Below, in pieces: positions 1 through 64,000 of a DNA stretch of 64,000 nucleotides. The DNA comes from Actinoplanes palleronii (GTDB taxonomy: Bacteria; Actinomycetota; Actinomycetes; Mycobacteriales; Micromonosporaceae): positions 1 through 64,000 of the forward strand of contig NZ_BOMS01000040.1 in assembly GCF_016862315.1 (NCBI RefSeq), read 5' to 3'. Below the pieces are notes generated by a model. That model made no database searches. It saw only the letters and a list, made by a program, of their open reading frames with translations, and was not told where the DNA came from. Each line of letters opens with the position of its first letter. Position 1 is the stretch's first letter. The translations under genes were made by a program, and so were the position numbers.

Positions 1-87
1 CGCGCTCCGCACCGAAAGTCCCCACGCAGCGCTTCGTGCCGGCGTCGGTCGGGTCGTGTCTTGTGGTTGCGGGGCGGGTTTGGGGTC

Positions 88-654
88 ATGATGGCGGGCG
101 TGATGGGAAGCCTGCAGACCGAATCCGCCCAGTCCCGATCTGACCTGCTCGCCGTGCCGGTGGCGAAAGCGCTCGCCGTGTGGCCGGCGGACGCGCCGGT
201 CGACGTCGATCAGGTGCTGGTGGCGCCGATCGATCCGACCCTGGCCGACACCGCGGCGTTCTGCGAGGCGTATGGGGTGACCCTGGCCGAGTCCGCCAAC
301 TGCGTGATCGTGGCGGGCCGCCGGGGCGAGGTGACGAAATACGCCGCGTGCATCGTTTTGGCCACCACCCGGGCCGACGTGAACGGGATGGTCCGGCGGC
401 TCCTTGACGTCCGCAAGTGCAGCTTCGCGCCGATGGACGAGGCGGTGTCGCTGACCGGGATGGAGTTCGGCGGGATCACCCCGATCGGACTACCCGCGGA
501 CTGGCCGATTCTGGTGGACTCCCGGGTGATCGCCGCGCCGCACGTGATCATCGGGTCCGGCGTCCGGCACAGCAAGATCGCCGTGCCCGGGCCGGCCCTG
601 GGTGCCCTGCCGGGCGCGCAGGTGATCGAGGGCCTGGCGAAAGAGGTCGGCTAG
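88..654 (+). CDS. YbaK/EbsC-type aminoacyl-tRNA deacylase
   Basis: About 188 residues of the YbaK/ProX fold, a family that hydrolyses mischarged aminoacyl-tRNAs (typically Ala- or Cys-tRNAPro) in trans. Family features visible are a Gly-rich VIVAGRRGEVTKYA segment, the strand VLATTRADVN, and the conserved GGITPIG loop followed by the PADWPILVD strand. Several starts are possible (TTG 61, ATG 88, ATG 91, GTG 100, ATG 103). ATG 88 was chosen because of a short G-rich tract upstream, but ATG 103 is equally plausible. Prolyl-tRNA synthetase lies 2 kb away, which fits a proline-tRNA quality-control role; this is inference. It converges on the DsbA-like gene across the parS site. Confidence 0.85.
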   Translation: MMAGVMGSLQTESAQSRSDLLAVPVAKALAVWPADAPVDVDQVLVAPIDPTLADTAAFCEAYGVTLAESANCVIVAGRRGEVTKYAACIVLATTRADVNGMVRRLLDVRKCSFAPMDEAVSLTGMEFGGITPIGLPADWPILVDSRVIAAPHVIIGSGVRHSKIAVPGPALGALPGAQVIEGLAKEVG

Positions 655-690
655 CCCATCGAAGGGTCAGACAACGATGGTGGTAAATGT

Positions 691-706
691 CGTTTCACGT
701 GAAACG
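691..706. promoter_or_regulatory. parS: parS centromere-like site
   Basis: The 14-bp core GTTTCACGTGAAAC is a perfect palindrome, and flanking C and G extend it to 16 bp. It equals the actinobacterial ParB-binding parS core. It sits in the short gap between two convergent genes, ending one base before the stop codon of the DsbA-like gene, as expected for a site under non-coding constraint. I saw no second exact copy in the window. Confidence 0.85.
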
Positions 707-1348
707 TTATCGACCGGCCTCGACGGCTTCCCGGCGGGTGATCTCCTCGAACGCGGCGAGCAGCGTCGATGAGTCCTGGGCGCCCTGGATGACGAACTTC
801 CCGTCGACGAGGAAGTAGGGGACGCTGGTGACGCCCAGCTCCCCCGCCTCGGTCAGGTCGGCCTCGACGGCGCCGGTGCCGGCCTCGGACTCCAGGTAGG
901 CGAATGCCGCCGCGGCGTCCAGCCCGATCGAGCCGGCCACGCCGGCCAGGGCCGCACGGGATCCGACGTCTATGCCGTCGGCGAAGTGTGCCCGCTGCAG
1001 CGCGTCGAGCATGTCGGCCTGGCGCTCCTGCCCGGCGGCCCAGGCGATCAGCCGGTGCGCCGCGAACGTGTTGGCCGCGAGCGCCCGGTCGAAGTCCAGG
1101 ATCAGGCCCTCCCTGGCGCCGATGTCGGCCGCCTGGGCGAACATCTGCTCGGCCCGCTCGTCGCCGCCGAACTGCTCGGCCATCACCTGCTTGAGCGGCA
1201 TCGGCTGCGGCACCGGCGACGGGTCCAACTGGAAGGCGCGATAGGTGACCGTCACGTCCTCGCCGAACGCGGCCAGCGCGCTCTCGAGCCTCCGCCGCCC
1301 GAGATAGCACCACGGGCAGACGACGTCGGACCAGACCTGGATATCCAC
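707..1348 (-). CDS. DsbA-family (FrnE-like) thiol oxidoreductase
   Basis: The protein has 213 residues with a thioredoxin fold. It starts VDIQVWSDVVCPWC, giving a CPWC active site at residues 11-14, followed by the alpha-helical insertion typical of the DsbA/FrnE branch and the cis-proline segment TSVPYFLVDG near the C terminus. There is no signal peptide, so it is probably cytosolic. FrnE-like proteins act in thiol-disulfide exchange or polyketide and stress chemistry; the substrate cannot be deduced. The GTG start at 1348 has a GGAGA ribosome-binding site at good spacing. The stop codon directly abuts the parS palindrome. Confidence 0.88.
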   Translation of the reverse strand: MDIQVWSDVVCPWCYLGRRRLESALAAFGEDVTVTYRAFQLDPSPVPQPMPLKQVMAEQFGGDERAEQMFAQAADIGAREGLILDFDRALAANTFAAHRLIAWAAGQERQADMLDALQRAHFADGIDVGSRAALAGVAGSIGLDAAAAFAYLESEAGTGAVEADLTEAGELGVTSVPYFLVDGKFVIQGAQDSSTLLAAFEEITRREAVEAGR

Positions 1349-1397
1349 ACTTCTCCGTTCCGGTGCAGAAAGTTCGGGGAGCAGGCGAGTTCGGGGG

Positions 1398-1826
1398 TCA
1401 GGCGATCTGCTCGGCGATCTGGCGCTTGAGCCGGCCCAGGATCGCCGTCCCGCCCCGGATACGCAGCGGGCTGATCGCCTGCGCCAGCCCCATCCGGGCG
1501 TAGAGGTCGTCCGGCACGGCCAGGATCTCGGTGGCCGACGACCCGGCCAGGCCCTCGGCCAGGATGCCGGCGAAGGCCCGGGTGGTCGGCGCCTCCGGCG
1601 GGCAGTCGAACCACGTCTGCACGGTGGCGTCCGGCTGCACCTCGGCTTTGAGGAAGAACTGGGTCTGGCACTCCGGGACCTGCTCCATGCCGTCGTGCCC
1701 GGCCAGTGCGGCGGGCAGCGGCGGCACGGCGTCGGAGAATTCCAGCAGCATCTCCAGGACCACCTCACGGGGCGCGGAGGCGAAATCCTCGACGATCTCG
1801 GCGAGCTTCGGCGGCATCTCAGTCAC
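1398..1826 (-). CDS. sufE: SufE-like sulfur acceptor
   Basis: About 142 residues matching the SufE fold, which accepts persulfide sulfur from a cysteine desulfurase (SufS) for Fe-S cluster assembly. The acceptor cysteine is in PECQTQFF (about residue 53), preceded by the family segment LAGHDGMEQV. The C-terminal helices SPLRIRGGTAILGRLK fit the family. GTG 1826 gives the usual MTEMPPKLAE N terminus; ATG 1817 is the alternative. A rhodanese at 5002 is a nearby sulfur-transfer neighbour; in mycobacteria the sseA and sufE homologues are adjacent, so the association is probably ancestral although here they are on opposite strands. Confidence 0.88.
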   Translation of the reverse strand: MTEMPPKLAEIVEDFASAPREVVLEMLLEFSDAVPPLPAALAGHDGMEQVPECQTQFFLKAEVQPDATVQTWFDCPPEAPTTRAFAGILAEGLAGSSATEILAVPDDLYARMGLAQAISPLRIRGGTAILGRLKRQIAEQIA

Positions 1827-1920
1827 GAAGACCAACTTAGCCCGCGCCGGGCGCGCAGCCGCAGGCAGAACGGGGCAGCCGGGCCGCCGCCCGGTGGCCC
1901 GGCTGCGGCCCGGCCCACGG

Positions 1921-2310
1921 TCAGGCGGAGGTCGAGGCCGGCAGGAGGGCCACGTCACTCAGGCTGATCAGGCCGACCACCTTGCGGTCGGCGTCGCACA
2001 CCAGGAGGCGGCGGACCGACCGGCTGCGCATGGCCTGGACCGCCTCCTCCACCCGGGCGCTCTGCTCGATCATGATGAGTTCGCGGGAGGCGATCGCGCC
2101 GAGTGTCGTGGTCGCCGGGGGCAGGCCCTCGGCGATCGCCCGAACCACGATGTCCCGGTCGGTGACGATGCCGGCCATGGTCGGGCCGTGCGTCACCACC
2201 ACGTCGCCGATGCCCTGATCGCGCATGGCCTGTGCGGCCTCGTCGAGACAGGTGTCCTCCGGCAGGTAGACCACCCGCCGGGTCATCGCGTCAGCCACCA
2301 GTCTGGCCAT
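1921..2310 (-). CDS. Tandem CBS-domain protein
   Basis: A 129-residue protein made only of two CBS domains (about residues 8-60 and 72-125). Each contains the characteristic Gly-Ile-(V/I)-T/S-D pattern: MAGIVTDRDI in the first and VVGLISLSDV in the second. Stand-alone CBS pairs bind adenosyl ligands (AMP, ATP, SAM, NAD) and sense energy state; the partner is unknown. A GGAGG ribosome-binding site lies just upstream of the ATG at 2310. It is transcribed in the same direction as proS and may be read from the same transcript. Confidence 0.88.
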   Translation of the reverse strand: MARLVADAMTRRVVYLPEDTCLDEAAQAMRDQGIGDVVVTHGPTMAGIVTDRDIVVRAIAEGLPPATTTLGAIASRELIMIEQSARVEEAVQAMRSRSVRRLLVCDADRKVVGLISLSDVALLPASTSA

Positions 2311-2340
2311 GTTCGTGCCTCCACCCCGTTGAACGTCCGC

Positions 2341-4074
2341 TTACCCCAGTCTTCCCATGATTACCCCGGGTATGTCCACAAGGGGCAGCTCCTGCCGGTC
2401 GCCGGTGCGCCGGTTGCGCAGTTCGGCGTACCCCTCCATCAAGCGGCGGCCGACCACGACGGACCGCGGGATGCCGATCAACTCGGAGTCGGTGAATTTG
2501 ACCCCGGCCGAGACGTTCGGCCGGTCGTCGACCAGGACCCGGACCCCGGCCCGGACCAGTGTCGCGCCCAGCGACAGCGCGGCCTCGATCTGACCGTCCC
2601 GGCCGGCCGCCACGATGTGCACGTCGGCCGGCGCGACCGCGTCCGGCCAGATCAGCCCGCGTTCGTCGTGGTGTTGCTCGGCGATCACCGCGACGGCCCG
2701 GGTCAGGCCGATGCCGTAGCTGCCCATCGTCGGACGGACCGGTTTGCCGTCGGCGCCGAGCACGTCCACCCGGAACGCGTCCGTGTAGCGGCGGCCCAGC
2801 TGGAAGATGTGTCCGATTTCGATGCCCCGTCGAATGGTCAGCGTGCCACCGCCACAGGCCGGGCAGGTGTCGCCGGCCCGGACCTCGGCCGCCTCGATGG
2901 CGCCGTCCGGCACGAAGTCGCGCCCGGCCACCACGTCGGTGGCGTGCCGACCGGCCTGGTTGGCGCCGGTCAGCCAGGCGGTGCCGGGCGCCACCCGGGG
3001 ATCGGCCAGGTAGCGGATCGGCAGGCCCTGCGGGCCGAGGTAGCCCTTGACCAGGTCGGGGCGGACCGCGAAATCGTCGAACAGGGTGGCCGTGGCCGGG
3101 GCGAGCGCGGCGTCCAGCCGCTTGAGGTCGACCTCGCGGTCGCCGGGCACGCCGATCGCGACGATCTCATCGGTACGACCGGGGTGGTGCACGACCACCA
3201 CGACGTTCTTCAGCGTGTCCGATGCGGCCCAGTCGTCGCGGCCGCCGAGCCGGCGCTCGTTGGCCAGCTCGACAAGCGTGGCGATGGTCGGGGTGCCCGG
3301 GGTGTCGTGCACGGCCGCCGCGGGCGCGGTGACCGGCCGGGCGGGCGGCGCGGGGGTCACCACGGCCTCGGTGTTCGCGGCGTAGTCGCAGGCGGTGCAG
3401 CCGACGAAGGTGTCCTCGCCGACCTCGGCGGGCGCCAGGAACTCCTCGGAGGCCGACCCGCCCATCGCGCCGGAGACCGCCGCGACGATGGTGTGCTCCA
3501 CCCCGAGGCGCCGGAAGATCTGCTGGTAGGCGGTGCGCATCCGGTCGTACGCCGAAGTCAGCCCGGCGTCGTCCAGGTCGAAGGAGTAGGCGTCCTTCAT
3601 CAGGAACTCGCGGCCGCGGAGCAGGCCGCCCCGCGGCCGTGCCTCGTCGCGGAACTTGGTCTGCACCTGGAAGAGCAAGAGCGGCAGATCCCGGTACGAA
3701 CTGGTCATGTCCTGGACGAGGAGGGTGAACATCTCCTCGTGGGTGGGCGCCAGCAGATAGTCCGCGCCGCGCCGGTCCTGCAGGGTGAGAAGCAGATCGC
3801 CGTATTCGGTCCAGCGGCCACTCGTGTCAAACGGCTCGCGCGGCAGCAGGGCGGGGAACGAGACCTCCTGGCCACCGGCGGCGGCCATCTCGTCCCGGAC
3901 CACCTCGGTGACCCGGTCGAGCACGAGCTTGCCGAGCGGCAGCCAGGTGTAGCCGCCCGGGGCAGCGCGGCGGACGAAGCCGGCGCGCACCAGGAGCCGA
4001 TGACTCGGCACCTCCGCGTCCGCCGGCTCCTCACGCAGGGTCTTGAGGAGCAGGGTGGACATCCGCAGCAACAT
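2341..4074 (-). CDS. proS: Prolyl-tRNA synthetase, bacterial type with editing insertion
   Basis: A 577-residue class II synthetase that charges tRNAPro with proline. Motif 1 lies in the [21 protein letters not shown] region. The LAPTHEEMF stretch carries the TXE loop. [20 protein letters not shown] is motif 2, and [14 protein letters not shown] is motif 3. Between motifs 2 and 3 sits the YbaK-like editing insertion (about residues 225-385) with the conserved Lys in [13 protein letters not shown] 4074 was preferred over ATG 4080 because family members begin MLLRMSTL. A trans-editing homologue of the insertion domain is encoded at 88-654. Confidence 0.96.
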
Positions 4075-4210
4075 GGACATCGAGCTTAGGTACGGTGTAG
4101 GAATAAATCACCTGCTTATCTAAGTGTCGCCAGCGTCACGTCCCGCTTTTAGCTGTCCGGTGGAAAACTGATCCGGCAACCAAAGCTGAACAGACGTTAG
4201 GGGGCTATCG

Positions 4211-4981
4211 ATGGCCTGGCGCAGCTTCGTGGCAATGGGTGACAGTTTCACCGAGGGCATGTGCGACGAATATCCGGATGGTTCGTATCGAGGCTGGGCC
4301 GACCTGGTCGCCACCCGCCTCGCGATCGATTCCGGTCCCGACTTCGGGTATGCCAACCTGGCGATCCGCGGCCGGCTGCTGGACCAAGTGCTCGCCGAGC
4401 AACTCGAGCCGACCCTCGCGATGCGGCCTGATCTGGTCAGTTTCGCGGCCGGCGGCAACGACATCCTGCGGCCACGGGTGGATCCGCAGAGCCTGCTCGA
4501 CAAGATCGACGTGGCGATCGGCCGGATCCGGGCGACCGGCGCCGACGTGATCATGTTCCGGTTCGCCGACATCGCGGTGCACGTCCCGGGCGGGCAACGG
4601 ATGATCGGCGGGCGGGCGGCGGCGCTCAACGACGGGACGCGGGAGATCGCCGAACGGCACGGTGCGCACCTGATCGACCTCTTCGCCGACCACGCGTACC
4701 TGCACCGCAGCCTGTGGAGTGACGACCGGCTGCACCTCTCCGAGTCCGGGCACCGGCGGGTCGCCGGGCACGTGCTGAACGCGCTCGGGGTCGGTGTCGA
4801 GGAGGAGTGGATGCTCGTACCGCCGACGCCGCAGCCGACACCGTGGCGGCTGGCCCTCAGCGCGGATCTGCGCTGGGCCCGCGAGCACCTCGCCCCGTGG
4901 GTGGGGCGGCACCTGCGCGGACGCTCGGCCGGTGACCTGGTCACGCCGAAGCGACCGGCACTGGCACCGATCAAGGACTAG
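4211..4981 (+). CDS. SGNH/GDSL-family hydrolase
   Basis: A 256-residue esterase-type hydrolase with all blocks of the SGNH fold. Block I is GDSFTEG with nucleophile Ser12. Block III is AGGNDILR with oxyanion Asn83. Block V is [12 protein letters not shown] with Asp172 and His175. No signal peptide is present, so it is probably cytosolic, and the substrate is unknown. The ATG at 4211 follows a GGGGG ribosome-binding tract. The C terminus (after about residue 200) is a basic extension outside the catalytic domain. It is followed after 20 bases by the rhodanese gene, suggesting one transcript. Confidence 0.9.
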
Positions 4982-5001
4982 AAACGGCTAGCGTGACAAC
5001 C

Positions 5002-5901
5002 ATGTCCGTTCCGAACGATCCGGCGCAGGCGCTGCAGGCGTATGCGCACCCCGACAAACTGGTCACCACCGAGTGGCTCGCCGCGAATCTGGACACCCCC
5101 GGCCTGGTGGTCGTCGAGTCGGACGAGGACGTGCTGCTCTACGACACCGGCCACATTCCCGGCGCGGTCAAGGTCGACTGGCATCTCGAGCTGAACGACC
5201 AGGTCACCCGGGATTATCTGGATCCGGCCGCGTTCGCCGCGCTGTGCGAGGCGAAGGGCATCGGCCGCGACGACACGATCGTGTTCTACGGCGACAACTT
5301 CAACTGGTGGGCGGCGTACGCACTCTGGGTCTTCAGTCTCTTCGGGCACCGCGACGTGCGGTTGCTCGACGGCGGCCGGCAGAAGTGGGTGGCCGAGGGA
5401 CGCGCGGTGACCCGGGACAAGACCAGCCGCGCCCCGGCGGAATACCAGGTGCCGGTCCGCAACGACGCGGAGATCCGGGCGTTCCGCGACCAGGTGATGG
5501 GTCACATCGCCAGCGGGCGTCCGCTCGTCGACGTACGCTCGCCGCAGGAGTACTCCGGCGAGCTGACGCACATGGCGGCGTACCCGCAGGAGGGCGCGCT
5601 GCGCGGCGGGCACATCCCGGGCGCGGTCAGCAAGCCGTGGAAGTCCGCGGCGAACGACGACGGCACCTTCAAGGCGCACGACGACCTGATCAAGATCTAT
5701 CGGGACGAGCTGGGCCTCGAGCCGGCCGACGACATCGTCGCGTACTGCCGGATCGGTGAGCGGTCCAGTCACACCTGGTTCGTGCTGCACCACCTGCTGG
5801 GCTACCCGCAGGTCCGCAACTACGACGGCTCCTGGACCGAGTGGGGCAACCTGGTCCGGGCACCGATCGCCACCGGAACGGAGCCCGGCGGGCTGCACTG
5901 A
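5002..5901 (+). CDS. sseA: Two-domain thiosulfate/3-mercaptopyruvate sulfurtransferase
   Basis: A 299-residue tandem rhodanese protein that transfers sulfane sulfur through a cysteine persulfide. The N-terminal inactive rhodanese domain has the [11 protein letters not shown] motif. The C-terminal domain carries GGHIPGAV and the catalytic loop CRIGERS (Cys249). ATG 5002 was chosen; GTG 4993 is an in-frame alternative and neither has a strong ribosome-binding site. A strong intrinsic terminator follows at 5918. The neighbouring SufE suggests a shared role in sulfur trafficking, although physical coupling is not shown. Confidence 0.92.
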
Positions 5902-5917
5902 CCGGCGGTTGTGGAAG

Positions 5918-5950
5918 AACGGCGCGGCCCATCGGGTCGCGCCGTTTTTT
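5918..5950 (+). terminator. Intrinsic terminator after the rhodanese gene
   Basis: A perfect 9-bp stem (AACGGCGCG paired with CGCGCCGTT) with an 11-base loop is followed by a run of T residues. It ends transcription of the SGNH hydrolase-rhodanese unit just before the sigma factor operon. Confidence 0.9.
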
Positions 5951-5989
5951 CGATGAACCGAATCCGGCACCGTCGGCGATAGTCCAGAA

Positions 5990-6568
5990 GTGCGAAGGAA
6001 ACCACACCCTCCGGTGGACCCGGTCGGTGAGCAGAGCAGCGACGCCGAGCTGCTGCGCGCCGTCGCGGCCGGGCAGACCGCCGCGCTGCGGCTGCTGCAT
6101 CACCGGCACGCGCCGTGGCTCCGGGCCCGCCTGCGCCGGCGCTGCGCCGACCCCGACGTGGTCGACGCCGCGATCCAGGACACCTTCGTCGCCGTCTGGC
6201 GCGACGCCCGGCGATACACCGCGACCGGCTCGGACGCCGCGGCCTGGATCTGGACCATCGCGATCCGCCGCCTGGTCTCCGCCCTGCGCGGCCCGGCCCA
6301 CCGCTGGCTGAGTGGTCCCGCCGAGGAGTCGCCGGACGACGTCCTGGTCACCCCGTCCGCCGAGGAGCTGGTGCTGCTCGGCGTCGAGCACGGCGCCCTG
6401 GGCCCGGCGCTCAACCGCCTCTCCCCCGAGCTGCGCAGCCTGATCGAGGCGACCGCGCTCGACGGGCTGACCGTCCGCGAGGCGGCCGCGCTCCTCGGCA
6501 TTCCGGAGGGCACCGCGAAGACCCGGCTGATGCGCGCCCGTGCGCGGTTGAGGGAGCTGCTGACATGA
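5990..6568 (+). CDS. ECF-family RNA polymerase sigma factor
   Basis: A 192-residue sigma-70-family protein. Region 2 spans about residues 15-85 (core-binding LLRAVAAGQTAALRLLHHRH, then DTFVAVWRDA). Region 4 spans about residues 135-190 with the helix-turn-helix LTVREAAALLGIPEGTAKTR. It starts at GTG 5990; GTG 6014 is an alternative. Its stop overlaps the ATG of the next gene, a zinc-finger membrane anti-sigma factor, so the pair is translationally coupled. It probably directs its own operon, which also encodes an ABC exporter; the inducing signal is unknown. Confidence 0.93.
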   Translation: MRRKPHPPVDPVGEQSSDAELLRAVAAGQTAALRLLHHRHAPWLRARLRRRCADPDVVDAAIQDTFVAVWRDARRYTATGSDAAAWIWTIAIRRLVSALRGPAHRWLSGPAEESPDDVLVTPSAEELVLLGVEHGALGPALNRLSPELRSLIEATALDGLTVREAAALLGIPEGTAKTRLMRARARLRELLT

Positions 6569-7395
6569 CCGACTGGCATCTCGACCAGGACCTGCTCGAT
6601 CGATACGACCGCGGTGACCTCGACACCGGCCGGGTGATGGCGGTGGAGGCGCACATGCTGGCCTGTCCGCACTGCCGCTTCCGGGTGCACGTCGACGTGG
6701 CCTGGACGACCGGCAACTGGGCGATCGTCTACGACGCCGTCCACGCACCCCGGGTCGGCCCGGCGCAGCGGCTGCTGACCCGGCTCGGCCTGCCCGAGCA
6801 CCGGGTCCGGCTGCTCACCGCCACCCCGGCGCTGCGCTGGTCATGGCTGCTCGCGACCGCGGCGGTCCTCGGCCTCGCGGTGCTCGCCGCCGTGTTCAGC
6901 CGGGACGGCACCGATCGGGCCGGTCTGCTCTTCCTGGTCGTCGCGCCGATCCTGCCGGTCGTCGCGGTCTCCGGGGCCTATGGTCCGCCCGCCGACCCGA
7001 TGTACGAGATCACCGGGACCGCGCCGGCGGCCGGACCGGCACTGGTGCTCTGGCGGGCCACCGCGGTCATCGGCGCCGCCGTGGCGACGGCCGGGTTCGC
7101 CGCGCTGCTGCTGCCCGCCGCCGGGTGGTATGCGGCGGCCTGGCTGCTGCCCGCCCTGCTGCTCTGCACCGGGACGCTGGCACTGGCCACCTCCGTCCCG
7201 CTGCCGCTCGCGGCCGGCACGCTCGGCGGGCTCTGGCTCGCCGGGGTGCTCGGCGTGACCGGGTTCCGGCACGAGCCCGCCGTGCCACTCGTCTTCGGCC
7301 CCGCCGCCCAGCTCAGCTATTCGCTGGCCGCGGCGCTGGCCGCCATCGTCCTGATCCGGCGTCGCCGCCGGTTCGACCCGGGAGAGAGCCGATGA
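6565..7395 (+). CDS. Membrane-anchored zinc-finger anti-sigma factor
   Basis: A 276-residue protein. The N-terminal ZAS (zf-HC2) motif has His30, Cys34 and Cys37 (HMLACPHC), which in this family grips and inhibits the cognate ECF sigma factor. The rest holds about six membrane segments beginning near residue 93, with a basic tail RRRRRFDPG. Six membrane spans is more than the single span of classical anti-sigma factors such as RsrA-type proteins, suggesting that a membrane event is sensed. Start and stop codons overlap those of the sigma factor and the ABC ATPase (ATGA), implying fixed stoichiometry. Confidence 0.88.
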   Translation: MTDWHLDQDLLDRYDRGDLDTGRVMAVEAHMLACPHCRFRVHVDVAWTTGNWAIVYDAVHAPRVGPAQRLLTRLGLPEHRVRLLTATPALRWSWLLATAAVLGLAVLAAVFSRDGTDRAGLLFLVVAPILPVVAVSGAYGPPADPMYEITGTAPAAGPALVLWRATAVIGAAVATAGFAALLLPAAGWYAAAWLLPALLLCTGTLALATSVPLPLAAGTLGGLWLAGVLGVTGFRHEPAVPLVFGPAAQLSYSLAAALAAIVLIRRRRRFDPGESR

Positions 7396-8387
7396 CCACC
7401 GTCAGCATCCGCAGACTTGGCAAGCGCTACGGAGCCACGACCGCCCTCGACGCCGTCGACCTGGAGATCGGCACCGGGGTGACCGGACTGCTAGGGCCGA
7501 ACGGGGCCGGCAAGAGCACGCTGCTGCGCTGCCTTGCCACCGCGCTCGCGCCGGACACCGGCTCGCTGCGGGTGCACGGGTTCGACCCCGCGGTGCAACA
7601 CGAGCGGGTCGAGGTGCGCCGCCGGATCGGCTACCTCCCGCAGAACCCGGGGCTGTATCCGAACTTCACGGCGTACGACCTGCTGGACTACGTCGCGGTG
7701 CTGAAGGAGATCACCGACACCGGTGCGCGCCGGGCCGAAGTGCGGCGGGTGCTCGAGGAGGTCGAGCTGACCGACCGGGCGAAGACCAAGGTGCGCAAGC
7801 TCTCCGGCGGCATGCGGCAGCGGCTCGGCCTGGCACAGGCGCTGCTCGGCGAGCCCGAGCTGGTGATCCTGGACGAGCCGACGGTGGGGCTCGACCCCGA
7901 GCAGCGGATGCTGTTCCGGGCACTGGTCTCCCGGATCGGTGAGCATCGGACGGTGCTGCTCTCCACCCACCAGACCGAGGATGTCGGCGCGCTGTGCGAG
8001 CGGGTGGTGGTGATGCGGGGCGGCCGGGTGATCTTCGACGGCAGCCCGCGGGAGCTGGCCGGCGTGGCCGAGGGACAGGTGTGGCTCTCGGCGGAGCCGC
8101 CGCAGGGAAATGCGGCGTATTGGCGAAATGCCGACGGACTGTACCGAACCCTCGGTGCGCGGCCGGCAGGCGGTGAGGCGGCTAGACCCTCCATCGAGGA
8201 CGGATATCTGCTGCTCCTGGACTCGGAAGCGACGACGGCCGGGGCGGCGACAGGCGTGGCGCCGACGGCCGGGGCGGCGACAGGCGTGGCGCCGACGGCC
8301 GGAGCGGCGACAGGCGCGGTGACGACGGCCGGCACGGCCGCACCCGATGCGGCCGGAGCGACGACGGCTCCCGGGGTGATCCGATGA
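7392..8387 (+). CDS. ABC transporter ATP-binding protein with repeat tail
   Basis: A 331-residue ABC ATPase of the exporter type (CcmA/DrrA-like). Walker A is GPNGAGKS (residues 35-42), the Q-loop lies in YLPQNPGLYP, the signature is LSGGM (137-141), and Walker B LVILDEP is followed by the D-loop VGLDPE. The switch His is in STHQTED. The nucleotide-binding domain ends near residue 225. The C terminus is a low-complexity Ala/Thr/Gly tail with three tandem TAGAATG-type decapeptides (282-311). It is translationally coupled at both ends to the anti-sigma factor and the permease-like gene. Confidence 0.92.
   Translation: MTTVSIRRLGKRYGATTALDAVDLEIGTGVTGLLGPNGAGKSTLLRCLATALAPDTGSLRVHGFDPAVQHERVEVRRRIGYLPQNPGLYPNFTAYDLLDYVAVLKEITDTGARRAEVRRVLEEVELTDRAKTKVRKLSGGMRQRLGLAQALLGEPELVILDEPTVGLDPEQRMLFRALVSRIGEHRTVLLSTHQTEDVGALCERVVVMRGGRVIFDGSPRELAGVAEGQVWLSAEPPQGNAAYWRNADGLYRTLGARPAGGEAARPSIEDGYLLLLDSEATTAGAATGVAPTAGAATGVAPTAGAATGAVTTAGTAAPDAAGATTAPGVIR
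8235..8324 (+). repeat. Three tandem 30-bp in-frame repeats
   Basis: Three head-to-tail copies of a 30-bp unit beginning ACGGCCGGGGCGGCGACAGG. The first two are identical and the third has a few changes. Each encodes the decapeptide TAGAATGVAP or a variant. The array lies in the disordered tail of the ABC ATPase and looks like a slippage-prone minisatellite. Confidence 0.95.
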
Positions 8388-9925
8388 CCGTGACGATCGA
8401 TGAGCCGCTTCTCCGGGCCGTGCCATCCGGCCGGGTGGCGGTGGCCGCCTTGGCTCGGGTGGAGGCGCGGCACTTCCTGCGCAGCCCGTTCGTCTGGGGT
8501 GGTGTGGTGCTCGCCGTCGGACTGGGCGTCGCCTGGTCCTGGACCAGGATGCCGACCTGGGATTCCTTCCAGCAGAACGCCGGGATGAGCGCGCTGGTGC
8601 TGGGTGCCGCGCTGCTTCTGGCCGGACATCTCGCCGCGGGACGGGACCGGCGGGCCAGGGCGGACGAGAGCACCAGGAGCATGCCGGCCACCGCGGCTCG
8701 GCGGGGAGTCGGGCTGCTGGTGGCGGTGCCGATCGCTGCGCTGGCCGGAGCGGTCGTCTACGCCCTGGAGCTGGCGATCCTGCTTCCGGCCTGGCCGGTG
8801 GGGCACTTCGATCCCTGGGCCGGTCTGGTCGTGGTGGTCCTGCCGCCGATCGGCGCTGCCATCGGCGTTCTGGTCGGCCGGGCGCTGCCGAGCGCGGCGG
8901 CTGGGCCGCTTACCGTCGTGGCGCTCGTCGTTGTCCTCTTCCTGCTGCTCGCCCTCTCGACCGGACCGGGCGGGCCCGCCGACCAGATCTGGCCAGTGCC
9001 GGAGCAGCCCTGGGAGGTCGGCGCGGACCGGCCCACCGGCTGGCACCTGATCTACCTGTGCGCCCTCTTGGTCGGGGTCGTCGCGTTGATCTCCTGGCAC
9101 CCTGGGACGGGATGGCGGTCGTGGTCCGGGACAGCCTGGCGATTCGGGGCGACGTCGTCGGTGATGGTGTTGGTCGTGGCCCTGCTGGTTGCCGGATTCG
9201 CGGTGCAGCGGCAGGACGCGGAGGACCTCAGCGAGGTCATCTACCCGGACCAGACCGAGGCACTCACCGGCGTTGCCGTGCTGGACTGCCGGACATATCT
9301 CGAGGTTCGGTACTGCGCACTGCCCGAGTTCGCAAACTGGGCCCGTCAGTGGCGGGCGGCTGTCGAACCCGTCGCGGCGCTGCTCCCGGTCGCCGCGGCG
9401 AAACCGGCGGTTCGGCAGATCGGGGGCTCGGACGACTTCGAGCCGATTACGCCCGGCCAGCCGGAGATCGTCACGTCGACATCCTGGGGCCGGTTCGGGC
9501 GCTGGGCGGAGAACTCGCGGCTCGAGATGGCTCGGGCCTGGTCGGCCGCCGCGGTCGGTCTGGCCAAACGTGACCCCATGTCGTGGCAGAGCTGTGACGG
9601 CGCGGGCCAGCATCGCACGGTTGTGGGGTTGTGGCTGCTCGCCCTGACCCAGCCGGACGGGCCGGCTCGTGTCGCCCGCGGCGAGTTGCGACTCCCCCAC
9701 GTCCGGCAGGGGCCCGCAGACCTGCAGGCCGTGGCGACTTTGCTGGCCGTGCCGACCGCCGAGGTCACCGCATATCTGCAGGCGCACTGGCCGCAGGTGC
9801 TCGATCCGGCCGGCACTGCGCTGGCCGGTCTCGGCGTGACGACCACCCCGCCGCCGATCCCGGCAGCGCCGATCGTCGAGCCCGATTCCGCCCCACCGAG
9901 CGAGGATGCCGGGGTCTGCCGATGA
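8384..9925 (+). CDS. ABC transporter-associated membrane protein
   Basis: A 513-residue protein with about six membrane segments between residues 35 and 275, the usual architecture of an ABC-2 type permease. A large C-terminal domain (about 280-513) follows the last span; it holds Cys-containing stretches and a Pro-rich end (TTPPPIPAAP). The function of the C-terminal domain is not recognised. The ATG overlaps the stop of the ATPase gene, and the stop overlaps the start of a second membrane protein, so the three probably form one complex. The transported substrate cannot be deduced. Confidence 0.8.
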   Translation: MTVTIDEPLLRAVPSGRVAVAALARVEARHFLRSPFVWGGVVLAVGLGVAWSWTRMPTWDSFQQNAGMSALVLGAALLLAGHLAAGRDRRARADESTRSMPATAARRGVGLLVAVPIAALAGAVVYALELAILLPAWPVGHFDPWAGLVVVVLPPIGAAIGVLVGRALPSAAAGPLTVVALVVVLFLLLALSTGPGGPADQIWPVPEQPWEVGADRPTGWHLIYLCALLVGVVALISWHPGTGWRSWSGTAWRFGATSSVMVLVVALLVAGFAVQRQDAEDLSEVIYPDQTEALTGVAVLDCRTYLEVRYCALPEFANWARQWRAAVEPVAALLPVAAAKPAVRQIGGSDDFEPITPGQPEIVTSTSWGRFGRWAENSRLEMARAWSAAAVGLAKRDPMSWQSCDGAGQHRTVVGLWLLALTQPDGPARVARGELRLPHVRQGPADLQAVATLLAVPTAEVTAYLQAHWPQVLDPAGTALAGLGVTTTPPPIPAAPIVEPDSAPPSEDAGVCR

Positions 9926-10548
9926 CCCGATTGCTGCTCCCCCATCTGGCCCGAGCCGTCCCGTGGTCACCGTTCGCGGCGGCCGTCCTGCTCGCCGCGG
10001 TCGCGCAACTACCGACCCTGCTGCGCGACGATCCGGCGCCGACTTCGGTGCTGTTCGGGCTGCGGATCGCGGCCGCGGCTCTCGGCGCGGCGGCCGGGTT
10101 CGCGCTGCCGGACCTGATGGCGTCCACAGTGATCACTCCGGCGCCGCGCTGGCGGCGGCAGTGGTTGCGGATCGCCTTGCCGCTACTTCCGGCCGTGGTG
10201 CTGTGGGCGGGCCTTTATCTCGTTGTGCGTGGGCTGGTCCGCCCGGAGATGGTCTGGCCGGACGGGTTCGTGGTCCTGCAGGCGACGGTCTGCGGGCTGC
10301 TGCCGGTGGCGTTCGCGGCGCTCGGGGCGCGGTATCGGGATACCGCGGTGGCCGCGCTGACCGGCCCGGTGACGCAAGGGGTGGTGCTGGTCGGCTCGCT
10401 GTTCCTGAGCGATCGGAGCTCGCCGTGGACGGTTCCGGCGGCGGCCGGCTGGACCGTCGCCCAGCGAGCCTGGCCGGTGGCGTTCGTGCTGCTGCTGGCC
10501 GTGCTCCTGACAGCCAACCGGGAGGTGGTGCGAACCAGCTCACGGTGA
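9922..10548 (+). CDS. Polytopic membrane protein, probable exporter subunit
   Basis: A 208-residue hydrophobic protein with about six predicted membrane segments and short loops. No catalytic motif is seen. It overlaps the preceding permease-like gene by an ATGA junction and is the last gene of the five-gene unit that starts with the ECF sigma factor. It probably forms the membrane channel together with the preceding protein. No close family name can be given from sequence reading alone. Confidence 0.75.
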   Translation: MTRLLLPHLARAVPWSPFAAAVLLAAVAQLPTLLRDDPAPTSVLFGLRIAAAALGAAAGFALPDLMASTVITPAPRWRRQWLRIALPLLPAVVLWAGLYLVVRGLVRPEMVWPDGFVVLQATVCGLLPVAFAALGARYRDTAVAALTGPVTQGVVLVGSLFLSDRSSPWTVPAAAGWTVAQRAWPVAFVLLLAVLLTANREVVRTSSR

Positions 10549-10804
10549 CCGCGGCGGCAGATCCAGCCGGATCAAACGGGGGTCGCCGCGGTCCCCACCA
10601 GATGGTCGGCGGGGCCCTCTGCGCCTCGCGCCCGCGCCTGCCTCGCGCCCCGCGAAGCGGCCGGATCAGGAAGTCGCCGGGTGTGGCGGGTGGCCGGGTG
10701 AGAGCGACCTCGGGGCCGGGATTGGCCGGCGACCGGGAGCGCAACGTTGCGGAACCTCGATAAAGACCCGTTTTTGTCGGACGGACCCGGTACCGTGCGA
10801 CGCC
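10549..10804. other. Intergenic region upstream of the HSP90-TPR pair
   Basis: These 256 bases contain no convincing gene. The proximal 60 bases include GGAACC and CGATAAAG elements that could belong to a promoter, but spacing does not fit a standard sigma-70 or ECF consensus well enough to call one. Confidence 0.5.
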
Positions 10805-12544
10805 GTGAGCAACACCTTCCAGGTCGATCTACGGGGCATCGTCGACCTGCTCAGCCACCACCTCTACGCGAGCCCCCGCGTCTACGTCCGCGAGCTGCTG
10901 CAGAACGCCGTCGATGCGATCACCGCGGTCGGGGCCGGGCACGCCGGCCGGGTCGAGATCGTCACCGGTGCGACGCTGCGGATCACCGATAACGGCATCG
11001 GGCTGACCGAGGCGCAGGTGCACGAGTTGCTCGCCACCATCGGCCGCAGCTCGAAACGCGACGAGCTGGGGTTCGCCCGCCATGAGTTCCTCGGCCAGTT
11101 CGGCATCGGACTGCTCTCCTGCTTCCTGGTCGCCGACGAGATCGTGGTGCACACCCGGCGCGAGGGGTCCGCCCCGGTGCTCTGGACCGGGTATTCCGAC
11201 GGGCGTTACGACGTGCGACCCGGTGCCGAGCGGGAGCCGGGCACCACTGTCACCCTGACCCCGCGCCGCGGCGCCGAGCACTACCTGACCGGCGCGACAG
11301 TGACCGAGCTCGCCGAGCTCTACGGCTCGCTGCTGCCGGTCGAGGTGACCGTCGACGGCCGCCGGGTCACCACCGGCGCACTCCCCTGGGCCCTCGCGCC
11401 CCAGGAGCGGAGTGAATATTCGCAGGCCACGCTCGGTTTCCGCCCGTTCGACGTGATCGAGCTGAACGTGCCCGGCTCCGGCCTGACCGGCGCCGCGTTT
11501 GTGCTGCCCACCCCGGTCAACCCGGCCAGCCGAGGCGGCCACCGGGTCTACCTCAAGCGCATGCTGCTCTCCGAGAACGTGGAGGGTCTGCTCCCGGACT
11601 GGGCGTTCTTCGCCCGCTGTGTCGTGGACAGCACCGAGCTGCGCCCGACCGCGAGCCGTGAGGCGCTCTACGACGACGGCATGCTGGCCGAGACCCGCGA
11701 CGCGATCGCCGACCAGCTGCGCGGCTGGCTGGTCCGGCTCGCCACGACCGACCCGCACCGGCTCGCCCAGTTCCTGCAGATCCATCACCTGGGTGTGAAG
11801 GCGCTGGCCCTGCACGACGACGAGATGCTGCGCCTGGTCGAGCAGTGGTACCCGATGCAGACCAACATGGGCGAGCTGACCCTCGCCGACTTCCGGGCCC
11901 GGTTCGGTGTGCTCCGGTACGCCGCCACCGCCGACGAGTTCCGCCAGCTCGCCGCGGTCGCCGCCGCCCAGGACATCGGCCTGATCAACGGCGGGTACGT
12001 CTACGACGCCGACCTGATCGAGCGCCTGGCCGCCAGCGACCCGGAGATCCGCGTCGAGCGCCTCGACCCGACCGATCTGACCACCCGGTTCACCGCCGTC
12101 GACGCGGCGACCGAGCTGCGCCTGCGCCCGTTCCTGTCGACCGCCCAGCGCCGCCTGGACCGGCTCGGCTGCGAGGTGGTGGTCCGCGTCTTCGACCCGG
12201 TCACCCTCCCCGCGCTCTATCTGGTGAGCCGCGCCGCGGCGTTCCACGACGAGTTCACCACCAGCCGTGACCAGGCCGACGACCTGTGGGGCGGGGTGCT
12301 CGACGCGCTCGCGCAGACCGTGCCGAACGACCGGCCGCAGCTGGTCCTGAACCACCGCAACCCGCTGATCCGCCGGGTGGCCGCGATCGGCGACCCCGAG
12401 CTCGCCGCCCTCGCCGTCGAGTCGCTCTACGGCCAGGCCCTGTTGCTCGGCCACCACCCGATCCGGCCGGCCGACGCGGCCCTGCTGACCACATCGTTCC
12501 TGGGCCTGCTGGACCGGGCCGTTCCCGAGGAGGAGACCCGGTGA
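10805..12544 (+). CDS. HSP90-family ATPase (HtpG-like)
   Basis: A 579-residue GHKL ATPase of the HSP90 family. The N-terminal ATP site shows YVRELLQNAVDAI (Asn34 for Mg-ATP), ITDNGIGL (Asp62), and the lid glycines FLGQFGIGLLSCF (about 96-107). The middle domain contains the conserved SRE-type catalytic-Arg segment ELRPTASREALYDD. The protein is somewhat shorter than E. coli HtpG and its C-terminal third diverges, so it may be a specialised paralogue rather than housekeeping HtpG. There is no MEEVD-like tail. The GTG start has no strong ribosome-binding site. Its TGA overlaps the GTG of the TPR gene, indicating co-translation with a possible co-chaperone. Confidence 0.92.
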   Translation: MSNTFQVDLRGIVDLLSHHLYASPRVYVRELLQNAVDAITAVGAGHAGRVEIVTGATLRITDNGIGLTEAQVHELLATIGRSSKRDELGFARHEFLGQFGIGLLSCFLVADEIVVHTRREGSAPVLWTGYSDGRYDVRPGAEREPGTTVTLTPRRGAEHYLTGATVTELAELYGSLLPVEVTVDGRRVTTGALPWALAPQERSEYSQATLGFRPFDVIELNVPGSGLTGAAFVLPTPVNPASRGGHRVYLKRMLLSENVEGLLPDWAFFARCVVDSTELRPTASREALYDDGMLAETRDAIADQLRGWLVRLATTDPHRLAQFLQIHHLGVKALALHDDEMLRLVEQWYPMQTNMGELTLADFRARFGVLRYAATADEFRQLAAVAAAQDIGLINGGYVYDADLIERLAASDPEIRVERLDPTDLTTRFTAVDAATELRLRPFLSTAQRRLDRLGCEVVVRVFDPVTLPALYLVSRAAAFHDEFTTSRDQADDLWGGVLDALAQTVPNDRPQLVLNHRNPLIRRVAAIGDPELAALAVESLYGQALLLGHHPIRPADAALLTTSFLGLLDRAVPEEETR

Positions 12545-15321
12545 AGACGTCCGACGAGCTGTGGGCGGTGCTGAGCGAGGCCGAGGACCTTCCGTACGGC
12601 GCGGCGCAGATCGCGCTGGCCGAGCAGGTGCTGCGGCAGGTCGACGGTGCCGGTGACCCGGCACTGGCGTTCTACACCCGGTTGTTCGCGACGAACGCGT
12701 ACATCTACGGCGGCGAGTCGGTGAAGGCGTTCGCCACCTTCTCCTGGTGTGTCAGCGACTTCGACCGGAACCCGCAGGACTACCACCGGAACTGGTCGCA
12801 CAACCTGTTGTGGCTGTTCAAGACGATGGTCAACGCGCTCACCGAGTTTCCCGAGGTGCCGCTGGCCCGGACGTATTCGGTGCTCGAGGACATGGAGCGG
12901 CGGTACCGCGAGAGCGGCCATGGCCTGCAGCCCGTCTACAAGCACCGCTACATCGTCGCCAACCACATCGGCGACGCGGCCGCCGCTGACGAGTGGTACG
13001 AGAAGTGGAAGGCCGCGCCCCGCAACTCGCTCTCCGACTGCGCCGGCTGTGACCCGAACACCCAGGTGGAGTACCTGAACCAGCGCGGCCGGCACGCCGA
13101 CGCGGTGGAGCTGGCCGCCCCGGTGCTGACCGGGCATCTGTCCTGTGTCGAGCAACCGCACGGCATCCTCGGCGAGCTGATGGTGTCGTACCTGAAAGCC
13201 GGCCGCCCGGACGACGCGGCGGACGCGCACCGCCGCTCCTACCTGGGTCAGCGCGGAAACCTGGCCGACCTGTGGGCGATCGGCGAGCACATCCGGTTCT
13301 GTGCCCGCACCGGCAACGAGGCCCGCGGCCTGGAGATCCTGCAACGGCACATCGACTGGCTGGACCGGGCGCCGTCGCCGGCCGCCGGGATGAACTTCGC
13401 GGCGGCCGCCGTCACGCTGCTGCGCCGGGTGACCGTTATCGGTCACGGGGACACCCTGATTCGCCGCAGCGGGCGACCCGACGTCACCGCGGAGGCACTG
13501 GCCGGCGAGCTGACCACGTTCGCGACCGAGTTGGCCGCCCGGTTCGACACCCGCAACGGCACCACCCACCAGAGCGAGATGATCACCGCGTTGATGGCCG
13601 AGCAGCCGTACGGCGTCGACGTGCCGCTGTCCCCCTCGGCCCGCCGCTCCCCCGCCGTCGTGGCGAAGCAGCCGCAGCCCGCCGAGCCGCCGGTGGAGAT
13701 CCCCGCCGAGGGCACCGAGCCCGAGCTGCTCGACCTGGCCGAGAAGCACCTTGAGCAGGACGACCAGGTCGCGTTCGGGCTGGTGCTCGACGCGTACCGG
13801 GCCCGTTTCCCGGAGCCCGCCGACCCGCGGCTGGCCGGCCGGTTCTGGACGTTCCGCGGCATCCAGCTTCCCGGCGACGAGCACGCGGACACCATCGCGG
13901 CCTGGGAGAAGGCGGCCGCGGCGTTCGAGCAGACCGGCGAGCCCGGCAAGGTCAGCGGCCTGCGGGCCCGGATCGCGATGGAGCGCAGCCGGGCCGGGCT
14001 CGGTGACCCCGACGAGGTGCTGGCCGTGATCCGCGCCGACGTCGCGCACCAGGACGCGCACGGCACGGACCGGGACCGGGCGACCGCCTGGCTGCGGATG
14101 TCCACGATGTATTTCGCGCTGGATCTGCTGACCGAGGCGAACGACGCCGGCGACCGGGCCGACCAGCACGCCGTCGCGCACGGTGAGCCCCGCCGGTTGG
14201 CGCACCACGCCCTGCTCCGGGCGCGTAACCGGGGCGCGGCGCAGCGCACCGATGAGGCCCGCGCGGCGGCCCGGGAGGCCTGGGACTTCTACCGGGAGCA
14301 CGGCCCGGCCCGGTCCAGCGCCGAGGCGGCGACGTTCTACGGCCAGCTCGCCGAGGACCCGGCCGAGGTGGTGACCGCGATGACCGAGTCGCTGACGACC
14401 GGGGTGCCCGGCGCCGAGCTGGTCGGTCACATGCTGCGCGGGCGGGCGCTGATGGCCCTCGCCCGGCCCGGTGACGCGATCGACGACCTGGTCGAGGCGG
14501 TCGCGGTCTGCGCCGAGCAGGAGCTGGACCAGCCCGGCACGTTCGCCCGGCAGGATCTGGCGCAGGCGTACCGGCTGGCCGAGCGGCTGCCGGAGGCGGC
14601 CGAGGTGGCCGAGGAGGCGCTGCTCGGGTTCGAGCGGCTGGGCCTCGCCGAGCCGGCCAACGACACCCGGTTCCTGCTGGCCGGGATCTACCGTGATCTT
14701 GACGACACCGGCCGTGCCCTGGAGCTGTACCGGGAGCTGATCGAGCTGCTGGCCGACAACCCGGCCGGGCGGGGTCAGATCGCTGAGGAGGCCGGTGACC
14801 TGCTCTACAAGCTGGACCGGGACGCCGAGGCGGCGGGAACCTTCCGGGCCGCGGCCGCGTCGCTGCGCGAGGCCGGCGATCCGGCCGGCGAGCTGCGGGT
14901 GCTGCGCCGCCGGCTGATGGCGCTGAACTACGCCGATCAGGTCGCCGAGGCGGAGGAGCTGATCGGCCTGGTGGCCCGCCGGTACGCGGAACTCCCGGTG
15001 GAGCTCGCGGACGAGCCCGCCGTGCAGTGGGGTCGGTCTATCTTCGCGTTCGAGGTGGGCAGCATGTTCCTGCGGCGCGGCCGGCACGCCGACGCCACCA
15101 CGCATCTGGCCGGCGCCCCCGAACGGTTGCGCCTGATCGGTGCGGACGACGACGCCGATCGGGTGACCACCCTGCAGGCACGGGCCCTGCTCGCCGGCGG
15201 GGACGCGGCCGGCGCGGTGGCCCTGTTGTCGCCGGTCCGGGCCCGGAATCCGGAGGATGCGGACGCCGAGGAGTTGTACGACGAGGCCCGGGCAGAAGTC
15301 GATCGGCTGAACGACCGTTAA
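12541..15321 (+). CDS. Large TPR-repeat protein coupled to HSP90
   Basis: A 926-residue all-helical protein rich in tetratricopeptide-like helical pairs. The N-terminal block (about 1-360) and the C-terminal block (about 420-920) are separated by a Pro-rich linker (about residues 370-400). No enzymatic motif, signal peptide or membrane segment is visible, so it is expected to be a cytosolic scaffold. The N-terminal block carries a Cys pair in SDCAGCDPN. The GTG start overlaps the stop of the HSP90 gene. In eukaryotes TPR proteins are HSP90 co-chaperones, so a client adaptor role is a reasonable but untested inference. Confidence 0.85.
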   Translation: MKTSDELWAVLSEAEDLPYGAAQIALAEQVLRQVDGAGDPALAFYTRLFATNAYIYGGESVKAFATFSWCVSDFDRNPQDYHRNWSHNLLWLFKTMVNALTEFPEVPLARTYSVLEDMERRYRESGHGLQPVYKHRYIVANHIGDAAAADEWYEKWKAAPRNSLSDCAGCDPNTQVEYLNQRGRHADAVELAAPVLTGHLSCVEQPHGILGELMVSYLKAGRPDDAADAHRRSYLGQRGNLADLWAIGEHIRFCARTGNEARGLEILQRHIDWLDRAPSPAAGMNFAAAAVTLLRRVTVIGHGDTLIRRSGRPDVTAEALAGELTTFATELAARFDTRNGTTHQSEMITALMAEQPYGVDVPLSPSARRSPAVVAKQPQPAEPPVEIPAEGTEPELLDLAEKHLEQDDQVAFGLVLDAYRARFPEPADPRLAGRFWTFRGIQLPGDEHADTIAAWEKAAAAFEQTGEPGKVSGLRARIAMERSRAGLGDPDEVLAVIRADVAHQDAHGTDRDRATAWLRMSTMYFALDLLTEANDAGDRADQHAVAHGEPRRLAHHALLRARNRGAAQRTDEARAAAREAWDFYREHGPARSSAEAATFYGQLAEDPAEVVTAMTESLTTGVPGAELVGHMLRGRALMALARPGDAIDDLVEAVAVCAEQELDQPGTFARQDLAQAYRLAERLPEAAEVAEEALLGFERLGLAEPANDTRFLLAGIYRDLDDTGRALELYRELIELLADNPAGRGQIAEEAGDLLYKLDRDAEAAGTFRAAAASLREAGDPAGELRVLRRRLMALNYADQVAEAEELIGLVARRYAELPVELADEPAVQWGRSIFAFEVGSMFLRRGRHADATTHLAGAPERLRLIGADDDADRVTTLQARALLAGGDAAGAVALLSPVRARNPEDADAEELYDEARAEVDRLNDR
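15310..15319. promoter_or_regulatory. Putative TetR operator, copy A
   Basis: AACGACCGTT has half-sites AACG and CGTT matching the stronger palindrome upstream of the carboxyltransferase gene at 21318. It overlaps the end of the TPR gene and lies 34 bases before the TetR start. A TTGACA hexamer follows at 15330. The position suits autoregulation by the TetR protein. Confidence 0.5.
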
Positions 15322-15353
15322 GCGAACCCTTGACAGCGGGTTAGAGTTGCGTC

Positions 15354-15959
15354 GTGACGACGGTAGATCAGCGGAACCGGACGACCCCGCCGGCGCCTCG
15401 GCGGCGGTCGCGCCGCGATGAAATCCTCGAGATCGCGGTCGGACTCTTCGCGTCCCGCGGCTATCACGGGGTCTCCATGGACGACATCGGCTCGGCGGCC
15501 GGCGTCACCGGCCCGGCGTTGTATCACCACTTCGCCGGCAAGGAGGCGATGCTGGTCGCCGCGCTGATCCCGGTCAGCGACAGCCTGCTGGAGGGCGGCC
15601 GGGAACGCGTCGCCCGCCATCCGGCCGAGGCCGAGGCGGCGCTCGCCGACCTCATCGACTTCCACGTCGAGTTCGCGCTGGCCAACCCGGCCGTGATCGC
15701 CCTGCACCTGCACGAGCTGGACCGGTTGCCGGAGGAGCCACGCCGGCAGATCCGCCGGTTGCAGCGGCTCTATGTGGAGGAGTGGGTGGGTGTGCTCACC
15801 CTGCTGCGCCCGGAGCTGGAGGCGGCCGAGGCGCGGGTGCTGGCGCACGCCGCGTTCGGCCTGATGAACTCGACGCCGTTCCTGGGCGGCGAGGTGGAGC
15901 GCCGCCGGCGGGCCGACCTGCTGCGCGACGCCACCCTGCACGCCCTGACCGGCCGCTGA
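15354..15959 (+). CDS. TetR-family transcriptional regulator
   Basis: A 201-residue repressor. The N-terminal helix-turn-helix (about 20-66) reads RDEILEIAVGLFASRGYHGV, then MDDIGSAAGVTGPALYHHFAGKEAML. The C-terminal helical ligand domain resembles that of regulators of acyl-CoA metabolism. It leads a cluster of leucine/branched-acyl-CoA degradation genes, and palindromes of the AACGNNCGTT type occur upstream of itself and of the carboxyltransferase gene. It therefore probably represses the pathway until an acyl-CoA intermediate binds; the ligand is inferred. Confidence 0.92.
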   Translation: MTTVDQRNRTTPPAPRRRSRRDEILEIAVGLFASRGYHGVSMDDIGSAAGVTGPALYHHFAGKEAMLVAALIPVSDSLLEGGRERVARHPAEAEAALADLIDFHVEFALANPAVIALHLHELDRLPEEPRRQIRRLQRLYVEEWVGVLTLLRPELEAAEARVLAHAAFGLMNSTPFLGGEVERRRRADLLRDATLHALTGR

Positions 15960-16164
15960 AAACCGACGGCCGGCGGCGAGACCTAGCCCGCGGCCGGCGG
16001 CAGAACCAAGCCTGCGGTCCGCGGTAAAACGCAGCAAGAACTGCAGGTAGAACAGAGGATAGGAACGACACCGGCCTGCGGGAGGCCCACCGGTCACCCT
16101 GCCGGCCACGGAACACCGACCAGCCCCACAGGGCAGGTCGGCAAACCGCCATCCAGGGAGCCTC

Positions 16165-17505
16165 ATGATCGAGTCGCTGCTCGTTGCCAACCGTGGCGAG
16201 ATCGCCCGCCGGATCATCCGCACGGCGAAACGCCTGAACATCCGCACCATCGCGGTGCACTCCGACGTCGACGCCGACCTGCCGTTCGTCACCGAGGCCG
16301 ACGAAGCCGTCTGCATCGGCCCGGCCAACCCGGCGCAGAGTTATCGCAACGTCGAGGCCGTGCTGGCTGCCGCCAAGGCGACCGGTGCGCAGGCGATCCA
16401 TCCCGGCTACGGCTTCCTGAGTGAGAACGCGGCTTTCGCCCGTACCGTCGCATCAAGCGGCCTGGTGTGGGTCGGACCCGGCGCTGACGCGATCACCGCG
16501 ATGGGCGACAAGATCAATGCTCGCAACCTGATGGCGGCGGCCGGCGTGCCGGTCGCGCCCGGCACGGCCGAGCCGGTGGCCGACGTCGACGCCGCGGTCG
16601 CGGCGGTCGGGGAGATCGGTTACCCGGTGATGGTGAAGGCGGCGGCCGGCGGTGGCGGGATGGGTATGGGTGTCGCCGCCGACGAGGCCGCCCTGCGTAC
16701 CGAGTTCGGCAAGGTGCAGGCGTTCGCCGAGCGGATGTTCGGCGACGGATCGGTGCTGCTGGAGCGGTATTTCCCCCGAGTGCGGCACGTCGAGGTGCAG
16801 ATCCTCGGCCTGGCCGACGGCCGGGTGATCGCACTGTCCGAACGGGAGTGCTCGGTGCAGCGCCGCAACCAGAAGCTGGTCGAGGAGGCACCGTCCCCGG
16901 CGGTCGGCCCGGAGTTGCGCGAGCGGATCCTGAGCGCCGCGGTCAAGGCCGGCGAGGCGGTCGGCTACCGCAACGCGGGCACCGTCGAGTGCCTGCTCGA
17001 CCCGGCCACCGGCGAGTTCTTCTTCCTGGAGATGAACACCCGGCTGCAGGTCGAGCACCCGATCACCGAGCTGATCCACGGCATCGACCTGGTCGAGCTG
17101 CAACTGCGGATCGCCAGTGGCGAGGACGTGGTCGTCAGTAACGACAAATCGGGCCACGCGATCGAGCTGCGGATCAACGCCGAGGACCCGAAGCGCTTCC
17201 TCCCCGGCCCCGGCAAGGTCGCGACGTGGGTGGAACCGGCCGGCGAAGGCGTCCGGGTGGACTCCGGCTATGCCGAGGGCACCACTGTCACTCCGCACTA
17301 CGACTCGCTGATGGCCAAGCTGATCATTTTCGGTACGGACCGCGAGGATGCGCTGGCCAAGGCCCGTGCCGCGGTGGCCGGTTTCGAGATCGTCGGACCG
17401 AAGAACAACCTGCCGTTCTTCGCCGAGCTGCTGGAGAACGACGAGTTCCGCTCCGGCGACTACGACACCGCGATCGTCTCCCGGATGCGTAAGGGTGTGA
17501 GGTGA
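16165..17505 (+). CDS. Biotin carboxylase subunit of an acyl-CoA carboxylase
   Basis: A 446-residue ATP-grasp biotin carboxylase. It has the N-terminal MIESLLVANRGEIARRI, HPGYGFLSEN (79-88), the Gly-rich ATP loop AGGGGMGMG (161-169), and the catalytic region EMNTRLQVEHPITE. It ends right after the biotin carboxylase C-terminal domain. Unlike most actinobacterial AccA proteins (about 600-700 residues) it has no biotinyl-carrier domain and no MKM motif, and no separate carrier gene is visible in the window. With HMG-CoA lyase next door it probably belongs to a methylcrotonyl-CoA carboxylase. The ATG at 16165 is preceded by an AGGGAG ribosome-binding site. Confidence 0.92.
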   Translation: MIESLLVANRGEIARRIIRTAKRLNIRTIAVHSDVDADLPFVTEADEAVCIGPANPAQSYRNVEAVLAAAKATGAQAIHPGYGFLSENAAFARTVASSGLVWVGPGADAITAMGDKINARNLMAAAGVPVAPGTAEPVADVDAAVAAVGEIGYPVMVKAAAGGGGMGMGVAADEAALRTEFGKVQAFAERMFGDGSVLLERYFPRVRHVEVQILGLADGRVIALSERECSVQRRNQKLVEEAPSPAVGPELRERILSAAVKAGEAVGYRNAGTVECLLDPATGEFFFLEMNTRLQVEHPITELIHGIDLVELQLRIASGEDVVVSNDKSGHAIELRINAEDPKRFLPGPGKVATWVEPAGEGVRVDSGYAEGTTVTPHYDSLMAKLIIFGTDREDALAKARAAVAGFEIVGPKNNLPFFAELLENDEFRSGDYDTAIVSRMRKGVR

Positions 17506-17508
17506 GCC

Positions 17509-18387
17509 GTGACGTTCATCAGCATTCGTGAGGTCGCGCCGCGCGACGGCCTGCAGAACGAGGACCCGATCCCGGCCGACGGCAAGGTCGAGCTGATCGA
17601 CGCGCTGAGCGGCACCGGTGTGCGGCGGATCGAGGCGGTCTCGTTCGTGCACCCCAAGGCGATCCCGCAGATGGCCGACGCGGACGAGGTCTGGTCGCGG
17701 ATCACCCGGAACCCGGACGTGCGGTACTCCGCGCTGATCCCGAACACCCGGGGCGCGCAGCGGGCCCTGGCCGCCGGGCTGCGGGAGATCGAGGTGGTGG
17801 TCTCGGCCAGCGACACCCACAACCGGCGCAACCTCAACCGGACCACCGACGACTCGCTCGACGACATCGCCGGGCTGATCCCGCTGGTGCACGCGGCCGG
17901 CGCGACGCTCGAGGTGATCGTCGCGACGAGCTTCGGCTGTCCGTTCGAGGGGGACATCGCGCCGACGCGGGTGGCGGAGATCGTGGCCCGGGTCCGCGCC
18001 GACGGCGCGGACCGCATCGCGTTCGGCGACACCACCGGGATGGCGACACCGCGCCGGGTCCGCGACCTGCTCTCCGAGGTACGACCGGACCTGCTGCACT
18101 TCCACGACACCCGGGGTACCGGGCTGGCCAACATCGTGACCGCGCTGGAGCTCGGGATCGTCGAGTTCGACGCCAGTGCCGGCGGGCTGGGCGGGTGTCC
18201 GTACGCGCCCGGAGCGTCCGGCAACGTGGCCACCGAAGAGGTGGTGCACATGCTGCACGACATGGGCTACGACACCGGAATAGATCTGGATCGGTTGATA
18301 GCGACCGCCGAACTGGCCGAACGTCTGGTCGGCCGTCGCCTTACGTCCGGGGTCCTCCGGGCCGGACCGCGTACCCGTCTCGTGTGA
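17509..18387 (+). CDS. mvaB: Hydroxymethylglutaryl-CoA lyase
   Basis: A 292-residue TIM-barrel lyase splitting HMG-CoA into acetyl-CoA and acetoacetate, the last step of leucine degradation. The N-terminal metal/substrate motif is EVAPRDGLQNE, the metal-binding strand is LHFHDTRGTG, and the catalytic Cys loop is GGLGGCPYAPGASGN, all diagnostic. The GTG start lies 3 bases after the biotin carboxylase stop, so the two are co-transcribed. The remaining pathway enzymes (carboxyltransferase, acyl-CoA dehydrogenase) lie 3 kb downstream beyond two secreted-protein genes. Confidence 0.93.
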   Translation: MTFISIREVAPRDGLQNEDPIPADGKVELIDALSGTGVRRIEAVSFVHPKAIPQMADADEVWSRITRNPDVRYSALIPNTRGAQRALAAGLREIEVVVSASDTHNRRNLNRTTDDSLDDIAGLIPLVHAAGATLEVIVATSFGCPFEGDIAPTRVAEIVARVRADGADRIAFGDTTGMATPRRVRDLLSEVRPDLLHFHDTRGTGLANIVTALELGIVEFDASAGGLGGCPYAPGASGNVATEEVVHMLHDMGYDTGIDLDRLIATAELAERLVGRRLTSGVLRAGPRTRLV

Positions 18388-18559
18388 TTCTTCGGCCCGT
18401 TCCCGCGATCATATTTCTGATTTGGTCGCGTGACTTTCCGCGAGCTCACGTCGTTACCAATACCGAGTGGCCGATATCGCCTGTTCCTCACTAAGAGGAA
18501 CTGATCCGTACTAAATGGATCTGATAGCGCCGCAAGGCCGACGACGAGGGGTGGATCCG

Positions 18560-19585
18560 ATGCCGGGCTGGAGGGTCGAGCGCAAGCCGCGCACGGCGTC
18601 CCGGTTCGTGCCGGACGCCCCCGGCAGCTCCCCGCTCATGCCGCCCCACAGCCAGGGGGCGGAGCGGCGGACGGAGCGCCGCGCCGGACGCACCGGATCC
18701 CGGTGGGCCCTGCGTGCACTCGTCATCAGTGGCCTGGCCGGGGCGGCCTGGCTGCTCACCGGCGCCGCCGCACACGCCGCGGGAACCGACAGTGAGCCGG
18801 ACTCCGGCTTCCAGCTCGGGACCATGTCGGACGATGCGGAGCCGGCGACCGGAAACGAATACGTGGTGAGCGAACTCCTGAAGGCGGCCGTCCAGCCGTT
18901 GGAGTCCGTACCTGAGACCCATCGCGTTCTCACCTTCCCGACCGGCTCGGACGGAGTGCCGTCCGAGACGGTGGACGAGGACGAGCCCGCGATCGACGTG
19001 GAGCTCTTCGACGAGGTCCGGCGACCGGCGACCGCGCCGCTGCGTACCAGTGGCGGAGATGCGGACGACCAGGAACGGGCCGAGCCGGGGAGCGACACGG
19101 CTGATGCCGTGCCGGTGATGGTTGTGCCGGCCGGCGTACCGAAGGCCCTGGTGGCCGACGCCGTGACCGAACGGACCGCTGCTGAGCTGCCGGAACACCC
19201 GGCTGCGAGCGGTACCGGCGGTGCGGCGGCACGCAGCAGCATCCGGGTCTCGCGCGCCCCGGCCGGTCATTCACCGGCCCGGCGCGCCAAGGCCCACTCC
19301 CGGTCACACGTCCATCGGCATGCCCCGGCCGCCCGGCCGGTTGCGTCGGTGGCGATCCGGGAGACCGTGCCCGACGGCGACGGACCCGCGCCTGCGCGGA
19401 TGAACCTCGGGGCAGTCAGCGGTGTCCCGGCCGGTGGGCCGGGAGCATCCACGGAGAGCGGCTCGTCAGCCGTTCTTCCGGGCGGGATCGTGAACGGCCC
19501 GGTGGCCTGCCACCGCTGTCCGGTCGCACCCGATGTCGACGCCCGGCGGCATGACGCCGAGGCGCCGACCGTCTCACCTGACTAG
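18560..19585 (+). CDS. Secreted protein of unknown function
   Basis: A 341-residue protein with an unusually long basic N terminus (about 50 residues), then a hydrophobic segment SRWALRALVISGLAGAAWLL and an AHA-A signal cleavage site near residue 74. The mature part is low-complexity, rich in Ala, Pro, Asp and Glu, with a His/Arg-rich stretch (SRSHVHRHAP) and a single Cys pair in ACHRCP near the C terminus. No domain is recognised. ATG 18560 has a GAGGGG ribosome-binding site, whereas ATG 18515 does not. It lies directly upstream of the chaplin-like gene and may be a partner in surface assembly. Confidence 0.65.
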   Translation: MPGWRVERKPRTASRFVPDAPGSSPLMPPHSQGAERRTERRAGRTGSRWALRALVISGLAGAAWLLTGAAAHAAGTDSEPDSGFQLGTMSDDAEPATGNEYVVSELLKAAVQPLESVPETHRVLTFPTGSDGVPSETVDEDEPAIDVELFDEVRRPATAPLRTSGGDADDQERAEPGSDTADAVPVMVVPAGVPKALVADAVTERTAAELPEHPAASGTGGAAARSSIRVSRAPAGHSPARRAKAHSRSHVHRHAPAARPVASVAIRETVPDGDGPAPARMNLGAVSGVPAGGPGASTESGSSAVLPGGIVNGPVACHRCPVAPDVDARRHDAEAPTVSPD

Positions 19586-19851
19586 CGCCACCTGACCAGT
19601 GATGGCCTCGGCGGTGCGTCTCACGCAGCCGTCTCGACCGGGCCCGACGATTCCCGAACCGTTTGCGTACAAGCGGCGAATCGTGTGGGGCCTGAGGAGC
19701 GACCATCACGGCACCGCGCCGTCACGCCTCCAGAGGAGGCCGGAGAAATCGAGCCAGGGCACCGCTGCGCCCAAAATCGATGTTCTGGAACCAGCTAATT
19801 GAATACGTGGAAAACCCTTGCTGACCATTTTTGAAAGGCATCACTTTTCTC
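19586..19851. other. Intergenic region upstream of the chaplin-like gene
   Basis: These 266 bases separate the secreted-protein gene from the chaplin-like gene. The last 60 bases before the start are noticeably more AT-rich than the surroundings and could hold a developmental promoter, but no sigma consensus could be assigned with confidence. Confidence 0.5.
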
Positions 19852-21222
19852 ATGAAGAAGACGTGGGTTCGTAAGACGTTGAGCGTCGGGATCATGGCTG
19901 CCGGTGCCCTGCTGCTCGCCCCGGCCGCCGCACAGGCCGGTCTCGGCTCGTCCGGCGCCGGCCAGGACGGGATCACCCAGATCACGTCCACCAACCTCGG
20001 CGCGCTGAACGGCACGCAGTTCGCGATGCCGGTCAACGCCCCGATGAACATGAACGGCAACGCCCTCGCGCTGGGCGGCATCTCGAAGGCCTCCGGCGCC
20101 GGCGTCAACCGGGTCGCCGAGGGCTCGTACCGCAAGGGCGGCAGCGGGATCAACCAGGCTTCCGGCGGCAACGTCGGCTTCCTGAACGGCACCCAGATCG
20201 CCGTGCCGGTCACCGTGCCGGTGAACATGAACGGCAACGCGGACAGCCTGTTCGGGATCAGCTCGGCCCAGGGTGGCGGGGTCAACCGGATCGAGGGTGG
20301 CCAGGTCGCCCAGGGTGGCCACGGCGGCGGGATCAGCCAGTCGTCCGGCGGCAACGTCGGCTTCCTGAACGGCAACCAGATCGCCGTGCCGATCACCATC
20401 CCGATCAACCAGTGCGGCAACTCGACCTCGATCTTCGGGATCTCCTCGGCGCAGGCCACCTGTGGCAACTTCATCGGTGCCACCGGCCGGATGGCGCAGG
20501 TCAGCGGCGGCCAGAGCGGCCACAGTGGCCAGGGCAACGGCGGCAGCCAGGGCGGCTGGGGTCACGGCAACGACAACGGCAACCACTGGGGCCACGGCAA
20601 CGACCGCGGTCCGTGGGGCCACGGTGCCGGCCGGGACCCGTGGGGCCACGGCTGGGACAGCGGCATCAACCAGAGCAGCTTCGGCAACATCGGGTTCCTG
20701 AACGGCACGCAGTACGCGGCGCCGATCATCGCCCCGATCAACGTCTGCGGCAACTCGTTCGGTGGCCTGTTCGGCGCGTCCAGCGCGTCGGCGGTCTGCG
20801 TGAACCGCATCGGTGACGACGGCGGCCACTGGGTCAAGCCGGCCAAGGGTCACGGCCACGGCCACGTCAAGGGCGACAAGAACTGCACCTGCAAGGACAA
20901 GGGCGACAAGGGCGGCGTCCGCGGCGACAACGGCTACAAGGGTGACAAGCCGGCCGCCGTCAACGACGACAAGGGTTACAGCAACAAGACCCCGGTCGAC
21001 GTGAACGACGACGACAACGGCTACGGCGACGTCCAGGACGACGACGTTGACGACACCGACACCGGCGACGTCAAGGGCGACAAGGGTGACAAGGGCTACG
21101 GCGACGTCAAGGACGACAAGTACGGCGACAAGACCGGTGGCCGCAAGACCGTCGAGTCGGCGTCGGTCAGCAACCTGACCGGCAGCCTGGGCGGTCTCGA
21201 CCTGCTCGACAGCCTGCGCTGA
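19852..21222 (+). CDS. Secreted chaplin-like repeat protein with KGDKG tail
   Basis: A 456-residue exported protein with a clear signal peptide (MKKTWVRKTL..., cleavage after AQA at residue 29). Four repeats of about 45-50 residues (about 39-87, 99-147, 160-206, 271-319) follow the chaplin pattern: G-N-x-G-x-L-N-G-x-Q, then P-V-x-x-P-(V/I)-N, then a (C/M)-G-N turn. Repeats 3 and 4 carry the chaplin-type Cys pair (Cys188/204 and Cys299/316), while repeats 1 and 2 have lost it (NMNGN). A Gly/His/Trp-rich linker (220-270) and an Asp/Lys/Gly tail (330-430) follow. There is no LAXTG sorting signal. A role as a surface-active coat protein of hyphae or spores is inferred. ATG 19852 fits the signal peptide; TTG 19831 is the alternative. 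Confidence 0.82.
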   Translation: MKKTWVRKTLSVGIMAAGALLLAPAAAQAGLGSSGAGQDGITQITSTNLGALNGTQFAMPVNAPMNMNGNALALGGISKASGAGVNRVAEGSYRKGGSGINQASGGNVGFLNGTQIAVPVTVPVNMNGNADSLFGISSAQGGGVNRIEGGQVAQGGHGGGISQSSGGNVGFLNGNQIAVPITIPINQCGNSTSIFGISSAQATCGNFIGATGRMAQVSGGQSGHSGQGNGGSQGGWGHGNDNGNHWGHGNDRGPWGHGAGRDPWGHGWDSGINQSSFGNIGFLNGTQYAAPIIAPINVCGNSFGGLFGASSASAVCVNRIGDDGGHWVKPAKGHGHGHVKGDKNCTCKDKGDKGGVRGDNGYKGDKPAAVNDDKGYSNKTPVDVNDDDNGYGDVQDDDVDDTDTGDVKGDKGDKGYGDVKDDKYGDKTGGRKTVESASVSNLTGSLGGLDLLDSLR

Positions 21223-21250
21223 CACTGATCCTTCGGCGCGGTGACGCGTG

Positions 21251-21283
21251 AACGGGAGCCCCAGCATCGGCGGGGCTCCCGTT
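21251..21283 (+). terminator. Terminator hairpin after the chaplin-like gene
   Basis: A perfect 12-bp stem (AACGGGAGCCCC with GGGGCTCCCGTT) around a 9-base loop. The downstream T tract is poor. It separates the secreted-protein genes from the carboxyltransferase operon. Confidence 0.75.
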
Positions 21284-21317
21284 CGTCGTTGCCGCCGGTC
21301 CACGTTCTGGGATAGCC

Positions 21318-21345
21318 TAACGATCGTTAACCCTGACGGTCGTCA
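21318..21345. promoter_or_regulatory. Tandem putative TetR operators, copy B
   Basis: TAACGATCGTTA (21318-21329) is a perfect 12-bp palindrome. TGACGGTCGTCA (21334-21345) is a second one with the same T-N-ACG-NN-CGT-N-A layout and a centre-to-centre distance of 16 bp. They lie 25-53 bases upstream of the carboxyltransferase ATG. The TetR protein encoded at 15354, whose own upstream region has a related AACGACCGTT, is the likely binder. Confidence 0.65.
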
Positions 21346-21370
21346 AGGGTCTCGAGCGGGGAGTGCATCC

Positions 21371-22894
21371 ATGGACAGTGACGCGCTGGCGCAGGTCCGC
21401 AAGCGTGTGCTGGCCGGTGGCGCGGAGCGGTACCACGCCGCTAACGCGGCGAAAGGCAAGCTCTTCGCCCGTGAACGGATCGCGCTCCTGGCCGACGAGG
21501 GTTCGTTCGTCGAGGACGGGATCTACGCCAACAGTCTGGCCGACGGACTGCCCGCCGATGGTGTGATCACCGGAGTCGCCCGGATCGACGGCCGCGACGT
21601 GTGCGTGATGGCGAACGACTCCACGGTCAAGGCCGGCTCCTGGGGCGCCCGCACGGTGGAGAAAATCGTCCGGATCATCGAGCGGGCGTACCAGCTCAGC
21701 ATCCCGATGATCTACCTGGTCGACTCGGCCGGCGCGCGGATCACCGACCAGGTCGACCTCTTCCCCGGCCGTCGCGGCGCCGGCAAGATCTTCCACACCC
21801 AGGTCCGTGCCTCCGGCGCCATTCCGCAGATCTGCGCGCTGTTCGGGCCGTCCGCCGCGGGTGGCGCCTACATCCCGGCCTTCTGCGACGTGGTCGCCAT
21901 GGTCGAGGGCAACGCCAGCATGTACCTGGGATCCGACCGCATGGTCGAGATGGTCACCGGGGAGAAGACCACGCTCGAGGCGATGGGCGGTGCCCGGGTG
22001 CACTGCGCCGAGTCGGGCGTCGGGCACTTCCTGTGCAAGACCGAGCGCGAGGCGCTCGACGTGGTGCGCACCTACCTGTCGTACGTTCCGTCCAACTGGA
22101 CGCAGCAGCCGCCCGCGGCGGCGGTCGCCGGTCCGTCCGGCGCCGACCTCGCGGCGCTGGTCCCGGCCAGCGAGCGCCAGGCGTTCGACATGCGGAAGTA
22201 CGTCAAGGGCCTGGTCGACGAGAACTCGTTCTTCGAGATCCAGGCGCTCTGGGCGCGCGAGCTGACCGTCGGCTTCGCCCGGCTGGACGGCGAGGTGGTC
22301 GGCGTCCTCGGCAACAACTCGATGTTCAAGGGCGGCGTGCTCTTCGTCGACTCGGCCGACAAGGCGAGCCGGTTCGTGCAGCTCTGCGACGCCTTCAACA
22401 TCCCGCTGCTGTTCCTCACCGACGTGCCCGGTTTCATGGTCGGTTCCGCGGTGGAGAAGCAGGGCATCATCCGGCACGGCGCAAAAATGATCACCGCGAT
22501 CTCCGAGGCCACAGTGCCGAAGATCTGCGTGGTGGTGCGTAAGGCGTACGGCGCCGGGCTCTACGCGATGGCCGGTCCGGGATTTGAGCCGGACGCCACC
22601 ATCGCCCTGCCCACCGCGAAGATCGCGGTAATGGGCGCCGAAGCCGCGGTCAACGCGGTGTACGCCAACAAGATCGCGGCGATCGAGGACCCGGATGCCC
22701 GGGCCGCCTTCGTCGCCGAGCGCCGCGCCGAGTATGAGCGCGACATCGACATCATGCGCCTGGCCAGCGAACTCGTCGTGGACGCCGTGGTGGAACCGGG
22801 CGATCTGCGGGCCGAGCTGATCCGGCGCTTCTCCGCCGCGCGTGGCAAGGACCGCTCGTTCTCCCGTCGCCGCCACGGCGTCACTCCGGTCTAG
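21371..22894 (+). CDS. Acyl-CoA carboxylase carboxyltransferase (probable methylcrotonyl-CoA carboxylase beta)
   Basis: A 507-residue crotonase-fold carboxyltransferase. The N-terminal half holds the acyl-CoA pocket (LVDSAGARITDQ, then FGPSAAGGAYIPAF). The C-terminal half holds the carboxybiotin site (FLTDVPGFMVGS and VRKAYGAGLYAM). The DQVDLFPGRRGAGKIFHTQV segment resembles methylcrotonyl-CoA carboxylases rather than AccD5-type propionyl-CoA enzymes, supporting leucine breakdown together with the biotin carboxylase at 16165. The ATG at 21371 has a GGGGAG ribosome-binding site, and tandem operator palindromes lie just upstream. Confidence 0.92.
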   Translation: MDSDALAQVRKRVLAGGAERYHAANAAKGKLFARERIALLADEGSFVEDGIYANSLADGLPADGVITGVARIDGRDVCVMANDSTVKAGSWGARTVEKIVRIIERAYQLSIPMIYLVDSAGARITDQVDLFPGRRGAGKIFHTQVRASGAIPQICALFGPSAAGGAYIPAFCDVVAMVEGNASMYLGSDRMVEMVTGEKTTLEAMGGARVHCAESGVGHFLCKTEREALDVVRTYLSYVPSNWTQQPPAAAVAGPSGADLAALVPASERQAFDMRKYVKGLVDENSFFEIQALWARELTVGFARLDGEVVGVLGNNSMFKGGVLFVDSADKASRFVQLCDAFNIPLLFLTDVPGFMVGSAVEKQGIIRHGAKMITAISEATVPKICVVVRKAYGAGLYAMAGPGFEPDATIALPTAKIAVMGAEAAVNAVYANKIAAIEDPDARAAFVAERRAEYERDIDIMRLASELVVDAVVEPGDLRAELIRRFSAARGKDRSFSRRRHGVTPV

Positions 22895-22910
22895 GGACAG
22901 GTGTCCGGTA

Positions 22911-24068
22911 ATGGTGGATTTCCGGCTCGGCGACGAGCTGACAGACCTTCGGGACAGCGTTCGGCAGTTCGCTCGCGAGCAGGTGGCGCCGGTGATCGCC
23001 GAACATTATGAAAACAAGACTTTTCCGTACGATGTGATCCGTCAGATGGGCGCCATGGGCCTGTTCGGCCTGCCCTTCCCGGAGGAGTACGGCGGCATGG
23101 GCGGCGACTACTTCGCGCTCTGTCTCGTCCTGGAAGAGCTGGCCAGAGTGGACAGTTCGGTCGCCATCACACTGGAGGCGGCGGTCTCCCTCGGCGCCAT
23201 GCCGATCTTCCGGTACGGCACCGAGGCCCAGCGCAAGCAGTGGCTCCCGCAGCTGCTCAGTGGTGAGGCGCTTGCCGCTTTCGGTCTCACCGAGCCCGGC
23301 TGTGGCTCGGACGCGGCCGGCACCACCACCCGCGCGGTGCTCGACGAGTCGACCGGCGAGTGGGTGATCAATGGGACCAAGGCGTTCATCACCAACTCCG
23401 GCACCGACATCACGGTGCTGGTCACGGTCACCGCGGTCACCGGGATCAAGCCGGACGGCAGCAAGGAGCTCTCCACGATCATCGTGCCGTCCGGTACACC
23501 CGGCTTCACGGTGGCGCCGGGCTACTCCAAGGTCGGCTGGTGCGCGTCGGACACCCACGAGCTCTCGTTCGACGACGTCCGGGTCCCGGCCGAGAACCTG
23601 CTCGGTGAGCGGGGCCGTGGGTTCGCCCAGTTCCTGCGGATCCTCGACGAGGGCCGGATCGCGATCGCCGCGCTCTCCGTCGGCCTGGCGCAGGGCTGTG
23701 TCGACGAGTCGGTGTCGTACGCGAAGCAGCGCACCGCGTTCGGCCACCCGATCGGCGACAACCAGGCCGTCCAGTTCCTGATCGCGGACATGGACCTGCG
23801 CGCGCACGTGGCCCGCCTCGGCTATTACGACGCGGCCGCCCGGATGCTGGCCGGCGACGACTTCAAGCGGTACGCCGCGATCGCCAAGCTGAACGCCAGC
23901 AATGCCGCCATGGAGAACAGCCGGTACGCCACCCAGGTGCACGGCGGGTACGGCTTCATGAACGAGTCGGCAGTCGGCCGCTTCTACCGCGACGCCAAGA
24001 TCCTCGAGGTCGGCGAGGGTACGTCCGAGGTGCAGCGGATGCTGATCGCTCGCGGTCTCGGGCTGTAG
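22911..24068 (+). CDS. Acyl-CoA dehydrogenase, probable isovaleryl/short-branched type
   Basis: A 385-residue FAD flavoprotein of the classical acyl-CoA dehydrogenase fold. The FAD-binding segment is AFGLTEPGCGSDA, followed by the INGTKAFITNSG strand. The C-terminal helical domain includes QVHGGYGFMNES and the catalytic-Glu segment VGEGTSEVQRMLIAR. It oxidises an acyl-CoA to the enoyl-CoA, passing electrons to ETF. It starts 16 bases after the carboxyltransferase stop, with which it is surely co-transcribed, so isovaleryl-CoA is the favoured substrate. Confidence 0.92.
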   Translation: MVDFRLGDELTDLRDSVRQFAREQVAPVIAEHYENKTFPYDVIRQMGAMGLFGLPFPEEYGGMGGDYFALCLVLEELARVDSSVAITLEAAVSLGAMPIFRYGTEAQRKQWLPQLLSGEALAAFGLTEPGCGSDAAGTTTRAVLDESTGEWVINGTKAFITNSGTDITVLVTVTAVTGIKPDGSKELSTIIVPSGTPGFTVAPGYSKVGWCASDTHELSFDDVRVPAENLLGERGRGFAQFLRILDEGRIAIAALSVGLAQGCVDESVSYAKQRTAFGHPIGDNQAVQFLIADMDLRAHVARLGYYDAAARMLAGDDFKRYAAIAKLNASNAAMENSRYATQVHGGYGFMNESAVGRFYRDAKILEVGEGTSEVQRMLIARGLGL

Positions 24069-24154
24069 ATCGACGGTTGATACTCGGAGTCCGCTTGTCG
24101 ACAAAACGGGCTTCCGGGTTCACTCGGATCGATCAGTGTGCCTAGTTTCGCAGC

Positions 24155-25570
24155 ATGGCGTCCGATCAGCGTCCCCGGCACGGGTTCGGCGCCGTGCTGC
24201 GCGATCACCGGCGACGGGCCGGCCTGACCCAGGAGGAGTTGGCCGCCCGCGCCGCGATCGGCGTCCGCACGGTCCGTGACCTGGAGCACGGCCGTGCTTC
24301 CCGGCCGCAGCGAACGACCGCCGAGCTGCTGGCTCAGGCGTTGGGTCTGTCCGGTTCTGACCAGGCCGCTTTCCTGGCCGCAGCTCGGGGCCGCCCGGCC
24401 GACGAGGTGCTGGTGGACTCCGCGCTGACCGGTGTGTCCGGGCATTCCGCGCCGACCCCGTTCCTGCGGACACCGCCCACCGACGAGCTGATCGGCCGGG
24501 ACGCTGATCTTGCCGGGATCCTCGCCCGGCTTTCTGCCGACGGCGGGTCGAACGCCACCGACGGCGGGCCACGCGGGGTGACCCTGGTCGGTGTTGCCGG
24601 GGTGGGCAAGAGCAGTCTCGCGATGGCCGCCACGCACCGGCTGGCCGGCGGGTATCCGGGCGGGGTGGCCGCGGTTGTGGTCCCCGACGACGCCACGGCC
24701 GGCGAGCTGCTGGACGGGGTGGCGATCGGCTTCGGCGCGACCGCTCCCGGGCTGCTGGCCGGTCATCTCGGCGATCGGCCCGCGCTGCTGCTCGTGGACG
24801 GGGTGGACCGGGCGCCGGAGGTCGTCGCCGAGGTGCTCGCGACGTTGCTGGAGCAGATACCCCGGCTGCGCTTCCTGGCCACCGCCCGCCGAGCACGTGA
24901 GCCGGCCACCGTGCTCACCGGTGAGCGCGGCGAACTGATTCAACCGGTCGCTCCGCTGGCCGCCCCGCCGCCGATGTCGCAGGCGGAAACGGTCGACGAG
25001 CTGATCCCGTACCCCGCAGTGGGTCTCTTCCTGGAGCGGCTGGGCCGTGTGCGCCGCACCCGCCTGGCACCGCATGAGATCGCGCCGCTCGCGGCGCTGG
25101 TCCGTCGGCTCGGCGGCCTTCCGCTGGCGATCGAGCTGGCCGCGGCCCGCGGCCGGGTGCTGTCCGTGTCGGAGATCCTTACCTACTACGCCGAGCCGGT
25201 GGCGCCGCTGCGTGCCGTGGTGGCCGAGAGCTACCGGCTGTTGTCGCCCGTCGAGCAGCGGGCGTTGCGCGTGTGGTCGGTGTTCCGGCACCGCTGGTCG
25301 CGAGGGCTCGGCGAGGCGCTGCTGGACACATCGGACGACGATCGCGTCGACGTGGTGCACATGTTGGACCGGCTGATCGCGTTGGGCCTGCTCACCGTGA
25401 GTGGCGACGACGTGGTCCGGTTCCGGCTGCCCGCCGCAGTCCGCGATTTTGCCACCGGAGAGGCCGCCGCTGCGGGAGAGTGGGAGGATGCCCGGAAGCG
25501 GTATGACCGCCTGCTCCTCGACGTCGCCGATCACCTGGCCGACCACGTCGTCCCGGACCTGGCGCCGTAG
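24155..25570 (+). CDS. XRE-STAND (NB-ARC-like) regulatory ATPase
   Basis: A 471-residue protein. The N terminus has a Cro/XRE helix-turn-helix (about 10-65: AGLTQEELAARAAIGVRTVR). It is followed by a STAND/NB-ARC ATPase with Walker A GVAGVGKSS (146-154), Walker B ALLLVDGVD (210-218), and the GGLPLAIELAA motif (320-330). A winged-helix-like region ends the protein. Most relatives continue for several hundred residues into TPR repeats; here the sensor is absent or very short, so this may be a truncated or stripped-down member. Target and ligand are unknown. Confidence 0.85.
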   Translation: MASDQRPRHGFGAVLRDHRRRAGLTQEELAARAAIGVRTVRDLEHGRASRPQRTTAELLAQALGLSGSDQAAFLAAARGRPADEVLVDSALTGVSGHSAPTPFLRTPPTDELIGRDADLAGILARLSADGGSNATDGGPRGVTLVGVAGVGKSSLAMAATHRLAGGYPGGVAAVVVPDDATAGELLDGVAIGFGATAPGLLAGHLGDRPALLLVDGVDRAPEVVAEVLATLLEQIPRLRFLATARRAREPATVLTGERGELIQPVAPLAAPPPMSQAETVDELIPYPAVGLFLERLGRVRRTRLAPHEIAPLAALVRRLGGLPLAIELAAARGRVLSVSEILTYYAEPVAPLRAVVAESYRLLSPVEQRALRVWSVFRHRWSRGLGEALLDTSDDDRVDVVHMLDRLIALGLLTVSGDDVVRFRLPAAVRDFATGEAAAAGEWEDARKRYDRLLLDVADHLADHVVPDLAP

Positions 25571-25816
25571 CCGGGAGGTCGGGCGCGGCGTGCGCAACCG
25601 GCGTCTTTCGTGCCCCCCACGCGACGCCCGTCGCAGCTACACCGCGCCCGTACGCGACGCGAACGAAGACTCCCCCGAAAGCCCCGTTCGTCGCCTCGAT
25701 CGCGCCGCATCCCCCTGGGCCGCCACAGTAGTCCGGCGTCGCCCGCCGACCACGGAATTCGTCCGTTCTGCCGGTGGTTCTGCCGGTCGCGACGACCCTG
25801 ATCGCGATGACCTTGA
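25571..25816. other. Gap between convergent genes
   Basis: These 246 bases lie between the XRE-STAND gene and the MarR gene. No credible coding frame, RNA gene or strong hairpin terminator was seen. Confidence 0.5.
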
Positions 25817-26302
25817 TCAGGCCTGCGTGACCGTTTCTGCACTTCCCGCCGTGGCGCACGGGTTGACCGCGTCCCGGATCGTCCGGAGTGAGTCGAGCAG
25901 GTCGTCGAGCCGGCCTTCCGGGAGCAGACCGACATACCAGCGCTGGACCAGCTCCAGATGACCAGGCAGGACCTGGGCGAGCCGGTCCTGGCCGGCCTCG
26001 GTGATCACCGCGTAGGAGCTGCGCCGATCGCTCGGGCAGGCCTCCCGGCGGACCAGGCCGTCGCGTTCCATCCGGTCGACGACCCGGGTGACGCCGCTGG
26101 TGGAGAGGGTGGTCTGCCCGGCGAGATCGGTCATGCGCAGCCGGTCGCTGGGCGAACGGGCGAGGCGCGTCAGCACCTCGAACTCGACGGAGGAGAGTCG
26201 GTGTTGTTCGAACTGTGTGGCGAGACGGTTCATCAGACCCGTGTAGGCCTCGGCAAGCAGGCCGACCGCGGTGAGGCGAGGGTCGTCCAGATCGGTGTTC
26301 AC
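25817..26302 (-). CDS. MarR-family transcriptional regulator
   Basis: A winged-helix regulator of about 161 residues. The recognition region reads RMTDLAGQTTLSTSGVTRVVDRMERDGL, followed by the wing CPSDRRSSYAVITEAG. GTG 26302 gives the usual length; earlier in-frame starts would give a longer, poorly conserved N terminus. The gene is divergent from the YceI gene, and the 104-bp shared region contains the YceI promoter, so mutual regulation is likely. Ligands of this family are often phenolics or oxidants, but nothing here identifies one. Confidence 0.9.
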   Translation of the reverse strand: MNTDLDDPRLTAVGLLAEAYTGLMNRLATQFEQHRLSSVEFEVLTRLARSPSDRLRMTDLAGQTTLSTSGVTRVVDRMERDGLVRREACPSDRRSSYAVITEAGQDRLAQVLPGHLELVQRWYVGLLPEGRLDDLLDSLRTIRDAVNPCATAGSAETVTQA

Positions 26303-26323
26303 CCTGTCGACTCTAACAGGCAC

Positions 26324-26352
26324 TTGACACAGGGAATATTGCTCAGCATATA
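26324..26352 (+). promoter_or_regulatory. Probable sigma-70-type promoter for the YceI gene
   Basis: TTGACA (26324-26329) and CATATA (26347-26352) are separated by 17 bases in a locally AT-rich stretch between the divergent MarR and YceI genes. The start codon is 55 bases downstream. A MarR-binding site probably overlaps it, but no clear palindrome could be delimited. Confidence 0.65.
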
Positions 26353-26406
26353 GTTGCTCCGTCAGACAAGCATCCCGCACCGCACGCTTCGAGAAAAGGA
26401 CAAGTC

Positions 26407-26976
26407 ATGACCGTCAGTACTCGTGAGTTCGAAGGTCTGCAGATCCCGGCCGCCGGCACCTACGAGCTGGACGCGGCGCACAAGCGGGTCGGCTTCGTCG
26501 TGAAGCACCTCATGGTCAGCAAGGTCCGCGGGCAGTTCTCCGAGGCCACCGCGACCATCACCGTCGCGGAGAACCCGCTGGAGTCCTCGGTGACCGCGTC
26601 GATCACCACGGCCAGCGTGGCGACCGGCAACGTCGACCGCGACAACCACCTGCGCACCGGCGACTTCTTCGAGGCCGAGAAGTACCCGACCCTCGAGTTC
26701 CGCAGCACCGGTGTGAAGTCGCACGCCGGCACCGAGTTCGTCCTCGACGGTGAGCTCACCATCAAGGGCGTGACCAAGCCGGTCGAGCTGGTCGTCGAGT
26801 TCGAGGGCGCCACCACCAGCCCGTATGGTCAGCACCTCTTCGGTTTCAGCGCGACCACCGAGATCGACCGCGAGGACTGGGGCCTGACCTACAACATGGC
26901 CCTGGAGACCGGCGGCGTGATGATCGGCAAGAAGGTCAAGATCGAGATCGAGGGCGAAGCCATCCTGCAGGCCTGA
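26407..26976 (+). CDS. YceI-family lipid-binding protein
   Basis: A 189-residue lipocalin-like beta-barrel of the YceI family, which binds isoprenoid or other amphiphilic lipids. Family signatures are GTYELDAAHKRVGFVVKHLM at the N terminus, then NVDRDNHLRTGDFFEAEKYP and the C-terminal REDWGLTYN. There is no signal peptide, so this is the cytosolic actinobacterial form. An AAAGGA ribosome-binding site precedes the ATG at 26407. It is divergent from a MarR gene, a recurrent arrangement, and is followed by a strong hairpin. Confidence 0.93.
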   Translation: MTVSTREFEGLQIPAAGTYELDAAHKRVGFVVKHLMVSKVRGQFSEATATITVAENPLESSVTASITTASVATGNVDRDNHLRTGDFFEAEKYPTLEFRSTGVKSHAGTEFVLDGELTIKGVTKPVELVVEFEGATTSPYGQHLFGFSATTEIDREDWGLTYNMALETGGVMIGKKVKIEIEGEAILQA

Positions 26977-26994
26977 TCTTTCGCGTAGTCCACA

Positions 26995-27029
26995 GTCGAG
27001 GCGTCACCGGTTTCCGGTGGCGCCTCGAC
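26995..27029 (+). terminator. Long hairpin after the YceI gene
   Basis: A 16-bp stem with one G-U pair (GTCGAGGCGTCACCGG with its complement) and a TTT loop. There is no downstream T run, so it is a terminator-like hairpin or an mRNA 3' stabiliser. It covers the most upstream in-frame start of the next gene (27017), arguing against that start. Confidence 0.75.
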
Positions 27030-27136
27030 TCGTCTGGCGGTACTCGTCTCGGTCTGCGAAGGTGGACCGACAGTATCCGTCTGTTCACAGTGTGGTGATC
27101 GACGTCCGTTCGTCCCTGACCGTCATGGGAGGGCAC

Positions 27137-28651
27137 ATGGGCAAAGATCTGGCGAAATCGGTCTTCGCGCCTGAAGATCGGATCCGCTATCGGCGCAAGG
27201 TGCATCGATGCCTGGACGTTCTGGACGGGCTGCTCGATGCCGACGTGTTCGACACCGGCACCGGTATGACCGGGCTGGAGATCGAGATCAACCTGGTCGA
27301 CGCGGACGCCGAGCCGGTGATGCGCAACGCCGAGCTGCTGGCCGACCTGGGCGATTCGCGGTTCCAGCCCGAGCTGGGGCGCTTCAACATCGAGTTCAAC
27401 GCGCCGCCTCGAAAGATCGCTCCGGACGGTTTTGGCGCGTTCGAAAAAGACATTTCAGAAGCTTTGCGTACGGCCGGGGAGCGCGCCGGGAAGGCCGACA
27501 GCCGCCTCGCCCTGATCGGCATGCTGCCCACCCTGACACCCGAGCACCTGGTCCTGGCGAACCTGTCGGACAACGAGCGGTTCCGTGCCCTGAACGACGA
27601 GATCGTCGCGGCCCGGGGCGAGCACTTCCCGGTCGACATCCGCGGCGTGGAACGGTTGCGCAGCGCGAGCGGCACGATCGTGCCCGAGGCGGCCTGCACC
27701 AGCTGCCAGTTCCACCTGCAGGTGCCGCCGGAGGAGTTCGCCAGGTACTGGAACGCGTCACAGGCGGTGGCCGGCGCGCAGGTCGCCCTCGGTGCGAACT
27801 CGCCGTTCCTGCACGGGCGCCGGCTCTGGGCGGAGACCCGGATCGCATTGTTCGAGCAGGCCACCGACACTCGCCCGGACGAGTTCAAGGCACAGGGCGT
27901 ACGCCCGCGGGTCTGGTTCGGCGAGCGCTGGATCACCTCGGTCTTCGACCTGTTCGAGGAGAACGTCCGGTTCTTCCCGCCGCTGCTGCCGTTGCTCAGC
28001 GAGGAGGATCCGGTGGCCGTCCGTGCCGGCGGCGGCATACCGCGGCTGCACGAGCTGTGCCTGCACAACGGCACCGTCTACCGGTGGAATCGCCCGGTGT
28101 ACGACGTGATGGACGGGCGACCACACCTGCGGGTGGAGAACCGGGTGCTCCCCTCCGGGCCGACCGTGGTGGATCTGCTGGCCAACGCGGCGTTCTACTT
28201 CGGAGTCGTGCGCCGGCTGGCCGAGAGCGAGCGGCCGATCTGGTCGCGGCTCGAGTTCGCCACCGCGGCCGCGAACTTCCGATCCGGCGCCCGGCACGGA
28301 CTGGACGCCACGATGTGCTGGCCGGGGCTGGGCGAGGTGGGTGTCACCGAGCTGGTCCAGGAGACGCTGCTGCCGCTGGCCTACGAGGGACTGGACCGGT
28401 TCGGGGTGCATCCGGCGGAGCGTGATCGGCTGCTCGGGATCATCGAGGGCCGCTGCCGGACCGGCCGGAACGGGTCGACCTGGCAGACCGCCGCGGTGCG
28501 GGCAGCCGAGGACCGAGGCCGGAACCGGGGCACCGCGCTGCGCGAGATGACCCTGCGCTATCTCGACCTGCAGCACCTCAACGAGCCGGTGCACACCTGG
28601 CCGTGCCAGCCGGTCGCCGCGGTCCGGCGTGCGCCACCCGACCCGGCTTAG
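27137..28651 (+). CDS. Glutamate-cysteine-ligase-like ATP-dependent ligase (GCS2 family)
   Basis: About 504 residues resembling the actinobacterial group of glutamate-cysteine ligase-like proteins. The N-terminal MTGLEIEINLVD carries metal-binding glutamates, and GRFNIEFNAPPR continues the active site. RVENRVLPSGPTVVD is the later conserved block. Such enzymes form gamma-glutamyl amide bonds at the expense of ATP; with mycothiol rather than glutathione expected in this group, the true substrate is uncertain. ATG 27137 (with ATG 27125 as alternative) is preceded by GGGAGGG. It converges with the membrane-protein gene, overlapping it by 4 bases. Confidence 0.85.
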   Translation: MGKDLAKSVFAPEDRIRYRRKVHRCLDVLDGLLDADVFDTGTGMTGLEIEINLVDADAEPVMRNAELLADLGDSRFQPELGRFNIEFNAPPRKIAPDGFGAFEKDISEALRTAGERAGKADSRLALIGMLPTLTPEHLVLANLSDNERFRALNDEIVAARGEHFPVDIRGVERLRSASGTIVPEAACTSCQFHLQVPPEEFARYWNASQAVAGAQVALGANSPFLHGRRLWAETRIALFEQATDTRPDEFKAQGVRPRVWFGERWITSVFDLFEENVRFFPPLLPLLSEEDPVAVRAGGGIPRLHELCLHNGTVYRWNRPVYDVMDGRPHLRVENRVLPSGPTVVDLLANAAFYFGVVRRLAESERPIWSRLEFATAAANFRSGARHGLDATMCWPGLGEVGVTELVQETLLPLAYEGLDRFGVHPAERDRLLGIIEGRCRTGRNGSTWQTAAVRAAEDRGRNRGTALREMTLRYLDLQHLNEPVHTWPCQPVAAVRRAPPDPA

Positions 28652-30504
28652 TCCTTGGGGTTGATCCGGGCGACCGTGGGGTTGGCCGGGGGCGGGGTGA
28701 TCGTGGAACGGTTCGCGGCGTCCTTGCGGATCGCGGCCCGTTTGGCGGCGGCGTTCTTGCTGGGCCGGGCCGCGGCGGCGAGTTCGGAGTCACCGAAGCC
28801 CTCGTCGGCCGGCGGCGGGGTCGGCTTGTCAGCGGGTCGCGCGGCTGGTCGGGCGGTCGGTTTCGCCGTCGGTCGCTCGCCGCTCGGCTTCGCCGAGGCA
28901 GGCTTGTCGGCGCCCGGCTTTCCTGCAGCCGTCTTTTCCGCGGCCGATCCGGCGGCCGATCCGGCGGCCGATCCGGTGGCGGTCGATCCCGTCGCGGCCG
29001 ATCCTGTGACGGCGGGTTCGTTCTTGCTGGCCCGGGGCTTGCGGCTCCGGCCCGAAGTCTCCGGCTCGGTCGTTTCGACTGTCGGTTCCGGTGTGGCCTC
29101 CACCGGCTGACGCCGGCCGAAGAGCCAGCGCCGCCGAGGTGCCGGCGTTTCCACCGAGCTCTCCCCCGCCGCCTCGGTCTCCGCCGAACTCTCGGCGGCC
29201 GTCGGCATGTTCCGCGACAACGCGGAGCTTTCCACGACCGGTGGTGTCTTCCGCGCGAGTGCGGAGCTGTCCACGGGTGTCGGCGTCTTCCGGGCCGACG
29301 TCGAGTTTTCCACGACGGTCGGCGCCTTCCGCGTCGACACGGAACTTCCTACGGTGGCCGGCGACTTCGAACTTTCCGCGGCGAACAACGAGGGAGAAGG
29401 CGACGAGGGAGAAGGCGACGAGGGAGACGGTGCCGAGGGAGACGGCCCGGCCGGCGGAGTGTGCGGGACCGGCGCGGTGGCCGGCCGCGGCGAGACCCGG
29501 CCGGTCGGCTTGGCCACGCCGACCGCGGCACCCGGCGCGCCCTCGGCCGACGGCGCCCCGGAAGACGGCGCGGAACCCGCCGGTGCGGCACCGAGGGCCG
29601 GCACCGGCTGCGGACCATCCGGCGAGTTCCGGGCCAGGCGCTTGCGACGCGCCTGACCGATGGAGACGGTCAGTGCCGACCCGGCCAGGCCGGCGAGCAC
29701 CGCGTACGGCGCGATCAGATAAGCCGACTGGAGCGGCCCGGCCGCCTCGGTCAGCAGCGGCGCCAACGACAGGAACGAGATCGCGACGAGCAACGGCCCG
29801 ACGGCACCGGACGTCGCGGCGCCCAGCCCGAGCTGACCACGACGGGCGGCCGGCCAGGCCATCGCCAGCCCGATCACGAACGCGGCGACGAGGGTGAGCG
29901 CGGCGCTGGGCCAGTAGATCCCGCCGTACCGGACCGGGCTCTGCGCCTCGGCGAACTGCCAGCTGGTCAGGTATGTCGCGAAGTCACGCCCGCTGATCAG
30001 CTCGGCGACGACACCGGCGACGGCCAGCGCCCAGAGCCAGGCGGCGGTGCCGAGGAGGTTCGCCGCGACCGGGCCGGAGGAGACCGCCCAGAACGCCACC
30101 ACCACCCCGGCGACCAGGCCGATCAGGGCGTACCCGACGGCCACCAGCTGCGGGGACAGGGTGTCGGTGCGGACTGCGGAGCGGGCCGGCAGCGCGACGA
30201 GCGCGACCGAGACCAGCGCGCCCAGCGCCGCCGAAGCGGACAGGGCGAACCGCCAGAGGGCACGCCAGCGCCCGGGGCGGTCGTCGCGCAGCCGACCGGC
30301 GAGCACCGCGCCCAGCACTGTCGCGCTCGCGGTGATCCAGGTGGCCCAGCCGAGGCTGTTCAACCAGGTGCTGTCCGATGCGGTCACGGTGACCGGCCAC
30401 TCGATGACGCCGAGGCCGTAGCCGAGACCCAGTTGTGCGGCGCCCGCGCCGGCGGCGATTCCGGCCGCCGCGCCGGCCTGTGCTGTCCAGCCCTTCTCGG
30501 CCAT
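28648..30504 (-). CDS. Polytopic membrane protein with long disordered repeat tail
   Basis: A 618-residue protein. The N-terminal half (about 1-300) has 8 or so hydrophobic segments with no recognised transporter motif. The C-terminal half is disordered. It contains Pro-Ser repeats (PSPSSPSPSS), about five degenerate 14-residue repeats of the type SSALARKTPPVVE, and an Ala/Lys/Pro-rich basic end (PTAKPTARPAARPADKPT). The tail is probably cytoplasmic and rich in Ser/Thr residues that could be kinase targets; this is inference. ATG 30504 begins MAEKGWTAQAG. It is divergent from the PASTA gene at 30659. Confidence 0.75.
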   Translation of the reverse strand: MAEKGWTAQAGAAAGIAAGAGAAQLGLGYGLGVIEWPVTVTASDSTWLNSLGWATWITASATVLGAVLAGRLRDDRPGRWRALWRFALSASAALGALVSVALVALPARSAVRTDTLSPQLVAVGYALIGLVAGVVVAFWAVSSGPVAANLLGTAAWLWALAVAGVVAELISGRDFATYLTSWQFAEAQSPVRYGGIYWPSAALTLVAAFVIGLAMAWPAARRGQLGLGAATSGAVGPLLVAISFLSLAPLLTEAAGPLQSAYLIAPYAVLAGLAGSALTVSIGQARRKRLARNSPDGPQPVPALGAAPAGSAPSSGAPSAEGAPGAAVGVAKPTGRVSPRPATAPVPHTPPAGPSPSAPSPSSPSPSSPSPSLFAAESSKSPATVGSSVSTRKAPTVVENSTSARKTPTPVDSSALARKTPPVVESSALSRNMPTAAESSAETEAAGESSVETPAPRRRWLFGRRQPVEATPEPTVETTEPETSGRSRKPRASKNEPAVTGSAATGSTATGSAAGSAAGSAAEKTAAGKPGADKPASAKPSGERPTAKPTARPAARPADKPTPPPADEGFGDSELAAAARPSKNAAAKRAAIRKDAANRSTITPPPANPTVARINPKD

Positions 30505-30658
30505 GCCGGGCACTGTACTGGCCGTTGCCGATGTCCGCGAAATACCCGTCCGGGCCGGACCTCCGGGTCTCCTCAGGTGCGGATCTCCCCGGTCGGGCCC
30601 AAGATTCGATACGTTGACGCTGCGACGATCGTGGGTGCACGGAGCGGAGGGAACGGAG

Positions 30659-31465
30659 ATGCCGGACGAGCGCCAGCCGGGCCGGGACGGCCAGGAGCCG
30701 CGGCCGGACGAGACCCGTCCGATGCCGGCCGTGGACGACACCGTCGCCGATGTGCCGCAGGCGTCGCGGAATCAACCGTCCGGCGGGCCCCGATCGGGGG
30801 ACACCAGCGCCGCGGAGACCCGTCCGATGGCGGCGGCCGGCGACTGGGATCCGGATCCGCGCGGCGCCGACGACAGTGCGTGGACCGGCCGCGCGGCGGT
30901 GCGCGCGCCACGACCGGAGCAGGCCGCGGCCAGCGGTGGTGACTGGGCCACGATCGCGCCCGAGGAGGAACCGCCCGGCCGCTGGTGGATGCCGATCGTG
31001 TTCGGCATCGTGGGGCTGACACTCGTGGCTCTGCTCGCGTACGGAATCTATGTGATCGTGCAGAACTCCGGCGCGGAGGTGGATACACCGCAGCCGACTC
31101 CGGCGCAGACCACGACCACGACGGCGCAGACCGCGGAGACCACCCCGCCGACCACAGAACCGCCGGTCAGCACGGTGCCGACCACCGAACCGACCTCGAC
31201 CGAGGCGGCCGTGCCGGCGTTGCGCGGGATGCCGCTGGCCGACGCAAAAGCCGCCCTGGACCGCACCGGCCTGGGCTATCGGGTGATCTATCGAGTCAGT
31301 GACGCGGAACCGGGCACCGTGATCGACAGCGATCCGGTCGAGGGCCAGCTGGTCCCGCCGGACACCCGGATCACCCTCGTCGTCGCGGCCGAGCAGACCG
31401 GCGACCCGGCCTCGACGACGACGGCGCCGGCCGGTGGCGCCTCCGCCGGGCCCGGCGAGGACTGA
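30659..31465 (+). CDS. Single-pass membrane protein with one PASTA domain
   Basis: A 268-residue protein with a Pro/Asp/Arg-rich cytoplasmic N terminus (1-100) and a transmembrane segment WWMPIVFGIVGLTLVALLAY (about 105-128). A Thr/Pro-rich extracellular stalk follows, then one PASTA domain (about 180-245) with AVPALRGMPLADAKAALDRTGLGY and a Gly-rich C terminus. PASTA domains bind muropeptides or peptidoglycan, so it may localise to cell-wall growth zones. GGAGGGAACGGAG supplies the ribosome-binding site for ATG 30659, whereas earlier in-frame starts lack one. A role beside the PASTA kinase PknB at 42979 is possible but unlinked. Confidence 0.82.
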   Translation: MPDERQPGRDGQEPRPDETRPMPAVDDTVADVPQASRNQPSGGPRSGDTSAAETRPMAAAGDWDPDPRGADDSAWTGRAAVRAPRPEQAAASGGDWATIAPEEEPPGRWWMPIVFGIVGLTLVALLAYGIYVIVQNSGAEVDTPQPTPAQTTTTTAQTAETTPPTTEPPVSTVPTTEPTSTEAAVPALRGMPLADAKAALDRTGLGYRVIYRVSDAEPGTVIDSDPVEGQLVPPDTRITLVVAAEQTGDPASTTTAPAGGASAGPGED

Positions 31466-31489
31466 GAAAGCCCTCGTCGTCGGGTTGGC

Positions 31490-31879
31490 TCAGCGGTGGG
31501 TACGAACCGACCGAGCGGGTGCCGCGTTCGGACGCGTGGCCGGCTGACGGGCGTTGCGGGCCCGTGGATCGGGAGCCTTCCCGACCGGCCGCAGACCGCT
31601 GACCTGTACGAAGATGGAGCGTCGTTCGACGGCGTCACCGGCCGAGTTGAGCTCGTAGCCGTCGAGCCAGACCCAGCCTTCGTACGTCGGCCAGTCATGG
31701 ACCCGGATGACCCGGAAGAGCATCGGTGATGCGAATTGGACACTCGCCGCCTTAGTCACGTGGATGACATCACCGGACCGAGGAAGAAGCACGTCATCTC
31801 CTGCCCTGAGACTCTTTGCCTGATGGAGTAGCTGGATTGACTTGTGACACAGATGCACCAGTCTGCCCGGCTCATGCAC
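31490..31879 (-). CDS. Small lineage-specific protein of unknown function
   Basis: A 129-residue protein. The central part, AASVQFASPMLFRVIRVHDW then TYEGWVWLDGYELNSAGDAV and RRSIFVQVSGLR, reads as a compact beta-rich domain. To my recollection it matches short hypothetical proteins frequent in Micromonosporaceae. The C-terminal 35 residues are basic and disordered. GTG 31879 is the first usable start; the true start may be internal because the first 25 residues look poorly conserved. No function can be assigned. It is flanked by the PASTA gene and a low-GC intergenic region. Confidence 0.6.
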   Translation of the reverse strand: MHEPGRLVHLCHKSIQLLHQAKSLRAGDDVLLPRSGDVIHVTKAASVQFASPMLFRVIRVHDWPTYEGWVWLDGYELNSAGDAVERRSIFVQVSGLRPVGKAPDPRARNARQPATRPNAAPARSVRTHR

Positions 31880-32102
31880 CTTTGCAAGCCTTCGACAATG
31901 CCAATCATCGAAGGTGGTTGCAGAACGTCACCATCGCCGATCCCGCCACCCAGGTCTCGGGGGGAAGTCCAAGTGGGACTCCTGGTGGCTCGGCGCCCCA
32001 TGTCGGACGTTTGTTTCGGGTGTTTCGTCGGACTTGGCCACATCACCTAAGAACGTTGCGTGATGCAAGCCGTACGGAAAGATTGCACCACCAGTGTCGT
32101 CG

Positions 32103-32115
32103 ATGCAAGTTGCAT
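32103..32115. promoter_or_regulatory. ATGCAA-G-TTGCAT palindrome
   Basis: A perfect 6+1+6 palindrome within the low-GC region, with related half-sites at 32064 (TGCAA) and 32084 (TTGCA). It has the form of a helix-turn-helix regulator operator; the binder is unknown. Confidence 0.5.
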
Positions 32116-32133
32116 GTCCTTCTTTGGTGATTC

Positions 32134-32168
32134 TTTGTGATCATGGCACGTCGCTCCGTGATCACGAA
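32134..32168. promoter_or_regulatory. TTTGTGATCA inverted repeat
   Basis: TTTGTGATCA (32134-32143) and TGATCACGAA (32159-32168) are inverted copies with one mismatch and a 15-base spacer. Each contains the palindrome TGATCA. It may be a double operator or a hairpin; no flanking T run supports termination. Confidence 0.5.
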
Positions 32169-32441
32169 GGTTACGCAGGTGACGGCGATCTGGACGGATA
32201 TCACCGCATGATCCACAATCCTCAGATCATTTCGGACATTAACCATGAAACGCTGACAATCGCTGGCTAAAAGCCGCTGAGCTGCCAGGATCCAACTTGC
32301 CCGATCGAACTAACCCGAACGGAAGACCCCCGCGACTCGTCGCACACAGGGTCGTTACTGGATTCAGAACGGTCTCATCGATCCGTCGGCGGCACATGGT
32401 GAAATCCGCCGGGATCGGTACCCCTGAGGTGAGGAGCGATC

Positions 32442-32666
32442 GTGGAATTCCAGGTCAAAGGTCTCCGAGTCGATCTGAGCGACGCGAAGTGGTTCAAGAG
32501 CGCCCGCAGCGGCGCGGACAGCGACAACTGTGTCGAGGTGGCGTTCGTCGGTGACGCCATCGCGGTGCGTGACTCCAAGAACACGTCCGGGCCGGCGCTG
32601 ATCTTCACTCAGGCCGAATGGGATGCCTTCGTCGGCGGCGCCAAGGACGGCGAGTTCGACCTCTGA
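32442..32666 (+). CDS. DUF397 domain protein
   Basis: A 74-residue protein with the DUF397 signature: W-F-K-S-A-R-S-G at residues 17-24, then DNCVEVAF, AVRDSKN and a terminal FTQAEWDAFVGG. In Streptomyces and relatives DUF397 proteins act as small antagonist partners of XRE regulators of the BldB/WhiJ/Scr1-Scr2 type and are normally encoded just downstream of one. No such XRE gene is present upstream, so this is an orphan. The GTG at 32442 has a GAGGAG ribosome-binding site. Confidence 0.92.
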   Translation: MEFQVKGLRVDLSDAKWFKSARSGADSDNCVEVAFVGDAIAVRDSKNTSGPALIFTQAEWDAFVGGAKDGEFDL

Positions 32667-32850
32667 ACCGCTGTTCGATCTTTTGTCGTGCTTTCCGGGC
32701 CGACGCGTTGACCTGCACCGACGTGTCGGCCGGGGCTATTTGCCCGTTTTTACCGTCGCCAGGTGCGACGCGCCTCGTTGAATGTTCCAAGCGCGGACCG
32801 GACTGCGCTGATCGGGCCGGGGCGGATCTTCAACGAGGCAAGGCATAAAG

Positions 32851-33450
32851 ATGACGATTGGTTCGGAGAACCTCAGTAGCGGTTCGTCGACGGCGCAGGA
32901 CCGGTTCAGCGGGGGCGTGAGCGCATACCGGCAGGGCCGGCGTGAGGCACTGAACGGGGACTACACCGACGGCGAGCTGCTGTCGCGGGCGAGCTCGGGT
33001 CTGCCGACCCGGTCGCCCGGACGGTCGCACAGCATCGAGGCCCGCTCGCACAGCATCGAGTCGCGGTCACACAGCCTCGAGTCGCGGTCGCACAGCACCG
33101 AGCCGCGGTCACACAGCCTCGAGTCGCGGTCACACAGTCTTGAAGCCCGCTCGCACAGTCTCGAGTCGCGGTTGCACGACATCGACCCGACCAGCTCTCT
33201 GGACCGGGCGGCCAAGCTGCCCTCCCTGGACCTGCAGGGTCTGACCGAGCCGGTCTTCTCCGCCGCGGCCTGGAGCGACGGCACGCCGGCGAACCTCTCG
33301 ATGGCGGACCACCCGCTGCTGCGCGGCCTGCTCCTGGAGCTGCCGGATCGCGGCACCCTCCCGCAGTCCGACTGGCTGGACCGCTGGTTCGAGGCCGCCC
33401 GCTCCATCCTGGAGCTTCTCTACGTTCAAGAAGCCAAGAGGCAGATCTGA
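32851..33450 (+). CDS. Heptapeptide-repeat protein of unknown function
   Basis: A 199-residue protein in three parts. The N terminus (1-57) is polar. Residues 58-113 form eight tandem heptapeptides of consensus R-S-H-S-(L/I)-E-(S/A), the last one degenerate. The C-terminal domain (114-199) is predicted mostly helical, with MADHPLLRGLLLELPDRG and SDWLDRWFEAARSILELL. No signal peptide or membrane segment is visible. The seven-residue period with regularly placed Leu/Ile suggests a helical or coiled-coil rod. The C-terminal part may be the conserved functional domain; I do not recognise it. Confidence 0.7.
   Translation: MTIGSENLSSGSSTAQDRFSGGVSAYRQGRREALNGDYTDGELLSRASSGLPTRSPGRSHSIEARSHSIESRSHSLESRSHSTEPRSHSLESRSHSLEARSHSLESRLHDIDPTSSLDRAAKLPSLDLQGLTEPVFSAAAWSDGTPANLSMADHPLLRGLLLELPDRGTLPQSDWLDRWFEAARSILELLYVQEAKRQI
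33022..33189 (+). repeat. Eight tandem 21-bp in-frame repeats
   Basis: Head-to-tail 21-bp units (for example CGGTCACACAGCCTCGAGTCG) encode R-S-H-S-L-E-S heptapeptides. The first seven units are closely related and the eighth is degenerate. Units 3 and 5 are identical, while others differ mostly at third positions, consistent with repeat expansion followed by selection. Confidence 0.95.
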
Positions 33451-33475
33451 GCCCATGGCCTCGCTCCGCTCGGCG

Positions 33476-33569
33476 GCATTGCGCCCCTAGGGGTCGATGC
33501 CACGAGGCCCGAAAACGCCTAGCGAAGCGTGGTCGTTTTCGGACCTCTCGACATCGACGGGCGCAATGC
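33476..33569. repeat. 94-bp imperfect inverted repeat
   Basis: Four matched blocks are nested symmetrically: GCATTGCGCCC with GGGCGCAATGC, GTCGATG with CATCGAC, GAGG with CCTC, and CCGAAAACG with CGTTTTCGG, around a 16-base loop. It lies between two convergent genes (stop at 33450 and stop at 33591). It could be a bidirectional terminator or a REP/MITE-like element. Confidence 0.85.
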
Positions 33570-33590
33570 ACGCGGGGCACGGTTCAAGCA

Positions 33591-34229
33591 TCACCGCACG
33601 CCGGCGCGGACGCGCTGGCGTGCGCGGTCCAGGGGGGCCATCACCAGCGGGGCCAGCCGGCTGTGGCGCAGGGCTGCGCGGATGCCGATCGCGATGACCG
33701 CGACGGCGAGCAGGATCAGTGCCACGGCGACGAGGCCGGCGAAGCCGGTGGTGCTGGGCACGCCGCGGCCGGGCAGGTCGACCACTCCGGCGGCGATCGG
33801 CAGGGCGACGATCGCGGCCAGGCCGGTGATCTGCAGCGGGGCGGCGATCAGCGGATGCGCCGCGGCGGCCCGCAGGGCGGGTGGCACCGGAGCGAGAGGG
33901 GCGGTCGCGAAAGCGCCCGCCCCGCGGCGCACCCAGCCCAGCTTGCGCACGCCCAGGGTCAGCACGATCAGTGCCGGCACGACGGGGAGCAGCGCGGCCA
34001 GGGGTGCCGACGAGGTGCCCGGGGTGAGAGCGGTGGCCACCGGCACCGCGATGAACACCGCCGCCCCGGTAGCGACCAGGACGGCGAGCAGGCGAGCCCG
34101 CCGGCGCATCAGAAGCGCGGTGCCGGCCGTCGGGAGCCCGTCGGCCAGCAGCCCGGCGGTCAGCCAGACGGCGGCGAGAGTGCCGATCAGAATCACGTCC
34201 ACAGCGGTGTTCACATCGACAGCGTTCAC
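33591..34229 (-). CDS. Polytopic membrane protein
   Basis: A 212-residue protein with five to six hydrophobic segments (starting VDVILIGTLAAVWLTAGLLA) and a basic C terminus (RARQRVRAGVR). No family motif is recognised. The GTG start at 34229 has a weak GCAGGG ribosome-binding site. It stands alone on its strand: upstream is the glycosyltransferase gene with its own terminator, and downstream is the large inverted repeat. Function unknown. Confidence 0.7.
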   Translation of the reverse strand: MNAVDVNTAVDVILIGTLAAVWLTAGLLADGLPTAGTALLMRRRARLLAVLVATGAAVFIAVPVATALTPGTSSAPLAALLPVVPALIVLTLGVRKLGWVRRGAGAFATAPLAPVPPALRAAAAHPLIAAPLQITGLAAIVALPIAAGVVDLPGRGVPSTTGFAGLVAVALILLAVAVIAIGIRAALRHSRLAPLVMAPLDRARQRVRAGVR

Positions 34230-34413
34230 CCTGCGCGCACGTCAGGAAACCGGGATTTGCCCCCAGCGCCCACCCGTAGGGGTAGCCCGGTGACGCTGCG
34301 TTCTGACAAACATTCGCAGAGTGCCAGGTGGTGCGGCCTAAGTGGACAAACCGGTGCTCCCCAGTGTGACCTACGACCCACTGTCGGTTGCCGGATGGCA
34401 CTTCCGTCCGAAT
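34230..34413. other. Intergenic region
   Basis: No gene is supported in these 184 bases. They presumably hold the promoter of the leftward membrane-protein gene. A TTGTCA hexamer on the minus strand is the best -35 candidate, but it lacks a good -10. Confidence 0.4.
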
Positions 34414-34445
34414 AGATCATCCGTGCCCGAAAGCACGGATGATCT
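34414..34445 (-). terminator. Terminator hairpin of the glycosyltransferase gene
   Basis: A perfect 13-bp stem (AGATCATCCGTGC with GCACGGATGATCT) around a CCGAAA loop lies 5 bases beyond the stop codon of the leftward glycosyltransferase gene. No T tract follows. Confidence 0.8.
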
Positions 34446-34450
34446 GAAAC

Positions 34451-35281
34451 TCAGACCGCGAAGCTGTGCACCGTCTCGCCGGTCGGTACGGCCGGGGTCG
34501 CTTTCCAGAGGCCGGACTTCTGCGCGGCCAGCCGGGTCAGGTACGCCGGGTTCAGCAGGATGTACCGCTTCCACAGCCGCTTCGGCTCCAGGCCGAGTCG
34601 CCACAGCCATTCCAGCGCGTACTTCTGCATCCACGCGGGCGGGTTCTTCAGCAGGCCGGCGTGGTAGTCGAAGGCCGCGCCGACGGCGAGCAGCGGCATG
34701 TCCAGATGCGGACGCATCGCGTAGGTGAAGACCTCCTGCCGCGGGCAGCCCAGGCCGACGAGCACGATCCGGGCGCCGGACGACTTGATCCGCTCCGCGA
34801 TCTCCAGCTCCTCGCCAGGCAGCGCGCTGCGGAACTTGGACGCCTCCACCCCTGCGATCTTCAGGGCCGGGAACATCTCGAGCAAGGCCGGCACCAGCCG
34901 GTCCAGGGTCGGCTGGGTCGAGCCGTACAGGTAGATCGGCAGCCCCTCGGCCGCGGCCTGCTCGACCACCTTGAGGGTCAGCGTCGGGCCGTAGACCCGG
35001 TCGGTCAGCCCGGCGCCGTGCAGCAGGTTGAGCGCCCAGCGCACCGGCTGCCCGTCCGGCGTCACCAGGTCGAAGGAGTTCAGCCGGGCCTCGTGCGCCC
35101 GATCCTGGACTCCGGTCATCACGCCGTGCACGGCCAGGGCGGTGACTGCGTAGGGCCGGCCCTCCCGCGCGGCGGCCAGGATCTGCCCGGTGGCCGACGC
35201 GTAGTCGGTCGCGTCCACCAGGACCCCCAGCACGTTGCGCTTCTTCTGGTGAACCTCAGCAGGCACAGCGGCCACGACCAC
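34451..35281 (-). CDS. WecG/TagA/CpsF-family glycosyltransferase
   Basis: A 276-residue GT26 glycosyltransferase. This family transfers a sugar, typically N-acetylmannosamine(uronate), onto a lipid-linked acceptor in exopolysaccharide or wall-polymer synthesis. The conserved blocks are VTPDGQPVRWALNLL (with T-P-D-G), the YLYGSTQPTLDRL fold segment, and VGLGCPRQEVF. The C-terminal KNPPAWMQKYALEWLWRLG helix is typical of the membrane-associating end. The GTG start is at 35281. No other glycan genes lie beside it, so its pathway is unknown. Confidence 0.9.
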   Translation of the reverse strand: MVVAAVPAEVHQKKRNVLGVLVDATDYASATGQILAAAREGRPYAVTALAVHGVMTGVQDRAHEARLNSFDLVTPDGQPVRWALNLLHGAGLTDRVYGPTLTLKVVEQAAAEGLPIYLYGSTQPTLDRLVPALLEMFPALKIAGVEASKFRSALPGEELEIAERIKSSGARIVLVGLGCPRQEVFTYAMRPHLDMPLLAVGAAFDYHAGLLKNPPAWMQKYALEWLWRLGLEPKRLWKRYILLNPAYLTRLAAQKSGLWKATPAVPTGETVHSFAV

Positions 35282-35500
35282 ACCCCACGCTCAGACGAAA
35301 CTTCCACTCACAGGCGGGCGAGCTTACCGCCGCGCCCCACCAACCCAACCGCGCAGGACCACACCGGGGCATCCCCGAAACGCGCCGCGCTTCACTCCGT
35401 ACGAGAAAGGGAAGAAGGCGAAGCCCGAAGGGCGAGCCCGAGTGACCCGAGGCCGACCGTGACCCTCGCCACCCACGTTGATCACCGTGATGCGGGGCTT

Positions 35501-35519
35501 CCGGGGGCTCGGCCCCCGG
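35501..35519 (-). terminator. Second hairpin downstream of tRNA-Leu
   Basis: A perfect 8-bp stem CCGGGGGC/GCCCCCGG with a 3-base loop. It lies 14 bases beyond the first hairpin, the same spacing as at tRNA-Gly. Confidence 0.75.
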
Positions 35520-35533
35520 AGCAGATATGACGA

Positions 35534-35574
35534 GGGCGACCCCGGCCTGCGCTATCCGCAGGCATGGGCCGCCC
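35534..35574 (-). terminator. First hairpin downstream of tRNA-Leu
   Basis: GCCTGCG pairs with CGCAGGC around a GATAG loop (minus strand), extended by a broken outer GGGCG/CGCCC stem. It begins 11 bases after the tRNA end and is probably the tRNA terminator. Confidence 0.75.
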
Positions 35575-35585
35575 TTTCGCACTCG

Positions 35586-35668
35586 TGGGGATGGGGGGAG
35601 TTGAACCCCCACGTCCTTTCGGACACACGGACCTGAACCGTGCGCGTCTGCCATTCCGCCACATCCCC
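35586..35668 (-). tRNA. tRNA-Leu (anticodon CAG)
   Basis: An 83-nt cloverleaf with acceptor GGGGATG/CATCCCC and discriminator A. The anticodon stem is CACGG/CCGTG with loop TTCAGGT (anticodon CAG). The long variable arm GTCC-GAAA-GGAC is as expected for a class II tRNA. The T arm is GGGGG-TTCAACT-CCCCC. The 3' CCA is not encoded. Confidence 0.96.
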
Positions 35669-35945
35669 ATGTGACTTGGTCTCTAGGATCATATAACGGA
35701 CCCCGGTGACCGCTGAAACCGGCCTTGCGGGCCTGCTTCAGGTTACTACGTGCAACAGACTACGCTGTCGCTCGTAGTTATCGAAGGCACTACCAAGCAA
35801 GTTGATATCGCCCCGCGACGGAGGAAACATTAGCACGGCGTCGCGGAGCGCCATACGAGGGTCAGAAGTGCCGGCAGCTCTTGGGCAGCAGATGCGCAAG
35901 CAGCGGCCGGATACCATCATGTCCTCGGGACCCGAGGAGGAGCCG

Positions 35946-36716
35946 GTGAGCGTGCTGCAGCGCTTTGAGAAGCGATTGGAAGGCCTTGTCGAGGGGGCCT
36001 TCGCGAAGGTGTTCAAGGGTGTCGTGCACCCAGTGGAGATCCTGAATGCCATGCAGCGGGAGGCCGAGGCACACAAGGCCATTCTCGCCGGTGGCCGCAC
36101 CCTCGTGCCCAACCGCTACGTGATCGACCTGTCGCCCTACGACCACGGGCGTCTGGCGCCGTACGCGGCTGCCCTGGCGCAGGAGCTGGCGCAGTCGCAG
36201 GCCGAGTTCATCGGCGAGCAGGCGTGGACGGTCTACGGCGACGTGATCGTCGAGATCGAGCGCGGCGACGGACTGGACACCGGCATGTTCCGGGTCACCG
36301 CGGAGGTCTACACCGGCGGCGAAGTCGCACCGGTGCAGCAGCCGGCGTACGACGCCGGCCCGCAGTACTCGCCCTATGACCAGCAGCACGGTGGCGGCTA
36401 CCCGCCGCACGGCGGCGGCGGTCACGGTGCTCCGCGCAGCGTGGGCCTGGTCTCCGGAGACGGACGGACCTACCCGTTGCAGATGGGCTCGACCGTGATC
36501 GGTCGTGGCGACCAGGCGAACCTGCGCCTGCCGGATGTCGGCATCTCGCGCCGGCACGCCCGGCTGGACTATGACGGCAACCAGGTGGTGCTGACCGACC
36601 TCGGCTCGACGAACGGGACGATGGTGAACGGCCAGCGCGTCTCGGCCGTGGCGCTGAACCCGGGCGACATGATCCAGCTCGGTACGACCACGCTCACCTT
36701 CCGAGTGGACGGCTAG
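35946..36716 (+). CDS. fhaA: FhaA: DUF3662 plus FHA domain protein
   Basis: A 256-residue protein. The N-terminal DUF3662 domain (1-125: MSVLQRFEKRLEGLVEGAFA) is followed by a Gln/Gly/Tyr/Pro linker (130-165). The C-terminal FHA domain (about 166-256) has the phosphothreonine-binding motifs GRGDQANLRL, SRRHARL and DLGSTNGTMVNG. In mycobacteria FhaA is a PknB substrate that binds phosphorylated MviN to restrain peptidoglycan synthesis. GTG 35946 has a strong GAGGAGGAG ribosome-binding site, so starts further upstream are not needed. First gene of the seven-gene wall-growth operon. Confidence 0.95.
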   Translation: MSVLQRFEKRLEGLVEGAFAKVFKGVVHPVEILNAMQREAEAHKAILAGGRTLVPNRYVIDLSPYDHGRLAPYAAALAQELAQSQAEFIGEQAWTVYGDVIVEIERGDGLDTGMFRVTAEVYTGGEVAPVQQPAYDAGPQYSPYDQQHGGGYPPHGGGGHGAPRSVGLVSGDGRTYPLQMGSTVIGRGDQANLRLPDVGISRRHARLDYDGNQVVLTDLGSTNGTMVNGQRVSAVALNPGDMIQLGTTTLTFRVDG

Positions 36717-36721
36717 CGGCC

Positions 36722-37204
36722 TTGCCCGAATTTGTCCTCACCGTTGCCCGGTTCGGGTTCCTGATCCTCCTGTGGATCTTCGTGTTCACGGTGGTCGGGG
36801 TGATCCGGCGGGACCTCTTCGCGGGTTCCCGGTCGAAGAGCATCGTCGCCAGCCCTCGGGGGGTGGGTGGCATGGTGCTTCCGGGTCGGCCGGCAAAGGC
36901 GAAACGCGGTAAGGCGGCACGGCAACTGGTGGTGACCGCCGGCAACTTGGCCGGCACGCGGATCACCCTCGGTGAGGCTCCGATCACGATCGGGCGCGCT
37001 GAGGATTCCACGTTGGTCATCACCGATGACTTCGCGTCGGCCCGGCATGCCCGGCTGGTGCCTCGGGACGGCCAGTGGTTCGTAGAGGACCTCGGCTCGA
37101 CCAACGGCACTTACCTTGATCGCGGTAAGGTCTCCGGACCCACCCCCGTCCCCCTTGGCGTCCCGATCCGTATCGGACGCACTTCTCTCGAGTTGCGGCC
37201 ATGA
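36722..37204 (+). CDS. fhaB: FhaB/FipA: membrane-anchored FHA protein
   Basis: A 160-residue protein. One N-terminal transmembrane segment (about 6-28, FGFLILLWIFVFTVVGVI) is followed by a basic linker and a C-terminal FHA domain (about 68-158: GRAEDSTLVI, SARHARL, DLGSTNGTYL). Homologues bind phosphorylated division proteins such as FtsZ and FtsQ-associated partners. It begins at TTG 36722, five bases after fhaA. Its stop overlaps the ATG of pstP, indicating translational coupling within the operon. Confidence 0.93.
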   Translation: MPEFVLTVARFGFLILLWIFVFTVVGVIRRDLFAGSRSKSIVASPRGVGGMVLPGRPAKAKRGKAARQLVVTAGNLAGTRITLGEAPITIGRAEDSTLVITDDFASARHARLVPRDGQWFVEDLGSTNGTYLDRGKVSGPTPVPLGVPIRIGRTSLELRP

Positions 37205-38610
37205 CCCTGACCCTGCGCTATGCCGCTCAGAGCGACCGCGGTCTGATCCGAGACCTGAACCAGGACTCCGTCTACGCCGGGCCGCGGCTTCTTGCTGTCG
37301 CGGACGGGATGGGCGGCATGGCCGCCGGTGACGTCGCTTCCAACATCGTTATCGCCGCCATGGCGCCACTCGACGACGACGTCCCGGGTGACGCCCTGGT
37401 CGACGCGCTGCGGCATGCCGTCGGCACCGCCAACCAGCAGCTGCGTGACACGGTCGACGCCAACCCTCAGATGGAGGGTATGGGCACCACGCTGACCGCG
37501 GTGCTCTTCACCGGCAGCAAGTTCGGCATGGTGCACATCGGTGACTCGCGTGCCTACCTGCTCCGCAAGGGCGAGTTCGCGCAGATCACCAAGGACGACA
37601 CCTACGTCCAGATGCTCGTCGACGAGGGCCGGGTCAGCCCGGAGGAGGCGAGCAGCCACCCGCAGCGGTCGCTGCTCACCCGGGCGCTCGACGGCCGGGA
37701 CATCGACCCGGAGTACTCGGTCCGCCAGGTGCTCAAGGGCGATCGGTACATGATCTGCAGCGACGGCTTGTCCGGCGTGGTCAGCGCCGAGACGATCGGC
37801 CAGACCATGCAGGAGATCGCCGACCCGAAGGCCTGCGTCGAGCGGCTGATCCAGCTCGCGCTGCGGGGCGGCGGACCGGACAACATCACCGTGGTGATCG
37901 CCGATCTGACCGACGCGGACATCGTCGAGCAGGCGCCGATCGTCGGCGGCGCGGCCTCGCTCGACCGGGGCAACACCACCGTGGCGGACAGTTCCACCCC
38001 GGCGTCCCGGGCGGCCGCGCTCAAGCAGCCACCGCCGCGCCCGGCCCAGCCGGAGAGCGACGGGTACGACCGCGAGCCCGAGCCGGCCGGTCATCCGGTC
38101 CGCACGACGCTGCTGGTCCTGCTGCTGCTCGGCGTGCTGGGCGGCGGACTCTGGGCCGGCTGGCAGTACACCCAAGACCAGTATTACGTCGGCGCGACCG
38201 ATAGTGGTCAGCTTGCCATTTTCCAGGGTGTGCCGGGTCAGATCGCCGGGCTCGACCTCTCCACGGTGAGCGAGACCAGCACGGTCCGCCTGGACGACCT
38301 GACCTCGGTCGCTCAGGAGCGGGTCAAGCAGGGCATCCACGCCGAGAGCCAGCATGACGCGCGCAGCGTGCTCACCGAGCTGACCAGCGAGGACGGCTCC
38401 AACCTCAAGCCGGTCTGCTCCGTCTCCAGTGCCGCACCGTCGGCTTCGGCGCCGGTTCGCCCGGCGGCGAGCACCGCGACTTCGGCGCCGGTCACCGCGA
38501 CTTCGGTTCCGCCCACTGTGACTTCGGCTCCGGCCACCGCGCCGAGCGTTCAACCGTCCGAGGGTGCGTCCTCGGCCGCCGACACGGTCGGTTGCCGGAC
38601 CGCCGACTGA
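37201..38610 (+). CDS. pstP: PstP: PP2C-type Ser/Thr phosphatase
   Basis: A 469-residue protein. The N-terminal PP2C catalytic domain (1-235) has metal-ligand motifs at NQDSV (residues 20-24), VADGMGG (33-39), the GDSRAYLLRKG block, and ICSDGLSGV near residue 184. A transmembrane segment near 300-322 (TTLLVLLLLGVLGGGLWAGW) is followed by an extracellular part ending in a Thr/Pro/Ala-rich tail. It is the sole dedicated phosphatase opposing PknA and PknB in related actinobacteria. It is ATGA-coupled to fhaB. Confidence 0.95.
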   Translation: MTLTLRYAAQSDRGLIRDLNQDSVYAGPRLLAVADGMGGMAAGDVASNIVIAAMAPLDDDVPGDALVDALRHAVGTANQQLRDTVDANPQMEGMGTTLTAVLFTGSKFGMVHIGDSRAYLLRKGEFAQITKDDTYVQMLVDEGRVSPEEASSHPQRSLLTRALDGRDIDPEYSVRQVLKGDRYMICSDGLSGVVSAETIGQTMQEIADPKACVERLIQLALRGGGPDNITVVIADLTDADIVEQAPIVGGAASLDRGNTTVADSSTPASRAAALKQPPPRPAQPESDGYDREPEPAGHPVRTTLLVLLLLGVLGGGLWAGWQYTQDQYYVGATDSGQLAIFQGVPGQIAGLDLSTVSETSTVRLDDLTSVAQERVKQGIHAESQHDARSVLTELTSEDGSNLKPVCSVSSAAPSASAPVRPAASTATSAPVTATSVPPTVTSAPATAPSVQPSEGASSAADTVGCRTAD

Positions 38611-38638
38611 ACACGGCCTACAACGTCTGGGGAATTTC

Positions 38639-40141
38639 TTGACCGCGCCCGCCGTACCGGCTCCTTCGCCCGCTTCCACGGGTGAGCTGTCGCGTATCCC
38701 GGGATTGAGGACTCGTCGCAACGCCGAGCTCGGGCTCCTGGCTTTCGCCATGGTGCTCGTCGCGGCGTTCGGCGCGACCGTGGAAGCGAACAAGTACGAC
38801 GAGCTCCAGCCGAACTTCTGGGTGCCGGCCGCGCTGCTCAGCATCCTCTTCCTCGGTCTGCACATCGTGGTTCGGTACGTGGCTCCGTACGCGGATCCCG
38901 TCCTGCTGCCCACGGTGGCCCTGATCAACGGCATCGGTGTGGCGTTCCTGCGCCGCATCGACATCGCCAACGCGCTCAACGAGAAGGAGGGCCCGCCCGG
39001 GATCTTCTCCGGGATCGGCGGCCGCCAGCTCGCCTGGACGCTGATCTCGTTGATCCTTGCCTCGGTGCTGCTCCTGTTGATCCGCGACCACAAGAACATC
39101 TCGAAGTACGCGTACACGCTCGGCCTGACCGGCATCGTGCTGATGATGATCCCGGCGGTGCTGCCCGCCAGCCTCTCCGAGGTGAACGGCGCGAAGCTGT
39201 GGATCAAGTTGCCCGGTGTCTCGATCCAGCCGGGTGAGTTCGCCAAGCTGATGCTCGTCACGTTCTTCGCGTATTACCTGGTGCGCAAACGGGAAGTGCT
39301 CTCGCTGGCCAGCAAGCGCTTCCTCGGCATCGACTTCCCACGCGGCCGCGACCTCGGCCCGGTCGTCACGGTGTGGCTGTTCAGCCTGCTGGTCCTGGTC
39401 TTCGAGAAGGACCTCGGCACCGCGCTGCTGTACTTCGGCCTGTTCATCGTGACGCTCTACGTCGCCACCGAGCGCTCCAGCTGGCTGATCATCGGTTTGC
39501 TGCTGTTCTTCGGCGGCGTCTACATCGCGTACCTGCTCGGCGCGTCGGTCGGCGGCCCGTTCGCCAACTTCTACGACCGCGCCGACGTCTGGCTGAGCCC
39601 GTTCGACCCGGAGCAGTACAACCGGCTCGGCGGCAGTTACCAGCTGGTGCAGGGCCTGCTCGGGCTGGGCACCGGTGGCCTGTTCGGCGCCGGGCCGGGT
39701 GCCGGCTCGCCGCTGTCGGTGCCCGAGGTGCAGAACGACTTCATCTTCGCCGGCCTCGGTGAGGAGATCGGCCTCTTCGGTCTCTCCGCCCTGCTGGTCT
39801 GCTACATGCTCATCGCGATGCGCGGCCTGCGCACGGCGCTCGGTGTGCGCGACTCGTTCGGCAAGCTGGTCGCCGGCGGGCTCTCGTTCACGCTGGGCTT
39901 GCAGGTCTTCGTCATCCTCGGTGGCATCACCGGTCTCATCCCGCTGACCGGTCAGACCACGCCGTTCCTCTCCGCCGGTGGCTCCTCGCTGATGGCGAAC
40001 TGGCTGCTCATCGCGATGCTGCTGCGCATCTCGAACGCGGCGAGGGGTCCGGCGACGGGCGCCGGTGGACCGGATCGCTCCGGTCCGAAGAAAGCTCCCA
40101 CCCAGTTGCACGGCGCCATGACGGAGGTGATCAAGCCGTGA
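38639..40141 (+). CDS. rodA: RodA/FtsW-family SEDS peptidoglycan glycosyltransferase
   Basis: A 500-residue protein with about ten to twelve membrane segments. It has the SEDS signatures VNGAKLWIKLPGVSIQPGEF (conserved K-L-W and P-x-E motifs), FEKDLGTALLYF (the catalytic-Asp/E-x-D region) and PLTGQTTPFLSAGGSS near the C terminus. It polymerises lipid II together with the class B PBP encoded next. TTG 38639 with GGGG upstream is the likely start, placing it 28 bases after pstP. Its stop overlaps the GTG of pbpA. Confidence 0.95.
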   Translation: MTAPAVPAPSPASTGELSRIPGLRTRRNAELGLLAFAMVLVAAFGATVEANKYDELQPNFWVPAALLSILFLGLHIVVRYVAPYADPVLLPTVALINGIGVAFLRRIDIANALNEKEGPPGIFSGIGGRQLAWTLISLILASVLLLLIRDHKNISKYAYTLGLTGIVLMMIPAVLPASLSEVNGAKLWIKLPGVSIQPGEFAKLMLVTFFAYYLVRKREVLSLASKRFLGIDFPRGRDLGPVVTVWLFSLLVLVFEKDLGTALLYFGLFIVTLYVATERSSWLIIGLLLFFGGVYIAYLLGASVGGPFANFYDRADVWLSPFDPEQYNRLGGSYQLVQGLLGLGTGGLFGAGPGAGSPLSVPEVQNDFIFAGLGEEIGLFGLSALLVCYMLIAMRGLRTALGVRDSFGKLVAGGLSFTLGLQVFVILGGITGLIPLTGQTTPFLSAGGSSLMANWLLIAMLLRISNAARGPATGAGGPDRSGPKKAPTQLHGAMTEVIKP

Positions 40142-41640
40142 ATGCCCCCCTTCGCAAGTCCGGCGTCGTTCTCTTCGTCCTCTTCGGGATGATCTTTGCG
40201 AACCTGAACTGGGTGCAGGCCTACAAGGCCAACGAGTACCGCACCAACGTGTGGAACCCGCGGGTCACGGTCGACGAGTACAAACGCCCCCGTGGCGTGA
40301 TCGAGGCCGACAGCGGCACCGCCCTGGCCGAGAGCCGGGCGACCGACGACACCCTCAAGTACCTCCGGGTCTACCCGAAGAAGGAGATCTACGCTCCGGT
40401 CCTCGGGTACAAGCCGGTCAGCAACCTCGCCACCGGTATGGAGGCGAGCGAGAACGACTTCCTCTCCGGTGAGAGCGACAAGCTCTTCGCGAACCGGATC
40501 AGCGACATGTTCACCGGGGAGAACACCGGTGGCGGCAACGTGATGCTGTCGTTGAAGAGCAAGGCTCAAGAGGTCGCCTGGAAGCAGATGACCGACAACG
40601 AGCGGGGCGCGACCAAGGGCGCGGCGGTCGCGATCGACCCGAAGACCGGCGCGATCCAGGCGCTCGTCTCGATGCCGAGCTACGACCCGAACCAGCTGGT
40701 CACGCACGACAAGGCGGCGGCCGCCAAGGCGTACAAGGAACTGAACGCCGACAAGAACCAGCCGCTGCTGAACCGGGCGCTGGCGCAGACCCTGCCGCCC
40801 GGCTCGGTGTTCAAGGTGATCGTCTCGGCCGCGGCCCTGCAGAACGGGTACGGCGTCGACACCGAGATCCCGGCCGGCAGCGTCTACCGCGAGGGCGGCG
40901 CGACGATCCGCAACGCCGAGGACGAGGTGTGCCCGGACGGCCAGGTCACGCTGAAGGAAGCGCTGACCGAGAGCTGCAACACCGGGTACGCCAAGCTCGG
41001 CGTGAAGCTCGGCGCCGAGAAGGTCAAGAAGGCCGCGCAGGACTTCGGCTTCGAGCAGGAAGACCTCAAGGTCGGCGACCTGGAGAGCGGCGACGGCCTG
41101 GCGGTGGCGGCCAGCCACACCGGCGACATCGCGAACCCGGACGGCAGCACCGACAAGGCCGCCCTGGCCCAGTCGTCGCTCGGCCAGCGGGACGTGCGGA
41201 TCACGCCGATGCAGGGCGCGCTGATGGCCGCCACGGTGGCCAACGGCGGCGACCAGATGCGGCCCTACCTGGTGCAGAAGCTGCTCGGCCCGGACCGCCG
41301 GACGATCTACAGCGCCTCGCCGCAGAAGCTGCGCAGCCCGGTCGACAGTGGTGTCGCCGCGAAGCTCAAGGACATGATGGTCAGTGTCGTCGAGAACGGC
41401 ACCGGCAAGAACGCGAAGATCGACGGGTATACCGTCGGTGGCAAGACCGGCACCGCGCAGAACGCCGAGGGCGCCGATCCGCACGGGTGGTTCGTCGGGT
41501 TCGCGTTCAACGACAAGGGTGAGCCGGTCTCCGCGGTCTGCGTCATGCTGGAGAACGTTTCCGGCGGCCACGCGAGTGCCGAGGCCGCACGCATCGCCGG
41601 GCTGATCATGAAGGCCGCGGCCGGCGGGGGAGGGAACTGA
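40138..41640 (+). CDS. pbpA: PbpA: class B penicillin-binding protein
   Basis: A 500-residue transpeptidase. It has an N-terminal membrane anchor (about 9-26), a PBP dimer-like domain (RPRGVIEADSGTALAE), and a penicillin-binding domain with SVFK (catalytic Ser223, Lys226), S-C-N (279-281) and KTG (436-438, GGKTGTAQ). It crosslinks peptidoglycan made by RodA. In mycobacteria PbpA is needed at the septum and is a PknB-pathway target. The GTG start overlaps the RodA stop (GTGA). Confidence 0.95.
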   Translation: MNAPLRKSGVVLFVLFGMIFANLNWVQAYKANEYRTNVWNPRVTVDEYKRPRGVIEADSGTALAESRATDDTLKYLRVYPKKEIYAPVLGYKPVSNLATGMEASENDFLSGESDKLFANRISDMFTGENTGGGNVMLSLKSKAQEVAWKQMTDNERGATKGAAVAIDPKTGAIQALVSMPSYDPNQLVTHDKAAAAKAYKELNADKNQPLLNRALAQTLPPGSVFKVIVSAAALQNGYGVDTEIPAGSVYREGGATIRNAEDEVCPDGQVTLKEALTESCNTGYAKLGVKLGAEKVKKAAQDFGFEQEDLKVGDLESGDGLAVAASHTGDIANPDGSTDKAALAQSSLGQRDVRITPMQGALMAATVANGGDQMRPYLVQKLLGPDRRTIYSASPQKLRSPVDSGVAAKLKDMMVSVVENGTGKNAKIDGYTVGGKTGTAQNAEGADPHGWFVGFAFNDKGEPVSAVCVMLENVSGGHASAEAARIAGLIMKAAAGGGGN

Positions 41641-41641
41641 C

Positions 41642-42982
41642 ATGATCCGCCCGGGGGTCACGCTCGGTGGGCGCTACCGCTTGGAAGAGCGGATCGCCGG
41701 CGGTGGCATGGGTGACGTCTGGCGAGGCACGGACAACGTGCTGGGCCGGACCGTCGCCGTCAAGATTCTTCTTCCCGCGCTGTTGGACGAGCCCGGCTTC
41801 GCCGAGCGGTTCCGCGGCGAGGCGCGCACCATGGCGACCATCAACCACCCCGGCGTGGTCGACGTCTACGACTACGGCAGCGACCAGCAGCTCGCGTTCC
41901 TGGTGATGGAGTACGTCGAGGGCGACGCGCTGTCCCGTACGCTGAGCCGGGTCGGCCGGCTCACCCCGGCCCGGACCATGGCGCTCGTCGCCCAGGCCGC
42001 CGACGCGCTGCAGGCCGCGCACGCGAACGGCATCGTGCACCGCGACGTGAAGCCCGGCAACCTGCTGGTCCGGCCGAACGGCACGCTCGTGCTGACCGAC
42101 TTCGGCATCGCCCGATCCGCCATGGTCGGGCAGCTGACCGTGGCCGGCGCGGTGCTCGGCACCGCGTCGTACATCTCGCCGGAGCAGGCCGCCGGCGACG
42201 TGGCCACCCCGGCCTCCGATGTGTACGCCCTCGGCGTGGTGGCCTACCAGTGCCTCTCCGGGCACCGGCCGTTCGACGGGGCCACCCCGATCGAGATCGC
42301 CATGAAGCACGTCCGGGAGACGCCTCGCCCGCTGCCCGGTGACATCCCGCCCGCGGTCCGCGCCATCGTGGAGCGCGCGCTGGCCAAGGACCCGGCGGCC
42401 CGCTGGCCCAGCGCCGCGGCGATGGCGGCCGTGGCCCGGCAGGCCGCGTCCTCGCTGACCACCACGGTGCAGCCGCCGGTGAGCCAGCCGATCCGGGCCA
42501 CTCCGGTCAGCCCGGCCCCGCAGGCTCGCGCCTCGGTGCCGCGGCCGACCTCGGGCTCGGGTCACCGGGGCGCCGCGTCGGTGCCGTCCGCTCCGCCGGC
42601 CCCGCCGGTGGCGCCGCCGATGCCGCCGCACTACCGGCCGCAGTCCGGGCCGCCGAACAACAACGGGTACCCGCAGCAGCCGCAACCGATGCCGATGCCG
42701 ATGGGCAAGCCGCAGGGCACGTTCGGCCGTCAGGTGTTGATCGTGCTCGCGGTGGTGCTCGCGCTCTTGGTCCTGCTCTGCGCCGGTGTCATCTCGTTCC
42801 TGTATCAACATGGCAATGGCCAAGAGGGCGCCGAACGCGCGCTGGGTGATCGCAGCAGCTCGGCGGCTATTCTCCGGATGGGCACGGCCGCCGACCCGGT
42901 TTCGGTGGCGTCGTACCGTCTACTGAAGGTCGATCCCCAGCTCGGCCTGATCCGACCTAACGAAGGACGACAGACGCTATGA
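41642..42982 (+). CDS. pknA: PknA: Ser/Thr protein kinase
   Basis: A 446-residue Hanks-type kinase. It has the Gly-rich loop IAGGGMGDVW, VAIK-type Lys41 (VAVKIL), catalytic loop HRDVKPGN (133-140), DFG (153-155) and PEQA activation-segment end. A Pro-rich linker (about 275-358) leads to a transmembrane segment (364-387) and a short extracellular tail without PASTA domains, as in PknA. It phosphorylates division and wall-synthesis proteins. The ATG lies one base after the pbpA stop region, and its end overlaps the pknB start. Confidence 0.94.
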   Translation: MIRPGVTLGGRYRLEERIAGGGMGDVWRGTDNVLGRTVAVKILLPALLDEPGFAERFRGEARTMATINHPGVVDVYDYGSDQQLAFLVMEYVEGDALSRTLSRVGRLTPARTMALVAQAADALQAAHANGIVHRDVKPGNLLVRPNGTLVLTDFGIARSAMVGQLTVAGAVLGTASYISPEQAAGDVATPASDVYALGVVAYQCLSGHRPFDGATPIEIAMKHVRETPRPLPGDIPPAVRAIVERALAKDPAARWPSAAAMAAVARQAASSLTTTVQPPVSQPIRATPVSPAPQARASVPRPTSGSGHRGAASVPSAPPAPPVAPPMPPHYRPQSGPPNNNGYPQQPQPMPMPMGKPQGTFGRQVLIVLAVVLALLVLLCAGVISFLYQHGNGQEGAERALGDRSSSAAILRMGTAADPVSVASYRLLKVDPQLGLIRPNEGRQTL

Positions 42983-44763
42983 CGGCGCAGGCCCGACTGC
43001 TCGGTGGCAGGTACCAGGTCGGCGAGCTGCTCGGATATGGCGGCATGGCAGAGGTGCACCGAGGACGTGACCTCCGCCTCGGCCGCGATGTCGCGATCAA
43101 GATGTTGCGTACCGACCTGGCCCGGGACGCGACCTTCCAGGAGCGCTTCCGCCGCGAGGCGCAGAACTCGGCCGCGCTGAACCACCCGGCCATCGTGGCC
43201 GTCTACGACACCGGCGAGGAGATCTCGCCGGCCGGTGAGAAGCAGCCGTTCATCGTGATGGAGTTCGTCAACGGGCAGACCCTCAAGGAGGAGCTGGCCC
43301 AGGAGCAGCGACTGCAGCCGCGACGGGCGCTGGAGATCATCGCCGACATCTGCGCCGCGCTGGAGTTCAGCCACCGGCACGGGATCATCCACCGGGACAT
43401 CAAGCCCGGCAACGTGATGATCACGCAGAGCGGCCAGGTCAAGGTCATGGACTTCGGTATCGCCCGGGCCCTGGCCAGCGGCGCGACCACGATGACGCAG
43501 ACCAGCGCGGTGATCGGCACCGCTCAGTATCTTTCCCCGGAGCAGGCGCGCGGCGAGGCCGTCGACGCCCGGTCCGATGTGTACGCGGCCGGTTGTGTCC
43601 TGTTCGAACTGCTCGTCGGGCACCCGCCGTTCGTCGGCGACAGCCCGGTGAGCGTGGCATATCAGCATGTCCGGGAGGAGCCCAAGTCACCGAGCTCGAT
43701 CGTCCGGGAGATCTCACCGGACCTCGACGCGATCGTGCTGAAGGCGCTGGCGAAGAACCCGCTGAACCGGTACCAGAGCTCGCAGGAGATGCGCGCCGAC
43801 GCGTTGCGCGCGGCCTCCGGGCGTCCGGTCCTGGCGACCCCGGTGATGAACGACGCCGAGACCGTCGCGATGACCAGCGGCCCGCGCCAGTGGCAGCCGC
43901 AGGCGGCGGCCACCACGATGCAGCGGCCGATCCAGAACACCATGGGCGGCGGTGGCCGGCCGCCGGACAACAAGCAGTCCTGGGTGTGGGCCGCGCTGGC
44001 CGGCCTCGGTGTGCTGGTGGTGATCGTGCTCGGCGTCGCGCTGGCGCTGGACAAGAACAAGGACAAGGGCAACGACACCCCGGTGGCGCCCCAGCAGGTG
44101 GCGATGCCGAACATCACCGGCCTCACCGAGTCCGACGCGAAGGATGTGCTGGCCAAGGCCGGTCTGACCAACTCGTCGCCGAACAAGCCGGTGCAGGACG
44201 AGGACTGCAACAGCGAGGTGAAGCTGCAGACCCCGGAGAAGGGCACGCAGATCCCGGTCACCACACAGGTCACGTACACGATCTGCAACGCACCGGACAA
44301 GGTCACCGTCCCGACCGGCCTGGTCGGCGGCACCAGGGCGGCCGCCGAGGCGGCCCTGACCAGAGCCGGTCTGAAGTTCACTGTCGACACCAAGGACAGC
44401 GCTGAGCCGAAGAACCAGGTGCTCGATGTCGAGAGCGAGGGCGACACGGTCGACCCGGACACGACGATCACCATCACGGTCTCCAACAACCAGCTCGTCC
44501 TGGTGCCGAACCTGATCGGCCAGACCGAGGACGGCGCGAAGGCGCTGTTGGAGAACGTCGGCCTGAACCCCAACGCGCAGATCGTGCCGAACGATGGCAC
44601 GAAGCCGGCCGGCACGGTGGTCAGCCAGAGCAAGAAGGCCAAGAGCAAGGTCGACGCCGGCACCACGATCAGCTTCGGCGTGGTCGACGCGGCCCCGTCG
44701 GTCGACCCGAGCGAGTCCCCGTCGCCGGACCCGACCGACACCGGCACCGGCGACGGGCTCTGA
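42979..44763 (+). CDS. pknB: PknB: PASTA-domain Ser/Thr kinase
   Basis: A 594-residue Hanks-type kinase with Lys41, HRD (138-140), DFG (158-160) and activation-loop threonines 170, 171 and 173. A transmembrane segment (about 334-357) is followed by three extracellular PASTA domains (about 370-438, 439-506 and 507-575) and an acidic Ser/Pro/Asp tail. M. tuberculosis PknB has four PASTA repeats, so this is a shorter sensor. It senses muropeptides or lipid II and regulates wall growth. It is the last gene of the operon, before a perfect terminator. Confidence 0.95.
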   Translation: MTAQARLLGGRYQVGELLGYGGMAEVHRGRDLRLGRDVAIKMLRTDLARDATFQERFRREAQNSAALNHPAIVAVYDTGEEISPAGEKQPFIVMEFVNGQTLKEELAQEQRLQPRRALEIIADICAALEFSHRHGIIHRDIKPGNVMITQSGQVKVMDFGIARALASGATTMTQTSAVIGTAQYLSPEQARGEAVDARSDVYAAGCVLFELLVGHPPFVGDSPVSVAYQHVREEPKSPSSIVREISPDLDAIVLKALAKNPLNRYQSSQEMRADALRAASGRPVLATPVMNDAETVAMTSGPRQWQPQAAATTMQRPIQNTMGGGGRPPDNKQSWVWAALAGLGVLVVIVLGVALALDKNKDKGNDTPVAPQQVAMPNITGLTESDAKDVLAKAGLTNSSPNKPVQDEDCNSEVKLQTPEKGTQIPVTTQVTYTICNAPDKVTVPTGLVGGTRAAAEAALTRAGLKFTVDTKDSAEPKNQVLDVESEGDTVDPDTTITITVSNNQLVLVPNLIGQTEDGAKALLENVGLNPNAQIVPNDGTKPAGTVVSQSKKAKSKVDAGTTISFGVVDAAPSVDPSESPSPDPTDTGTGDGL

Positions 44764-44777
44764 CCCTCTGATTCACG

Positions 44778-44815
44778 AAAGAGCCGGCCGCCCGTCGTGG
44801 GCGGCCGGCTCTTTT
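44778..44815 (+). terminator. Intrinsic terminator of the pknB operon
   Basis: A perfect 16-bp stem (AAAGAGCCGGCCGCCC with its complement) around loop GTCGT, followed by T residues. It separates the rightward kinase operon from the opposing trpG-sortase operon and may work in both directions. Confidence 0.95.
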
Positions 44816-44851
44816 CGCAGGCGGATGCAGCAGGTGAATGCGGCAGGCTGA

Positions 44852-45502
44852 TCAGGCGGTGGCGAACGCCGAGCGGCGGCGGGTCTCCACCTCGGCGGCC
44901 AGCGTGGGCGCCTTCTCCAGCGCGGACGGCAGGCCGCAGGTGGCCAGCCAGTTCGCCAGCATGGTGTGGCCGCCCTCGGTGAGCACCGACTCCGGGTGGA
45001 ACTGCACACCCTCGATCGGCAGCGTGCGGTGCCGCATCGCCATCACCACGCCGGAGTCGGTCCGGCCGGTCACCTCGATCTCGTCCGGCAGCGTCTCGGC
45101 CAGCACGGTGAGCGAGTGGTACCGGGTCGCGGTGAACGGGTCCGGCAGCCCGGCCAGCACCCCCGTGCCGTTGTGGTGGACCAGCGAGGTCTTGCCGTGC
45201 AGCAGCTCCGGCGCTCTGGTCACCGTGGCGCCGAAGGCCGCGCCGATCGCCTGGTGACCCAGGCAGACCCCGAAGAGCGGGACCTTTCCGGCGTACGACT
45301 TGATCACGTCGAGCATGATCCCGGCGCGGGTCGGCTCACCCGGGCCGGGCGAGAGCAGGATGCCCGCCGCGCCCATGGCGCCCACCTCGGCGACGCTGAT
45401 CTCGTCGTTGCGTCGCACCTCGCACTCCGCGCCGAGCTGGCCGAGGTACTGCACCAGGTTGAAAACGAACGAGTCGTAGTTGTCGATCACGAGGATGCGC
45501 AC
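44852..45502 (-). CDS. pabA: Class I glutamine amidotransferase (anthranilate/aminodeoxychorismate synthase component II)
   Basis: A 216-residue glutaminase domain giving ammonia to a chorismate-using partner. The signatures are DNYDSFVFNLVQYLG, LSPGPGEP, the nucleophile Cys in VCLGHQAIG, and the His-Glu pair in FHPESVLTE. Whether it serves tryptophan (TrpG), folate (PabA) or both cannot be told here. In M. tuberculosis the trpG gene occupies the same place beside pknB. The GTG at 45502 directly follows the stop of the small membrane gene in a four-gene leftward operon. Confidence 0.93.
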   Translation of the reverse strand: MRILVIDNYDSFVFNLVQYLGQLGAECEVRRNDEISVAEVGAMGAAGILLSPGPGEPTRAGIMLDVIKSYAGKVPLFGVCLGHQAIGAAFGATVTRAPELLHGKTSLVHHNGTGVLAGLPDPFTATRYHSLTVLAETLPDEIEVTGRTDSGVVMAMRHRTLPIEGVQFHPESVLTEGGHTMLANWLATCGLPSALEKAPTLAAEVETRRRSAFATA

Positions 45503-45503
45503 G

Positions 45504-45815
45504 TCAGTCGTCCCCTGCTAGGCCGCCGGAGTCCGGCTGGTTGGAGGTCGTGCTGTACGGGATCGCGTCGGGCGCGGATGCGTCGGGCCCCGCCGACGGC
45601 ACCGTACCGGGCGAGACCTCGGAGTTCGGGTTCACCGAGTTCGGGTCGATCTGCCCGGTGTCGCCGACCTGCACGTCGTCGAAGGGCAGCAGCGGTGTCG
45701 CCCACGGGAAGATCACGTACCAGAGCAGTGACCCGACCGCGGCAAGCATCACGATCGACATGGTCAGCCGGCTCCAGAGGCCACCCGGGAGCTTGCGCCA
45801 GATCCAGGCGTACAT
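45504..45815 (-). CDS. Small single-pass membrane protein
   Basis: A 103-residue protein. One transmembrane segment (about 16-37, RLTMSIVMLAAVGSLLWYVIF) is followed by a polar Asp/Ser/Pro/Asn-rich extracellular tail. It sits between the class E sortase gene (4-base gap) and trpG (1-base gap), so it is certainly co-transcribed. The conserved position suggests a cell-envelope accessory of the sortase; no family motif is recognised. There is no LPXTG-like signal, so it is not an obvious sortase substrate. Confidence 0.8.
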   Translation of the reverse strand: MYAWIWRKLPGGLWSRLTMSIVMLAAVGSLLWYVIFPWATPLLPFDDVQVGDTGQIDPNSVNPNSEVSPGTVPSAGPDASAPDAIPYSTTSNQPDSGGLAGDD

Positions 45816-45819
45816 CCGC

Positions 45820-47769
45820 TTATGCCTTCGTCTTCATCTCGGCCGGCATGCCGGCGTTCGGCTGGGTCTGGTCCCGCGGCACCGTCTTGACCAGCTCCGC
45901 GTGCACGATCAGCCGCTGGTAGTTGTTGAACTTCGGGTTGCAGGTGGTCAGCGTGAGCAGCGCCTTGGTCGGGGTGGCACCCGGCTCGTTCGGCACCGGC
46001 GCGACCACCTCGACCTGGTTCGGCACCACGACCTGCTGGTTGTAGACGTGGTAGACGTACCAGTTGTCGCGGGTCTCGACGCCGATCACGTCGCCGTCGG
46101 TCAGCTCGTCGATCCGCCAGAAGATCTTCTTGATCCGGTGGCCGGCCACCGAGAAGTTGCCGATCTGGCCGGGTTTGGCGGTCTCCGGGTAGTGGCCGGG
46201 GGCGTACTTGATGTCCTGCGGGCGGACACCGTCGACGACCACCCACTCCTTGTCGAGCTTCGGGATGTAGAGGCGGCCGACCAGGTTTTCCCCGGGTGCG
46301 GCCGGGCCCTTCGCCGTGGTCGAGCTCGGCGCGACGGTCGGATCGGCCCACGCCTGATCCAGCTCCGAGGCCAGATTGTCCTGTTCGGCCTGCACTGCGG
46401 CGGAATTGCCGAAAACTTCGTAGCCGGCGAACAGCAGCACGATCAGACCGAAAGTGATCATCAGCTCGCCGGCGCCGCGGATGCCGGTCCGCAGCCGGGA
46501 CGCCGGGGTCGGCCGGGTCAGCTCGGAGTAGACGCTCTTGTAGCCCTCGTCGGTCTGCTCCGGGCGGAGCTTGACCACCTTCTCACCGCGCTTGGGCGGC
46601 TCGGCGGGGTCCGCCGGCTCGTCCGTCGCGTCGGCGGGTGCGGCCGGGATGCCGCTGACCGAGGCGGCGCCGAGGGTCGCTTCCGGCCCGGCGGCGTCGC
46701 GCGCCGCCTGCGCCGCCGCGCCGGGGGGCAGGGCGGTCAGCTTGCCGGGCAGCGGTGCACCCGGGGTCAGGGTCGGGAGCATGCCGGTGGGCGCGTCGAC
46801 GGTCCGGATGATCTGGGTCCGGGACGGGTCCGGGTTGAGCACCGGCGCTTCGGCCGGGGGCTCGTTGGTGGCCCAGCGGGTGTTCGCCGACCCCATCGGT
46901 ACGCCGCCCGCAGCGGCCATCGGGCGCGTGATGCTGCCGGAGGGCTCCCAGGGGGCACGGAAGGCGGGTTCGGGCGTCTGCGTGGCGCTCCGGGGCGTTT
47001 CCGGGGTGGTCAGGCTGCCGGCCTGCACCGTGCCGGCGTTCCAGGCAGCGTTCACCGGCAGCGCGAACGGAGCCGGAGCGGGAACCGGAGCCGGAGTGGA
47101 AACCGGAGCCGGAGCGGGAACCGGGGCCGGCGCCGCGGCGGGGCTCAGCGGGCGGGTGGGCTCGGCGTTCCAGCTCGGAGCCATGGCCGGTGCGGCAGCC
47201 GGTGGCTCGACGGGCCGGGCGGCAGGTGCCCCGCTGATCGGGATCTGCTGGGTGTCGGCGGCTGCCGGTGGCGCCGGTGGCCGCACCGGGACGGGGGCCG
47301 GGGCTTCCGGTCGTACCGAAGAAATGGGGTTGCCGGTCTGGCCCTCAGCGGCCAGGCCGGCGAAGAAATCGAAACCCTCGGCGGCGGCCTGCGTGCTCGA
47401 CGGCATCGCCCGGCGCCGGGCCGCGGCCGCTGCCGCGCTCACCGCGTCGAGATCGGGCGCTGCCGGCGCGTCGGCCTGAGCGGTCTGCGCGGCCTGGATG
47501 CGGCGCTGCGCGGACTCGTCGGGCGCGATGATCGCGGTATCCGCCGCGGGAGAGGCCTCGGCACTGCGCGGTGGCCGCGCCGAACCGGCCGGAAGCGGGC
47601 TCACGTTCGTGCCCAGCCCCACCGGCGGGGTCAGCGGCCCACCGGGCACGCCGTCCGGCGACGCGTCGCTCACCCGGGGGATGTACGCGGTGTTGGCCTC
47701 GGCATCCGGGGCGCGGTGCCGCCCCCGGCCGGCCGGGCTCCCCTGGAACTCCGCGGGCGTGCTCGTCAC
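45820..47769 (-). CDS. Class E sortase with very long Pro/Ala-rich N-terminal region
   Basis: A 649-residue protein. A cytoplasmic disordered region (1-430) is rich in Pro, Ala, Arg and Glu with PAPVPAPAP-type repeats. A transmembrane segment (about 436-455) follows, then an extracellular sortase domain (about 490-630). The catalytic triad is visible as His544 (SVAGHR), Cys610 (TLTTCNP) and Arg619 (NNYQR). Class E sortases of actinobacteria anchor LAXTG proteins such as long chaplins. GTG 47769 overlaps the DUF881 stop. Typical class E enzymes are about 230-350 residues, so the extension is remarkable. Confidence 0.9.
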
Positions 47770-48572
47770 TGGGCAGCCTGCGCGGATCGGAGGTCGGTCG
47801 ACCCGTCGTACGCCCGCACTGTCACGTCCTTTTCCATCTTCTCCGCGTAACCGAGCCCGAAGTCGGCGACGGCCTCGCGGAACCTTGTGACTCCTTCTGC
47901 GGACTCCAACGCACGATGCATCGCTGTGGGTTCGCCGATTGCTGTGATCTTGAATGGCGGGGAGAAGACCTGGCCGTGAAGGAGCAGCGTATTGCCGACA
48001 CAGCGTACCGCGCTCGTGGAGATCACGCGGACATCCATGATCGTCATAGCTTCGGCCCCGCCGGCCCACATCGCGTTCACCACGGCCTGGACATCTCCCT
48101 GGTGAACGACCAGATCGTCGTTGTCCGGCGCGTTGTCGCCGAAGTCGGATCCGCGCCGCGGCGAGTCGTTCAGGCTGACCGTCAGGCCCGGGCCGCGCAG
48201 GGCGGTGAACCCGGCCGGCTGGCGGACGGCGTCGGCTATCTCACGTGCCGCTTTCACCGGAGGCTCCACCTCGGCCAGTCGGGCGGTCTCCTGGTCGACC
48301 TCGCCACGCAAGGCGGCCTCACGTTTTTCGCTGGTGGCGAGGCGTTCCTTTTTGTCCGATATCAGTTGCGCCAGTTGGGGCCGCCGGTCGTCGCGCAGTG
48401 ACGTACCGTCGGCGGTTGTCGCGGACGTGGTGAAGAGCAGGCCCGCCGCCAGCGCGATGAGCGGAACCCCGACGGACCACATCGTCCGGCGCCCGCCGCG
48501 ATGCGGCGCAAGGCTGCCCGCGGCGCGCCGCAGAGCCAGTCGCCAGGAGGCGCCGCGACCGTTTTCAACCAC
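47766..48572 (-). CDS. DUF881 membrane protein
   Basis: A 268-residue protein. The N-terminal cytoplasmic basic segment is followed by a transmembrane span (about 31-50, [20 protein letters not shown]). A helical coiled region (70-110) and the DUF881 domain come next, with [32 protein letters not shown] and an [21 protein letters not shown] end. DUF881 proteins are widespread in Gram-positives near division genes, as with Rv0012 of M. tuberculosis. GTG 48572 starts the leftward operon and diverges from crgA. Confidence 0.9.
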
Positions 48573-48677
48573 GTCTCGTCCCCTTCAAAAAGCCGCCCGG
48601 CCGCCCTCGGGAGCCGACGCCGGGTTTTTTCTCGACCCGGTGGGTGCCTGTCTGTGCGCCGACTTGATTACGCTAGC

Positions 48678-48696
48678 TGGCGAACAGTATTCGCCA
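48678..48696. promoter_or_regulatory. TGGCGAA-N5-TTCGCCA inverted repeat
   Basis: A perfect 7-bp inverted repeat with a 5-base spacer lies in the 196-bp divergent region between the DUF881 operon and crgA, 73 bases from the crgA start. It is a candidate operator affecting both directions; the regulator is unknown. Confidence 0.5.
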
Positions 48697-48768
48697 CGGG
48701 CAGCATTCGGAGTCCCCGGAGCCGCTCACCGGTGGTTGTTCACCACTTGTTGCCCTCAGGAGAGTTCC

Positions 48769-49032
48769 GTGCCCAAATCGCAGGTCCGTAAGAAGAAGCT
48801 CTACACCGCGCCGTCGGACATCCGCCCAGCGGTGGCCGCAGCGTCCAAGAAGCCGAGTCCGACCTGGTTGCCGGCAACCGCGGTAATCCTGATCGTGGTC
48901 GGTATCGCCTGGCTGGTGATCTACTACCTGTCCTCCCAGGCATACCCGGTAGCGAGTTGGCGGTATTGGAACCTCGCGGTCGGTTTCGGTTGCATGGTGG
49001 CCTCGCTGGGCATCCTGTCCCGCTGGCGCTGA
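48769..49032 (+). CDS. crgA: CrgA cell-division protein
   Basis: An 87-residue protein with a basic N terminus (VPKSQVRKKKLYTAPSDIRP) and two membrane segments (about 33-53 and 64-84), diagnostic of CrgA. CrgA coordinates FtsZ-ring dynamics and recruits FtsQ, FtsI and PBPs during septation in mycelial actinobacteria. GTG 48769 has a strong AGGAGAG ribosome-binding site. It is followed by a perfect hairpin terminator. Its position beside the pknB cluster and DUF881 is conserved in actinobacteria. Confidence 0.96.
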   Translation: MPKSQVRKKKLYTAPSDIRPAVAAASKKPSPTWLPATAVILIVVGIAWLVIYYLSSQAYPVASWRYWNLAVGFGCMVASLGILSRWR

Positions 49033-49078
49033 GGCGGCACGTCGCCGCTTACTGCCTAGACGGAACTTCGTCTAAACC

Positions 49079-49112
49079 AAGCGCACCCCCGCTCTGCGTG
49101 GGGTGCGCTTTC
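49079..49112 (+). terminator. Terminator after crgA
   Basis: A perfect 11-bp stem AAGCGCACCCC/GGGGTGCGCTT with a 10-base loop and a short T tail. Confidence 0.9.
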
Positions 49113-49132
49113 GGCTGAGGGGCCGCAAGTCC

Positions 49133-49161
49133 TTGACCTGCGGCCCGCACCGGCCTATTAC
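49133..49161 (+). promoter_or_regulatory. Sigma-70-type promoter of the Fe-S oxidoreductase gene
   Basis: TTGACC (49133-49138) and TATTAC (49156-49161) are separated by exactly 17 bases, with the start codon 51 bases further on. An inverted repeat GGCCGCA...TGCGGCC (about 49121-49145) overlaps the -35 element and could be an operator. Confidence 0.7.
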
Positions 49162-49211
49162 TCATGGGTAACATAGGCTGGCGCCCAGCCGACCGAGGAG
49201 GCACAACGCAC

Positions 49212-51365
49212 ATGGGCTACGCGCAGATCATCGCCACCGTCTTAGCGGGGGCGGTCACGGTGGTGGCCGTTGTCCTGGCGGTACGAGCCGTTCTCACGAT
49301 CACCTCGGTGATCCGCCAGGGACAACCCGACCCGGCCCGGTTCACCGAGCCGAAGACCCGGACCAAGACCCTGCTCAAGGAGTCGGTCGGGCACACCCGG
49401 ATGCTCAAGTGGAGCGCCATCGGTGCGGCCCACTGGTTCGTGATGTTCTCCTTCATCATCCTGTCGTCGCTGGTCCTCGAGGCGTATTTCGAGGTGGTGA
49501 CGCCGAAGGGTGAGCTGCCGATCATCGGCCACTGGGCGATCTTCGGGCTGGTCACCGAGTGGTTCGGGATCCTCGGCACGGTCGGCATCGTCTACCTGAT
49601 CTTCGTGCGCCAGCGGCAGAAGCCGGGCGCGGTGAAGCGCAGCCGGTTCCTCGGATCGACCATGTGGCAGGCGTACTTCGTCGAGTCGATCATCGTGGGC
49701 GTGCTGGTCTGCGGATTCCTGATCCGCGGCCTCAAGGTCGCCAACGACCACTTCCCCTACCCGGTCTGGGCCGCACCGCTCAGCCACGCCATCGGCGCCG
49801 GGCTGCCGGCCTGGGAGGACGGCCCCACCTGGGTCGCCCTGATCAAGCTGCTCATCTCGATGGGCTGGCTGATCACCATCTCGCTGAACCCGACGATGGG
49901 CGTGGCCTGGCACCGCTTCCTGGCGTTCTTCAACATCTACTTCAAGCGCAGCCCGGAGAAGCCGGCCGGTTCCGGCCTCGGCGCGCTGAAGCCGATGATG
50001 AGCAACGGCAAGCCGCTCGACTTCGAGGAGGCCGACCCGGAGAAGGACCTCTTCGGCGTCGCCCAGGTCGAGCAGTTCACCTGGAAGGGCCTGCTCGACT
50101 TCTCCACCTGCACCGAGTGCGGCCGCTGCCAGTCGCAGTGCCCGGCGTGGAACACCGCCAAGCCGCTCTCCCCGAAGCTGATGATCCTGTCGCTGCGTGA
50201 CCACGCGTACGCCAAGGCGCCCTACCTGCTGGGCGGCGGCGGCAAGGACCTGACCGGCGAGGAGAAGGCCACCGAGGCCCAGCTCGCGCACATGGACGTG
50301 CTGGCGCTCGCCGAGGGCAACCGCCCGCTGATCGGCACCGCCGAGGACATGGGCGTCATCGACCCGGACGTGCTCTGGTCGTGCACCACCTGCGGCGCCT
50401 GCGTCGAGCAGTGCCCGGTCGACATCGAGCACATCGACCACATCGTCGACATGCGGCGCTACCAGGTGCTCATCGAGTCGAGTTTCCCCTCCGAGGCCGG
50501 CGTGATGCTGCGCAACCTGGAGAACAAGGGCAACCCGTGGGGCGCTCCGCAGAACACCCGCGAGGACTGGACCAAGGGCCTGGACTTCGAGGTGCCCAAG
50601 GTCGGCGACGTCGAGGACTTCGACTACCTGTTCTGGGTCGGTTGCGCCGGCGCGTTCGAGGACCGGGCCAAGAAGACCACCCGCGCGGTGGCCACGCTGC
50701 TGCACGAGGCCGGCGTCAAGTACGCGATCCTCGGCGAGGGCGAGACCTGCACCGGTGACCCGGCGCGGCGGATCGGCAACGAGTTCATCTTCCAGATGCT
50801 GGCCCAGCAGAACGTCGAGACCCTGACCGAGGCGTTCGGCGAGAAGAAGTCCAAGAAGATCGTCGCCACCTGCCCGCACTGCTTCAACACCCTGGGCAAC
50901 GAGTACGAGCAGCTCGGCCTCGAGGTCGAGGTGGTGCACCACACCCAGCTGCTGGCGCACCTGGTCGCCACCGGCAAGCTCACCCCGGTCCAGCCGGTCG
51001 ACGGCGGCGTCACCTACCACGACCCCTGCTACCTGGGCCGGCACAACCGGGTCTTCGACGCGCCGCGCGAGCTGCTGGGCTCGTCGATCGTGGGCGAGAT
51101 CCAGGAGATGCCGCGCAACCAGGAACGGTCCTTCTGCTGCGGCGCCGGTGGCGCCCGGATGTGGATGGAGGAGCGGATCGGCAAGCGGATCAACGTGGAG
51201 CGCACCGAGGAGGCCCTGGCCACCGGCGCGAAGACGATCGCCGTGGGCTGCCCGTTCTGCTACACGATGATCGGCGACGGGGTGACCGGTAAGGGTCAGC
51301 AGGACGAGGTCGAGGTGGTCGACGTCGCCACCGTGCTGCTGCGCTCGCTCAAGCAGGAAGCCTGA
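49212..51365 (+). CDS. Membrane-bound Fe-S oxidoreductase (heterodisulfide reductase-like)
   Basis: A 717-residue protein. About five N-terminal membrane segments (residues 5-235) form a NarI/HdrE-like anchor. Two 4Fe-4S ferredoxin motifs follow: Cys300/303/306/310 and Cys391/394/397/401. Two cysteine-rich CCG domains come last, including the block DPCYLGRHNRVFD and RSFCCGAGGARMW. It resembles the essential M. tuberculosis Rv0338c-type reductase; the physiological electron acceptor is not known from sequence. ATG 49212 has a GAGGAGG ribosome-binding site. Confidence 0.92.
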   Translation: MGYAQIIATVLAGAVTVVAVVLAVRAVLTITSVIRQGQPDPARFTEPKTRTKTLLKESVGHTRMLKWSAIGAAHWFVMFSFIILSSLVLEAYFEVVTPKGELPIIGHWAIFGLVTEWFGILGTVGIVYLIFVRQRQKPGAVKRSRFLGSTMWQAYFVESIIVGVLVCGFLIRGLKVANDHFPYPVWAAPLSHAIGAGLPAWEDGPTWVALIKLLISMGWLITISLNPTMGVAWHRFLAFFNIYFKRSPEKPAGSGLGALKPMMSNGKPLDFEEADPEKDLFGVAQVEQFTWKGLLDFSTCTECGRCQSQCPAWNTAKPLSPKLMILSLRDHAYAKAPYLLGGGGKDLTGEEKATEAQLAHMDVLALAEGNRPLIGTAEDMGVIDPDVLWSCTTCGACVEQCPVDIEHIDHIVDMRRYQVLIESSFPSEAGVMLRNLENKGNPWGAPQNTREDWTKGLDFEVPKVGDVEDFDYLFWVGCAGAFEDRAKKTTRAVATLLHEAGVKYAILGEGETCTGDPARRIGNEFIFQMLAQQNVETLTEAFGEKKSKKIVATCPHCFNTLGNEYEQLGLEVEVVHHTQLLAHLVATGKLTPVQPVDGGVTYHDPCYLGRHNRVFDAPRELLGSSIVGEIQEMPRNQERSFCCGAGGARMWMEERIGKRINVERTEEALATGAKTIAVGCPFCYTMIGDGVTGKGQQDEVEVVDVATVLLRSLKQEA

Positions 51366-51379
51366 TCTCTTCGTGAGGA

Positions 51380-51409
51380 ACGGCCGGCCTTCCGAGGCCG
51401 GCCGTTTTT
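51380..51409 (+). terminator. Terminator after the Fe-S oxidoreductase gene
   Basis: A perfect 11-bp stem ACGGCCGGCCT/AGGCCGGCCGT with a TCCG loop, followed by TTTT. Confidence 0.93.
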
Positions 51410-51431
51410 CTATCCGGTCCCGGTCGCTTTT

Positions 51432-52097
51432 CTACCCGGACCCGGTCGCGGCCGCGGTGGTCGCGGCGATCGCGCCGGCCATCACCGCGGTCTGCACGTC
51501 CTGGATCGCCCGCTTGACGGCGGCCGAGGCCCAGTCGCCCTCGCTGATCTCTTTCAGTCGCGCGGTGACCTGCCGCCGGTCCAGGTCCGCGAACACCTTG
51601 CGGTTCATGTCGGTCGCGGAGACCAACGAGCACAGAGCAGCGGTACGGGCGTCGACCGCCCCGTTCGTGGTCACCGCCGTCCGCATCCGCTGCCGGGCGT
51701 CGGTCTCGGCGGGCGGTTCGGCCCCGTGCACGGCGGGATATGTCGTCTTCGGGAAGATCCAGAGAACAGTGCCGTGCTCGACCCGCAAAATTTCCCGCGA
51801 AACCAGGTGATCCAGGACACGTTGCCGTGTGCCTTTTGCGAACTTTCCGACCCAATAACCGGGCTTGCGGGCGCGCGAATCGTCCCGGATCCGGGCCAGC
51901 GCGTCGTCCACGAGCGGGTCGCCGGTCGGGCTCGGGTCGATCACCACGACGACCTTGCCGACCACGTCGATCCGGCCGCTCAGCGTCAGTTCCAGCAACA
52001 ACGCGCCGCCGAGCCCGTAGTCCAGGCGGGTGCCGTCGTGAATCTTCCGGCCCTCGTCGTCGTACGCCAGGAGCAGGAGCTCTCCGAGGAGGTTCAT
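51432..52097 (-). CDS. GPP34 (Golgi phosphoprotein 3/VPS74)-family protein
   Basis: A 221-residue helical protein of the GPP34 family, whose eukaryotic members bind phosphatidylinositol-4-phosphate on Golgi membranes. The bacterial hallmarks are the N-terminal LLGELLLLAYDDEGR, the LDYGLGGALLLELTLSGRID segment, and a C-terminal ATDMNRKVF region. Actinomycete genomes often encode several members of unknown role. It converges with the Fe-S oxidoreductase gene, and the shared terminator at 51380 may serve both. The C-terminal tail is Ala-rich. Confidence 0.92.
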   Translation of the reverse strand: MNLLGELLLLAYDDEGRKIHDGTRLDYGLGGALLLELTLSGRIDVVGKVVVVIDPSPTGDPLVDDALARIRDDSRARKPGYWVGKFAKGTRQRVLDHLVSREILRVEHGTVLWIFPKTTYPAVHGAEPPAETDARQRMRTAVTTNGAVDARTAALCSLVSATDMNRKVFADLDRRQVTARLKEISEGDWASAAVKRAIQDVQTAVMAGAIAATTAAATGSG

Positions 52098-52183
52098 GGT
52101 TCGACGTTAGTTCGGGCTGTCATCCACAGGGTTAGTACCGAATGGTTCCGGTCCGGCAGAATGAGGTCCGAGGTGAAGCGATC

Positions 52184-53521
52184 ATGGACGGCCTGCTCCT
52201 GACCGCGGTGCTCCCGCTGGTGGCTTTCGCGCTGCTGACGGTGGGCAACGCGTTTTTTGTGGCTGCCGAGTTCGGGCTGGTGACCGTCGATCGCGCGGAG
52301 ATCGACAAGCGCGCCGCCGCGGGTGACCGCCGGGCCGGCACGGTCCGCAGAGCGCTGCACGCACTCTCCTTCCAGCTCTCCGGCGCCCAATTCGGCATCA
52401 CCGTGACCGCGCTGCTCACCGGCCGCCTGGCCGAGCCGGCGCTGTCCCGGATCACCACGCCGCTGGTGGAGCCGCTGGCCGGTTCGGCCACCGAGACCGT
52501 GACGAGCGTGCTGGCGCTGGTGCTGGCGACCCTGGTCTCGATGCTCTTCGGCGAGCTGGTGCCGAAGAACGCGGCGCTGGCCCGGCCGATGGGCATCGCG
52601 CTGGTCACCGCGGGCCCGTTGCGCGGGTTCTCGACGCTCTTCAAGTGGATGATCGCCGCGCTGAACGGGACGGCCAACTGGCTGGTCCGCCGGATCGGCA
52701 TCGAGCCGCAGGAGGAGCTGGCCAGCGCCCGCTCGCCCGAGGAGCTGGGCCTGCTGGCCGCGATCAGCGCCCGGGCCGGCGCGCTGCCGTCGGAGACCGC
52801 GACGCTGATGCGCCGCACCATCCGGTTCGGCGAGAAGCGCGCGGCCAAGGCGATGACCCCGCGGGTCGACGTGGTCGGGCTGAAGACCACGGCCAGCGTC
52901 GCCGACCTGATCACGGTGGCCCGGGAGACCGGGCACACCCGCTTCCCGGTCTACGAGAACACCCTCGACGTGGTGACCGGCGTGGCCGGGGTCAACGACG
53001 CGCTCGGCGTGCCGCCGGAGCGCCGGGCCACCACCAAGGTCTCCGCGCTGGCCCGCGAGGCGGTGCTGGTGCCGGAGAGCCTGAGCCTGGACAAGGTGCT
53101 GGCCGCGCTCCGGGCCGCCGACGCCGACCTGGCGATCGTGGTGGACGAGTACGGCGGCACCGACGGCGTGGTCACCGTCGAGGACCTGATCGAGGAACTG
53201 GTCGGTGAGATCGCCGACGAGTACGACACCGAGCTCGACGAGACCGGCACGGCCGAGCTGACCGCACCGGGCGGCGAGAAGACGTTCCTGGTCGACGGCC
53301 TCCTGCGGGAGGACGAAGTGCTCGAGCAGACCGGTTTCGCGCTGCCCGAGGGGCCGTACGAGACGCTTGCCGGTTTCCTGCTCGCCCGGCTCGGCCACAT
53401 TCCGGTGGTCGGCGAGTCCCTGGAGGAAGACGGGTGGGACTTCACCGTGATGGAGGTCGACCGGCACCGGATCGAACAGGTCCGCGTCGTCGCGCCGCCG
53501 GAGGACCCGTCCGATGACTAA
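52184..53521 (+). CDS. CNNM/HlyC-CorC family membrane protein with CBS pair
   Basis: A 445-residue protein. The N-terminal CNNM/DUF21 membrane domain (about 1-195, with NAFFVAAEFGLVTVDRAEI) is followed by two CBS domains (about 205-335: MTPRVDVVGL and VVDEYGGTDGVVTVEDLIEE). The C-terminal transporter-associated CorC_HlyC domain spans about 350-430. Family members export Mg or Co ions or stabilise the membrane. ATG 52184 is preceded by GAGGTGAAG. It overlaps by 8 bases the second, shorter paralogue. Confidence 0.92.
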   Translation: MDGLLLTAVLPLVAFALLTVGNAFFVAAEFGLVTVDRAEIDKRAAAGDRRAGTVRRALHALSFQLSGAQFGITVTALLTGRLAEPALSRITTPLVEPLAGSATETVTSVLALVLATLVSMLFGELVPKNAALARPMGIALVTAGPLRGFSTLFKWMIAALNGTANWLVRRIGIEPQEELASARSPEELGLLAAISARAGALPSETATLMRRTIRFGEKRAAKAMTPRVDVVGLKTTASVADLITVARETGHTRFPVYENTLDVVTGVAGVNDALGVPPERRATTKVSALAREAVLVPESLSLDKVLAALRAADADLAIVVDEYGGTDGVVTVEDLIEELVGEIADEYDTELDETGTAELTAPGGEKTFLVDGLLREDEVLEQTGFALPEGPYETLAGFLLARLGHIPVVGESLEEDGWDFTVMEVDRHRIEQVRVVAPPEDPSDD

Positions 53522-54557
53522 CCTGATCATCACCGTGGTGTTGCTGCTCGGCAACGGGCTCTTCGTCGGCGGTGAGTTCGCGCTGATCGCCTCCCGGCGG
53601 ACGGCTCTCGAGCCGCTGGCGGCCACGTCCCAGGCGGCCCGCTGGGCGCTCTCCGCGATGAACCAGATCCCGCTCATGATCGCCGGTGCCCAGCTCGGCA
53701 TCACGATCTGCTCGCTGGCGCTCGGCGCGATCGCCGAGCCGGCCCTGGCGCACCTGCTGGAGGACCCGTTCCACGCGATCGGGATGCCGGAGAACGCGGT
53801 GCACCCGGTCGCGTTCGTCCTGGCCCTGACCGTGGTGGTCTTCCTGCACACGGTGGTCGGCGAGATGGTGCCGAAGAACATCACGCTGGCCGGCCCGGAA
53901 CGCTCCGCGCTCATCCTGGGCCCGTTCATGCTGGGCTTCTGCACCGCCACCAAGCCGCTGCTGATCGCGATGCGCTGGGCGTCCCGGATGGTCCTGAAGC
54001 TGTGGAAGATCGAGGCGACCGACTCGGTCAAGACCGTCTTCACCGCCGAGGAGCTGGCCGGCATGGTCACCCAGGCGCGCAGCGAGGGCCTGCTCGGCTC
54101 GGAGCAGTACGCCCGGATCCACGCCGCGCTCGGGCTGAACAGCCGGACCGCGGCCGACACCCTGCTGCCCTGGTCGCGGGTGACCACGGTGGCCGCGGAC
54201 GTGTCACCGGCGACGCTGGAGACGGTGGCCACCCGCAGCGGCCGCTCGCGTTTCCCGGTGGTGCAGCGGGACACCCGGCGGGTGCTGGGCTTCGTCCACG
54301 TCAAGGACGTCCTGGGTTATGCCGGTGCCCAGCGCCGGCTGCCGATGCCGGCCGAGGTGATCCGGCCCCTCGCCGTGGTGTCGCCGGATCGCAGCCTGGC
54401 CGACCTGCTGCTCACCATGCGCCGGGACCGGCTGCACATCGTGCTGGTCAGCGACGGTCGCCGACCGCTCGGAGTGATCACGCTGGATGACGTGCTGCAC
54501 GCCGTGATCGGCGAACCGGCCGGCGCGGCGCACCCGGTGGCGGCCCGTCCGCGCTGA
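53514..54557 (+). CDS. Short CNNM family paralogue with CBS pair
   Basis: A 347-residue protein. The DUF21 membrane domain (1-185, GNGLFVGGEFALIASRRTAL) and two CBS domains (about 200-325, ending GVITLDDVLHAVIG) are present, but the CorC_HlyC C-terminal domain of the preceding paralogue is absent. The tandem long-plus-short layout recurs in actinobacteria, suggesting a heteromeric transporter. The start at ATG 53514 overlaps the previous stop. The C terminus (AAHPVAARPR) is short. Confidence 0.9.
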   Translation: MTNLIITVVLLLGNGLFVGGEFALIASRRTALEPLAATSQAARWALSAMNQIPLMIAGAQLGITICSLALGAIAEPALAHLLEDPFHAIGMPENAVHPVAFVLALTVVVFLHTVVGEMVPKNITLAGPERSALILGPFMLGFCTATKPLLIAMRWASRMVLKLWKIEATDSVKTVFTAEELAGMVTQARSEGLLGSEQYARIHAALGLNSRTAADTLLPWSRVTTVAADVSPATLETVATRSGRSRFPVVQRDTRRVLGFVHVKDVLGYAGAQRRLPMPAEVIRPLAVVSPDRSLADLLLTMRRDRLHIVLVSDGRRPLGVITLDDVLHAVIGEPAGAAHPVAARPR

Positions 54558-54689
54558 AGCGGCATCGATTCGTGAGTGATCACGGCGGGACCTTTCAGGT
54601 TCGGCATTTCGGGCGAACGCGTACGGGTGGTCTTTTCGGTGTCCGGAGTTTCGGCACGAGGGCGAACTGGCAATGCGGACAATAACCCC

Positions 54690-55547
54690 ATGTTTCCCTC
54701 CCGGCGGCGTGCCGTTCCGGTCGGTGCCCTGTCAGCGACCCTGGTTCTGGGCAGCCTGTTCCTTTTGACCCCCCGGCCCGTCAGCACACCCACCGACGTC
54801 CGGCCCGCCTACCACCTCGTCCCACCGCCCTCGGCCGGTGTGCTTCCCACCACCACACGGTTCCCGGCACCTGCCGATCTGAGCCGGGTCCAGACGGCCA
54901 GCGCCCCGGTGACCCTGCGCTACGACTTTGACGGCGGGGTCGGCAAGCCGATCGAGGACGCCGGCGGGGGCCACGAACTGCGGCCGCTCGGGCAGAACGG
55001 CGGGGCGCTCCGGCTCGTGCCGCAGGGCGCCGGGCTGGCCGTGGCGTATCCGGACCGGTGCACCCTGACCCGGGAGCGGGACTGCCCGCGGGCGATCCTC
55101 GAAGGCCAGCGCGACGACAGCCTCAACCCGGGCCGCCGGACGCTGCGCTACGGCGCGTCGGTCCGGATGACCCAGGGCGACCTCGCGGACGGCGCGAACG
55201 TGGTGCAGAAGGGCTACTCGGTCGGCGGCGTCAGTCAGTTCAAGCTGCAGGTTGATCACCGGCAGGGGCATCCGAGCTGCGTGATCGCCGGTCAGCGGGC
55301 GGTCATCTACCGTGCCGAACCGCGGATCGACGTGGCCGACGGCACCTGGCACGACTTGGAGTGCAAACGCACCGAGAGCCGGCTGACGATGCTGGTGGAC
55401 GGGGTGCCGCGGGCGTCCGTGACGGTGCCGCCGGCGCTGTCGGTCGCGAACGCCGAACCGCTGCGGGTCGGCGGCAAGGGCCCGGCGCGCGGCAACGACC
55501 AGTTCGCCGGCGAGATCGACAACGTGTTCCTGGACATCGGTGCATAG
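54690..55547 (+). CDS. Exported LamG/concanavalin-like domain protein
   Basis: A 285-residue protein. A signal anchor (about 9-28, VPVGALSATLVLGSLFLLT) is followed by a Pro-rich stretch and a laminin-G/concanavalin-like beta-sandwich (about 70-285). Typical strands are VTLRYDFDGG, WHDLECKRTESRLTMLVDGV and the C-terminal FAGEIDNVFLDIG. Four Cys residues (two close together in CTLTRERDC, one in SCVIAG, one in LECKRT) may form disulfides. No catalytic residues are recognised, so a carbohydrate-binding surface role is likely. The ATG at 54690 is the best match to the signal peptide. Confidence 0.78.
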   Translation: MFPSRRRAVPVGALSATLVLGSLFLLTPRPVSTPTDVRPAYHLVPPPSAGVLPTTTRFPAPADLSRVQTASAPVTLRYDFDGGVGKPIEDAGGGHELRPLGQNGGALRLVPQGAGLAVAYPDRCTLTRERDCPRAILEGQRDDSLNPGRRTLRYGASVRMTQGDLADGANVVQKGYSVGGVSQFKLQVDHRQGHPSCVIAGQRAVIYRAEPRIDVADGTWHDLECKRTESRLTMLVDGVPRASVTVPPALSVANAEPLRVGGKGPARGNDQFAGEIDNVFLDIGA

Positions 55548-55581
55548 GTAGTCGGGTTACATATGTAGTTGAGTTACGTAT
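55548..55581. promoter_or_regulatory. Two adjacent 17-bp direct repeats overlapping the PadR promoter
   Basis: GTAGTCGGGTTACATAT and GTAGTTGAGTTACGTAT lie head to tail with 13 of 17 identical positions. The junction contains the perfect palindrome TACATATGTA. Inside, TTACAT and TATAGA (55579-55584) have a 16-base spacer and can serve as -35 and -10. This looks like an autoregulatory PadR operator. Confidence 0.7.
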
Positions 55582-55592
55582 AGAGTCCGGGC

Positions 55593-55985
55593 ATGACGAA
55601 TCCCATGCGGGAGCCGACGTACTTCATCCTGGCCGCGCTGCAGGACGAGCCGCTGCACGGCTACGCGATCATCAAGCGGGCCGGCGAGCTGTCGCACGGC
55701 CGGGTCAAGCCGGCCACCGGGACCCTCTACACCGCCCTCGAACGCCTCTCCGGCGAGGGTTTTGTGCGGGTGGTCAAGGAGGAGACGGTGAACGGCCGGG
55801 TCCGCCGCTACTACGCGCTCACCGGCGACGGGCTGGCCGCCCTGCGCTTCGAGGCGGTCCGGCTGGCCGAGGCCGCCAGTGTCGTCACCGCCTGGTCCCT
55901 GCGCGTCGCGGGTGGCCCGTCCTCCGCCCCGCGTGTCGCGGGTGGCCCGGATTTCACCCCGCGTGTCGCGGGCGGTCCGGCGTGA
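55593..55985 (+). CDS. PadR-family transcriptional regulator
   Basis: A 130-residue winged-helix protein. PTYFILAALQDEPLHGYAII is followed by LSHGRVKPATGTLYTALERL, diagnostic of PadR family 1. RRYYALTGDGLAAL forms the wing. The last 30 residues are three tandem R-V-A-G-G-P repeats, encoded by 27-bp DNA repeats, replacing the usual helical dimerisation tail. It sits immediately downstream of a matching pair of direct repeats, and its stop overlaps the GTG of a membrane-protein gene it probably controls. Confidence 0.9.
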   Translation: MTNPMREPTYFILAALQDEPLHGYAIIKRAGELSHGRVKPATGTLYTALERLSGEGFVRVVKEETVNGRVRRYYALTGDGLAALRFEAVRLAEAASVVTAWSLRVAGGPSSAPRVAGGPDFTPRVAGGPA

Positions 55986-56821
55986 CCGCCCCGCTGGAGT
56001 TGACCTACGGCCGGCTGCTGCGCCTTTATCCGGCCGACTTCCGCCGGGAGCGCGGCGCCGAGGTGCTGGACACGCTGCTCGAGATGGCCGACGACAGCGG
56101 CCGCTCCCGGCCGGCGCCCCGCGAGGTGCTCGCGCTGGTGGTCAGCGCGCTGCGGATGCGCGCGGGCCGCCCACCGGGTGCCACGACCCGGCAGAGCTGG
56201 CTGACCGCGATCCGGGTCGGTGCGTTGCTGCTGATCGTCCACGGTGTCGCCGGAGTTCTTGTCGACCGCGCGTTCAACGGGCAGTACTGGATCCTCTGGT
56301 CGCCGTGGCTGGTCACCCAGGCCGGCCCGGTCCTGGGCCTGATCGCGCTGGTGCTCGTCGCGCGCAGGTGGCACCTGGCCGCTGCCGTCGTGTTGCTTCC
56401 GGCCGGCTTCGCCGGCGTCTGGGATTTCTTCGGGGCGGCAGTCCTGCTGGGGTTCCTGGTCGGTCGCCGACCGCTGCCCGCCAAAGGCCTTCTTCGGTAC
56501 GCACCGATCGTCCCGCTCCTGCTCGCCCTCGGCGACCAGCTCCTGGGCTCGGCGTTCCCGGAGGTCTCCGGCATCCTCCGGTTCGGCCTGCTGATGGCCC
56601 TGGTCGTCGCCGGCCTGATCTGGCTGGTGGTGGACGAGCGGGTCGCGCTGGCACTCGGACTGCTGTACCTGAACAGCCTGCTGGTCGAGCTGGGCTACGC
56701 CATGTCCTGGGGCGTGCAGAGCTACAGCGCGCTGGCTCTGGGACTCAGCATCACGGCTCTGCCCCCAGCCCTGCTTCTGGGCCTGGGCACCGAAACCGCC
56801 CGCCGCCAGTCAAGGCTCTGA
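55982..56821 (+). CDS. Polytopic membrane protein coupled to PadR
   Basis: A 279-residue protein. The cytoplasmic N terminus (LELTYGRLLRLYPADFRRER) resembles the segment found in PadR-associated membrane proteins. About seven hydrophobic segments follow from residue 75. GTG 55982 overlaps the PadR stop, indicating co-translation. Function unknown; such pairs often act as stress-responsive membrane sensors or transporter partners, but nothing in the sequence proves it. Confidence 0.8.
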   Translation: MTAPLELTYGRLLRLYPADFRRERGAEVLDTLLEMADDSGRSRPAPREVLALVVSALRMRAGRPPGATTRQSWLTAIRVGALLLIVHGVAGVLVDRAFNGQYWILWSPWLVTQAGPVLGLIALVLVARRWHLAAAVVLLPAGFAGVWDFFGAAVLLGFLVGRRPLPAKGLLRYAPIVPLLLALGDQLLGSAFPEVSGILRFGLLMALVVAGLIWLVVDERVALALGLLYLNSLLVELGYAMSWGVQSYSALALGLSITALPPALLLGLGTETARRQSRL

Positions 56822-56913
56822 CCCTCGTCACGGATAGCCCGGCGGCACGGCCGTGACCGCGCCGCCGGTCTGCTACCCATCAGTCCCGCGAAGGACCTCC
56901 GAGGGAGGCCTAC

Positions 56914-56958
56914 ATGATCGCTCACCGCGGGCCGTTCCCAAGCGACCGCCCACTTTGA
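56914..56958 (+). CDS. Possible 14-residue leader peptide
   Basis: ATG 56914 has a strong GAGGGAGG ribosome-binding site at good spacing and encodes MIAHRGPFPSDRPL before TGA. A second ribosome-binding site (GAGGAGAG, 56957-56964) follows at once and precedes the next short frame. This could be a translated leader or simply a short conserved peptide. No attenuator hairpin is obvious. Confidence 0.35.
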   Translation: MIAHRGPFPSDRPL

Positions 56959-56980
56959 GGAGAGCACCTGTCAGCAGTCG

Positions 56981-57205
56981 GTGCAGACGGCCGAAGCCAA
57001 GGTGCGGACCGGACGACGCGGTGCGGCTGACGAACCAGTTCGCGATCAGATCAGCCTGGACCGAAGCGTGATCTACGCGTCCGTGCAACAGATCGCCGAC
57101 TCGTGGACGAACCCGCCAGGCAGCATCGACGATGTCCTCGATCGTCTGGACCGCTTAGGTCTGGCGATCAGTGTTGCTGAGTTGCGCTCCCGCCCGGGCC
57201 TGTAG
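56981..57205 (+). CDS. Possible small protein of unknown function
   Basis: A 74-residue frame from GTG 56981. The second half (VIYASVQQIADSWT then SIDDVLDRLDRLGLAISVAEL) looks like a small amphipathic helical domain. The strong upstream GAGGAGAG is 17 bases away, so the start is uncertain; an internal GTG (57069) would give a shorter product. No homologous family is recognised. Confidence 0.35.
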   Translation: MQTAEAKVRTGRRGAADEPVRDQISLDRSVIYASVQQIADSWTNPPGSIDDVLDRLDRLGLAISVAELRSRPGL

Positions 57206-57291
57206 CCCGACCCGAGAAATCGGCGAAGCGAAGCTTCGGAGGCGAGCGAACCGGAACGGACCCAGCCGCCGGGACCACCGTAACGCGGGGT

Positions 57292-57310
57292 CTGGGGGCT
57301 CGGCCCCCAG
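57292..57310 (-). terminator. Second hairpin downstream of tRNA-Gly
   Basis: A perfect 8-bp stem CTGGGGGC/GCCCCCAG with a 3-base loop. It matches the CCGGGGGC/GCCCCCGG hairpin behind tRNA-Leu and has the same 14-base distance to the first hairpin. Confidence 0.75.
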
Positions 57311-57324
57311 GGGAAATGCGAGAA

Positions 57325-57358
57325 GGCCCCGGTCCGCGTTATCCGCGGACACAGGGCC
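57325..57358 (-). terminator. First hairpin downstream of tRNA-Gly
   Basis: GTCCGCG/CGCGGAC around a GATAA loop (minus strand), extended by GGCC-rich outer pairs. It lies 10 bases beyond the tRNA end and is followed on the minus strand by TTCTCGCATTT. It is a probable tRNA terminator. Confidence 0.8.
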
Positions 57359-57368
57359 CCTGCCTTGG

Positions 57369-57439
57369 AGCGGGTGACGGGAATCGAACCCGCGCTGTCA
57401 GCTTGGGAAGCTGATGTTCTGCCATTGAACTACACCCGC
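57369..57439 (-). tRNA. tRNA-Gly (anticodon CCC)
   Basis: A 71-nt cloverleaf with acceptor GCGGGTG/CACCCGC and discriminator T. The D arm is GTTC...GAAC. The anticodon stem is TCAGC/GCTGA with loop TTCCCAA (anticodon CCC). The T arm GCGGG-TTCGATT-CCCGT closes the molecule. CCA is not encoded. Confidence 0.96.
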
Positions 57440-57573
57440 AAGCGGCCTCACTGTACCTGATTATCCGGGTCGGTGACGGGGCACCCCGCAATGTGGTCAC
57501 CCCGGGGGTGGCCCGGATCGCCCGGCGGCTTCGGGCGGGTGATCCGGGCCGGCGGGCTTGCGGAGGAAGGTGG

Positions 57574-58080
57574 TCAGCCGGCCATGGCCAGGCGGCGGGA
57601 GGGTGTGCGGGTGGCTCGCCAGGACTGGGCGATGGTGATCGGGAGTGGGGCGGCGGCCAGGGGCAGGGCTCCGGCCGGGCCGTGCTGGCGGAGCGTGGCG
57701 GACTCGATGTGCAGCTCGAAGAGGCGCCAGTCGACGTCGGGGGAGGCGCGCAGGGCACCGGCGATGGCGGTGATGGTCTGCGGGTCGCGGACCGGGAGGG
57801 CCTGGCCGGTCAGGTAGGCCTCGTCGTCACACTCCTCCGGCGGGTACGAGTGCAGCGCGTAGCGCGGGTCGCGTTCCAGGTCGCGGCGTTTCGGGGAGTT
57901 GACCAGGAAGCAATACAGCCCGGCGTCGGTGAAGACCGGGGAGACGGGGTGCACTCGTGGGCCGCCGTCGGGGCGGAGGGTGGCGAGGTAGCCCATGCCG
58001 GGGCCGTACTGCTGCAGGAGCGCACGGATGCCGGCGGCGAGCGACGGCTCGGCGGCGGCGAATTCGGACCAGGAAGCCAT
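57574..58080 (-). CDS. PNPOx-fold (pyridoxamine-phosphate-oxidase-like) flavin protein
   Basis: A 168-residue split-barrel protein. The N-terminal [20 protein letters not shown] strand pair and [20 protein letters not shown] are typical of flavin- or F420-binding PNPOx-like oxidoreductases, such as actinobacterial F420-dependent enzymes. The ATG at 58080 is only 13 bases from a perfect SOS box, so it may be induced by DNA damage. It diverges from dCTP deaminase. The exact cofactor and substrate are unknown. Confidence 0.85.
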
Positions 58081-58092
58081 GCGGGCAGTCTA

Positions 58093-58108
58093 TCGAACAT
58101 ACGTTCGA
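58093..58108. promoter_or_regulatory. SOS box (LexA operator)
   Basis: TCGAACATACGTTCGA has perfect TCGAAC and GTTCGA half-sites separated by four bases, identical in form to the actinobacterial LexA/SOS consensus. It lies between the divergent PNPOx gene (13 bases from its start) and the dCTP deaminase gene (77 bases from its start). Confidence 0.85.
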
Positions 58109-58184
58109 GGCGGCCAGTGAACACGCCGATCGGGTGACGTCGGCCCGGTCCGGGAGCCGTTATCAGGCGAAGTATGGTGTTCCG

Positions 58185-58763
58185 ATGCTGCTCTCCGACC
58201 GTGACCTGGTTTCCGCGATCAAAAGCGGGGATCTCTCGCTGGAGCCGTTCGAGCCGTCGCTCATGCAGCCGTCCAGCATCGACGTCCGGTTGGACCGGTT
58301 CTTCCGGGTCTTCAACAACCACCTCTACACCCACATCGACCCGGCGGAGCAGCAGGACGAGCTCACCGCGGAGGTCGAGGTCGAGGACGGGCAGCCGTTC
58401 GTGCTGCACCCGGGTGAGTTCGTGCTGGCGTCCACGCTCGAGGTGATCGGCCTCGGTGACCCGCTCGCGGCGCGGCTGGAGGGCAAGAGCAGCCTGGGCC
58501 GGCTCGGCCTGATGACCCACTCCACGGCCGGCTTCATCGACCCGGGCTTCTCCGGTCACGTCACGCTGGAGCTCTCCAACGTGGCCAATCTGCCGATCAA
58601 GCTCTGGCCGGGGATGAAGATCGGGCAGTTGTGCATCTTCCGGCTGTCCAGCCCGGCCGAGCACCCGTACGGTTCGGCCGTCTACGGCTCGCGCTACCAG
58701 GGTCAGCGTGGCCCGACGGCGAGCCGCTCGGCGCTGAACTTCCGGACCTGGCCGACCCGCTAG
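58185..58763 (+). CDS. dcd: dCTP deaminase
   Basis: A 192-residue trimeric enzyme converting dCTP to dUTP; in M. tuberculosis the homologue is bifunctional and yields dUMP. The core is [19 protein letters not shown], with Ser102 and Arg106 matching active-site Ser111/Arg115 of E. coli, and [10 protein letters not shown] with catalytic Glu129. [13 protein letters not shown] and [12 protein letters not shown] frame the domain. Whether it is mono- or bifunctional cannot be decided here. The ATG at 58185 lies downstream of an SOS box, linking nucleotide supply with DNA damage. Confidence 0.95.
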
Positions 58764-58969
58764 CGCCGGGTGCCGAGGTTGAGCAGCACCATCGGCACCA
58801 CCACGGCGACCAGCGTCCCGGCGATCAGCAGCCAGGGCTGGAACTCGCCGGTGAGGAACTGGACCAGCGCGGTGATCGCCAGCAACACCCAGCCGGCGAC
58901 ACGCGCGGCCATCATCGCCGTACGAAAGTGGTGTCCTGCCGCGGGAACTGCGGTGGCCTGAAGCTGCAT
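58760..58969 (-). CDS. Small two-span membrane protein
   Basis: A 69-residue protein. Two hydrophobic helices (about 23-40, [18 protein letters not shown], and 46-64, [18 protein letters not shown]) are separated by a short loop. It converges with dcd with a 4-base overlap. ATG 58969 is used; internal ATGs at the MMAARVAG position are alternatives. Function unknown. Confidence 0.6.
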
Positions 58970-59067
58970 GTCTGAAAAATAGCTTTTGCCCGGGGCGAAT
59001 CGACACCATCCAGACGGTCAATCCGCGCTGACCCGCAGGTCATCCCCGGGAGATCTACGATGACGCG

Positions 59068-59355
59068 GTGTATCTGATGATTTCCACGTACCAGAAGCCG
59101 CTCGCCGAGGTCGATCAGGCGCGCGACCAGCACCTCACGTTCCTGGCCGGGCTGGAGGAGCGCGGGCTCGCGGTCACCGCGGGCCGGCAGGACCCGCCGA
59201 ACGGCGGCATCATCCTGCTTGACGTGGACACCGAGGCCGAGGCCCAGGAGCTGATCTCCCAGGACCCGTACGTGCTGCAGGGCCTGGCCACCTACGCCGC
59301 CGTCGGCTGGCAGATCACCCGCGGCGCCCTGGCCGGCTACCAGCGCAAGTACTGA
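59068..59355 (+). CDS. YciI-like protein
   Basis: A 95-residue dimeric alpha/beta protein of the YciI family. The conserved His lies in ARDQHLTFLAGLEERG and the DPYVLQGLATYA segment is typical. The family includes small dehalogenase-like and unknown enzymes. The start at GTG 59068 fits the family N terminus (MYLMISTY). It stands alone between a small membrane gene and a phosphoribosyltransferase. Confidence 0.88.
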   Translation: MYLMISTYQKPLAEVDQARDQHLTFLAGLEERGLAVTAGRQDPPNGGIILLDVDTEAEAQELISQDPYVLQGLATYAAVGWQITRGALAGYQRKY

Positions 59356-59367
59356 GCGCGCGGAGCT

Positions 59368-59922
59368 CTACCGTGGACCCACCGGGTCGATCTCGGAGCC
59401 TGTGAGCAGGCTGCGGATGGTCAACTCGGCGGTGACCGCGGGCGGGCACTCGTCGAGGATCACCGCGGTGCCCACGTACCGATCGCCGACCAGCGCGCGC
59501 AGGCCCCGGGCCTGCGCGCCGGTCGAGGCCCAGTCGTCGACGACCAGCACCCGGTCGTCGTCGGCGAGCAGCCGGCTGCGCACCCCGAGGTGCTGGACCT
59601 CGCCGCGATGGTCGGCCGGCACCTCGGCCCAGATCATCGGTTCGGCGATGGCCCGGCGTGCCCCGGCCCGGAACGCCTCCACGAACCCCACCCCGAGGGC
59701 CCGCGCCACCAGCGGACCGAGCAGGAATCCGGTCACCTCGGGTGAGACCACGACGGTGGGCCGGTCGGCCCGGAACTTGTCGGCCAGCGCCGGGCCGAGA
59801 CCGTCCAGAATCACCGGATCTCGCCACCAACCGGACCGGTCACTGACCAGATAATCGGCGGGCGGGCCGGGGTCGGTCCAGCGGAACGCGCCGCGCAGCC
59901 GGTCACGGAGATCGTCGGTCAT
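59368..59922 (-). CDS. Type I phosphoribosyltransferase (APRT/PyrE-like)
   Basis: A 184-residue PRTase-fold protein. The PRPP-binding motif is VLVVDDWASTGAQ (about 125-137), with TVVVSPEVTGFLLGPLVARA forming the beta-alpha hood. It lacks motifs that would fix the base substrate, so adenine-like or regulatory roles are both possible. ATG 59922 is used. Its downstream end converges with the YciI gene. Confidence 0.85.
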   Translation of the reverse strand: MTDDLRDRLRGAFRWTDPGPPADYLVSDRSGWWRDPVILDGLGPALADKFRADRPTVVVSPEVTGFLLGPLVARALGVGFVEAFRAGARRAIAEPMIWAEVPADHRGEVQHLGVRSRLLADDDRVLVVDDWASTGAQARGLRALVGDRYVGTAVILDECPPAVTAELTIRSLLTGSEIDPVGPR

Positions 59923-60063
59923 CGGGACATCGTGTCACCGTCACGCCGCCCCTCGTGGACCGACCGAATGACCCCAGGACTGACAGGTGGTCAGAACCTG
60001 ATCGGACAACGGGTCAACTTGATGCCCGACACCGTGTCTATCGGGCATGCTGTCCGCGGAACC

Positions 60064-61173
60064 ATGCCTACCTTCGCGCCGGGCCGCCGCCCGATGAGCC
60101 CAGGGAACCGCGCCGGTCTCGGCGCGGCTTTTGTGCTGCTCGCCATCGTGTCCGCCGTGGAGTCCGGCGACAGCACCTCGGCCGGCTATGTGGGACTGCT
60201 CGCGATCGGCCCGATAGTGGCCGCGCTGTTCGCCGTCTGGCAGTTCGTGCTGGGTGTCGGGGTGGTCGCCACCCTGATCGGCGCGATCTTCGTGGGCCAG
60301 GCCGGTGGGTCCGGCCCGGCCGGGATGGTGCACCTGCTCGGCATCATGCTGGCGACCGGCATCGCGGTGGCCGGCGCGACGATGCGGCAGCGCCAGTCGG
60401 AGCGGATCGCCGAGCTGCTGCAGCTGGCCTCGGTGGCCCAGCAGGCGGTGCTCCGGCCGATCGGGCCGCAGGTGGGCGCGCTGGCGGTGGCCGGCCGGTA
60501 CATCTCGGCGACGGCCGCCGCGGACATCGGCGGTGACCTGTACGAGGCGCTGAACACGCCGTACGGGGTCCGCATCATCATCGGTGACGTGCGGGGCAAG
60601 GGCCTGGACGCGGTTCGGCTGGCCAGCATCGTGCTGGGGTCGTACCGGCACGTCGCGTTCGAGCGTGCCGACCTCAAGTCGATCGTGGCGGACCTGGACC
60701 GGGCGGTGGCCCGCAGCGTGGGCGACGAGGACTTCGTCACGGCCGCGCTGGTCGAGGAGCGCGGCGGGACGCTGACCATCGTCAACTGTGGACATCCGGC
60801 GCCGCTGCTGCTGCGCCGTGGCCTGGTCATCCCGCTGGAGCCGCCGGCACCGGCGCCCCCGCTCGGGTTCATGCCCGAGGTGAAGGCGCGGGTCGAGCGG
60901 CTGGAGCCGGGCGACCGGCTGCTGCTCTTCACCGACGGTCTCGGCGAGGCGCGCCGGGACGGCGAGTTCTTCCCGACCGCCGACCGCGCGTGGCGTCTGC
61001 TGGGCCACGGCACGGTCGGGGACGGGCTGGCGTCCCTGGAGACCGCCCTGGTGGACTGGGTGCACGGCCGGCTGGAGGACGACATCGCCCTCGTGCTGCT
61101 GGAGTACGCCGGCCCCGATGCCGGCGCGTCCATCCCGGTACCCAGCTGGGAAGTCGGAGCGGCGGGCAGCTGA
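60064..61173 (+). CDS. SpoIIE/RsbU-type PP2C phosphatase with membrane segments
   Basis: About 369 residues. The N terminus has about four hydrophobic segments (up to residue 115). The C-terminal PPM (SpoIIE) phosphatase domain has the metal-site strands ADIGGDLYEAL, GDVRGKGLDA, DFVTAALVE and the distal DGLGEARRDGEFF and LEDDIALVLLE. Such enzymes dephosphorylate anti-sigma antagonists (RsbV/SpoIIAA type) in stress or developmental signalling. Several starts exist; ATG 60064 was preferred and ATG 60022 or ATG 60094 are alternatives. Confidence 0.88.
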   Translation: MPTFAPGRRPMSPGNRAGLGAAFVLLAIVSAVESGDSTSAGYVGLLAIGPIVAALFAVWQFVLGVGVVATLIGAIFVGQAGGSGPAGMVHLLGIMLATGIAVAGATMRQRQSERIAELLQLASVAQQAVLRPIGPQVGALAVAGRYISATAAADIGGDLYEALNTPYGVRIIIGDVRGKGLDAVRLASIVLGSYRHVAFERADLKSIVADLDRAVARSVGDEDFVTAALVEERGGTLTIVNCGHPAPLLLRRGLVIPLEPPAPAPPLGFMPEVKARVERLEPGDRLLLFTDGLGEARRDGEFFPTADRAWRLLGHGTVGDGLASLETALVDWVHGRLEDDIALVLLEYAGPDAGASIPVPSWEVGAAGS

Positions 61174-61208
61174 ATGCCCGGCCGACGACCCGAAGACCCC
61201 TGAAAAGC

Positions 61209-61244
61209 AGCTAGGCCCAGCTCCAGGTGGAGCCAGGCTCAGCT
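61209..61244 (-). terminator. Terminator hairpin for the short Pro-rich ORF
   Basis: A 17-bp stem with three G-U pairs and one mismatch, ending in TGCTTTTC on the minus strand. It overlaps the TAG stop of the small leftward gene, supporting its transcription. Confidence 0.7.
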
Positions 61245-61398
61245 AAGCGGCGGAGTTCTCGTCCGGCTCCGCAGGTGCCGGGGAGATCGGAGCCGGAAGT
61301 GGTGGTACCGGTTCAGGCTGGCGATGCCGGCCGACGTAGTTGCGCGGCTGGTTGGCCTGGCGCGGCTCGGGAATCAGACTCTTCAACGTGGCGAACAT
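61243..61398 (-). CDS. Possible 51-residue Pro-rich small protein
   Basis: Starts at ATG 61398 with a GAGGGGGG ribosome-binding site. The N terminus (MFATLKSLIPEPRQANQPRN) is amphipathic, then NYVGRHRQ, and the rest is Pro/Ala-rich (PVPPLPAPISPAPAEPDE). It stops at a TAG inside a strong terminator hairpin. GC-rich third positions and this terminator support coding, but no family is recognised. Its neighbours are the PPM phosphatase and the FadE5-like gene. Confidence 0.5.
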   Translation of the reverse strand: MFATLKSLIPEPRQANQPRNYVGRHRQPEPVPPLPAPISPAPAEPDENSAA

Positions 61399-61644
61399 GG
61401 CGGACGCCCCCCTCAGTGCTCGCGGCGAAACGTTCTTCGCTGTCTATCCGGAGCAACGAGCCTCATCGGTGTGCGATACGTGGTTCCGGGTTCGAAGTAC
61501 GCAAATGGCCGAACGGCTGTACTGGTGACCACCTGATCGGCGACGTTTGACCCACGATCCGACGGACCGGGTCCCCTGGGCAGGTGAGTTGGGCCATAAA
61601 CCTTACCCGGGTTGTCGCTACCTACCGATGAGTAATACAGTGCT
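61399..61644. other. Gap upstream of the acyl-CoA dehydrogenase gene
   Basis: About 246 bases without a well-supported gene. Small rightward frames exist but have ordinary third-position composition and no ribosome-binding site. The last 40 bases contain weak TTGTCG/TAATAC elements that may be a promoter. Confidence 0.5.
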
Positions 61645-61662
61645 AGTTACTGACGGGTAACT
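61645..61662. promoter_or_regulatory. AGTTAC-N6-GTAACT operator-like palindrome
   Basis: Perfect 6-bp arms with a 6-base spacer lie 27 bases upstream of the acyl-CoA dehydrogenase ATG, next to a possible promoter. TetR-family regulators of fatty-acid genes bind sites of this shape; the regulator gene is not in the window. Confidence 0.6.
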
Positions 61663-61688
61663 CGCGTTCGGAGAGCGGGCCAAACACC

Positions 61689-63545
61689 ATGACTCACTAC
61701 CAGAGCAACCTTCGTGACCTCGAGTTCAATCTGTTCGAGGTCTTCGGGGCGGACAAGGCGTTCGGTCAGGCGCCGTTCGACGAGATCGACGCGGAGACTG
61801 CTCGCGACGTGCTCGCCGAGGTGAACCGGCTGGCCCGCGAGGACCTCGCGGCGAGCTACACCGACGCCGACCGCAACCCGCCGGTTTTCGACCCGGCGAC
61901 GCACACGGCGCCACTGCCGGATTCGTTCAAGAAGTCGTACGCGACGTTCATGGCTTCCGAGTTCTGGCGGCTGGAGCTGCCGACCGCGCTGGGCGGCACC
62001 TACGCCCCGCGGACCCTGATCTGGGCGATCGCCGAGCAGATTCTCGGCGCCAACGCCCCGATCTGGATGTATGCGTCCGGCCCCTCCTTCGCCCACGTGG
62101 CGTACACCGAGGGCACCCCGGAGCAGCAGGAGTGGGCCAAGCTCTTCGTCGAGAAGCAGTGGGGCTCGACGATGGTGCTGACCGAGCCGGACGCCGGTTC
62201 GGACGTCGGCGCCGGCCGCACCAAGGCGATCCAGCAGCCGGACGGCTCGTGGCACATCGAGGGTGTCAAGCGCTTCATCACCTCGGGTGAGCACGACCTG
62301 ACCGACAACATCATCCACTACGTCCTCGCCCGCCCGGTGGGCGTCGAGGGTGTCGGCGGCCCGGGCACCAAGGGTCTGTCGCTGTTCATCGTGCCGAAGT
62401 ACCACTTCGACGCGCAGACCGGCGAGCTCGGCGAGCGCAACGGCGTCTACGCGACGAACGTCGAGCACAAGATGGGCCTCAAGGTCTCGAACACCTGCGA
62501 GGTGACCTTCGGTGAGCACGGCACCCCCGCCAAGGGCTGGCTGCTGGGCGACAAGCACGAGGGTATCCGGCAGATGTTCATGATCATCGAGGCTGCCCGG
62601 ATGATGGTGGGCACCAAGGCGATCGCGACCCTGTCGACCGGCTACCTGAACGCGCTGGAGTACGCGAAGAACCGCGTACAGGGCGCCGACCTGGTGAGCA
62701 ACGGTGACAAGGCCGCCCCGCGGGTGACCATCACCCACCACCCGGACGTACGCCGTTCGCTGATGCTGCAGAAGTCGTACGCCGAGGCGCTGCGCGCTCT
62801 GGTGATCTACACGGCGTCGTGGCAGGACAAGATCGCGATCGCGCAGGCGGCCGGCGACGAGAAGACCGCGAAGATCGCCAGCAAGGTGAACGACTTCCTG
62901 CTCCCGCTGGTCAAGGGCGTCGGCTCGGAGCGGGCGTACGAGCTGCTCGGCCACGAGTCGCTGCAGACCTTCGGCGGTTCCGGCTTCCTGCAGGACTACC
63001 CGCTGGAGCAGTACGTCCGGGACGCGAAGATCGACACCCTGTACGAGGGCACCACCGCGATCCAGAGCCTCGACCTGATCTTCCGCAAGATCGTCAAGGA
63101 CAACGGCCGGGCGCTCGGCACGATCGCCACCGAGATCCAGGGCTTCATCGACAGCGAGACCGGCAACGGTCAGCTGAAGGACGAGCGGCTGGCGCTGGGC
63201 AAGGCGCTCGGCGAGCTGCAGCAGATCCTCGGCGTGACGATGGGCTGGCTGGCCGCGGTGCAGGGCGGCGAGGCCCGCGAGCTGTACAAGATCGGTCTGA
63301 CCTCCCGCCGGATCCTGCTCGCCCTGGGCGACGTGGTCCTGGCCTGGCTGCTGCTGCGTCAGGCCGACGTGGCGCTGACCGCGCTGAACGGCGAGCTCAC
63401 CCAGGCCGACAAGAACTTCTACACCGGCAAGGTGGCGGCGGCCCGCTTCTTCACCCGGGAGATCCTGCCCCGGATCGGCTCCGACCGCCGGATCATCGAG
63501 AACACCAACCTGGACCTGATGGACCTGTCCGAGGACGTGTTCTGA
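61689..63545 (+). CDS. Long-form acyl-CoA dehydrogenase, FadE5-like
   Basis: A 618-residue flavoprotein of the long acyl-CoA dehydrogenase clade (like M. tuberculosis FadE5). The FAD segment is [12 protein letters not shown], followed by [16 protein letters not shown]. The catalytic Glu lies in [16 protein letters not shown]. The extra C-terminal helical domain (about 470-618) is typical of this broad-chain subgroup. It oxidises fatty acyl-CoAs in beta-oxidation. The ATG at 61689 follows an inverted repeat at 61645 and the gene ends near a terminator at 63575. Confidence 0.93.
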
Positions 63546-63574
63546 CCTGAAGCTTTTCCCACTCTCCTGAAAAG

Positions 63575-63616
63575 CAGCAAAGGTCGGCGGACAAAGGCGT
63601 CCGCCGGCCTTTGCTG
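63575..63616. terminator. Bidirectional terminator hairpin
   Basis: An 18-bp stem with one G-U pair (CAGCAAAGGTCGGCGGAC with its complement) lies between convergent stops. On the minus strand it is followed by GCTTTTC. Confidence 0.85.
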
Positions 63617-63619
63617 TTG

Positions 63620-64000
63620 TCAGCCGCGAGCGGTGTGCCGGCGGGACAGGCGCATCGTTCCCGGCTCGGTCCGGGTCCAGGGCTGCTCGGTGGTGTGCAC
63701 GGCGAGGCCGGACGTCTTCAGCTCGACCGTCACCCCGTCCCACTGGTCGTCCGGGATCAACAGGGCGGACACTTCGGACACCGTCGGGTTGTGCCCGACC
63801 ACCAGGACCGTACGGACGGTCTCCGGCACGGCCCGGAGCAGGTCGAACACCTCGGTCCGGCCGCCGTGGTAGAGCGTGTCCTCGTAGTGCACCTCGGGTG
63901 CGCCCCGGGACGGATCGCCCTGTGCCAGCGCCACCGACGCGGCCTGCCAGGTCTGCCGGGTGCGCTTGGCCGCCGAGCAGATCACCAGGTCGGGGTGCAC
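63620..64000 (-). CDS. SixA-like histidine phosphatase, 5' end beyond window
   Basis: 126 residues of a phosphohistidine phosphatase of the branch-2/SixA group are visible. HPDLVICSAAKRTRQTW is the conserved central segment, and VLVVGHNPTVSEV carries the second catalytic His. The N-terminal R-H-G motif must lie beyond the right edge, so the gene is truncated by the window and not by mutation. It dephosphorylates phosphohistidine proteins or small phosphates; the substrate is unknown. Confidence 0.85.
   Translation of the reverse strand: MHPDLVICSAAKRTRQTWQAASVALAQGDPSRGAPEVHYEDTLYHGGRTEVFDLLRAVPETVRTVLVVGHNPTVSEVSALLIPDDQWDGVTVELKTSGLAVHTTEQPWTRTEPGTMRLSRRHTARG

Follow-up and report, generated by a model that had tools for sequence, protein, structure and literature searches.

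Two adjacent secreted-protein genes lie within a leucine/acyl-CoA gene cluster of the soil bacterium Actinoplanes palleronii. We consider it somewhat probable that they form an old module of the Micromonosporaceae, whose larger product is a chaplin held non-covalently in a surface coat and whose smaller product is its companion. In Streptomyces, chaplins are the textbook example of coat proteins. In the window, that is, the whole 64,000-nucleotide stretch analysed, the smaller gene occupies positions 18560..19585 and the larger 19852..21222, just as an earlier note made from the sequence had read them; these and all features below are on the forward strand.

The larger gene encodes a protein of 456 aa with a Sec-type signal peptide and no sortase signal. 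Its start is most likely ATG 19852 rather than TTG 19831, because a Sec signal peptide can be read from MKKTWVRKTLSVGIMAAGALLLAP to AQA and because the start motif recurs in orthologues of the genus, with a variant form in Dactylosporangium and Hamadaea. The signal peptide (MKKTWVRKTLSVGIMAAGALLLAPAAAQA; 19852..19938, cleavage site inferred) is followed by four chaplin-type repeats. Repeats 1 (19978..20109) and 2 (20155..20286) contain no Cys; repeat 3 (20338..20469), which provides the best Pfam stretch, and repeat 4 (20671..20805) each carry a Cys pair, and a linker rich in Gly, His and Trp (20494..20655) lies between them. A hydrophilic Asp/Lys/Gly tail follows (20827..21177), as the earlier note had pointed out, the final 131 residues including 27 Asp, 18 Lys and 24 Gly. 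The C-terminal end TGSLGGLDLLDSLR (21178..21219), with its LGGLDLL motif, lacks LPXTG and is loosely conserved, the loose pattern being met in 50 of 55 rows.

The profile search bears out the chaplin-like assignment: the match to Pfam PF03777 (ChpA-C, DUF320) comprises four stretches and scores 48.5 bits against a cut-off of 21 (E 8e-13), far beyond chance. At E ≤0.001 no other place in the 11.2-Mb genome gives such a match. NCBIfam held no match for this protein or its partner, nor did a PDB sequence search with the chaplin-like protein return anything up to E 1. An AlphaFold2 model predicts the same series of strands in every repeat, although the model is weak (mean pLDDT 61, pTM 0.47), repeat 4 being lowest; searching PDB structures gave nothing at E ≤0.001, and the VIA-align Z of structural matches reached at most 4.7. 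The weak resemblance of the repeat model to the functional amyloid FapC (Foldseek E 0.067, VIA Z 2.7) is non-significant and shows no relation.

Streptomyces chaplin domains form amyloid surface layers; the long chaplins ChpA-C have two such domains in about 225 aa and a sorting signal, the short chaplins ChpD-H a single domain in about 55 aa (PMC5618241). The present protein resembles ChpA-C in being secreted, in having more than one chaplin domain and in having the Cys pair in some of them only. It differs in its length of 456 aa, its four divergent domains (five in many orthologues) and its polar tail and LGGLDLL end in place of a sorting signal, and in that its genome has no second PF03777 place. 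With ChpD-H it shares the chaplin domain, with the Cys pair in two repeats, but not the single-domain form or the small size. The final 60 residues contain no sortase pentapeptide in the window protein, in any of the 59 long proteins of the genus (58 genomes; the rows of G014 and G046, and one of two G031 pieces, are cut by contig ends) or in seven named rows from outside it; the protein therefore fits neither the long nor the short class of Streptomyces chaplins, and seems best described as a divergent multi-domain chaplin variant. By letters, the motif does occur beyond the last 60 residues in two rows (L158 and L169).

The Cys pair is not universal in Streptomyces either, being missing from ChpE and from the C-terminal domain of ChpB (PMC13251363, PMC5618241). 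The remark that two repeats have lost it holds as a description of repeats 1 and 2 but not as an account of loss: among the 59 long-protein rows of the genus the pattern is --C-C in 28 and --CC in 15. Since it is shared in this way, decay private to this genome is ruled out, and the Cys-free repeats appear to be old and specific to their positions. The repeats are no more than mildly hydrophobic (GRAVY 0.17-0.62). In this family they score about 22-46 bits against PF03777, compared with 86-106 for the best matches listed in the class search, and functional equivalence to chaplins is therefore not given. Ratios of dN/dS against five near relatives (NG86, uncorrected for codon bias) run at about 0.77-0.95 in the repeats and 0.86-1.01 in the tail, so that constraint on most residues is weak. 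No Pfam match whatever was obtained for four orthologues whose middles are altered, one of them from A. missouriensis.

The partner, of 341 aa, is predicted to be secreted or membrane-tethered; its N-terminal part and its C-terminal end (RRHDAEAPTVSPD) are conserved, and Pfam gave no match to it. The partner of the earlier note is real, since it has matches in 59 of the 67 genomes of the genus. Partner and chaplin repeats occur together in 57, the partner alone in two, the repeats alone in one (G025) and neither in seven; in both genomes with the partner alone (G013 and G062), a frame with a signal peptide comes next, in which repeats were not detected.

Pfam matches of the flanking genes fit a leucine/acyl-CoA cluster, the pathway context in which the pair had been placed: a TetR-family regulator (15354..15959), biotin carboxylase (16165..17505), an HMG-CoA lyase-like left neighbour (17509..18387), a carboxyltransferase as right neighbour (21371..22894) and acyl-CoA dehydrogenase (22911..24068, searched as 22908-24065). 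That both genes stand between pathway genes had led the earlier note to suggest an insertion, taken here as a recent one into an acyl-CoA operon. Two counts are in keeping with it: in seven of the 67 genomes the site is empty, with intervals of 142-591 bp, and no repeat lies between the two neighbours in 26 of the 33 named outgroup rows that have both (intervals 119-4077 bp, scored for repeats alone). The rest of the comparison speaks against it. Of the 67 genomes of the genus, 60 have the slot filled (56 with both neighbours, four with neighbours lost). Lyase–chaplin gene–carboxyltransferase is the usual order there, and it is shared by Spirilliplanes, Micromonospora pattaloongensis, two Catellatospora, Dactylosporangium and two Hamadaea. 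Partner matches extend to Spirilliplanes and M. pattaloongensis and, weakly (E 1e-5), to Dactylosporangium; a related signal-peptide start is present in four of the five filled outgroup taxa, and was not seen in the Catellatospora frames. In the tree of the genus the empty rows are nested among filled ones, and the empty site of G049 retains relics of the pair; loss is the best reading of all seven empty sites. The note had been ready to drop insertion should the gene order prove ancestral in the whole family; with that order common in the genus and present in outgroups, recent insertion is very improbable for this lineage. Mobile cargo would be absent from the ancestral locus, which is not what we find, and the pair appears instead to be an old feature of this genome position.

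PF03777 matches are widespread in the family, turning up in 140 of the 300 family genomes sampled and in 25 of 43 genera represented by one genome each; in 17 of these 25 genera the lyase is followed on its own strand by a match no more than 4 kb downstream, and in eight it is not. Many of the family frames among the matches listed are some 200-700 aa long with several matches. Short single-domain frames, of 87-99 aa, are present in at least five of the 67 genomes of the genus; none is present in this genome. Three loci (G022, G032 and G028) retain the TetR gene, partner, chaplin gene and dehydrogenase, with no match left to biotin carboxylase, lyase or carboxyltransferase, and G053 keeps a 39-residue remnant of the lyase; at these loci the pair has outlived its neighbours. 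Close functional coupling to leucine catabolism was considered as the reason for the location and rejected, because the pair and the pathway genes go missing independently.

The pair has its own upstream element, TCGTTACCAATACCGAGTGGCCGATATCG (18451..18479), near-invariant in a 62-row alignment. It has one site in the window, and a genome-wide search with its first 22 bases, allowing up to 3 mismatches, gives a single occurrence. It is a candidate promoter or operator from which the pair may be transcribed independently. A WhiG/FliA promoter was ruled out: the -10-like GCCGATAT is present, but the consensus for flagellar/WhiG promoters (PMC8325347) has a -35 TAAA that is missing here; a scan for sigma-70-type promoters found none. 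Two putative RNA hairpins are also conserved. One lies in the 5' coding region of the partner (18632..18670) and shows clear compensatory changes; in 36 of the 40 rows aligned, its unpaired step carries ATG, TTG or GTG. The codons beneath it are nearly constant, which is weakened as proof of an RNA element because several other codons of partner and chaplin gene are equally constant (sites ≥95 percent constant: 8 of 25 comparable in the partner, 8 of 34 in the chaplin gene, 2 of 154 in the lyase). The other lies in the leader between the two genes (19648..19683); its compensatory changes are few, and equalled or exceeded in two slid controls, so that constant pairing is the stronger point there. 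Rfam gave three matches up to E 10 within 18380-19900, all far under gathering scores and none overlapping either hairpin. The presence of two conserved hairpins together with a near-invariant upstream element was unexpected. Tentatively, the hairpins might be a new kind of RNA device specific to this locus, setting the dose of companion and coat protein post-transcriptionally in a chaplin system free of sortase and short chaplins. Downstream of the chaplin gene are a perfect 13-bp inverted repeat (21250..21284), terminator-like without a T-run and not among the sites of a terminator scan, and, before the carboxyltransferase gene, the palindrome AACGATCGTT (21319..21328), a candidate TetR operator that is exact in six of the seven empty intervals and has one change in the seventh.

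In the reading we prefer, that of a non-covalently held coat chaplin with its companion, the larger protein would be exported by Sec and its four beta-rich repeats would assemble into a surface layer on hyphae, two of them able to form a disulphide and two not; the polar tail and LGGLDLL end would retain it within or on the wall with no need of sortase, and the smaller protein, membrane-tethered or secreted, would be its dedicated companion. Against this reading stand the low profile scores, the mild hydrophobicity and weak constraint of the repeats, the orthologues that Pfam does not match, the weak structure model and the seven genomes of the genus that lack the pair. The chaplin-like repeats might serve attachment instead of hyphal hydrophobicity, making the protein a secreted adhesin or a component of a biofilm matrix. 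Some Streptomyces chaplins serve attachment too (PMC4255298), linker and tail are polar, repeat-rich and fast-changing, and in some orthologues His-rich or Gly-rich repeats replace the chaplin repeats between similar ends; that chaplin repeats are detected there in all but two of the 60 filled genomes (58) argues the other way, and we regard an adhesin as fairly unlikely.

A coat specific to sporangia or spores is less likely still. Given the sporangium traits of the taxa concerned, the distribution does not suit it: Catellatospora, Hamadaea and Spirilliplanes have the slot filled, whereas in Winogradskya humida L228 it is empty. The missing -35 TAAA counts against it as well. In its favour, Actinoplanes does form sporangia, and other surface proteins there affect them (PMC13293333, PMC13251363). 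CwpA and CwpB of A. missouriensis (AMIS_70730/70740) resemble the present pair in being secreted surface proteins of two adjacent genes in the same genus; they are sortase substrates without chaplin domains (PMC13251363), encoded at a locus other than that of the A. missouriensis orthologue (about 31.8-33.0 kb of the chromosome; the pair together takes up about 30.6-33.0 kb in strain 431). The more general role in hyphal or sporangial coats put forward in the earlier note is plausible.

The available text of an actinobacterial genome survey names a few further genera with chaplin-like genes, Actinoplanes and Micromonospora not among them (PMC4255298). We found no description of this gene in the portions of the literature on chaplins in these organisms that were accessible, which is no proof of its absence from print. 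Genetics works in A. missouriensis, where gene deletions have been made (PMC13251363), so that function can be tested directly on its strongly altered orthologue, and the hairpin within the partner's reading frame offers a handle on regulation. The chaplin-type proteins of the genus, lacking a sortase signal in the rows checked, raise the question of how a chaplin layer might be held without covalent anchors.

The earlier note had called the 456-aa product of 19852-21222 (forward strand) chaplin-like, describing two repeats without and two with a cysteine pair and an Asp/Lys/Gly tail; each of these points held. The profile PF03777 (DUF320; Pfam ChpA-C) matches the protein in four stretches (E 8e-13; 48.5 bits against a cut-off of 21), and the frame encodes, in order, a Sec-type signal peptide, four tandem chaplin-type repeats with a Gly/His/Trp-rich linker ahead of the fourth, and the polar tail before the end TGSLGGLDLLDSLR. 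Repeats 1 and 2 contain no cysteine, repeats 3 and 4 two each. A sortase sorting signal is absent from the protein, a profile search of the whole A. palleronii genome found no second PF03777 place at E 0.001, and no short chaplin was seen in that genome. Short single-domain chaplins (L182-L186, frames of 87-99 aa) do occur away from the locus in at least five other genomes of the genus (G004, G006, G009, G021, G024). In five pairs, dN/dS of the repeats was about 0.77-0.95, which argues against strong constraint. AlphaFold2, run on the four-repeat part with an alignment of 34 rows, predicted the same series of strands in every repeat (mean pLDDT 61, pTM 0.47; block pLDDT about 65-84 for repeats 1-3, 56-75 for the fourth). 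Foldseek returned nothing for this model at E 0.001; its best match, the FapC amyloid (E 0.067; VIA Z 2.7), is a hint at most.

The adjacent gene (18560-19585, forward strand) encodes a 341-aa partner with a basic N-terminal stretch and a single hydrophobic segment. Its C-terminal end is conserved and its middle poorly so, and neither Pfam nor NCBIfam gave a match. Among 67 Actinoplanes genomes, that of the window included, PF03777 matches in 50; a repeat model made from the window and its relatives finds long repeat proteins at the locus in 58, and the partner matches in 59: both together in 57, the partner alone in G013 and G062, repeats alone in G025, neither in seven. Further afield, PF03777 was found in 140 of 300 sampled family genomes (27 of 44 genera) and 52 of 246 class genomes. 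The best rows among the matches listed for the class score 86-106 bits and come nearly all from one genus, probably Streptomyces, whose genomes have 6-15 matches apiece; those listed for the family do not exceed about 46 bits.

The pair had also been taken for an insertion into a leucine-catabolic cluster, and this claim fell on comparison with relatives. Close orthologues (at least 81 percent identity) of the flanking HMG-CoA lyase-like gene (17509-18384) and carboxyltransferase gene (21371-22891) are present in 63 of the 67 genomes, their order and orientation unchanged wherever one contig holds both; a contig break separates them in G014, G043 and G046. The interval between them measures 1.9-3.6 kb where filled by the pair and 142-591 bp in the seven genomes without either gene (G011, G012, G019, G026, G049, G050, G056). 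Seven of 33 named outgroup rows having both neighbours carry a chaplin-type frame in this slot (Spirilliplanes yamanashiensis, Micromonospora pattaloongensis, two Catellatospora, Dactylosporangium fulvum, two Hamadaea); the repeat model finds no chaplin repeats in the remaining 26, whose intervals measure 119-4077 bp (Pilimelia, Plantactinospora, further Micromonospora and one more member). A one-per-genus sample has PF03777 in 25 of 43 genera, and in 17 of these a match follows the lyase on its strand within 4 kb; the other eight have it farther off, upstream or on another contig, or have no lyase orthologue.

A two-protein tree of 96 rows, five set by hand and rooted on a branch with support 79, needs seven slot changes, with empty genus rows nested among filled ones at four or five places. 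The tree by itself does not separate gain from loss, but the empty G049 interval does, since matches to the upstream element, to part of the partner's 5' DNA and to the leader hairpin are left in it. Shorter upstream remnants are left in G012, G026 and G050; matches in G011, G019 and G056 are confined to the surroundings of the lyase end. Recent insertion is thus rejected, given the filled outgroup slots, the G049 relics and the filled slot being usual in the genus. Conversely, the loci of G022, G028 and G032 have the pair, and nothing between their TetR and dehydrogenase genes matches biotin carboxylase, lyase or carboxyltransferase; G053 keeps a lyase remnant. On this comparison, pair and pathway genes are separable neighbours.

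The upstream element TCGTTACCAATACCGAGTGGCCGATATCG (18451-18479, forward strand) is nearly invariant in an alignment of 62 rows, taken from loci that match the region over almost its whole length, and its first 22 bases have a single site in the A. palleronii genome with up to 3 mismatches allowed. Palindromes stand ahead of the carboxyltransferase gene (AACGATCGTT) and of the TetR gene (AACGACCGTT). By themselves they are weak, since two sites were found against 0.94 expected; AACGATCGTT is intact in six empty intervals and has one change in the seventh. Together these points suggest two possible transcription units around the pair. In the biotin carboxylase (16165-17505) Pfam reports carboxylase and ATP-grasp domains and no biotin carrier domain.

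Repeat order was compared in 59 long-protein rows from 58 genomes of the genus (G031 in two pieces owing to masked stretches). With C for a repeat bearing the cysteine pair and a dash for one without cysteine, 28 rows read '--C-C' and 15 '--CC'; the '--CC' of the window looks as if it came from an ancestor with five repeats by loss of the Cys-free fourth. In some species the signal peptide is unchanged and the C-terminal end similar, but other repeats stand between them: His-rich HQGFTG units replace most chaplin repeats in A. missouriensis (G035; L118:2302-3486), leaving one degenerate copy, and TLHNVFHPS-like and GDVRGD-like repeats take their place in G062 (L117:2472-4151). Pfam gave no match for the altered orthologues of A. 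missouriensis and three others, G062 among them. Across the 59 rows, the last 60 residues contain no sortase pentapeptide; two rows have one, by letters, elsewhere.

Two RNA hairpins accompany the pair, neither overlapped by an Rfam match. The leader hairpin (19648-19683, forward strand), between the two genes, has an upper stem of seven pairs that is paired in 55 of 55 leaders, three positions varying between C-G, U-G and U-A; in 44 rows 96.2 percent of cells are paired, and sliding brings this down to 50 percent or less. Its covariation is weak (5 cells changed on both sides against 1.2 in shuffles; score 0.107), because slid controls reach 6 cells and 0.112. Its model matches in 60 of the 67 genomes, once each except in G045, where two contigs each carry the locus and a match; the 60 are 58 filled genomes, the G049 relic and G019 (a weak match on another contig), and filled genomes G005 and G059 give none. 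On these matches the hairpin is locus-specific. A second leader stretch, 19750-19777 around CAGGGCACCGCTGCGCCC, is strongly conserved and possibly a short hairpin.

The partner hairpin (18632-18670, forward strand), inside the partner's 5' coding region, covaries more clearly. In 39 distinct rows, two outgroups among them, 96.5 percent of cells are paired against at most 69 when slid; changes on both sides affect 7 pairs and 13 cells, where shuffling gives 2.1 and 3.0 and sliding no more than 5 and 7, and the score is 0.219 against at most 0.124 when slid, with none of 500 shuffles, which do not preserve relatedness, as high. An initial count, made on 35 rows, agrees with this. Codon constancy is high under this hairpin, yet also elsewhere. 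The unpaired step before its inner stem reads ATG, TTG or GTG in 36 of 40 rows and might be a second start; against this, four rows lack such a codon, and the purine-rich stretch ahead of the ATG at 18560 is conserved as well.

Chaplin-like genes outside Streptomyces are catalogued in PMC4255298, and SspA is described in PMC13293333. CwpA and CwpB of A. missouriensis are sortase-anchored hydrophobic proteins without chaplin domains (PMC13251363, whose parts on these proteins do not mention the window locus), whereas the window protein has chaplin repeats and no sorting signal. Assembling chaplin domains form amyloid films, and long chaplins, which bear a sortase signal, are thought to tether short ones (both from PMC5618241). 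With neither a short chaplin in the genome nor a sorting signal, the window protein has to act by itself or together with the partner: it would form a surface layer, and its polar tail, its C-terminal end or the partner may hold that layer in place. Some genera with a filled slot are not known to form sporangia, and one relative with an empty slot forms them; set against slot presence, these traits speak for a role at the hyphal surface over a sporangium-only one. The RNA structure conserved at the locus is unusual, and the chaplin-like protein stands as a real, divergent and old coat candidate with a conserved partner.
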